From: a virus
Length of the DNA stretch: 26,935 nt
Strand: one strand, 5' to 3'
Virus record (IMG/VR): IMGVR_UViG_3300042294_004657
Coordinates: 1-26,935 of that record
The position numbers and the translations under genes were made by a program. Of the stretch, positions 1 to 26,935 are shown piece after piece. The first letter of the stretch is position 1, and each line of letters starts with the position of its first letter. The notes below the pieces were generated by a model. The model was not told the DNA's origin. It did no database searches and was given only the letters and a program-made list of their open reading frames with translations.

Positions 1-1
1 G

Positions 2-451
2 CCGGACTTCGAGGCCTTCAAAGTGCGGCCTGGCACGTCGAATAAAGTCTATTCGAAAACAGGCACCGTGGACGACTCGGGGCACACGCTTTTCACCACC
101 ACACCCTACCCGACCTCCATCGAAGCAACGCGCACGCTCTCCGCCCGCGTCCACGCCAGCACTTACCTCTACTTCTGCGCCAGCCTTCCCGCCAGTTCGC
201 GATTTTCCACCGAAGTGACCGGCCAAAACCCGCGCAAGCTGTCCGATGAAATTGTAGTGACCGGTCGCTTTGCAGACGGCGGAGAAACCGTCATCACCTA
301 CCGCAGCTACGCCAGTGCCCCGGCCAACGTCCAGGCAGCCATCGACCTCGACATCCGCGACAGCGTGGAAGGGTTTGATGCCAATGAGATCGAAGGCACC
401 CCGTGGTTTGAATGCAGCGATCAAGTCGTCCGCGGGTACGAGGAAGCCTGA
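2..451 (+). CDS. Partial phage protein, tail-region, unknown function (5' end outside window)
   Basis: The reading frame is open from base 2 to the TGA at 449-451 with no stop upstream, so the gene enters from outside the window; an in-frame GTG at 23 exists but nothing marks it as the real start. The visible ~149 residues have mixed alpha/beta composition, no transmembrane segment and no motif I recognise. It is followed after two bases by the next gene, and both precede a long tail/adhesin-like gene, so a role in the tail or baseplate is inferred from position only. Confidence 0.6.
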   Translation, partial: PDFEAFKVRPGTSNKVYSKTGTVDDSGHTLFTTTPYPTSIEATRTLSARVHASTYLYFCASLPASSRFSTEVTGQNPRKLSDEIVVTGRFADGGETVITYRSYASAPANVQAAIDLDIRDSVEGFDANEIEGTPWFECSDQVVRGYEEA

Positions 452-453
452 GC

Positions 454-876
454 ATGAAGCCGCTCCCCGAGATACCGCCCGGCCCCGAGGCATGGAAACG
501 CTTTGCAGCCGGGGTGCTCGCCGCCCTCCGCGCCCGCACCCCGCTCCGCAGCCCCACCGCCGAGATCGACGAAAAAAACGATGGCTTTTTCGTTCTGCCC
601 AAAATCCCCGCAGCCCGCCGCCTCGTCTCCCCGCTGTTCTTCGTCACCGCCAATATCACCGTTTCCCCGCTCGGCTACGCCACCATCACCATCCCAGCCC
701 CGGGCGTCGCCGACCACACCCCCATCGCCATCGAAACCGGCTCAGCCACGCCCAGCCAGGTCATCTTCACTCAGCAATACGTCTCCGGGGAAAACATCAC
801 CGTTCGCGTCTATAACCCCAACACCGTCACCACCTACACTCTGGCCGATCGCATCTCCGCCCGCGCCCTCCTTTGA
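454..876 (+). CDS. Hypothetical phage protein (140 aa), tail-region
   Basis: Starts at ATG 454, two bases after the previous stop, and ends at TGA 874-876. The C-terminal half (about residues 60-135) is rich in short beta strands alternating with Thr, Val and Pro, with phrases such as ANITVSPLGYATITIP and GENITVRVYNPN, which suggests a small beta-sandwich like those in virion decoration or tail-tip proteins. I do not recognise the family. Its neighbours (unknown tail-region gene upstream, adhesin-like gene downstream) support a virion role by context. An overlapping frame on the other strand runs through here but looks like a GC-rich shadow. Confidence 0.6.
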   Translation: MKPLPEIPPGPEAWKRFAAGVLAALRARTPLRSPTAEIDEKNDGFFVLPKIPAARRLVSPLFFVTANITVSPLGYATITIPAPGVADHTPIAIETGSATPSQVIFTQQYVSGENITVRVYNPNTVTTYTLADRISARALL

Positions 877-891
877 CACCCTTTCCCCCGC

Positions 892-2433
892 GTGAAGCAC
901 CACCTCAACCGCCAGCGCCAGCGCAACGTCCTCGGCCTGAATAACCCCGCCGACGTGACCCTCCGCGAGGTCAAGCGCGGCGACAATTCCACCTTCGAGG
1001 TGATCGTCTGCGACGACTTCGGCGCCGCCGTCGAGCTGGATGCCACCCTCACCCTCACCGACTTCCGCTTCACGGCCAAAGTCGTGGGCGCGCTCGGGGC
1101 GGAAAGCGCCATCGTCAGCGCCACGAGTTACACCAAGACCGGCACGGGCAGCGCCACCGTCTATACCCTCGCCCCGGCATTCACCGGCACCGCGCTCGGC
1201 GATCTCTTCCCCACCGGCGGCACCCAGCGCACGCCCGCCGATGCCACCGCCCGGCTCGCGCTCACCGGCCTGCTCGTCAACGCCGTGGTGCGCCAAGTGG
1301 ACACCGGCGAATACTGGATGCTCACCAATGCCGCCGCGCCATCCAGCGCCGCGAGCTGGTCGCTGGAGGAGGCCCGCGAGAACTACGTCGATCTCGCCGG
1401 TGAGTTCGAATACGTCCTCGATGGCAAGCAATTCAGCTACCCCACCTTCACCCTCCGCGTGTGGGACGATGTGAGCAAAGGCAACGAGACCACCTCCGGC
1501 GCGTTGCCCGTGTCCAACGCCTTCGTGGGACTCGCCCTCACCGCCTTCACCGGCGGCGGCAGCACGGCTCTCGACGGCCTCGACATCACCGGCTTCCCCG
1601 TGGGCTCGATCGTGCAGATGGTCGCGAGCAGCGAGGGCGCGCTGAGCTCCTGGCAGCTCACCGCCCCGGCTGCGATCACCGCCAATACCGTCGCCAACCC
1701 CACCGTCGTCACCAGCGCCGCGCACGGACTCCCGGCGGGCACCACGGACATCGTCATTGGCGGCAGCAACAGCACACCCACGATCGACGGCGCGCGCACC
1801 GCCACCTACATCGGCGCGAACACCTTCAGCGTCCCCGTCAACGTCACCGTCGCCGGCACCAGCGGCTACTGGGGCCCCGCCGAAAACGCCGCCGCCGGCA
1901 TCGTCCGCCCGGACACAAATTACCTCGGCCGCTACTGGACCCGCATCTCGCCGACCAGCGGACGCGCATCCCTGTCCGGCAACGTCACGCGCACCAGCGA
2001 CGCCACGCTGACAAACACCGGACTTTCCGCACTCGATGTGCCAGTGGTGGCGGGCGAGCGGTATCGGATCGAATACACCGTGCAGTGGAGCATCGCCGGG
2101 GTGACCAGCGGCGCGCAGTTCGGCCTCGAATACCCGGCTCACACAGCCGCCGCATGTCAGATTGAAGGACTGGTGTTTGAAGGTGGCGCGCCCCTAGCCT
2201 ATGACACCTTAACAGGAGCCGCGTTTGCGGATGCCTACAACAACAGCGGAAGCGGCGCGCCGTTGGTCCAAGTAACAACGTCTGCCGCCGACGATTTCGG
2301 CAACGTCACATTGGTCTTCGACATCATTCCATCGGCATCCGGCACGGTGAAGCTGCTCGCCGGGCAGTACGCTTCTTCTGGCAACGTGCTGACCATCTAC
2401 CGCATGACCTCCGTGAACTGGGTGAAATTCTAG
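892..2433 (+). CDS. Tail fibre / baseplate receptor-binding-like protein (513 aa)
   Basis: Starts at GTG 892, exactly 10 nt after a TTTGACACCC motif that includes the previous stop; no good purine-rich ribosome site is seen. The N-terminal ~150 residues (LREVKRGDNSTFEVIVCDDFGA followed by a Thr/Val-rich beta region) resemble BppU-type upper baseplate N-domains that attach tail adhesins. Around residues 255-320 there is an AHGLPAGTTDIVIGGS...GANTFSVPV segment typical of the small beta repeat often labelled ubiquitin-activating E1 FCCH-like in phage tail proteins. The C-terminal ~160 residues read as a lectin-like jelly roll (RYRIEYTVQWSI, AFADAYNNSG). The family is inferred; a host-recognition role follows from architecture and from lying just before the lysis genes. 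Confidence 0.6.
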   Translation: MKHHLNRQRQRNVLGLNNPADVTLREVKRGDNSTFEVIVCDDFGAAVELDATLTLTDFRFTAKVVGALGAESAIVSATSYTKTGTGSATVYTLAPAFTGTALGDLFPTGGTQRTPADATARLALTGLLVNAVVRQVDTGEYWMLTNAAAPSSAASWSLEEARENYVDLAGEFEYVLDGKQFSYPTFTLRVWDDVSKGNETTSGALPVSNAFVGLALTAFTGGGSTALDGLDITGFPVGSIVQMVASSEGALSSWQLTAPAAITANTVANPTVVTSAAHGLPAGTTDIVIGGSNSTPTIDGARTATYIGANTFSVPVNVTVAGTSGYWGPAENAAAGIVRPDTNYLGRYWTRISPTSGRASLSGNVTRTSDATLTNTGLSALDVPVVAGERYRIEYTVQWSIAGVTSGAQFGLEYPAHTAAACQIEGLVFEGGAPLAYDTLTGAAFADAYNNSGSGAPLVQVTTSAADDFGNVTLVFDIIPSASGTVKLLAGQYASSGNVLTIYRMTSVNWVKF

Positions 2434-2458
2434 CAGTAAAAACCAACCAACCAACACC

Positions 2459-2788
2459 ATGAGCATCATCGAATACATCATCGTCCCTCAACCCACCCCG
2501 GCAAACCTCGCCGCCGCCATCACGTCCAAAGCCACCGGCCTCGCGGCCCAGGGTCGCGCGGCATTCCCGGTCGCAAACCTCAAAGACTCGTCGCTTTTTG
2601 GAGAATCCGAGCCCGGCAACGCGGCTATCGCGGTCGTTCAGGACGAAGTGCCAAACCTCCTCGGGCTGCTGGATTACGCGCTGGGCAGCTCCGCGCCCGA
2701 AGTGAACGCAGCTATCGCCGCGCAGATTCACGCGCTGGAGGCGTTGAACGCAGCTATCGCCGCGCAGATTCACGCGCTGGAGGCGTGA
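2459..2788 (+). CDS. Small phage protein with duplicated C-terminal 14-residue repeat (109 aa)
   Basis: Starts at ATG 2459 immediately after a CCAA-repeat leader (2441-2458) and has no purine-rich ribosome site. The first ~80 residues are unremarkable. The end carries NAAIAAQIHALEA twice, encoded by a perfect 42-bp tandem duplication (2703-2744 and 2745-2786), a probable short helical or coiled-coil segment. The stop TGA at 2786-2788 overlaps the GTG start of the next gene, so the two are probably translationally coupled. Function unknown; position between the adhesin and the lysis genes fits a tail-fibre accessory or lysis-module protein. Confidence 0.6.
   Translation: MSIIEYIIVPQPTPANLAAAITSKATGLAAQGRAAFPVANLKDSSLFGESEPGNAAIAVVQDEVPNLLGLLDYALGSSAPEVNAAIAAQIHALEALNAAIAAQIHALEA
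2703..2786 (+). repeat. Perfect 42-bp tandem duplication
   Basis: Two identical 42-bp copies, 2703-2744 and 2745-2786, lie head to tail in the 3' end of the preceding small gene and keep the frame (14 codons each). The second copy ends at the base that begins the stop codon, so repeat number can change by slippage without disturbing the overlap with the next start. Confidence 0.95.
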
Positions 2789-3168
2789 TTCTCGCGCAGA
2801 TCGACACCGTCCTCTCCGCGGTGGACAAAGCCTCCGCCTCCTCGGACCGCTGGCTTTTCCTCCTCGCCCTCGCCATCATCATCCTCGGCGGCGTGGCCGT
2901 CATCCGCTACCTCGTGGCCTCGCTGGAGCGGAAGGACGCCACGCACGCCGCGGCGTGGGCCACCCAGAGCGCCGAGCACGCCAAGGAAAGGCTGGAATGG
3001 AAAATCTCGCTGGAGGAGGCCAAGAGCGGATTCCTCAACGCCCTCAAAGAGCAGCGCGATGAGTTTCGCGCCGAGCTTTCGCTTGAACGCGCCGCGACCT
3101 CCAAGATGGCGCAGACCGTGGAAAGCCTCGCCCGCCAGCTCGCAGGCTGCTCGTCCGCCGCCGGATAG
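2785..3168 (+). CDS. Membrane-anchored coiled-coil protein, candidate i-spanin (127 aa)
   Basis: Starts at GTG 2785 in a GTGA overlap with the previous stop. Residues ~22-45 form one hydrophobic transmembrane span (WLFLLALAIIILGGVAVIRY), followed by a long charged helical region (~48-120, with ERLEWKISLEEAKSG and EQRDEFRAELSLERA) that should form a coiled coil, and a short tail ending CSSAAG. One N-terminal anchor plus a periplasmic coiled coil is the layout of Rz-type inner-membrane spanins, which together with an outer-membrane lipoprotein fuse the membranes in the last step of lysis. A candidate lipoprotein partner is at 4318-4440. Spanins are poorly conserved in sequence, so this rests on topology and position. 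Confidence 0.6.
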   Translation: MILAQIDTVLSAVDKASASSDRWLFLLALAIIILGGVAVIRYLVASLERKDATHAAAWATQSAEHAKERLEWKISLEEAKSGFLNALKEQRDEFRAELSLERAATSKMAQTVESLARQLAGCSSAAG

Positions 3169-3190
3169 CCTTTGACACCCCGCCAACGGC

Positions 3191-3613
3191 ATGACCAACT
3201 GGCGCACCTCCCTCACGGCCTTTCTCGCGGCCATCACCTCCGCCCTCACCCTCGCCGCCGCCTTGCCCGCACAGCTTGGCGATCTTTCCACGATCATCCC
3301 CGAGGAGTGGAAGCCGCTCATCATCAAGATCGGCATCGTCTCAACCATCCTGCTCAGGGTCATCAACGGTCTCGTCGCCAAGGATCGCGTCGTCTCCGGC
3401 AACGGTACCTTCGCCGCCCCGACCATCGTCAATGACGGCTCCGGGAAGAACGTCTTCCCGCTCATCCTCGCGTGCGGCCTCGCCCTCGGCACCACCGCCT
3501 GCTCGTCCCTCGACCGCTACGAGCGCAGCTACGGCCTCCAGTATGAGGACGCCAGCGGACGCCACATCGGCGGCACCGTCCGCCTCGCCCCGCGCGCCGG
3601 CCTCGCCAAGTAA
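3191..3613 (+). CDS. Holin-like membrane protein with internal lipoprotein-like segment (140 aa)
   Basis: Starts at ATG 3191, 10 nt after a TTTGACACCC motif (3171-3180). Residues ~7-26 (SLTAFLAAITSALTLAAALP) and ~42-62 (PLIIKIGIVSTILLRVINGL) are two hydrophobic segments, a holin-like N-terminal half. A third hydrophobic stretch at ~88-103 (VFPLILACGLALGTTAC) followed by SSL and a short polar tail looks like a lipoprotein signal placed in the middle of the chain; no in-frame ATG, GTG or TTG lies directly before it. Its neighbours are the spanin-like and endolysin genes, so a pore-forming role in lysis is likely. Whether the C-terminal part is a separate functional unit is open. Confidence 0.6.
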   Translation: MTNWRTSLTAFLAAITSALTLAAALPAQLGDLSTIIPEEWKPLIIKIGIVSTILLRVINGLVAKDRVVSGNGTFAAPTIVNDGSGKNVFPLILACGLALGTTACSSLDRYERSYGLQYEDASGRHIGGTVRLAPRAGLAK

Positions 3614-3627
3614 CTCCGCCGCCGCCT

Positions 3628-3705
3628 ATGAACACCCTCCTCCTTTTCGCCCTCGGCCTGCTCGGCATCGCCACCCTCGCCGCCGCGTGGGTGCGAAAAG
3701 GCTGA
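3628..3705 (+). CDS. 25-aa single-span membrane peptide in lysis module
   Basis: A very short gene, ATG 3628 to TGA 3703-3705, encodes 25 residues that are almost wholly one hydrophobic span (MNTLLLFALGLLGIATLAAA) ending in the positive tail WVRKG. It lies 14 nt after the holin-like gene and one base before the endolysin ATG, so it fills the gap exactly and is probably translated with its neighbours. It could be a holin partner or antiholin. It is too short for sequence-based family assignment; support comes from fit, composition and location. Confidence 0.45.
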   Translation: MNTLLLFALGLLGIATLAAAWVRKG

Positions 3706-3706
3706 C

Positions 3707-4321
3707 ATGGAGATCGCCAACCAATGGCTCGCCGGCGTGCCGCGCCGCGAGATCCCCGGCGGGCTCCCGATGAGCATCCGCCGCTGCCTCGTCATCCACT
3801 TCACCGCCGGGGCCACGGGTGCTTCGAGCATCGCCTTCTGGAAAACGGCCGCGGCCAAGGGAGCATGCGCGCACCTCGTCATCGAGCGCGATGGCACCGT
3901 CATCCAGTGCCGCCGATTCGACCGCACCTGCGGGCACGCCGGGGTCTCCCGCTGGCGCGACCCAAAAACCGGCACGCTCCACACCGGCGCGAACAGCTTC
4001 TCCATCGGCATCGAGCTGGCCAATGCCGGCAGCGACGACGGCGCGATCTCCTGGGCACGCAAGCAAGCCGGTTTCCGCAGCATCCACGCCCGCCACCCGA
4101 ACGGCGGCCCCGTGCAGGAATGGGAAGCCTACCCCGCCGCGCAGATCGCCGCCTGCACCGCCGTGGCCAAAGTCCTCGTCGCCTGCTACCAGCTCGACGA
4201 CATCACCGGCCACGACTGCATCGCCCCCGAGCGCAAGGACGATCCGGGCCCCGCCTTCCCCATGGCCGATCTCCGCGCCGCCTGCGGCTTCACCGGCCTC
4301 CCCGCCGTCCATCGCAAGTGA
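3707..4321 (+). CDS. Endolysin: N-acetylmuramoyl-L-alanine amidase (Amidase_2 / PGRP fold, 204 aa)
   Basis: Cleaves the amide bond between N-acetylmuramic acid and the stem peptide of peptidoglycan to release phage progeny. Residues ~25-185 match the zinc amidase (AmpD / T7 lysozyme) fold: LVIHFTAG gives zinc ligand H31, GHDCIAP gives H169, and KDDPGPAFP gives D179 as third ligand with K177 two residues before it. IGIELAN supplies the Glu (E103) equivalent to the catalytic Glu of AmpD, and HLVIERDGTVIQ is the conserved second strand. There is no signal peptide, so export would depend on the neighbouring holin-like protein. The stop overlaps the GTG start of the 40-aa lipoprotein gene. Length and motifs are typical. 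Confidence 0.92.
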   Translation: MEIANQWLAGVPRREIPGGLPMSIRRCLVIHFTAGATGASSIAFWKTAAAKGACAHLVIERDGTVIQCRRFDRTCGHAGVSRWRDPKTGTLHTGANSFSIGIELANAGSDDGAISWARKQAGFRSIHARHPNGGPVQEWEAYPAAQIAACTAVAKVLVACYQLDDITGHDCIAPERKDDPGPAFPMADLRAACGFTGLPAVHRK

Positions 4322-4440
4322 GGCTCTGGCACTTCATCCTCCTGAACGCCCTCGCCGCCCTGCTCATCGCCGGCTGCGCCGCGCGGCCCGTACGCACCTG
4401 GCAGGCCGACGAGACCTGGACCCACCTAGGCCACCCCTAG
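4318..4440 (+). CDS. 40-aa lipoprotein, candidate o-spanin (Rz1-like)
   Basis: GTG 4318 overlaps the endolysin stop (GTGA) and the frame ends at TAG 4438-4440. The 40 residues begin with a compact signal (MRLWHFILLNALAALL) ending in the lipobox LIAGC, then a short polar tail of ~20 residues (AARPVRTWQADETW...). A tiny outer-membrane lipoprotein directly after the endolysin is the hallmark of o-spanins; it would work with the coiled-coil membrane protein encoded at 2785-3168. In lambda the two spanin genes overlap, whereas here they are separated by the holin-like and endolysin genes. Assignment from lipobox, size and position. Confidence 0.6.
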   Translation: MRLWHFILLNALAALLIAGCAARPVRTWQADETWTHLGHP

Positions 4441-4661
4441 CGCACCGGCTTTCCCGCCGACTTCGCCGCATGGCAGACCACGCAAGTGCCGCCCCAGCGC
4501 CGCGGCGAGCAGTAGGCGCAATGCTCGCACGTCTTGCATCCAACCGAGGGCCGGTCGCCGCCCTGGCACTTCCCCACCACCCTCTTCACCCAGGGATCCT
4601 TGCCCGGCTCTGCGGCCGCCGCGGAAAGCGCCAGCGCGAGCAGCAGCGCGAGCGGTTTCAT
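4437..4661 (-). CDS. Secreted Cys-rich small protein with CxxC and CxxCH motifs (74 aa)
   Basis: Start at the reverse-strand ATG 4661-4659 is set by a strong upstream GGAGGTGA ribosome site and by the ATGA overlap with the upstream gene. Residues 1-~17 (MKPLALLLALALSAAAAEP) are a clear cleavable signal peptide. The mature ~57 residues hold seven cysteines: GKC, then GCKTCEHCAYC, then TCVVCH. The spacing suggests a metal (zinc or iron-sulfur) site; CVVCH also matches the c-type haem CxxCH pattern but one match in such a Cys-rich chain may be chance. Not a usual phage product. It ends head to head with the o-spanin-like gene (their last 4 bases overlap) and forms a two-gene unit with the secreted protein upstream. 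Function unknown. Confidence 0.6.
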   Translation of the reverse strand: MKPLALLLALALSAAAAEPGKDPWVKRVVGKCQGGDRPSVGCKTCEHCAYCSPRRWGGTCVVCHAAKSAGKPVR

Positions 4662-5110
4662 TTCACCTCCGCCGCGTAGCCGTCGAGCATCCGGTCGCCA
4701 AACGCGGTCGGGCAGTTCACCGCCGCACCTTTGCGCGCCACGATCTCCACAGGCATCCCCACCTTCAGATCCACGCCCGTCAGCCACACCAGCCCGTTGT
4801 CGCCCGGGATCGCCGTTTTCACGAGCAGCCCCGTCGCAGTGCGCTGCTGCACCGTGCCCCGCAGGATCACCGTGCCCGCCCGGGGCCCCGGCGCAGGCGT
4901 CGCCGGGGGCAGGTATCCAGGGGGATGGCGCGTGACGACAGAAGCCGGGCGCCCCAGCCCCGTGGCAGGTCGCTCCAGAGAGGTCGCGCCCGGCTTTGAA
5001 AGAGGGTGCGGCGTGGCTGGTGGCGGCGCGGCCGGCACCGGGAGCAGTTCAGGGTTTTGCGCACTCGCGGAGAAAACCAGCGCGCTCAGGAGGATGAGGA
5101 TCGTCTTCAT
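4658..5110 (-). CDS. Secreted Pro-rich protein with C-terminal beta domain (150 aa)
   Basis: Start chosen at the reverse-strand ATG 5110-5108 because the product then begins with a textbook signal peptide (MKTILILLSALVFSASAQNPE); an upstream in-frame ATG at 5131 would only add seven residues before it. Residues ~22-85 are a Pro/Ala-rich linker, likely extended. Residues ~85-150 (AGTVILRGTVQQRTATGLLVKTAI...VWLTGVDLKVGMPVEIVARKGAAV) look like a small OB-like or SH3-like beta barrel. The stop overlaps the next start (ATGA). It might be a secreted lysogenic-conversion gene (moron), since it is transcribed against the surrounding phage genes. I do not recognise a precise family. Confidence 0.55.
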   Translation of the reverse strand: MKTILILLSALVFSASAQNPELLPVPAAPPPATPHPLSKPGATSLERPATGLGRPASVVTRHPPGYLPPATPAPGPRAGTVILRGTVQQRTATGLLVKTAIPGDNGLVWLTGVDLKVGMPVEIVARKGAAVNCPTAFGDRMLDGYAAEVK

Positions 5111-5228
5111 GACGGTCGCCAGTAGCACCATCGCCGCGAGCCGTCACGCGAAATCACCGCGACGGCCCACCCGCAGGGGCGGTCGGGATCGGTGGTGAGG
5201 AAATGAGCGAGGCGTTGAAACGCGGCGG

Positions 5229-5561
5229 CTAGCAGCGCTTCTTCAACGGCTTTTTTGACTGGGCCTCGCTAGCCCGCGCCTCCTCAGCAACGCGCAGCAC
5301 GCTTAGGCGCTCCGTGGCGCACTCATCGGCAGTCGTGTGTTTCACCGCGCCGCCCAGCGCCGGGCGGCTCCGATTCCGCTTCGCATCGAGCATCACCACC
5401 ATATCGGGAACCGTGCGCAGGGATTCGTCTTCGATCATGTCGAGCACCGCGACCACGCACTGCTCCGCAAACGCATTCGGACTCCAGTTGAGCGCCGACG
5501 CATGGGGCTTCAACCGGTCGCCGACGGCGCTGGCAATCCGCAGGTTGAGGTAGGTGGACAT
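5229..5561 (-). CDS. Ribbon-helix-helix DNA-binding protein, candidate repressor (110 aa)
   Basis: Start taken at the reverse-strand ATG 5561-5559, where the chain begins directly with an RHH unit: strand TYLNLRI, helix SAVGDRLKPHASALN, turn WSPN, helix AFAEQCVVAVLDMIED (residues ~3-45). The last ~60 residues are polar and basic, ending KKPLKKRC, without a recognised domain. It is divergent from another RHH gene at 5648, and the intervening DNA has a 21-bp inverted repeat plus further TGACGC half sites, one of them just upstream of this start (5564-5570). A role as autoregulating repressor in the phage control region is likely by context; no cI-type HTH repressor is seen elsewhere in the window. 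Confidence 0.6.
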   Translation of the reverse strand: MSTYLNLRIASAVGDRLKPHASALNWSPNAFAEQCVVAVLDMIEDESLRTVPDMVVMLDAKRNRSRPALGGAVKHTTADECATERLSVLRVAEEARASEAQSKKPLKKRC

Positions 5562-5650
5562 TGTGACGCAAACAACATCGCACAGACTTTTTTTAAGAAA
5601 ACACAAAAAACCATTGGACATTGACGCGACATGACGCATTATGCGTCATG
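5562..5650. promoter_or_regulatory. Divergent control region with 21-bp palindromic operator
   Basis: The AT-richer 86-bp gap between two divergent RHH genes contains a perfect inverted repeat at 5630-5650: arms CATGACGCAT and ATGCGTCATG around one central T. Two more TGACGC half sites lie at 5564-5569 and 5622-5627. On the + strand TGGACA (5615-5620) and CATTAT (5637-5642) at 16-bp spacing form a passable sigma-70-like promoter whose -10 lies inside the palindrome, so binding there would block transcription. The downstream start codon (5648) lies in the palindrome itself. Palindrome is certain; promoter assignment is inference. Confidence 0.65.
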
Positions 5651-5860
5651 CACACGAAAAGAAGACCATCTGCTCCGCCGCAGAAATGCGAGATGCAGCC
5701 CTTGCCGGCTGCGACGGGGCGAAACAAGACGGTGGCGATTGACGAGGAGCTGCACGCGAGGCTGAAGGTCATCGCTGCGCAGGAGGGGAAGATGTTGCAG
5801 GCCCTCGTCGAATCGTTTCTCGAAAACACAGTCAAAGCCCGGGAGGAGGCCGGAGCATGA
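5648..5860 (+). CDS. Ribbon-helix-helix regulator (70 aa)
   Basis: Begins at ATG 5648, within the right arm of the palindromic operator, with almost no leader; a later in-frame ATG at 5693 would remove only a disordered basic stretch. Residues ~25-62 give an RHH unit: strand NKTVAID, helix EELHARLKVIAAQEG, helix KMLQALVESFLENTV. First gene of a + strand run of six small genes joined by ATGA overlaps. Facing the RHH gene at 5229-5561 across a shared operator, it is a candidate Cro-like or antitoxin-like partner in a lysis/lysogeny switch. RHH proteins also serve as antitoxins, but the next gene does not resemble a known toxin. Confidence 0.6.
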   Translation: MHTKRRPSAPPQKCEMQPLPAATGRNKTVAIDEELHARLKVIAAQEGKMLQALVESFLENTVKAREEAGA

Positions 5861-6126
5861 GAACCCTGCCCATCGCCCTCCCGGTTTTGAAGCATCAGCT
5901 TGCCCCGGAGGAAGAGACGTTTGTCATCGCTACCTGTCAGCACTACGAGAGCGATTGGGATGCCGCCCAGTCCGGCTGGTATGTCGAGGCAAACATTCAG
6001 CATCGCCCGACGCAGGAACCCCTCGCGAAACTGCAAGCCGGACCCTTTGCCACTCGTGCGCAGGCGCTCGGCGAGCTCGCGAAGCTGCTGACCAAGATCA
6101 CGACTGCGGAGGCGAAAAGAGCATGA
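5857..6126 (+). CDS. Hypothetical small early phage protein (89 aa)
   Basis: ATG 5857 overlaps the previous stop as ATGA. The chain has an N-terminal segment, a YVEANIQHRP beta stretch preceded by ESDWDAAQSGW, and a C-terminal helix (TRAQALGELAKLLTKITTAEAK). No signal, membrane span or known catalytic motif. It is the second gene of the early operon starting at the divergent control region. I do not recognise it; nothing in it suggests a toxin partner for the upstream RHH protein. Confidence 0.55.
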   Translation: MRTLPIALPVLKHQLAPEEETFVIATCQHYESDWDAAQSGWYVEANIQHRPTQEPLAKLQAGPFATRAQALGELAKLLTKITTAEAKRA

Positions 6127-6362
6127 CCACCTCCATGGAACGCACCGTTAAGGCCGTGGCCATGCAGGCCGACGAGACGGCTTTGGCTCTCACCTTCATG
6201 CTTCGTCGGCTCGCCGAAGCCAATGACTGCGAGGCGCTGCCGCCGGATTTCCTCGAACACCAGGAGGATCTAAAAAGCGCACGCGGCACCATCGACCGCG
6301 TCTCCGCCGCCCTCCGCGCCGCCCTGCCCGCGGCGCCGCTTTTCCAACCCAAAGCCCCATGA
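6123..6362 (+). CDS. Hypothetical helical early phage protein (79 aa)
   Basis: ATG 6123 overlaps the previous stop (ATGA). Mostly alpha-helical by composition (ERTVKAVAMQADETALALTFMLRRLAEAND, LEHQEDLKSARGTIDRVSAALRAAL) with a Pro-rich end. No recognised domain. Part of the same coupled operon; probably a small phage accessory protein. Confidence 0.5.
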   Translation: MTTSMERTVKAVAMQADETALALTFMLRRLAEANDCEALPPDFLEHQEDLKSARGTIDRVSAALRAALPAAPLFQPKAP

Positions 6363-6550
6363 CACCCATGCTCAGATACATCCCCAAGACCGAATGGCAG
6401 CTCGCGAGAGAGCGCGAAAAGCGCGACTTCCGCCGAGCGAAAAAGCTGACCCTTGTCGCCCTGGTGTGCCTTGGGTTTCTCGCCTACACCTGCGCGACAT
6501 CCCCCGAGGTGGCCGACTTCGCAGCCTTTCTGGCGGAGGTATGCAAGTGA
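6359..6550 (+). CDS. Small single-span membrane protein (63 aa)
   Basis: ATG 6359 overlaps the previous stop (ATGA). A basic N-terminal half (residues ~8-29, rich in Arg and Lys) precedes one hydrophobic span (LTLVALVCLGFLAYTCA, ~30-46) and a short C-terminal tail. Charge distribution predicts the N-terminus in the cytoplasm. Such early membrane peptides in phages can act in superinfection exclusion, but there is no direct evidence for that here. Confidence 0.5.
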   Translation: MTPMLRYIPKTEWQLAREREKRDFRRAKKLTLVALVCLGFLAYTCATSPEVADFAAFLAEVCK

Positions 6551-6768
6551 GAGATCGCGAGCACACCGAAACAGTCTCGCTCGCCGGGCATTTCCGGGGG
6601 ACCAGCGGCTTTAGCGACGTCGCCCTCGCCCTGCGCGCGTGGGAGCAGCGCCGCGGCTACCGCGACGAAAGCGGCCTGCTCCTGTCCAGGCATTCATGGA
6701 ATTCCCAAGCCTCCGCCCAGGTCGCGGAGATCGCGCAGAAGAACCGCCAGCGGAGGGCACGCGCATGA
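6541..6768 (+). CDS. Hypothetical early phage protein (75 aa)
   Basis: ATG 6541 (alternative GTG 6547, which overlaps the previous stop as GTGA). A polar, Arg-rich chain with possible helix VALALRAWEQRRGY and a basic end (AEIAQKNRQRRARA). Stop overlaps the next start as ATGA. No family recognised. The tight coupling to both neighbours is the main support that it is expressed. Confidence 0.5.
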   Translation: MQVRDREHTETVSLAGHFRGTSGFSDVALALRAWEQRRGYRDESGLLLSRHSWNSQASAQVAEIAQKNRQRRARA

Positions 6769-7064
6769 AGGACCTTGACACGCTCGTCAACGGCAAGCAG
6801 CTCGCCGCCCTGCTCGGGCGCCACGAGACATGGGTGATCGCCATGAAAAAGGCCGGCTACGTTTTCCAATATCCCGCTTTGAAAAAGACGACCCTCCGAC
6901 ACGCGCTCAAGGCTTTGTCGCGCGCCCCTTCTTTCGTCGCCGACTACTACCAGCGGAAGGGCTGGGAGACGGACCCACGCTGCACAGCGTGTTTAGCAGA
7001 TCGTCCGCGTCCGAAGAATTCAACCGCCGGTAAATCCGATTCACCAGCTCCGTATGCCCGATAA
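6765..7064 (+). CDS. HTH protein, possible excisionase-like factor (99 aa)
   Basis: ATG 6765 overlaps the previous stop (ATGA). Residues ~7-45 (TLVNGKQLAALLGRHETWVIAMKKAGYVFQYPALKKTTLRHALKAL) read as a winged-HTH or MerR/AlpA-like DNA-binding unit of the kind found in phage excisionases. The last ~50 residues overlap the 3' end of the convergent integrase gene by 158 bp, and their composition (Asp/Pro/Arg-rich, two Cys) looks like antisense sequence rather than a folded domain. Last gene of the early operon and directly next to int, the usual place of xis. Function inferred from fold and position. Confidence 0.5.
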   Translation: MKDLDTLVNGKQLAALLGRHETWVIAMKKAGYVFQYPALKKTTLRHALKALSRAPSFVADYYQRKGWETDPRCTACLADRPRPKNSTAGKSDSPAPYAR

Positions 7065-7986
7065 ACGCACACACCTTTGCCGTCGAGTGCCCGGCCCGCA
7101 GCAGCCGCGTCACGACCGTCACGCGTGCGCAGTGCGCGGAGTAGGGCAGACCCAGCTTGGCAAAGAAATTGCACCAAGCCGCGCCCGCGCTCGGGGCCGG
7201 CTCGATGAGGGTCGCGCGCTTTTCCAGCCGTGCCCGCTCGATGAGCGGCAGCAGCTCGGGATGGAGCGCCGCGGTGTGCAGCTTCCCGCCCTTCAACCGA
7301 AAGGTGATCTTCCGCCGCTCCGTGTCGATGCGATCGAGCGGGACCAGCGTCTCAGTCAGCCGGCACCCCTGGCGCATGAGGACGAGGAACTGCTCGCCCA
7401 TCCACCGGGGCTCCCGCTCCAGGGCCGCGAGGATTTTCACCTCATCCCCGGCTGTGATCTCCGCCTTTTCCTTTGGCGGGCGTTTCCGCAGCTCCACCTC
7501 CCGGCATGGATTCCCCGGTGCGAAGCCGCGCCGCACCGCCTCCGCCATCAGCACCCGGAAAAAGACGAAGCGCAACACCGCCGTATTGTGGCCCACGGCC
7601 CGCAGCGTCTCGCCACTGACGCGCCAGGGCACAAAGCCCTCCGCATCCGCGTAAGTGACCATCCGCGGCGTCCGCAGCCCGCGCTCGCGGAAGTAGGCCA
7701 TCAGATCGATGAGCCCGTATTTTGCGCTCAGCACACTCCCCTTTGCCCCGGCGTAGCGCCGCGCAAAGTAATCCGCCGCCCACGCCTCCCATCGCTCCGG
7801 TTCGGCCACGGCCGGCGCGGCCATTTCCCGCTGAGTGTGCTCGGCCTCGATGCGCTTGGCCTTCCGACGGCCATCGACTGCCCGCTGATCGATCCCCGTG
7901 GATTGCCGCCGCACGAGCCCGGTCGCCGGATCGCGAAACTTCACCCACCAGAATCTGCTTTTTTTGCGGAGATAGACGCTCGCCAT
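6907..7986 (-). CDS. int: Tyrosine recombinase / phage integrase (359 aa)
   Basis: Catalyses site-specific integration and excision of the phage. Start taken at the reverse-strand ATG 7986-7984, where the product begins MASVYLRKKSRFWWVKFRD, a typical arm-binding N-terminus; the open frame reaches 8067 but those residues are low in information. The catalytic set is present: R209 (GCRLTE), K235 in the beta hairpin (LKGGK), H285 and R288 (HCARVTVVTRLL), H311 (FIGHTE) and nucleophile Y319 (NRIYRRL). The middle holds a core-binding SAM-like domain. It lacks any long insert before the catalytic Tyr that I would associate with integron integrases. Convergent with the HTH gene. The phage attachment site should lie close to one end of this gene. 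Confidence 0.92.
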   Translation of the reverse strand: MASVYLRKKSRFWWVKFRDPATGLVRRQSTGIDQRAVDGRRKAKRIEAEHTQREMAAPAVAEPERWEAWAADYFARRYAGAKGSVLSAKYGLIDLMAYFRERGLRTPRMVTYADAEGFVPWRVSGETLRAVGHNTAVLRFVFFRVLMAEAVRRGFAPGNPCREVELRKRPPKEKAEITAGDEVKILAALEREPRWMGEQFLVLMRQGCRLTETLVPLDRIDTERRKITFRLKGGKLHTAALHPELLPLIERARLEKRATLIEPAPSAGAAWCNFFAKLGLPYSAHCARVTVVTRLLRAGHSTAKVCAFIGHTELVNRIYRRLNSSDADDLLNTLCSVGPSPSPSAGSSRRRKKGRATKP

Positions 7987-8168
7987 GCCGTCTGCAATGT
8001 GCCCGCCTGTGCCCAAAGTCAACAACTCAACCCAACCCCACCCAAGCCCGCGCCAGCGTTCCCGCATCGCCTTTATCTTATGAGATTCCTACCGTTACAA
8101 CCAGTACTACGCGGCGTAAGAGGTAGGCGGGCCGGTGTGCCCTGTGGTGTGCCCAAAGGAGGGGTGGA
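7987..8168. other. int upstream region with repeats; candidate attP / integrase arm sites
   Basis: No gene is evident in these 182 bp. Two direct copies of TGTGCCCAAAG lie at 8008-8018 and 8148-8158, each preceded by a further GTGCCC-type unit, and an inverted pair CCTACC (8088-8093) / GGTAGG (8122-8127), extended by TTAC/GTAA, brackets an AT-richer core. Direct repeats flanking an inverted core next to int are what an attP region with arm- and core-type sites would look like. The second direct repeat also runs into the ribosome site of the next gene. Assignment is inference. Confidence 0.35.
8072..8100 (-). promoter_or_regulatory. Possible int promoter
   Basis: On the reverse strand TTGTAA (8100-8095) and GATAAA (8077-8072) are separated by 17 bp, each matching 4 of 6 consensus sigma-70 positions, about 85 bp upstream of the int start. 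It overlaps the inverted-repeat core, so occupancy by recombination proteins could regulate int. Confidence 0.3.
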
Positions 8169-8384
8169 ATGAGTGCCGCGGGGGGCGATGGATGGACGCG
8201 CTGCGCGGATGCGCTGCCCGACTCCGATCTGACGGTGATGATTCACCACCCGGAGGAGGACGAGCCGGTGTGGGTGGGCTATCACGACGGTAAGAGGTGG
8301 CGCACCGCCGAAGGGGTGCGCGTGGCGGTCACGCATTGGATGCCCATGCCGGAGCCGCCAAGCGAAAAAGGAGGTGTGGAGTGA
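8169..8384 (+). CDS. DUF551-like phage protein (71 aa)
   Basis: ATG 8169 follows a strong ribosome site (AAAGGAGGGG). The chain matches the layout of DUF551-type phage proteins: N-terminal WTRCADALPDSDLTVMIH, a central beta stretch (PVWVGYHDGKRWR) and the signature end VTHWMPMPEPP. Members of this family are common small genes of phage early operons with unknown function. First gene of the replication operon; its stop overlaps the next start as GTGA. Confidence 0.75.
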   Translation: MSAAGGDGWTRCADALPDSDLTVMIHHPEEDEPVWVGYHDGKRWRTAEGVRVAVTHWMPMPEPPSEKGGVE

Positions 8385-8830
8385 TCGCGCGCTTCGAGGA
8401 ACTGATGGGGACGGCGCGGGTGCTGGAGGTGCCGGCGTCGGAGAGTTGGCTGGCTGAGGTCCCGGCCCGTGCTTTGGAACTCTGGGCGATCGCGCACGAG
8501 CGGGCGGATGCGGAGAGGGCGCTGCGCCAGGTGGTGTGGCGGTGGCTTGGCGGGGTCAATGGCGCGCCGGTGAGCATGGAGCGAGCGCGGGAAAAGTTTG
8601 CAGAGATTCGGGAGAGCGTGGCGCAGAAGGCCGGATGGATGCCCCAACCGGATGGATTAAAGACGCTGCAAGGGCTGGCGTGGTGTCTAGGCCGTGATGA
8701 TGCGTGGGAATCTAGGGGACCTTTTCGTGGCGACCGATACGAGGAGCGCTACCGGCCTTTTTATGGCGCAGGATACTCGGCGCAAAAGGCGGCCATGAAG
8801 AAAGCCGGATGCGGGGAGGCCAGAGCATGA
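8381..8830 (+). CDS. Hypothetical replication-operon protein (149 aa)
   Basis: GTG 8381 overlaps the upstream stop (GTGA) and is preceded by GGAGGTGTGG. Mostly helical in the first two thirds (ESWLAEVPARALELWAIAHERADAERALRQVVWRWLGG), then a more polar region with aromatic residues (RGDRYEERYRPFYGAGYS). No recognised motif. Lies between a DUF551-like gene and an HTH gene. Its stop overlaps the next ATG. Function unknown. Confidence 0.6.
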   Translation: MIARFEELMGTARVLEVPASESWLAEVPARALELWAIAHERADAERALRQVVWRWLGGVNGAPVSMERAREKFAEIRESVAQKAGWMPQPDGLKTLQGLAWCLGRDDAWESRGPFRGDRYEERYRPFYGAGYSAQKAAMKKAGCGEARA

Positions 8831-9453
8831 GATTGCGTCCCGCGCAGGATGACAGCGAGGCGCGCTATGTGGCGGCCTACGAAAGCCTTTCGCCGAAGGA
8901 GCGGGCGATGCTCAAGCGGGCCGGGATTGACGGGCCGCTGCTCGATGGCCGGGCGAATGGTGGACGCCCCGTTGTGGAGAGGGAGCGCGAGGATGCGGTC
9001 TTCGGGATCACTGCGCCGGTGCTGCCGGAGTCGCCGGAGGAGGCGCTCTGCGAGCTGGCCGGGATCAGCCTTGTGCAGGCCAGGCGGGTGATGGACTGGC
9101 ACCGGGCGCAGGTGGAGACGGAGATTAAGACGGAGATCAGCGGGCTGCTTTACCGGATCGTGATGTATCTCATCCGGCCGGGCATCCAGCCTCGGCTGGC
9201 GCACTGGGGGATGATCTTCGCCGCGGGGCTCGACGGGCTGGTAACCGGGGGCAAGACGCAGAGCGACATCGCGCGCTCGTGCGGGGTGCAGCGGGCGAAG
9301 CTGAACTGGTATGTGAGCCAGTGGCGCGACGTGCTGGGCTTCGCGGTCCTGAAATGGTGCCGCAGCGAGTCGGCGCGATCCAGCTACGCGGCGCGAGCCA
9401 CGGCCGTCCACGCCCGCCGGAACGGGGTGCGGATGGATGCCGTCGGGGACTGA
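8827..9453 (+). CDS. HTH DNA-binding protein (208 aa)
   Basis: Start at ATG 8827 gives an ATGA overlap with the upstream gene; an ATG 18 nt earlier is less likely. The N-terminal ~60 residues are charged. Residues ~70-100 (ESPEEALCELAGISLVQARRVMDWH) form a helical unit, and residues ~144-168 (KTQSDIARSCGVQRAKLNWYVSQW) are a clear helix-turn-helix of the sigma / transposase type. Could be a replication initiator accessory or late-gene regulator. Position at the head of the replication genes supports DNA binding near an origin or promoter; exact family not recognised. Confidence 0.6.
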   Translation: MRLRPAQDDSEARYVAAYESLSPKERAMLKRAGIDGPLLDGRANGGRPVVEREREDAVFGITAPVLPESPEEALCELAGISLVQARRVMDWHRAQVETEIKTEISGLLYRIVMYLIRPGIQPRLAHWGMIFAAGLDGLVTGGKTQSDIARSCGVQRAKLNWYVSQWRDVLGFAVLKWCRSESARSSYAARATAVHARRNGVRMDAVGD

Positions 9454-9487
9454 CAACTTTCCAACCAACCCAAACCAACCCACACCC

Positions 9488-10291
9488 ATGATACAAAGTC
9501 TGACCATTCCCAGCGGCGTCCAGTTTTTCAAAAAGGAAATGCACATCCCCGAGGGGCTGCTTTTCGAGGCCTGGTATGACCTCGGGCGATACCTCGCGGA
9601 GATGAGGCGCTCGGTGAACTTCTGGCAGACAAAGCATGTGCGCTACGGGCGCGGGTGCTATGGGGAGGAAAAAACGGCGGAGGCGCTGGCGCAGATGGAT
9701 TTCGAGTTTGCGGATGTGAAGGCGATGGATGCGCTGCTCAAGCTGGACGGAGTGGCCCACGCGGAGCTGAGCGCGGAGCATCATTTCGTGGCGGCGCGGG
9801 CCGATGTGCCGCCGGAGCAGCGCGAGATGTGGCTGGCGACGGCGGAGAGGGAGAAGCTGACGCCGGCGGAGCTGCGGGCGAGCATGATCAAGGGTGTCGT
9901 CACGCGGGCCGAGCCGGGCGGAGGTCGGGAGAGCGGTGTGGGCAGCCCGCATGCGGTGCGGCAGCAGTTCGATTTCTGGATGAGGGAGATCGAGGGCCGG
10001 TGGGAGAATCTGCCGCCGGATCAGCTTGAGGCTCTGCATGCGATGCTGCGCCCGATTGCGGAGTTTGTGCTGCGACTCGAACAGAAGATGGCTGCGGGGG
10101 AGGAGGCGCGCGCGCCGTTCAATGAGCAGCATCGGGTGGTGGAGAAAATTCGCTTCCACTTTGCCATCGGGGCCGAGGTGAGCATCGCGAAGATCCAGCG
10201 CAAGCTGCGCCTGGGCTACAACGCGGCAAGCGCGGGCTTCGATGCGCTGGTTGAGGCGGGTGAGGTGTCCAAGGGAATCCGGGTGAAGTAG
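9488..10291 (+). CDS. Protein with C-terminal FtsK-gamma-like winged helix (267 aa)
   Basis: ATG 9488 follows a CCAA-type leader (9461-9480) with no purine-rich ribosome site; upstream in-frame codons would be read through that leader, so this start is preferred. The first ~200 residues are largely helical (EGLLFEAWYDLGRYLAEMRRSVNFW, LTPAELRASMIKGVV) and not recognised. The last ~55 residues (VVEKIRFHF..., VSIAKIQRKLRLGYNAASAGFDALVEAGEVS) closely follow the gamma winged helix of FtsK-type translocases, which reads short DNA sequences, but no ATPase motif is present. Probably a DNA-binding replication or partition factor acting with the primase that starts 3 bp later. Confidence 0.6.
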   Translation: MIQSLTIPSGVQFFKKEMHIPEGLLFEAWYDLGRYLAEMRRSVNFWQTKHVRYGRGCYGEEKTAEALAQMDFEFADVKAMDALLKLDGVAHAELSAEHHFVAARADVPPEQREMWLATAEREKLTPAELRASMIKGVVTRAEPGGGRESGVGSPHAVRQQFDFWMREIEGRWENLPPDQLEALHAMLRPIAEFVLRLEQKMAAGEEARAPFNEQHRVVEKIRFHFAIGAEVSIAKIQRKLRLGYNAASAGFDALVEAGEVSKGIRVK

Positions 10292-10293
10292 CC

Positions 10294-11394
10294 ATGAGAG
10301 GACGCATGGAGATCGCGGCGGAGCTGCTCGGGCAGACTCTCGGGCTCGGGGTGTCTCTGGACGCCAATGGCGGGTTTTGCCCGTGCCCTGGCATGGGGCG
10401 GCACACGAAGGGGAATGGGCCGAAGGATTTCCGCGTGGTGCTCGATGGGGCTCCGACGGGATACTGCTTTCATGGCTCGTGCTCGGATGAGGTGGCGGCT
10501 TTCAACAAGGAGCTGAGGCGGAGGATATGGCTGGAAGAAAATGGACGGGAGGCACGGGCTCCGCAGGGGCACTGGGGGGAAGCGGTGGCGGCGGTGCCGA
10601 AGGGGACGGAGAAGAAGGCGCGCCCGGAGCTCGATCGCGAAAAGATCGCCGCCTGGGTGCGGGGCTGCCCGGAGGTGAATGAGGGGTGGATGCGTCGCCG
10701 CAGTGCGGTGGATGTGGGGACGGTGGATGCGCGGGGGTTCATCGATGCGCTTTACAGGGAGGGGGAGAGGGTGCTGATTTTCACGGATCAGCGGAGCCAG
10801 GGGGATTTCATCGCGTGGAAGAAGCCGGCGGAGTTGTCGGGGCCGGCGGAGGTGGGGACGTATCGGCTGGCGCAGCAGCGTGGGGTGAAGGCGGTGGCGT
10901 CGAGGCTGCCGACGGGCGGGCCGGAGGGGATGTGGTTCCTGGTGCAGCCGGTGACGGGGCAGTGGGAGGTGAAGCAGGATGTGACGCTGGCGACGGGGTC
11001 GCGGGAGGTGGCGGCGAAATACACGCGGAGGTCGCAGGGGAATGTGCAGGCGTGGCGGTATTTCGTGCTTGAAAGTGATGTGCTGTCGGCTGGGGAATGG
11101 CTGCGGGTGTTGGCGCATCTGGCGCTGCCGATCGCGGCGATTTACACGAGCGGGGGGAGGTCTATCCATGCGCTGGTGAAGTTGGAGGTAGCGTCGAAGG
11201 CGGAGTGGGACGCGACGAAGAAGACGCTGGTGGAGATGGTGTGTCCGATGGGGGCGGACCCGGCGGCTTTGACCGCGGTACGGCTTTCACGCCTGCCGGG
11301 ATGCCTGCGGGGCAACCGGATGCAGGAGCTGCTTTACCTGAACCCCGAGCCAGATCATCGCGCGCTGCGGCTGCTGCCGGAGCTGCGCGGGTGA
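10294..11394 (+). CDS. Phage primase-like protein with N-terminal zinc finger (366 aa)
   Basis: Likely makes primers for phage DNA synthesis. ATG 10294 follows the previous stop after two bases; ATG 10306 (internal) is an alternative. Residues ~27-66 form a CHC2-like zinc site: C29 and C31 in FCPCPG, H37, then YCFHGSCSDE with C58, H60 and C63. Residues ~250-340 carry features seen in archaeo-eukaryotic-type primases: acidic pair in FVLESDVL (E260, D262), SGGRSIHALVKL (286-297) and RLSRLPG (330-336). The order zinc finger, polymerase-like core and then a separate SF3-type helicase gene two genes downstream is a common phage or plasmid replication set. The G-rich + strand here contrasts with the structural genes. 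Confidence 0.72.
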   Translation: MRGRMEIAAELLGQTLGLGVSLDANGGFCPCPGMGRHTKGNGPKDFRVVLDGAPTGYCFHGSCSDEVAAFNKELRRRIWLEENGREARAPQGHWGEAVAAVPKGTEKKARPELDREKIAAWVRGCPEVNEGWMRRRSAVDVGTVDARGFIDALYREGERVLIFTDQRSQGDFIAWKKPAELSGPAEVGTYRLAQQRGVKAVASRLPTGGPEGMWFLVQPVTGQWEVKQDVTLATGSREVAAKYTRRSQGNVQAWRYFVLESDVLSAGEWLRVLAHLALPIAAIYTSGGRSIHALVKLEVASKAEWDATKKTLVEMVCPMGADPAALTAVRLSRLPGCLRGNRMQELLYLNPEPDHRALRLLPELRG

Positions 11395-11444
11395 GTTTTC
11401 AACCATTCAACCCCTGTCTTTCACCGACCTCTGATGTCTCTGCT

Positions 11445-11834
11445 ATGATTAAACGACCCCTCAACTCCCGCTTCCGCGAGATGGTGCTTTCGGACAAAAA
11501 GACGACGACGATTCGCAATAAACCGTGGCCCGTTGGCGTGCCAATCATGCTCTACACATGGACCGGCGTGCCCTACCGATCCAAGCAAGCGGACGTGGCC
11601 CCCGTGGTGGTCGTGGGCTTTTGGACGATCCGAATCACGCACCGCGCAGATGGCGGAATCATTTACGCTTGCGGGCGAGTGAACGAAACTCCGCTGCACG
11701 AAACGGAGGGCTTCGCCAGCCGGGGCGAGATGGATGAGTGGTTCCGCCCGCTTGTGCCCAAGGGGCAGACCATAGTGAAGGCGCTGATGTTGTTTCGCAG
11801 GTCGAAAGTGAGTCTTCAACCGACCACTCGATAA
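11445..11834 (+). CDS. ASCH / PUA-like domain protein (129 aa)
   Basis: ATG 11445 is the only in-frame start after the previous gene. The N-terminus (MIKRPLNSRFREMVLSDKKTTTIRNKPWPVGVPIMLYTWTG) matches the ASCH pattern: a helix followed by the GKKT-TIR type signature and the PVG turn leading into a beta barrel. ASCH domains bind RNA or modified nucleotides and some have nuclease or amidohydrolase activity; they are frequent small phage genes. It sits between primase and helicase, suggesting co-expression. No further function can be read from the sequence. Confidence 0.65.
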   Translation: MIKRPLNSRFREMVLSDKKTTTIRNKPWPVGVPIMLYTWTGVPYRSKQADVAPVVVVGFWTIRITHRADGGIIYACGRVNETPLHETEGFASRGEMDEWFRPLVPKGQTIVKALMLFRRSKVSLQPTTR

Positions 11835-11844
11835 CCAAAAGCGA

Positions 11845-13470
11845 ATGACTCCAGCGTCCGCCCAGATTCCTTTTGCCGTACTCGAGCAGCTCCGCGGGGC
11901 TGCGGACGCGATGGGGATCGACCTGCCGGGGATGGCGAAGTTTGCGCCGACCGTGGATGTGACGACGCCGATCCGTGCGCTGGCATTTGAGTTGGGCCGG
12001 CTGCTGGCCGGGCGCGATCTTTTTCTCAAGGCCGGCGAGGTGGGGACGGTGAATGCGGAGACGGGGGAATGGAAGCGGATGGCGGCGAGGCGTTTCCCCG
12101 GATGGTGCGAGGAGTTTTGTGCGTTCAAGGCCCCAGGGGCTCGGCGGCTGCGGGATTCGCTGGCGGTGGAGGATGCGGCGCAGATCCTGGAGATGGACAT
12201 TTTTTTGGAGCAACTGCGGCCGCTGGAGTCGATCCACACGATGCGGCTGCCGGTGCGGCGCGGTGGGGAGGGATGGTCGGTGGAATGGCTGCCAGAGGGA
12301 TATGATGCGGAGACTCGGATCTACACGGTGGACCGGCTGAAATATCCGCTGGACTGGTCGCTGGAGCAGGCGCGGGAGTTTCTGGATGGGCATGGGGAGG
12401 AGTATCCGTGGACATGGAGCACGGAGGAGCACGGGCCGGTGGGGACGAATCGGAGCTGGTCGGCAGTGGTGGCGACGATGGTGGGGGTGTATTGCCGGGC
12501 TTTTTTCCCGCCGGGGACGCCGCGGCCGATGATGGCGGTGCTGGGGAATCAGCCCGGGACCGGAAAGAGCACGATCGTGGCGATGTGCCTGATGGCGGTG
12601 TATGGTCACGCGAGCGCTGGGAAGACGCCGAAGGACGAGACGGAGATGGATAAGGAGCTGGAGACCGCAGCGCGGGTGTTTGCGCCTTACCTTTTCCTCG
12701 ATGACATCGGAGGGGGGCTGTTTTCGTCGCCGCTGAATCGCTTCATCACTGCCAGTTCGCATGCGGGGCGGGCGATGGGGGGCAATTCGGAGATGTTCCG
12801 GGTGCCGAATGTGACGCAGGTTTTTGCGACGGGTAACGACATCAAAATCAGCGCGGATCTGATGCGGCGGAGCTTGGTGGCGGAGTTGCATCTCGCCACG
12901 GAGGTGCGCGGGAGGAAGTATCGGCGGACTATCACGCCGATGTATCTGAGCAAGGAGGAGACGAGGAAGGGTTTTCTGGCTGCGCTGGCTGCGCTGGTGA
13001 GGCACACGGTGGAGACGATTGCGGAGATGAAGGCTGAGGGGGTGGATTATGCAGAGCCGGGGGGGATGGAGAGCTTTGAGGATTATACCAAGACGATCTC
13101 GATGATCGCGCAGAGGGCGGGCTATACGGACCCGCTGGCGGCGCCCGAGCTGACGGCCGGCGGCGCGGAGGATGAGGACGAGATGAGGGAGCTTTTGATC
13201 CGACTGGCAAGCGAGACGGCGTTGGATGTGGAGTTTGACCGGGTGGAGATGGTGGAGGTAGCCCGTCGGATGGGGCTCCTGGAGGGGCTGGTGGGTGGAC
13301 CAGGGGACAAGGAGCTGGACAGCTCGGCAATGAAGCGCTGGGGCCGGCAACTGCAGCGTTGGCGCGGGCGGGAGCTGGTGGATGAGAACGGTCGGCGGTT
13401 TCGGTTTAGCCATCGCAAGCAGCGGCGGGGGGCGAAGTATCCGCTGACGTTCATCGCGGCGAAAGCGTAG
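11845..13470 (+). CDS. SF3-type / AAA+ replicative helicase-like ATPase (541 aa)
   Basis: Likely unwinds DNA in phage replication. ATG 11845 lies 10 nt after the ASCH gene. The N-terminal ~220 residues hold a helical D5N-like region (GWCEEFCAFKAPGARRLRDSLAVEDAAQ). The ATPase core is clear: Walker A GNQPGTGKST (234-243), Walker B LFLDDI (283-288), sensor QVFATGND (325-332) and an Arg-finger candidate at LMRRSLVAEL (341-342). The C-terminal ~110 residues look like a winged-helix tail (KRWGRQLQRWRGRELVDENGRRFRF). Size and order match SF3 helicases of plasmids and phages that pair with primases. Downstream is a repeat-bearing noncoding stretch, a candidate origin. Confidence 0.78.
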   Translation: MTPASAQIPFAVLEQLRGAADAMGIDLPGMAKFAPTVDVTTPIRALAFELGRLLAGRDLFLKAGEVGTVNAETGEWKRMAARRFPGWCEEFCAFKAPGARRLRDSLAVEDAAQILEMDIFLEQLRPLESIHTMRLPVRRGGEGWSVEWLPEGYDAETRIYTVDRLKYPLDWSLEQAREFLDGHGEEYPWTWSTEEHGPVGTNRSWSAVVATMVGVYCRAFFPPGTPRPMMAVLGNQPGTGKSTIVAMCLMAVYGHASAGKTPKDETEMDKELETAARVFAPYLFLDDIGGGLFSSPLNRFITASSHAGRAMGGNSEMFRVPNVTQVFATGNDIKISADLMRRSLVAELHLATEVRGRKYRRTITPMYLSKEETRKGFLAALAALVRHTVETIAEMKAEGVDYAEPGGMESFEDYTKTISMIAQRAGYTDPLAAPELTAGGAEDEDEMRELLIRLASETALDVEFDRVEMVEVARRMGLLEGLVGGPGDKELDSSAMKRWGRQLQRWRGRELVDENGRRFRFSHRKQRRGAKYPLTFIAAKA

Positions 13471-13930
13471 CGCTATGCCGGCAGGAACCACCACAGCATC
13501 GCCCGAAGGGCGGACGAATAAGCCGCGCGCCTCTCGGTGCAGGAATACTGCGCGACTCGTCACCGCCGCCTCCGACTCGCCACCAGCGCCCCGTTTTGCG
13601 CGGCAACCGTGCGCGCTCGCGTTTCAGGATTTAGAAAAGTGCAAAGGACTCGTCACACGTCACACTTCTCGTCACACGCAAGCCATTGACGCTCAGCGGC
13701 TGGTGACAAGAGTGATGAGTGAGCAGAGAGAAAAGGTCACAAGTGAGAGCACATACCAGCACGCGCGCCGGTTTTCCGACACAAAACAGCGCAACACTGA
13801 CACCCCACCCCCGCCGGGGGTAAGGAATCTTTTACAGACTGGCACCGGGCCGAGCTCTCTAGCGTCCCCAAGCCTAATTTCGCGAAATCGGCACCAAAAG
13901 TTTCTGACACTTTGACACCACACAGAGATC
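13471..13930. other. 460-bp gene-poor region with GTCACAC repeats; candidate origin
   Basis: I see no convincing gene. One open frame (13475-13915) exists, but it is Ser/Thr/Arg-rich, low in information and unlike its neighbours. The stretch has three GTCACAC copies (13652-13658, 13659-13665, 13671-13677) and more GTCAC/GTGAC units nearby (13702-13707, 13736-13740), a C5-GCC-G5 hairpin at 13808-13820, and a 12-bp palindrome ATTTCGCGAAAT at 13877-13888. It directly follows the helicase gene, so iteron-like initiator sites are plausible. The last bases carry two TGACAC motifs before the next ATG. Confidence 0.4.
13652..13677 (+). repeat. Three GTCACAC direct repeats (iteron-like)
   Basis: Identical 7-mers at 13652-13658, 13659-13665 and 13671-13677. 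Spacing of 7 and 12 bp is irregular for classical iterons, but clustering next to the helicase gene suggests an initiator or regulator binding site. Confidence 0.5.
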
Positions 13931-14215
13931 ATGACAGCCGCCCATAAATCTCCGCGGGCTCAAGTGTCCGACCGAAGCGAGCTGCTACGCATTGCTGCGT
14001 CCATGCTGCACAACCGAAATTTCCCGTCTGTCTATCCCGAGGACCATCCCAAGCGGACGCCGCGCCGCATAATCGAAGCCGCCAAAAAATCGCAAGACCA
14101 ACTCCGGGATTGGGCCGTGGAACTGGCAGCCATTGCCCGAAGGATGGACGCACAGACTCCTTCGCCGAGCGTCTCAAGCTCAGCGGCTGCGCTGGGCGGG
14201 AAAGGACAACCGTGA
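13931..14215 (+). CDS. Hypothetical accessory protein (94 aa), first gene of cassette-like region
   Basis: ATG 13931 lies 10 nt after TTTGACACCA. Predicted mostly helical: SDRSELLRIAASMLHNRNF, then TPRRIIEAAKKSQDQLRDWAVELAAIARRM. The last ~18 residues (VSSSAAALGGKGQP) are encoded by the left arm of the first attC-like palindrome, so the natural C-terminus may be that of a gene fused to the site. The stop overlaps the GTG start of the next gene. The helical part resembles small phage proteins with a RxIIxxA core, but no family is certain. Confidence 0.55.
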   Translation: MTAAHKSPRAQVSDRSELLRIAASMLHNRNFPSVYPEDHPKRTPRRIIEAAKKSQDQLRDWAVELAAIARRMDAQTPSPSVSSSAAALGGKGQP

Positions 14216-14266
14216 GCGCGGAAACTACCCCAGCCCAGGGCAGTCCGCTGGAGCGCATGGATAGGC
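14164..14266 (+). repeat. attC-like imperfect palindrome 1
   Basis: Left arm from GTCTCAAGCTCAGCGG (14171) and right arm ending CCGCTGGAGCGCATGG (14245-14260) pair, with one unpaired base beside the AGCGG/CCGCT block and compensating changes relative to the other copies. Ends in R''-like GCCGAGC (14164-14170) and R'-like GATAGGC (14260-14266). The loop side contains AAAGGA, 5 nt, then GTG 14212, the start of the next gene. Same family as the palindromes at 15058 and 16105. Confidence 0.65.
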
Positions 14267-14448
14267 CGCTGAGAGAAACCGTGAAGCGAATGAACTGCCC
14301 GAGTGTGATGCGCGAACACCTGTGGAGCATCGAGCGTGAAGGCATGATCGAATGCCTGTGGTGCTTTGAGCGGCGTCGATCGGAGGATAGAGAGCGGCCG
14401 AACGTGCGCGGTCAGCGACTGGCGCAAGAGACGCCACCGAATGCCTGA
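14212..14448 (+). CDS. Small putative zinc-binding protein (78 aa), paralogue of the gene at 16152
   Basis: GTG 14212 is 5 nt after AAAGGA inside palindrome 1 and overlaps the upstream stop; residues 1-~18 are encoded by the palindrome. Internal starts (ATG 14257, GTG 14281 or ATG 14290) are possible and would give only the conserved part. Residues ~24-52 (KRMNCPSVMREHLWSI ... MIECLWCFERRR) hold one Cys, one His and a CxxC, a possible single zinc site. The same core, with KRMDCPTVMREHFWSI and VECLWCFERRR, occurs in the gene at 16152-16574. Function unknown. Confidence 0.55.
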   Translation: MSAETTPAQGSPLERMDRPLRETVKRMNCPSVMREHLWSIEREGMIECLWCFERRRSEDRERPNVRGQRLAQETPPNA

Positions 14449-14529
14449 AACCTTTCGCGCCAGTTCGCTGCACCAAGTGGGTCGGCGTGTCTGGCGCACG
14501 TAACCAAACGCGCGAAGCGCCAAACTAAT
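14449..14529. other. Structured spacer inside cassette A
   Basis: Eighty bases with two nested inverted repeats: GCGCCAG (14457-14463) with CTGGCGC (14491-14497), and TTCGCGC (14454-14460) with GCGCGAA (14510-14516). They are mutually exclusive foldings. No attC-type ends are apparent. May be a degraded recombination site or an RNA structure between two small genes. Confidence 0.35.
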
Positions 14530-14766
14530 ATGAAGACACTGCAACCAGAAGAAACAATGTATGCCCTTTACTGCCGACTGGAGAACAGCCGGGAGTGGTG
14601 GGAGCAAGAGACGACCAAAAGCAAGGAGGATGCTGAATACTGGCTCAAGCGAAACCGCGAGCGAGAGACCGGGCGGGTGTATGTGCTCGTGAAGAAAGTG
14701 ACGACGTTTGAAGTCATCGACGGCGCGGACTCGGAAGCGCCAGATTCGCCGAACGGACAAAGCTGA
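14530..14766 (+). CDS. Hypothetical small accessory protein (78 aa)
   Basis: ATG 14530. One alpha/beta unit is suggested: strand MYALYCRLEN, acidic helix EWWEQETTKSKEDAEYWLKRNRERE, strands RVYVLVKKVTTFEVI. The last residues are polar. It resembles in style the small orphan proteins carried by gene cassettes. A weakly purine-rich stretch precedes the start. No recognised family. Confidence 0.55.
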   Translation: MKTLQPEETMYALYCRLENSREWWEQETTKSKEDAEYWLKRNRERETGRVYVLVKKVTTFEVIDGADSEAPDSPNGQS

Positions 14767-14803
14767 GCGACGATGACGAGCAAACCGCGAAAGGAAACTG
14801 ACT

Positions 14804-15115
14804 ATGTGTGACGAATGTGAATACTACGGTTGGATAGGGGAAACGAAATGCCCTGAGTGTGGATATAACCTCGCGCTGCTGACCGGCGCTAAACGCGAGG
14901 AAATCGTTCGCTCCAGCGCGGGGATGGGCGGCATAACGGAGCGATGGGAATACGCCGCCGCCGTGGACCGCTACAAAGAAACGGGAACGGTGGAAGCACA
15001 CGAGGCGATGCTGGCAGCATACGCCCGGCTGAACGCCGCTGTGAGCGAAGAAATGCCGCCCATCGTCTCAAGCTCAGCGGCGACGCCGGGCGAAAGGAGC
15101 ACCGATGTCCGCTGA
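14804..15115 (+). CDS. Zinc-ribbon accessory protein (103 aa)
   Basis: ATG 14804 is preceded by AAAGGA at 8 nt. The first 20 residues (MCDECEYYGWIGETKCPECG) place C2, C5, C16 and C19 as two CxxC knuckles, a rubredoxin-type zinc ribbon. A helical region follows (TERWEYAAAVDRYKETGTVEAHEAMLAAYARLNAAV). The last ~20 residues (PPIVSSSAATPGERSTDVR) are encoded by the left arm and loop of palindrome 2, and the stop lies 8 nt past the start of the next gene. Probably nucleic-acid or protein binding; function unknown. Confidence 0.6.
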   Translation: MCDECEYYGWIGETKCPECGYNLALLTGAKREEIVRSSAGMGGITERWEYAAAVDRYKETGTVEAHEAMLAAYARLNAAVSEEMPPIVSSSAATPGERSTDVR

Positions 15116-15157
15116 CCTCCCCAGCCCGGCGCTGTCCGCTGGAGCGCGTGGTTATAT
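15058..15157 (+). repeat. attC-like imperfect palindrome 2
   Basis: Left arm GTCTCAAGCTCAGCGG then CGACGCCGGGC (15065-15091); right arm GCCCGGCGCTG, unpaired T, CCGCTGGAGCG. R''-like end GCCCATC (15058-15064), R'-like end GTTATAT (15151-15157). The R''-like end matches the complement of the R'-like end at 14260-14266 in 6 of 7 bases, as expected for both ends of one cassette. AAGGAG, 5 nt and ATG 15105 lie between the arms. Confidence 0.7.
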
Positions 15158-16025
15158 TTCCGTCGTTGAAATTCAAAACGGCGCGTTGGATAAGGAATGG
15201 AGCGGGCGGAGTGGAGCGGGCGGAGTTCTGACCGTGCTGAGTCTGGGCGCGGGCGTTCAAAGCTCGACTCTCGCACTGATGGCCGCGCGCGGAGAAATCG
15301 CGATGCCTGACTGCGCGGTGTTCGCGGACACCCAGGCCGAACCGCCGAGCGTGTATCGCTGGCTCGACTGGCTCGAAAGCCAACTTCCGTATCGGGTGTA
15401 TCGCGTGACGGCTGGCGACCTCGCGGAAACCTCAACGCGGGTGCGCGAGTCGGAGCGAAGCGACGGCGCAAAGTATCTCTCGCATCTGCTGCCAGCCTAC
15501 ACGCTCGCGCCGGACGGATCGAAAGGAACGTGGTTCCGGCAATGCACGGACAAGCACAAGCTCACGCCTCTGCGGAAGGCGATAGACGCGCTGCGCGGCG
15601 AAGCCGCCGCAGTGGTCTGGATTGGGATAAGCACGGATGAAGCAATCCGCATGAAGCCGAGCCGCGTGAAGGGCGTAACCCATGTGTGGCCGCTGATAGA
15701 CGCGGGCATGAGTCGCCGGAAGTGTCTCGCGTGGATGGAAGCCCACGGATACCCGGTGCCGCCACGCTCAAGCTGCTCGCAATGCCCCTACCACTCGGAC
15801 GCGGAATGGCGGAGGCTACGCGATAGCGAGCCTGCCGCGTTCGCGGCGGCGGTGGACTACGAGCGCAAGATGCAGGAAGCCGCGGCGAAGATAGACCGGC
15901 TGGACGCGGTGCCGTATCTGCACGCCTCGCGGGTTCCGCTGCTCGAAGTAGATTTCAGCACGGACTCGGAACGCGGACAGGGCTACTTGTTCGGGAACGA
16001 ATGTGAAGGGATGTGCGGCGTATGA
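15105..16025 (+). CDS. PAPS-reductase-family PP-loop protein (306 aa)
   Basis: An adenine-nucleotide alpha-hydrolase (PP-loop) protein of the phage or mobile-element PAPS reductase group; the substrate is unknown. ATG 15105 has the best ribosome site (AAGGAG, 5 nt) but lies inside palindrome 2 and adds ~43 residues; GTG 15234 with upstream GGAG gives a start right at the PP-loop and fits family length (263 aa). In that numbering: PP-loop SLGAGVQSS (3-11), FADTQAEP (30-37), RQCTDKHKLTPLR (C104), CLAW (C164), SSCSQCPYHSDAEW (C181, C184) and the end NECEGMCGV (C257, C261). The cysteines might hold an iron-sulfur cluster. Relatives include DndC/IbrA-type proteins. It is the cargo of the best-defined cassette. 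Confidence 0.75.
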   Translation: MSADLPSPALSAGARGYISVVEIQNGALDKEWSGRSGAGGVLTVLSLGAGVQSSTLALMAARGEIAMPDCAVFADTQAEPPSVYRWLDWLESQLPYRVYRVTAGDLAETSTRVRESERSDGAKYLSHLLPAYTLAPDGSKGTWFRQCTDKHKLTPLRKAIDALRGEAAAVVWIGISTDEAIRMKPSRVKGVTHVWPLIDAGMSRRKCLAWMEAHGYPVPPRSSCSQCPYHSDAEWRRLRDSEPAAFAAAVDYERKMQEAAAKIDRLDAVPYLHASRVPLLEVDFSTDSERGQGYLFGNECEGMCGV

Positions 16026-16104
16026 ACGCGATGCCTTTTGGTCCGCTTGGGCGGCGGGGGTGGGGTCTTGGTTGGGAGATACGCGCCGCAATGGAGCCGA
16101 GGAA

Positions 16105-16204
16105 ATATAACGTCTCAAGCTCAGCGGCGACGCCGGGCGGAAAGGATGCCGATGTCCGCTGACCTCCCAAGCCCGGAGTCGTCCGCTGGGCAGCGCCTCA
16201 TTCC
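16105..16204 (+). repeat. attC-like imperfect palindrome 3
   Basis: Same left arm as palindrome 2 (GTCTCAAGCTCAGCGG, CGACGCCGGGC) with right arm GCCCGGAGTCG, unpaired T, CCGCTGGGC. R''-like end ATATAAC (16105-16111), extended to GGAAATATAAC from 16101, is the exact complement of GTTATATTTCC at 15151-15161, the left end of the same cassette. The right end is degenerate (TCATTCC). The spacer carries GGAAAGGA, 5 nt and ATG 16152. Confidence 0.7.
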
Positions 16205-16574
16205 CGCCGACGAACAAACCGGGAGCCCTGAGCCCGTGGAGTCGCCAAGCGCCACCGAAGCCAGAGCAGACGGCTCGGGAGACAGCTTGAAGCGCATGGA
16301 TTGCCCGACTGTGATGCGCGAACACTTTTGGAGCATCCCTAACAATGGGTGGGTCGAGTGCCTTTGGTGCTTTGAAAGGCGTCGCACGGACGGTGGAAAG
16401 CCGTCTGCCGGCGCTAGGAAGCCAGAACGGCGCGCTGACCAACGGAGGAGGGGCTCAATGAAAGACGAGCAAGCCCCTTTTGGTCCAGCAAGTGGTTCGC
16501 CGCGCACACGCTCGGCTGAGAACCGCCCCTCCGTAGTTGGGCAGCGCGCCGTTCGCCGCGCGGCGAACAGATGA
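16152..16574 (+). CDS. Putative zinc-binding accessory protein (140 aa), paralogue of 14212-14448
   Basis: ATG 16152 is 5 nt after GGAAAGGA inside palindrome 3; ATG 16146 is in frame two codons earlier. The N-terminus MSADLPSP is encoded by the palindrome and is identical to that of the frame opened by palindrome 2. The core (LKRMDCPTVMREHFWSI, VECLWCFERRR) is nearly the same as in the gene at 14212. The last ~60 residues, Arg/Ala/Pro-rich, are encoded by the fourth palindrome and are probably not a domain. A real start could be TTG just before the core. Function unknown. Confidence 0.5.
   Translation: MSADLPSPESSAGQRLIPADEQTGSPEPVESPSATEARADGSGDSLKRMDCPTVMREHFWSIPNNGWVECLWCFERRRTDGGKPSAGARKPERRADQRRRGSMKDEQAPFGPASGSPRTRSAENRPSVVGQRAVRRAANR
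16422..16557 (+). repeat. Large attC-like palindrome 4 (different family)
   Basis: Arms GAACGGCGCGCTG (16425-16437) and CAGCGCGCCGTTC (16542-16554) pair perfectly over 13 bp, and the pairing continues inward (ACCAAC / GTTGGG, GGAG / CTCC, GGGGC / GCCCC) with bulges. Possible ends: CCAGAAC (16422-16428) and GTTCGCC (16551-16557). Total ~136 bp is within the long end of attC sizes. It shares no primary sequence with palindromes 1-3. Confidence 0.5.
16450..16481 (+). terminator. Possible rho-independent terminator inside palindrome 4
   Basis: GGGGCT (16450-16455) and AGCCCC (16472-16477) can form a short stem followed by TTTT (16478-16481). It competes with the larger fold of palindrome 4. It would end transcription of the accessory region before the packaging genes. 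Confidence 0.35.
16551..16568. repeat. 18-bp perfect palindrome next to TerS gene
   Basis: GTTCGCCGC followed directly by GCGGCGAAC, 32 bp upstream of the terminase small subunit start. It begins in the R'-like end of palindrome 4. Could be a protein-binding site (for example a packaging or operator element) or two abutting cassette ends. Confidence 0.55.
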
Positions 16575-16599
16575 TTGATCGGAAAAATTTCGTCATAAC

Positions 16600-17382
16600 A
16601 TGACCGCCGAACTTCCACTCCCGCCCGGCCCCGCCACGCCGGCTTCACCCGTGCCCCCCGCCGCCGAGGCTACCGCCGAACAGATTGCCCGCTGGGAATC
16701 CCTCTACGACACGAAGCGGCGGCAGCTCTTTCGTTACCTCGCCACGGGCCGCGAGAAAGGCCGGCCGTGCCCGATGGATCATCCCGCACAAATGCCCGGC
16801 TGGTGGGCCGCGTGCATGAAGCAGCGAGTGCCCACGAAGATCCTCACCGCCGCACAGCACGCCGCCGCCCAGACCGGCACGCCCGCGAGCGAAGCGCCCG
16901 CGCCCGAGCCACCGCCACCCGCGCCCGCCGGAGAACTGGCGCTCACCGAGTCCAGCTACGATTTCCCCGCCCAGGTCGAGCGCCTGCGCGGCGAGCAGCG
17001 CCGCATTCAGAGCCAGCTCGACAAAGCGCGCGCCGGAGCGGTCGTGGATGGCGTCCTCGTCGTGAATCAAACCGACTGCGAAAGCCTTTTGCGCCAGTCC
17101 CTTTCCCTCACCGCCGAGCTGCGCAAAGCCGAGAACGATCTCAACGCCTGGCTCGTCACCCGCGGCGCGCTGTCCGACACCGCGACGGTGCGCAGCGAAA
17201 ACGCCCGCATTGCCGGCGCGATCTACGGAGCCGTGCGCCGCCTCGTCCGCAGCGTCCGGCCCCTGCTCACCGGCAAAAGCGACGCCGAGCAGGACCGGCT
17301 ATGGGACGCTAAAACGCTGGAATGCTTTTCCGCGCTCAAGGCCGCGAAGTTCACCGTCGAGATCCCCGCGGAAACCCCATGA
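16600..17382 (+). CDS. Putative terminase small subunit (260 aa)
   Basis: Would recognise the phage packaging site and load the large subunit. ATG 16600; the stop overlaps the TerL start as ATGA. Residues ~23-75 (TAEQIARWESLYDTKRRQLFRYLATGREKGRPCPMDHPAQMPGWWAACMKQRVPTKI) form a helical DNA-binding-like domain, a Pro/Ala linker follows (~85-105), and residues ~115-180 are a coiled coil (VERLRGEQRRIQSQLDKARAG, LLRQSLSLTAELRKAENDLNAWL), which would support oligomer rings. A DNA-binding domain plus coiled coil next to TerL fits TerS, but no family signature is certain. Confidence 0.6.
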   Translation: MTAELPLPPGPATPASPVPPAAEATAEQIARWESLYDTKRRQLFRYLATGREKGRPCPMDHPAQMPGWWAACMKQRVPTKILTAAQHAAAQTGTPASEAPAPEPPPPAPAGELALTESSYDFPAQVERLRGEQRRIQSQLDKARAGAVVDGVLVVNQTDCESLLRQSLSLTAELRKAENDLNAWLVTRGALSDTATVRSENARIAGAIYGAVRRLVRSVRPLLTGKSDAEQDRLWDAKTLECFSALKAAKFTVEIPAETP

Positions 17383-19388
17383 GCGCCGTCGCCGAACTCC
17401 GCGAGTTCATCACCTCCACCTGGGCCGATGGCATCCGCGATCGAGCCGTGCAAAACGTCTGGGAGTTCGCCCGAGACCACATCGTCTTCACCCCGAAGAT
17501 GGGCAACATCACCGGGCCTTACGACCCCGACCTCACGCCCTACACCAAGCTCTTTCAGGAAGCGATCACCAGCGACTTCCGCAACATCCCAGAGGAGGAC
17601 TGGTGGCTCCGCGGCCTCGCGGAAAAAGGCCAGCGGTGCGACGAAGCCTTCGTCGTGAAAAGCTCGCAATCCGGCCTCACGCAGGGCGCGCTCAACGGCA
17701 CCATCTACCTCCCACTCCACTCGCCGGGCCGCCTTCTCTACGTCCTCGACAGCGTCCCGAAAGCCAAGAAGGTGGCGCTCACCCGCGTCATCCCTTTCCT
17801 CCGCGAGCTGTGCGGATCAGTCATCGCCGACGAGGCCGATCTCAACGCGACCTTCATCGAGCTGATGGACATGATCATGGAATTCGGCGGATCCTACTCG
17901 TCCGGTCTCTTCTCGGAAAAGCCGCTCAAATACGCCTTCGCCGACGACGTCGAGTATATGGTCAGCCAGGGCGGCGCCGCCGGCATGCTCGACGGCGTCC
18001 ACGTCATTGATCACCTCCGCTCCCGCTTCACCACCGCCGACGAATCCTTCCTCGGCGTCTTCTCCAAGCCCAACCTCGAAAGCTCCGAATTCATCGCCAA
18101 CGCCCTCGCCGGCTCCCAGCATCGCTACTACGTCCGGTGCCCGCACTGCGGCACCCGCCAGATACTCGAACCGGAAAACCTCAACTACGATCACAAAGGC
18201 TGCAAAGACCTCGCCGGCCGCTACGATCTCGACGCCGTCGAAGCCCTCACCACCTACCGCTGCGCCAGCGCCGCGCATTGCGAGATCGAGGAAAGGTGGA
18301 AGCACTCCATGAACGTCGCCGGCACATGGCTGCCCAAGTCCCGCGAGGCCCGCATCCGCGACGAAGATCCTGCCCTCGTCCCGCGCCGGCTCTCCATGCA
18401 GATCAGCGATCTCTACTCCCCTTTCCCGAAGGTGAAGTGGGGCATGCTCGCCCGCATGAAGATCGCCGCGGAAAACAACCCCGCCGCCCTGAAGCATCTC
18501 ACGACAAACCATTTTGCCCGCCCCTGGCGCGAGTCCGCGATCAGCCTCCGCGCCGACAACATCCGCGCGATCTGCGCCGGCGCGCTGAATCCGCTCACCG
18601 GCAAATGGTGGCCCGACGACTGCGACCACGAGGGCAAGCTCAAAGTGCCAGCCTACCGCCGCGGCGAGTGCCCCTTCCGCCCCGTCGCCGTCACCGCCAC
18701 CAGCGATGTCCAGGGCGACAAGTTCAAATGGATCATCTGCGGCTGGCAGATCGACGGCACCTGCGCCGTCATCGAATACGGAGCCTCCCTCGGCACCTTC
18801 GATCTCTACGAAAAAATGATCGACCCCCGCGCCCACGATGGCTCCCCGCTGCTCTCCCTCATCGATCCCGACCGCCCGCTCATCGCCGAGCATGGCCTCG
18901 TCGATTCCGGCGCGTTCACCTCGGCGATTTACGATTTTTGCATCCGCACCGGCTGGGCCTGGTATCCGTCGAAAGGCACCGGCGGCATCGAACTCAACGG
19001 CCAGATGGTCGCCGGACGCCCCGACTTTTACGAAGGCACGCCGATCCTCCGCTACCACTACCACGATCACGCCCTCAAGACCCTGCTCTACAACGGCAAG
19101 ATCGCCAAAGCGCACGACAGCAAGTGGCCGCAGCCCCGCCTGTACCTCCCCCACGATCTCACCGACGACTTCATCCTCGAACTCCTCTCTGAATCCCTCC
19201 AGCCGAAGCGCACTTCCGGCCGGGCCGTGCGCATGGAATGGATTCACAACTCGCGCATCGGCCCGAATGACTGGGGAGACGCGCTGAAAATGCAGTTTGC
19301 CCTCTGGCAGATCGTCGGACCCCAATACCAGGGTGCAGCCGGCCTCAACGTCCGCCACTACGAGCTAAAACCCGCTCCGAACGCATAA
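17379..19388 (+). CDS. terL: Terminase large subunit, GpA family (669 aa)
   Basis: ATP-driven DNA packaging motor and nuclease. ATG 17379 overlaps the TerS stop. The N-terminal ATPase has a Walker-A-like KSSQSGLT (94-101), as in lambda gpA, and a Walker-B-like KYAFADDVE (184-192). RCPHCGTRQ (C254, C257), with later Cys residues, marks the zinc insertion typical of this family. The C-terminal half holds the nuclease-like domain with TSDVQGDKFKW and GLVDSGAFTSAIYDFC, and YHDHALKTLLYNGKI near the end. Length, zinc site and order of motifs agree with GpA-type terminases of lambda-like phages. Confidence 0.93.
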   Translation: MSAVAELREFITSTWADGIRDRAVQNVWEFARDHIVFTPKMGNITGPYDPDLTPYTKLFQEAITSDFRNIPEEDWWLRGLAEKGQRCDEAFVVKSSQSGLTQGALNGTIYLPLHSPGRLLYVLDSVPKAKKVALTRVIPFLRELCGSVIADEADLNATFIELMDMIMEFGGSYSSGLFSEKPLKYAFADDVEYMVSQGGAAGMLDGVHVIDHLRSRFTTADESFLGVFSKPNLESSEFIANALAGSQHRYYVRCPHCGTRQILEPENLNYDHKGCKDLAGRYDLDAVEALTTYRCASAAHCEIEERWKHSMNVAGTWLPKSREARIRDEDPALVPRRLSMQISDLYSPFPKVKWGMLARMKIAAENNPAALKHLTTNHFARPWRESAISLRADNIRAICAGALNPLTGKWWPDDCDHEGKLKVPAYRRGECPFRPVAVTATSDVQGDKFKWIICGWQIDGTCAVIEYGASLGTFDLYEKMIDPRAHDGSPLLSLIDPDRPLIAEHGLVDSGAFTSAIYDFCIRTGWAWYPSKGTGGIELNGQMVAGRPDFYEGTPILRYHYHDHALKTLLYNGKIAKAHDSKWPQPRLYLPHDLTDDFILELLSESLQPKRTSGRAVRMEWIHNSRIGPNDWGDALKMQFALWQIVGPQYQGAAGLNVRHYELKPAPNA

Positions 19389-19471
19389 GATCATGGACAC
19401 GCCCAGCTCGACTCCCGATTTGGCGCGTGAGCCGAGCAGATTCGCCCCCCAAAATAAATCGAAATTCTGTA

Positions 19472-19500
19472 TTGACATTAAAGCGAGTCGCCCCCATATT
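19472..19500 (+). promoter_or_regulatory. Sigma-70-like promoter before two-gene insert
   Basis: TTGACA (19472-19477, perfect -35) and CATATT (19495-19500, 4 of 6 -10 matches) are 17 bp apart in a markedly AT-richer stretch. Two small hairpins follow in the leader: GTCC/GGAC (19507-19519) and CCGGG/CCCGG (19526-19540). The first codon downstream is at 19563. Confidence 0.55.
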
Positions 19501-19562
19501 GTTTTCGTCCAACAAGGACAACCGACCGGGCGGAACCCGGTATCTCAAAGAAGAAAATCAAA

Positions 19563-19865
19563 ATGAACATCACCGAACAAAACCTCGCCGCCGCTCTTAA
19601 AAGCCTCAAGAAAGAGCACAAGAACAACTGGCTCGCGTTCAATGCCAAAATCGACGCGATCCTGAAAGCGATGGAAAAGCGGAGGGGCTGCACATGGAGC
19701 AGCACGGAAGACATTACGGAGCACGTCGCCAACGAAGATTTTGCAGCGGCTGGCTTCACTCCAGCGGAAACCGAAGCACTGACCTTCGTCCTGACCGAGG
19801 ACTGCATGGGGCAGGCGGTCACCAACACGGAAATGATCGAACGCTGGTTCTGCTACTGTGCCTGA
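19563..19865 (+). CDS. Hypothetical small protein, moron-like (100 aa)
   Basis: ATG 19563 lies ~60 bp after a TTGACA promoter, with a purine-rich leader (AAAGAAGAAAA). The chain starts with a basic helix (NLAAALKSLKKEHKNNWLAFNAKIDAILKAMEKRRG), then an acidic helical part (TEDITEHVANEDFAAAGFTPAETEALTFVLTED) and ends ERWFCYCA. No recognised domain. An independently promoted gene set between terminase and portal is the usual place of a moron. Base composition is less GC-rich than its neighbours, which suggests later acquisition. It overlaps the next gene by 8 bp. Confidence 0.6.
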   Translation: MNITEQNLAAALKSLKKEHKNNWLAFNAKIDAILKAMEKRRGCTWSSTEDITEHVANEDFAAAGFTPAETEALTFVLTEDCMGQAVTNTEMIERWFCYCA

Positions 19866-20052
19866 GCCCGAACAATCCCGCCGGGGCCGCCCGCCGCTGC
19901 CAGACAGCGAGCGGGCGGATTCCCAAATCCAGCTTCGCGTCACGCGGAAGCAAAAAGCCGCCTACGTGCGGGCCGCGAGCCGGAAAAAGCAGACTCTCGC
20001 GGCGTGGGCTTTTGACGCTCTCGACCGGGAATCCGGCTTCGTCTCGGAGTAG
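19858..20052 (+). CDS. Ribbon-helix-helix protein (64 aa)
   Basis: GTG 19858 overlaps the previous gene by 8 bp. After a Pro/Arg-rich lead (EQSRRGRPPLPDSERAD), residues ~22-58 form an RHH unit: strand SQIQLRVT, helix RKQKAAYVRAASRK, helix LAAWAFDALDRESG. Likely binds DNA as a dimer and may control the promoter at 19472. The pair (unknown protein plus RHH) has the size and order of a toxin-antitoxin module, but the upstream protein has no toxin signature, so this is only a possibility. Stop at 20050-20052. Confidence 0.6.
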   Translation: MPEPEQSRRGRPPLPDSERADSQIQLRVTRKQKAAYVRAASRKKQTLAAWAFDALDRESGFVSE

Positions 20053-20318
20053 CTTTGGCCGCTGGGCGGCGGGGGCCAGGCAGGGTGCTGTAAGCGCGTT
20101 CGAGCAGAGCGGCGCTAATTCGGGTAACATCGTAATGAGCACCGCCCGGTTGAATAACAGCCCCGCTTCTTTTGACACCACATCGCGAAGCAGTGCCCTC
20201 CCCGAGTTCTACCATACCATAGGGAGTCGAGCGGAGATGCCCGCGAGACCATAGACTCCCGCGACACGAGACCGGCCGCATCTGGCCGGTCTTACCCTTT
20301 GACACCCCACCCGCGGCA
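20053..20318. other. Gene-free structured region upstream of head operon
   Basis: No gene is supported in these 266 bp. They contain a TTTGACACCA motif at 20171-20180 without a convincing start codon, an inverted repeat GGGAGTC (20222-20228) / GACTCCC (20254-20260), a 9-bp perfect hairpin at 20269-20292, and a second TTTGACACCC motif (20298-20307) 11 nt before the next ATG. May terminate the moron transcript and set translation of the head genes. Confidence 0.5.
20269..20292 (+). terminator. Strong hairpin, possible terminator of the two-gene insert
   Basis: AGACCGGCC (20269-20277) and GGCCGGTCT (20284-20292) pair perfectly around GCATCT. The following bases are TACCCTTT rather than a clean T run, so intrinsic termination is possible but not certain. 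Confidence 0.5.
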
Positions 20319-20618
20319 ATGGATGCCGCCATTCTCCTCCGCACCGCCGACCGCAACCTCCGCCGCAAGTTCGCGGCGGACATCCCGGGGCTGATCACCT
20401 TTGCCGACGGCCTCGCCACCGCGAGCAAAGCCAGCGCCGTCACCATCACCAGCTCGAACTTCGAGGGCGGCGGCAGTTCCGGCAACGTCACCATGCCCCA
20501 GGAGATATGGCTCGCCGCCGCCGAGGAACTGCTCGCCGATCCCACTTTCAACCCGGACGCGGTCGGACGCCGCGCCCCGCGCCTCATCATGCCCGACTAC
20601 TCCTGCGCCCAGGTATGA
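20319..20618 (+). CDS. Small head protein in gpW position (99 aa)
   Basis: ATG 20319, 11 nt after TTTGACACCC. Starts with MDAAILLRTADRNLRRKFAADIPGLITFADGLATAS, a helical half, then a Gly/Ser-rich hairpin (SSNFEGGGSSGNVTM) and PQEIWLAAAEELLADP. Between terL and portal, lambda-like phages encode a small head-tail connector (gpW); length and position agree but sequence similarity is not obvious to me. The stop overlaps the portal start as ATGA. Confidence 0.5.
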   Translation: MDAAILLRTADRNLRRKFAADIPGLITFADGLATASKASAVTITSSNFEGGGSSGNVTMPQEIWLAAAEELLADPTFNPDAVGRRAPRLIMPDYSCAQV

Positions 20619-22144
20619 GCCGCCCGAAAAAACGCAAAGTCGCCGCACCGAAAGCGGGCCAGCCACTCGCGGCCAGCGGCGGCGGAGGAACATGGGGCAG
20701 CTTTTACGAGGCCACGGGCTACTCGACTTCGCGCGCCTACAAGCCCTTCTTCGCGACCGACAGCAAGCACACCCTGACCAGCTTCAACCGCCTGCGCGCG
20801 ATGAGCCTGGCGCGCTGGGCCTACGTCAACATTCCCGTGCTCAAGGCCGGCGTCGATCTCATGGCCCGCCTCACCGTGGGCACCGGCTTCGAGCCGCGCA
20901 CACCCGGCCCGCTCGGAAAGCTCTACGACTCCTACTACCTCGCCCGCGCTCGCGCCATCGGCTTTATGGCGGGAGAAAGCATGGATGAGCTGCTCCTCCA
21001 CGACTGCCGCGCCGTGGATGTCGATGGCGATCTCGGCTACGTCATGACCGAGGACGAAACCGGCGCGGCCAAGCTCCAGGTCATCGAAGGCCACCGCATC
21101 ACCACGGGCGACACCACCGACGAGCGGTGCGTCGATGGCATATGGGTGGATGCCTTCGGGCGCAAGGCCGGATACAACGTCGCCCTCCCCGGTGGCAAAA
21201 CCGTCCGCCTCGCCCCGCGCGATTTCCTCTACCTGGCCGAGCGTAACCGCCCCGACGAGCTGCGCTCGATGACCAACTTCGTTCACGCGCTCGCCCCGCT
21301 GCAGGACCTTTACGAAATCCTCGGCTTCGCCATGACTTCGGCGAAAAAGAACACCGAGATCGCCGCGATCATCGAAACGCAAACGCCCAACGATCTGCCG
21401 CTCGGTGCCCCGCGCGGCATGACCGTCCGCAGCGCCGTCGCCGCCAGTGGCGACCAACCCGCTGCGCCAGCCGTGCAAGTCACCTACGAGCAGGTCACCG
21501 GCGGCGGTGGCAAGATCCCCATCCTCCGCCCCGGCGAGACATTCAAGAGCTTCGCCCACGCCCAACCCTCCCCGACCATCGCCCAGTGGAGCGACTTTCA
21601 CTTGCGCGGCATCTTCGCCGGCTACGGCCTGCCCTTCGAGATCGTCCTCAAGCCCGAGCTGCTCGGCGGTGCCGCCTACCGCGGCGTGCTCGCCATCCTC
21701 CGCCAGCGCCTGCAGCAGCGCCGCAACAACCTGGTGTTCCCCAAGCTCACCCGCAGCCGGTTCTGGATTCTTTCCCGAGGCATCAAACGCGGCGAAATCC
21801 CCTACGACCCGGCGCTCTTCCGCGTGGAGTGGCAGCCGAAGTTTGTGGACATCACCGTGGATGCCGGACGGGAATCCCGCGAGCGCCGCGCCAACGTCCT
21901 CGGCGGGCTCGACACCTTCACCAGCTACGACGCCGAGAACGGCAACGACTACCTCGGCATCACCCTGCCCGCCCGCGAGGCCGAGATGGCTGCGCAGTGC
22001 GAAGCCGCCAAGCGCCTCGCCGAGAAATATCCGGGACTCGGATTCTCCGCCGCCCTCGCCCGCATCGCCCTTCTCACCCAAGGCGCAAGCGAAGGCAACC
22101 TCGCCTCGGCTGCACCGGTGCAGCCCACCCCATCTGACGCATGA
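20615..22144 (+). CDS. Portal protein, lambda gpB family (509 aa)
   Basis: Forms the dodecameric ring at the capsid vertex through which DNA enters. Start at ATG 20615 is set by the ATGA overlap with the small head gene. Typical lambda-type features: a basic N-terminus, then YVNIPVLKAGVDLMARLTVGTGFEPRT (~70-97), LIxGHRI-like VIEGHRITTG, YLAERNRPDELR (an Arg-Pro-D-LRG-like block, ~208-219), HALAPLQDLYEILGFAMTSAKKNTEIAAIIET, and PFEIVLKPELLGGAAYRGVLAILRQRLQQRR. Length is close to the family norm. The tail (EGNLASAAPVQPTPSDA) is disordered. The stop overlaps the protease start. Confidence 0.9.
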   Translation: MSRPKKRKVAAPKAGQPLAASGGGGTWGSFYEATGYSTSRAYKPFFATDSKHTLTSFNRLRAMSLARWAYVNIPVLKAGVDLMARLTVGTGFEPRTPGPLGKLYDSYYLARARAIGFMAGESMDELLLHDCRAVDVDGDLGYVMTEDETGAAKLQVIEGHRITTGDTTDERCVDGIWVDAFGRKAGYNVALPGGKTVRLAPRDFLYLAERNRPDELRSMTNFVHALAPLQDLYEILGFAMTSAKKNTEIAAIIETQTPNDLPLGAPRGMTVRSAVAASGDQPAAPAVQVTYEQVTGGGGKIPILRPGETFKSFAHAQPSPTIAQWSDFHLRGIFAGYGLPFEIVLKPELLGGAAYRGVLAILRQRLQQRRNNLVFPKLTRSRFWILSRGIKRGEIPYDPALFRVEWQPKFVDITVDAGRESRERRANVLGGLDTFTSYDAENGNDYLGITLPAREAEMAAQCEAAKRLAEKYPGLGFSAALARIALLTQGASEGNLASAAPVQPTPSDA

Positions 22145-22962
22145 AAACCTTCGCCCTCACCTCGCCCATCGCCCTCATCCGCCCGCCGCACTTCGCCGCC
22201 GCCGCCGCCAGCGCCGCCGCCCTGCTGAATAACCCGCGCTTTGCCGCCCGCTCCGACGACGACGAGGACGCGATGTGGTGGGAGGTCGAAGACCTTTACG
22301 GCGCGCCACTGCCCAAACCGGAGACCGTGGGCAAGACCGCCATCATCCCCATCAAAGGCGTCATCACCTCCGGACTGCATCCCATCTACCGCGTGATCGG
22401 GTTCGCCGATACCGAGCAGATCGCCGGCTGGGTCCGCGCCGCCGCCGCCGATCCCGCGATCGAGGAGATACTGCTCCGCATCGACTCGCCCGGCGGAATG
22501 GTCACCGGCACGCCCGAACTGGCCGCCGCCGTCGCCGCCGCCGACAAGATCAAACCCGTCGCCGCGCACACCTCCGGCATGATGGATTCCGCCGCCTACT
22601 GGATCGCCTCGCAGGCCCGCGCCATCTGCTGCACCCCGAGCGCCGATGTCGGCTGCATCGGCGTTTATCAGGTCTGCTACGACGAGACCGCCCTCATCGA
22701 GGGCTTTGGGGTAAAAGCCACGATTTTCAAGTCGGGCGACCTCAAGGCCGCCGGACATCCGCACATCCCCATGAGCGAAGCCCAGGCCGCGCACCTCCAG
22801 GCGGAGATCGACGCCATCGGCGTGCAATTCCGTGCCGCCGCCACCGCGCGCCGCCCCATCGATGAGGACTCCATGCGAGGCCAGTCCTTTCTCGGCACCG
22901 AGGCCCTCGCCCGGGGGCTGGTGGACGATGTCTGCACCATCGAGGGCCTGCTTTCCGTTTGA
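22141..22962 (+). CDS. S49-family capsid maturation protease (273 aa)
   Basis: Serine protease of the SppA / lambda gpC type that cleaves scaffold or coat proteins during prohead maturation. ATG 22141 overlaps the portal stop (ATGA). A ~60-residue N-terminal region precedes the ClpP-like fold: AIIPIKGVITSG (67-78), LLRIDSPGGMVTG (111-123), SGMMDSAAYWIAS with nucleophile S150, and FKSGDLKAAG with K197/K202 as the Lys partner. SADVGCIGVYQVCYDE is the conserved GSIGV-like block. No C-terminal scaffold fusion as in lambda gpC; a separate scaffold-like gene follows, starting 18 nt later. Confidence 0.9.
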   Translation: MKTFALTSPIALIRPPHFAAAAASAAALLNNPRFAARSDDDEDAMWWEVEDLYGAPLPKPETVGKTAIIPIKGVITSGLHPIYRVIGFADTEQIAGWVRAAAADPAIEEILLRIDSPGGMVTGTPELAAAVAAADKIKPVAAHTSGMMDSAAYWIASQARAICCTPSADVGCIGVYQVCYDETALIEGFGVKATIFKSGDLKAAGHPHIPMSEAQAAHLQAEIDAIGVQFRAAATARRPIDEDSMRGQSFLGTEALARGLVDDVCTIEGLLSV

Positions 22963-22980
22963 CAACCCGCCGAAGACAAC

Positions 22981-23505
22981 ATGGGCCTTTTTTCCTCCTC
23001 CGCCACTCTTGAGCAGCGCGTCGCGCAGCTTGAGTCCGACCTCGCCGCCTCCGCCGCGCAGGTCTCCACCCTCACCGACGACCTCGCCACCGCCACCCAG
23101 CGCGCTCTTACCGCCGAGGGCCTTGCCGCGGAGCTCCCCGCCGTCCGCGCCACGCTCGCCACCGCCGAGGAAACCGGCACCCGCCTCACGGCTCTCGTCT
23201 CCGCCTTCGCCTCCGTCCTCGGTCTCACGCCCGATTCCCTCGCTGCGATCACCGTCGAGACCGCGCCCGCCGCCTTCGCCGCCGCCTTCGAGGCCCGCGC
23301 CGGAGCCCGTGCCGTGGAGCTGGCCGCCAGCCAGGGCGTCCCCGCCATCCCCACCGAGCCCTCCGGCACCGTCGCCGATTCCGACGAGGCCATCTACGAC
23401 CGCTTCGCCGCCGCCGACTCCGCCGAGGCCACGCGCATGTTTCAGGACGCCACCCTCGGCCCCGTCATCCGCCGCGAATCCGCCCGCCGCCACGCCGCCG
23501 CGTAA
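22981..23505 (+). CDS. Putative scaffolding protein (174 aa)
   Basis: ATG 22981, 12 nt after TTTGACAACCC, in which TGA is the upstream stop. Residues ~8-75 are an Ala-rich coiled coil (LEQRVAQLESDLAASAAQVSTLTDDLATATQ), the middle (~75-125) is helical, and the end (DEAIYDRFAAADSAEATRMFQD...) is polar. Between the protease and the coat gene, a coiled-coil helical protein is most simply an internal scaffold that is cut by the S49 protease. No decoration-protein signature is seen. Confidence 0.6.
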   Translation: MGLFSSSATLEQRVAQLESDLAASAAQVSTLTDDLATATQRALTAEGLAAELPAVRATLATAEETGTRLTALVSAFASVLGLTPDSLAAITVETAPAAFAAAFEARAGARAVELAASQGVPAIPTEPSGTVADSDEAIYDRFAAADSAEATRMFQDATLGPVIRRESARRHAAA

Positions 23506-23555
23506 CCCCTCTCTCTCGCCCGCAACCAACCAACCAACCAACAACCTAAGACTTT

Positions 23556-24458
23556 ATGGCTACAATCAACTTCGACGACAAGATTTTCTCCCGGGAAATT
23601 CTCAACCAGGTCACCAAGCGCCTCGCGCCTCTCCGCGCGTTCGCCCGTGATTTCAGCATGGACGCAAAGAACGTGGGCGACGCCATCGCCGTCCCGCTCA
23701 TTGGCGCAGCCACCGCCACGACCTTCAGCCAGTCCGACAACTCGGGCAACCCCTACGAGCAGTCCGGCGGCAACGTCTCCGCGATCACCGTTTCTCTGAA
23801 TGAGAACCACATCGTGCCCGTGGACATCACCGATCTCCAGGCGCTCAACCAATCCCCGGCCCGCGCCGAGGTCTTCGCCGTGCAGGCCGGCTCCGCGCTT
23901 TTCAACCGCGTATTCGGTCGCATCACCTCGCTGGTCACTTCGGTGAACTTCGGCGCGATCGTCACCACCCTCGCCACCGCGAGTTGGACGCTCACCACCC
24001 TCCGCGCCCTCAAGCTCGTCCTCGAACAGCGCGACGCCGGCGTGGACCGCCGCTCGCTCTTCATCCCCGTGGAGATCGAGGACACCGCACTGCTCGGCAA
24101 CACCGCCTTCAACGCCGCGATCAACTACGGCGGAGCCGAGGCCATCCGCGAGGGCCGCGTGCCGCGCGCCATCGGATTCGATGTCTATGCGCTCAACCAG
24201 ATCCCGACCAACGGCATCTCGCTGACCGCCTGGGCGCAGACGCCCGACGCCATCGCCGTGGCCATGCGCCTCAAGCGCCCGCAGGACCTCTCCATGCTCG
24301 CCGCCTACGAGGAACTGAGCGATCCCGGCACCGGTTTCGCCTTCACCTACCGCCGGCACTACAACCCCGGCTCGGGCAAGCATCACATCAACATGGAAGT
24401 GCTCTTCGGCATGACCCAGGCGATCACCCTCAACCTCGCCCTCGCGACCAAGCCGTAA
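23556..24458 (+). CDS. Major capsid protein (300 aa)
   Basis: Main shell subunit, HK97-fold expected. ATG 23556 follows a CCAA-repeat leader (23523-23546) and a short AT-rich stretch; no purine-rich ribosome site, odd for what should be the most expressed gene. N-arm MATINFDDKIFSREILNQVTKRLAPLRAFARDFS, then GDAIAVPLIGAATATTF, the E-loop-like region with SDNSGNPYEQSGGNVSAITVSLNENHI, RSLFIPVEIEDTALLGNTAFN (A-domain-like), and the end YRRHYNPGSGKHHINMEVLFGMTQAI, common in P22/coat-type capsid proteins. Position after protease and scaffold and before strong hairpins confirms the assignment. Confidence 0.85.
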   Translation: MATINFDDKIFSREILNQVTKRLAPLRAFARDFSMDAKNVGDAIAVPLIGAATATTFSQSDNSGNPYEQSGGNVSAITVSLNENHIVPVDITDLQALNQSPARAEVFAVQAGSALFNRVFGRITSLVTSVNFGAIVTTLATASWTLTTLRALKLVLEQRDAGVDRRSLFIPVEIEDTALLGNTAFNAAINYGGAEAIREGRVPRAIGFDVYALNQIPTNGISLTAWAQTPDAIAVAMRLKRPQDLSMLAAYEELSDPGTGFAFTYRRHYNPGSGKHHINMEVLFGMTQAITLNLALATKP

Positions 24459-24473
24459 CTCCACCTTAAACGT

Positions 24474-24501
24474 CCGCTGCGCAAGGCTAGCTGCGCAGCG
24501 G
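24474..24501 (+). terminator. Hairpin 1 after capsid gene
   Basis: CCGCTGCGCA (24474-24483) and TGCGCAGCGG (24492-24501) pair over 10 bp around AGGCTAGC; outer ACTCC / GGAGT adds further pairing. No T run follows, so it may act as an mRNA 3' stabiliser or pause. Confidence 0.6.
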
Positions 24502-24544
24502 CGGAGTTTCTCCGGGGCCTCCCAGTGGCCTCAAAAGAAAACCC

Positions 24545-24581
24545 GAAAGCCCGACCGCTAGCCCGGTCGGGCTTTCCTTTT
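24545..24581 (+). terminator. Rho-independent terminator after capsid gene
   Basis: GAAAGCCCGACCG (24545-24557) and CGGTCGGGCTTTC (24564-24576) pair perfectly over 13 bp around CTAGCC, followed by CTTTT. It ends 7 bp before the next start, so the glycosyltransferase gene is shielded from most capsid transcription. Confidence 0.8.
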
Positions 24582-24587
24582 GCACCC

Positions 24588-26885
24588 ATGAATCCACAGA
24601 AAATCTCCCTCGCCATCATCACCGGCAACATCGGCGCGCCGATGATGAACCGCTTCCTCGATCACTTCTGGCAGGTCGCCGACGAGATCATCGTCGTCCG
24701 CGCCATCGGCGACCAGCCGCCCGACGAAAGCCTCGACGTAGCCAAGGCGCGCGGCTGCGTGGTGGGGGAATACTTGAACTACACCGAAGAGCGCCCGGAT
24801 TTTGATGAAGAAACGGGGCTTCGCAGCATGGACATGAGGATGCCCAGCGACCCCGCCTACTGGCCCCATGTGGATAACTTCGCCGCCGCGCGCAATCTCG
24901 CGTGGAGCATGGCCACCGGAGACTGGATCATGTGGGCCGATACCGACGACATCATCACCCCGGAGGCCGCTGCCGCCATCCGCGCCGCGATCGAGGAAAA
25001 GGGCGAGCGCTTCGATATGTTGCAGACCCCCTACTGCGTCCCAGATGCCGGCCTGCTCGACAACCCGCGCGAGCGCGTGGTCCGCCGCGGCATCGCCCGC
25101 TGGGCGCAGCCCGTCCACGAATGCCTCGAACCCATCGACCCCGCGGCGAAGTGGCGCACCGCCACCTGCGCCGAGGGCCGCATCGTCCACGATCCCGGCC
25201 CCCGCCCGCCCGCCGCGCGCAATGGCCGCAACCTCCGCATCCTCGAAAGCCTCCCGCCCGACCAGCTCACCACCTCCCTGCGCTACCATCTCTTCGCCGA
25301 GCTTTTCGCCATGGGGCGCAAAGCCGAGGGCGCGCTCGCCGCCGAGCAGTTCCTGCTGCTGAAAGACGCCGGCCCCGTCGAGCGCTTCGAGTGCGCGCTC
25401 TCGCTTTCCATGGTCGCCGAAGATCCCGCCGACAAAGCCCAATGGCTCCAACTCGCCTGGCACGAATGCCCCCACCGCCGCGAGCCGCTCGTGCTGCTCT
25501 CCAATCTCGCCCTCAACGCCGACGATCCCACCCGAGCCGAAGCCTACCTCCGCGCCGCCTCCGCCCTCCCGCTCCCGCAGCCCGCCCCGTGGAATCTCCG
25601 CCGCAAGATGTGGGGCTGGCAGTTCATCCAAGAGCAAGCCCGCGTGCTGCGCACCCAAGGGAATTTCCCCAAAGCCGAGGCGCTGGAAACGAATCACTTC
25701 CGCCGCCACGGAGCCCGCATCTCCCTTCTCCACGCCACCCGCGGACGCGCGCAGCAGGCCATCGAAACCCGCGCCCTCTGGCTTGAGCGCGCCGCCGATC
25801 CCGACGCCATCGAGCACATCTTCGGCCTCGATCCCGACGACCCCGAAGGCCCCGCACTCGGCGGCTTCCGCCACATCATTCAGGACTCCCACGACGGCGG
25901 CCCCTGCGGTGCATGGAACATCGCCGCCACCGTCGCCGCGGGCGAAGTCTTCGTCCAAGTCTCCGACGACATGATCCCCCCGCAAGGCTGGGACCGCGCC
26001 ATCCTCGACGCCCTCGGCGTGACCACCGTCCCCGCCGTCCTCCGCGTCTCCGACGGACACCGCACCGACGGCCTCATCGTCCTCGCCATCGTCACCCGAG
26101 CCTGGTGGAAGCAAGAAAGCTACCTTTTCCACCCCGCCTTCTTCAGCATGTTCAGCGACAACTGGCTCACCGAGTGCGCGCAAAAAGCCGGAGCCATCAT
26201 CGAAGCCCCGCACCTCGTCTTCGAGCACCGCCACCCCGTCTTCACCGGGGAGCCCATGCACCCGACGACCGCAAACAGCAACAGCCTCCTCCACTACGCG
26301 ACCGGGGCGAAGATCCTCGCCCAGCTCCGCGCCGGCCGGGAGGCATTCACCTGGCGCGACATCCCCGGATGCGTCCTCGACCCTTCGCCCGCAAAGGTCC
26401 ACGCTCGCATCATCGGCCAGTTGGAAGCGCCCGTCTGCGTCGAGGTCGGCGTCGCCAATGGCCGCGGGCTCGCCTGTATGGCAACGCTGGCCGAGTTCCG
26501 CGGGGGCCGCGCCGTTGGAATCGACACCTTTTTGGGGACTCCCGGTGAGTCCGAGGGCTACCCACCGGACATGATGGCTCGGAGCTTTGAAAACATCGCC
26601 CGCTGTTCCATCGACCATATCACCGGTCTGCGCTGCGCTTCCAGCCTCGAAGCTGTCCAGGATATTCCGGACGCCGCTTACGACTACGTCTTTCTCGACG
26701 CCGCCCACGACTACGAGAGCATCCGCGCCGACATTGCCGCATGGTGGCCCAAGATCAACCCCGGCGGATGGCTTGCCGGCCACGACTACACCGACGCCGA
26801 GAGCGTTCGCCGAGCCGTCGATGAAGCCTTCCCCCACGCCGAAAAGCTCGGCACCTGCTGGCTCGTCCAGAAGCCCCTCGCATGA
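24588..26885 (+). CDS. Glycosyltransferase / TPR / methyltransferase fusion (765 aa)
   Basis: ATG 24588 just after the terminator. Residues 1-~225: GT2-type GT-A fold with SLAIITGNIG, ARNLAWSMATGDWIMWADTDD (DXD at 118-121). ~230-370: TPR-like helical repeats (FAMGRKAEGALAAEQFLLLKD, PTRAEAYLRAASALP). ~376-590: a second GT-A-like unit (ARISLLHATRGR, VFVQVSDDMIPP with acidic motif 459-461, FEHRHPVF). ~605-765: class I SAM methyltransferase with VEVGVANGRG (618-627), GIDTFLG (644-650), YVFLDAAHDYE (700-710) and GHDYTD. This would add and then methylate sugars on a phage or host surface glycan, or on a virion protein. No signal or membrane span, so cytoplasmic. Placement after the capsid gene suggests virion glycosylation, but host-surface alteration is an alternative. 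Confidence 0.75.
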   Translation: MNPQKISLAIITGNIGAPMMNRFLDHFWQVADEIIVVRAIGDQPPDESLDVAKARGCVVGEYLNYTEERPDFDEETGLRSMDMRMPSDPAYWPHVDNFAAARNLAWSMATGDWIMWADTDDIITPEAAAAIRAAIEEKGERFDMLQTPYCVPDAGLLDNPRERVVRRGIARWAQPVHECLEPIDPAAKWRTATCAEGRIVHDPGPRPPAARNGRNLRILESLPPDQLTTSLRYHLFAELFAMGRKAEGALAAEQFLLLKDAGPVERFECALSLSMVAEDPADKAQWLQLAWHECPHRREPLVLLSNLALNADDPTRAEAYLRAASALPLPQPAPWNLRRKMWGWQFIQEQARVLRTQGNFPKAEALETNHFRRHGARISLLHATRGRAQQAIETRALWLERAADPDAIEHIFGLDPDDPEGPALGGFRHIIQDSHDGGPCGAWNIAATVAAGEVFVQVSDDMIPPQGWDRAILDALGVTTVPAVLRVSDGHRTDGLIVLAIVTRAWWKQESYLFHPAFFSMFSDNWLTECAQKAGAIIEAPHLVFEHRHPVFTGEPMHPTTANSNSLLHYATGAKILAQLRAGREAFTWRDIPGCVLDPSPAKVHARIIGQLEAPVCVEVGVANGRGLACMATLAEFRGGRAVGIDTFLGTPGESEGYPPDMMARSFENIARCSIDHITGLRCASSLEAVQDIPDAAYDYVFLDAAHDYESIRADIAAWWPKINPGGWLAGHDYTDAESVRRAVDEAFPHAEKLGTCWLVQKPLA

Positions 26886-26935
26886 CCACTTTGCCCGCGG
26901 CACTCACCGCCCAGCCCCTGCCTCCGTCGTGGAAT
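26882..26935 (+). CDS. Start of a further gene (partial, 18 codons)
   Basis: ATG 26882 overlaps the stop of the fusion gene (ATGA) and the frame stays open to the end of the window: MTTLPAALTAQPLPPSWN. Too short to identify. The overlap suggests co-translation with the glycan-modifying gene. Confidence 0.5.
   Translation, partial: MTTLPAALTAQPLPPSWN

Follow-up and report, generated by a model that had tools for sequence, protein, structure and literature searches.

A PAPS-reductase-like gene as the probable cargo of an integron-type cassette in a phage array of attC-like sites

The gene of a PP-loop, PAPS-reductase-like protein (15105..16025, + strand, 306 aa) is probably the cargo of an integron-type cassette within a phage CALIN. 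The window, by which we mean the whole stretch of DNA analysed, is a virus record of 26,935 bases. Profile searches identified terminase, portal, primase-like, amidase and tyrosine-recombinase genes in it, and the phage is a tailed phage, a virus of bacteria. For its TerL (17322-19388) the best E-value among phage records was obtained with Akkermansia phage Moulinsart at 25% identity, a sequence similarity that gives a weak hint of Verrucomicrobiota as host. The array of attC-like sites is bordered by a small replication-side gene on one side and by the terminase genes on the other, and a search of cultivated phages returned no DNA match to the cassette region. The start of the array falls within the 3' end of a phage ORF of 94 aa (13931-14215), the C-terminus of which differs in the related contig L095 from that in the others; this region is possibly an attG-like entry site. 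Elsewhere in the window, downstream of a capsid-like gene, an ORF of 786 aa (24525-26885) appears by eye to join a glycosyltransferase and a methyltransferase-like domain; it gave no match in a PADLOC search.

The genes in this part of the window have direct repeats of about 80-100 bp on their flanks, and five hairpin sites of ~90-185 bp split the region from 14.16 to 16.2 kb into cassettes. Folded on the minus strand, the sites form an R''-spacer-L''-loop-L'-spacer-R' hairpin that is imperfect and has paired R boxes and L boxes, as attC sites do. Most of them also carry the two extrahelical bases of attC sites on the 5' arm (R''-L''): a C or G, plus an A, five to six bases apart. A similar bulge geometry on the same arm was found, with a variant of the structural scan, in a site of the integron-bearing phage TJE1, at the end of a methyltransferase gene. 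A covariance model (R1) built from 16 sites recognized five window sites, each on the minus strand; four of them had served for training. From left to right these are site A (14164..14266, top strand minus, E 1.9e-24, training site, also seen in the fold; crossover between 14169 and 14170), site T2 with a different body sequence (14397..14486, minus, E 3.6e-12, training site; crossover between 14402 and 14403), a long site outside the training set that has an exact two-bulge stem (14748..14929, minus, E 3.3e-7; crossover between 14753 and 14754), site B, the attC of the PP-loop cassette (15058..15157, minus, E 1.4e-24, training site), and site C (16105..16206, minus, training site; crossover between 16110 and 16111). 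In the contig L089 the model found six sites outside its training set: two nearly duplicate a training site, and the other four share 47-61% identity with the closest one. It also found sites in L085/L094. Some sites gave a weaker match on the opposite strand (24.4 against 100.6 bits at L083 2455). The stems covary: both partners have changed in 16 of the 19 inner pairs, and double-change cells number 53, compared with 19.5 for shuffles and no more than 18 for slid controls. Sites and contigs are related, so such counts are not independent. The R' box begins with GTT in 25 of 33 sites and is strictly GTTRRRY in four of the 33, GTTCGGC being the commonest form.

The same model gave no match in the 137,219 bases of three published integron-bearing phages (two of them, L108 and L109, partial records), so membership among attC sites rests on anatomy and not on a shared profile. 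The core of the site was held by fourteen viral stretches, against three in a genome collection of 84,980 species. These three matches of the degenerate site pattern, one of which has a weak model score (L102, E 0.016), were treated as chance. A search of Rfam with the window from 13.4 to 17.0 kb returned a single chance-level match. Because a structural scan that allows one mismatch yields about 2.7 chance matches per 26.9 kb and strand, orientation was judged by the exact two-bulge scan only, which detects two of the five window sites and places exact two-bulge stems on one strand only. With AAC and GTT boxes as an added requirement, the scan recovered a single TJE1 site and nothing in the window, in the Vibrio phage or in the Polaribacter phage, besides one match on the other strand in L089 that was taken as chance; for these reasons it is a weak control. 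We hold with high confidence that the sites and the segments between them are attC-type cassettes. Near the right edge of the array, at 16425-16554, there are also long inverted repeats with 30-bp arms, and in L095 a long inverted repeat with no clear extrahelical bases (about 7620-7760) replaces site C beside the same flank.

The first bases of an integron cassette are complementary to the R'' box of the attC that belongs to it. In this array the longest complementarity between the two ends of a cassette averaged 8.9 nt, against 4.9 nt for non-partners, and was reached in none of 10,000 permutations (21 cassettes). The PP-loop cassette (15064..16110, +, 1047 bp) has the ends GTTATATTTCC and GGAAATATAAC, complementary over 11 nt, and the two other cassettes with a PP-loop gene, L005 and L006, pair over 10 nt and 7 nt. 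The cassette to its left (14754..15063, +), which contains a zinc-ribbon-like ORF, has the ends GATGGGCGGCAT and ATGCCGCCCATC, complementary over 12 nt. Further left are cassette B (14170..14402, +), an attC followed by a short ORF ending in ...RSEDRERP, and a cassette (14403..14753, +) with a 78-aa ORF (14530-14766).

Relatives of the window differ at these boundaries. Four close relatives (L084, L086, L088 and L093) do not have window positions 14406-16107, a stretch of 1.7 kb with the PP-loop gene, while their flanks match at 96.9-99.6%, and they rejoin the window at the predicted crossover of site C. Three further contigs of the same phage (L082, L087 and L095) hold other cassettes at the position of the array. 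The suggestion of an earlier note on this DNA that the gene is mobile cargo acting as a cassette is thus borne out: it sits in an integron-type cassette that some close relatives within one phage possess and others lack. Nine contigs yielded a list of 49 shared segments, which are for the most part phage backbone; 13 of the pairwise comparisons, some of them dependent on one another, contain a segment that stops no more than 4 nt from a predicted crossover. Complementary cassette ends and crossovers at G^TT, both features of attC recombination, were found, but some breakpoints lie elsewhere. Two events broke at the opposite R'' box (L084 or the window against L095; L087 against L089), L091 has the ORF portion of cassette B but not the attC of that cassette, with the break at window position 14275, L082 and L087 diverge about 140 nt beyond a site, and the left-flank breaks of L083, L089 and L091 are outside sites. 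A short CxxC-type peptide, MNCPSVMREHLWSIEREGMIECLWCFERRR, is encoded in two copies in the window (14273-14395 and 16279-16401, 79-85% DNA identity) that belong to different cassettes or flanks.

Four units made of an attC and the ORF to its right recur at 91.6-99.6% identity: cassette B (window, L084 and L083), the 78-aa cassette (window and L091, at 97%), a KTRKTT cassette (L085, L087 and L089) and an MTAKK/MTANK cassette (L083 and L095). L083, L089 and L091 have a common backbone of their own at 93-97%, and L085/L094 carry different terminase and helicase genes and match the window at the repeats only. At least three backbones therefore share the cassette pool, and since some of the same cassettes occur in other backbones at up to 99.6% identity the exchange appears recent. 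Such patterns could also arise if the repeats were hairpins prone to recombination (MITE-like or promoter/ribosome-site modules) and homologous recombination between them, with no integron-type recombinase, did the shuffling. The near-identity of several sites over 80-100 bp, the rarity of strict GTTRRRY boxes, the failure to find IntI and the breakpoints off the predicted crossover would all agree with it. We nevertheless consider it improbable. One and the same cassette end is continued, from an identical base onward, by sites that differ in body sequence (T2 in the window, site C in L084 and the one at L083 1682), something that homology between repeats leaves unexplained; own-end complementarity is specific to each cassette, and the exact two-bulge stems were found on one strand only.

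The attC-type cassettes described here have an unusual layout. Each gene follows its own attC on the 3' side and runs antisense to the top strand of that site, and in four cassettes the exchanged unit is an attC with its downstream ORF, not an ORF with a 3' attC. We had first considered that the attC stands 3' of the ORFs, since ORF stops also fall in sites; this orientation was rejected because cassette B keeps its left attC and is then followed by three different attC bodies (window, L084 and L083), and because the bulges are on the 5' arm of the minus strand. Of 19 complete cassettes, 16 have their longest gene-strand ORF beginning inside the attC, and in 17 this ORF ends from 40 nt before to 100 nt after the start of the next site. 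Starts preceded by a Shine-Dalgarno sequence and leading into the cassette were present at 19 of 32 sites, at none of the 32 in the opposite direction, and in 11.4% of 1140 random stretches. When the Shine-Dalgarno sequence is disregarded the contrast is weak (starts leaving the attC at 29 of 32 sites, at 21 of 32 in the other direction, and in 72% of random stretches). Only the large cargo genes are secure, because the longest ORFs were no longer than those of shuffles in 13 of 19 cassettes (P 0.05 or less in the other six) and the gene strand had the longer ORF in 13 of the 19.

Site B reads AAGGAGCACCG-ATG on the + strand, the start codon being at 15105, and residues 1-17 of the PP-loop protein are encoded by the attC; a TTG at residue 28 and a GTG at residue 44 are alternative starts in the window. 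In L006 the sole in-frame start before the PP-loop motif is an ATG in the attC, and in L005 both possible in-frame starts before it (ATG, GTG and TTG considered) are in the attC. It is likely that the attC supplies the start codon of the cargo, the actual use of which we infer. An attC that is 5' of the genes and encodes a leader in frame with the cargo was not found in the literature searched.

The window encodes a phage-type tyrosine recombinase (6907..8067, minus strand; phrog_1, E 6.3e-17), which scored 14.1 bits against the integron-integrase model, the cut-off of which is 265. At E 0.01, no TIGR02249 integron integrase was found in 16 related records, which may be fragments, so that the intI gene of a complete integron was not seen in them and the array is classed as a CALIN. 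Tyrosine recombinases at E 0.01 or better were present in two of 14 records, both of the phage of the window, and none was found in the records of 51 kb and 60 kb, which may be incomplete. The site pattern did not reveal a host integron array in the collection of 84,980 species. As the records may be incomplete, we infer rather than observe that IntI is supplied in trans.

The earlier note had read the PP-loop gene and a zinc ribbon together as mobile cargo. The second ORF (14804-15115, +, 103 aa) is indeed where it had been placed and has two CxxC pairs. Its reading as a zinc ribbon is by eye, Pfam matches being sub-threshold only, and the CxxC stretch of the ORF comes from the loop of an attC-like site. 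The two ORFs overlap by 11 nt inside the site between two cassettes. A relative of its C-terminal part (43% identity) is present in L083, where a PP-loop relative was not found. Both genes are thus in cassettes, but the zinc ribbon is in a separate one and was not shown to be a partner; the idea that the two form one functional pair was rejected. Small CxxC proteins that begin with a similar leader peptide are encoded by further attC-led cassettes at L111 3009-3233 and L087 444-740.

The PP-loop protein matched phrog_424 'PAPS reductase' with E 2.7e-44 and the PADLOC SspD profile with E 5.9e-20 over residues 44-258, whereas its match to Pfam PAPS_reduct (17.3 bits) was below the cut-off of 22.5. 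A search of NCBIfam gave no match, and the best E-value in a sequence search of solved structures was 0.021. The two cysteine motifs that had been pointed out, SSCSQCPYH and CEGMC (the latter within NECEGMCGV), are both present. Aligning 53 phage sequences showed exactly six invariant Cys (147, 207, 224, 227, 300 and 304), and the loop LGAGVQS is likewise invariant. Relatives were found in 49 of 50,697 phage records; in IMG/VR, 124 stretches matched the search pattern, 122 of them encode a relative, and 80 were retained. Had most homologues lacked the loop or the cysteines, this would have spoken against the earlier reading; instead, of 79 relatives checked, and with six excluded for a stop within the matched interval, 70 of 73 had all three motifs as scored by the patterns used. 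The conservation of the C-terminal motif is partly selected, because this motif was one of six search seeds. The predicted model has a mean pLDDT of 85.3, with residues 1-40 in blocks averaging 42 to 50 and residues 1-38 of low confidence; the PP-loop domain begins only at about residue 40, and residues 1-17 come from the repeat, which corrects the earlier note. The model has a PP-loop type fold for which Foldseek listed GMP synthetase first and PAPS reductases next. In a second structure comparison PAPS reductases led (Z 12.3, 11.4 and 11.1), closely followed by LarE (11.1), ATP sulfurylase (11.1), APS reductase (11.0) and NcsA (10.7). Structure prediction had been proposed beforehand as a check; with these Z-values so near each other the fold leaves the chemistry undecided.

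Six of the cassettes seen encode proteins of more than 250 aa: three a PP-loop protein (window, L005 and L006), one a Mom protein (L089, E 6.3e-33) and two, in tandem, N6_N4 DNA methylases (L110, a stretch of the L091 contig). Among 128 neighbours at 40 loci of PP-loop relatives the two most frequent Pfam families were DNA_methylase (5) and N6_N4_Mtase (4). The 51-kb contig with the methylase cassettes (L091) also encodes, at L004 and with no detected site, a relative with 75% identity to the PP-loop domain of the window. Most PP-loop relatives are outside detectable arrays of this kind, because among 79 PP-loop loci only L005 gave a clear covariance-model match (E 8.9e-9, one clear site), and L006 has a weak downstream site (E 0.1) and an upstream site seen by eye.

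Since its sister cassettes carry Mom and DNA methylases, an orphan DNA modifier is the best-supported function of the PP-loop protein; by association with these cassettes it may well modify DNA, a reading that we favor on balance. The phrog_424 family is often listed as a sulfur-metabolism gene of viruses, and the protein could instead be a metabolic PAPS/APS reductase, a 'cysH' auxiliary metabolic gene that boosts host sulfur assimilation. The name of the phrog, the presence of PAPS/APS reductases among the nearest solved folds and the Cys motif at the end of the protein point that way, but we think this unlikely given the sub-threshold Pfam PAPS_reduct match beside the SspD profile at 5.9e-20, the nearly tied Z-values of LarE, NcsA and the reductases, and the DNA methylases and Mom of the sister cassettes and most frequent neighbour families.

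The match to SspD over residues 44-258 suggests in turn a sulfur carrier of the DndC/SspD type that works with host Dnd or Ssp partners, either for phosphorothioation of the phage DNA or for poisoning of the system. A study of DndC (PMC10853773) describes a cluster held by three Cys and a Cys dyad, to which the six invariant Cys could correspond. The PP-loop domain is similar to SspD, but no DndA, B, D, E or SspA, B, C operon turned up among the ORFs searched. The earlier remark that Dnd partner genes are lacking holds for the window ORFs covered by profile searches, and 10 further window ORFs had no match in PADLOC at E 0.01. Among the neighbours of relatives at 40 loci, no Dnd or Ssp family was in the first 25 of 46 Pfam or the first 25 of 132 PADLOC families. 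Dependence on such partners is accordingly as doubtful to us as the metabolic role. Still less probable is a modifier of tRNA or of a small molecule by TtcA-, NcsA- or LarE-like sulfur transfer that travels by chance with DNA-modifying cassettes: LarE (Z 11.1) and NcsA (Z 10.7) are near the reductases in fold, but the sister cassettes carry Mom and DNA methylases.

We propose the following model, with DNA modification as the role of the protein. The cassette unit is an attC and then a gene, the gene on the strand opposite to the attC top strand. Recombination is placed at G^TT in the R' box, which reads AA^C from the gene side, and is presumably carried out by IntI acting in trans. Most likely a host IntI recombines the sites as folded single strands. 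The loop of the attC often brings a Shine-Dalgarno sequence and a start codon, so that the cargo would be fused to a short attC leader such as MSADLPSP..SAGARG, and the gain of the phage would be a ready-to-translate enzyme. Several phage backbones draw on a common pool, the large genes of which are DNA-modification enzymes; most likely the pool represents exchangeable DNA-modification (anti-restriction) cargo. The PP-loop protein most likely activates or transfers sulfur, or reduces an activated group, so that the phage DNA is modified and restriction is blunted, and it may perhaps use an iron-sulfur cluster and a Cys pair by analogy with DndC. More tentatively, these could be phage-adapted integron cassettes, in which the attC is a combined recombination and translation-start module 5' of the gene, adding a disordered N-terminal tag, DNA-modification plug-ins are swapped and the recombinase in trans prefers GTTCGGC; we give this extended version somewhat less than even weight.

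Arrays of attC sites in phages are already known, since Qi et al. 2023 (PMC9892861) reported 17 phage CALINs from single genomes, with IntI1 active on five of six phage attCs and with methyltransferase cargo. There TJE1 is listed as attC-bearing, the arrays of TJE1 and PH101 are typical in orientation, and the sites of P12002L are divergent in direction. The array described here agrees with their account in having attC sites without intI in a phage, DNA methyltransferase cargo and a two-bulge R-box hairpin like that of a TJE1 site. It differs in that the ORFs are 3' of the attC and on the opposite strand, that the start codon is often in the attC, that relatives of one phage differ by cassette insertions and that cassettes are common to several backbones. 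The textbook cassette, as given in PMC4670013, consists of an ORF with a short 5' UTR and a 3' attC. Complementary boxes at the cassette's own ends, the G^TT crossover and compact units are the same, whereas here the attC is 5' of the gene, can encode its first residues and most commonly has GTTCGGC, not GTTRRRY. PMC8876359 reports that ORF-11 in attI1 and short ORFs in attC sites aid the translation of cassettes. A recombination site contributes translation signals in both cases, but there the ORF ends and re-initiation follows, and here the leader is in frame with the cargo. With phrog_424 and SspD/DndC the protein of the window has the PP-loop fold, conserved Cys and carriage by phages in common; it differs by its own Cys set (CxxCP[YF] and CEGMC), by the failure to find Dnd or Ssp partners and by its occasional place in an attC cassette.

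Cassette polymorphism within one phage species was not found in the literature searched. Here close relatives, on contigs with several dataset numbers, differ by whole cassettes, some of which recur in other backbones. The inverted layout with a start codon in the attC would be a second way of expressing promoterless cassettes, and the DNA-modifying cargo of the sister cassettes gives phrog_424 a testable role.
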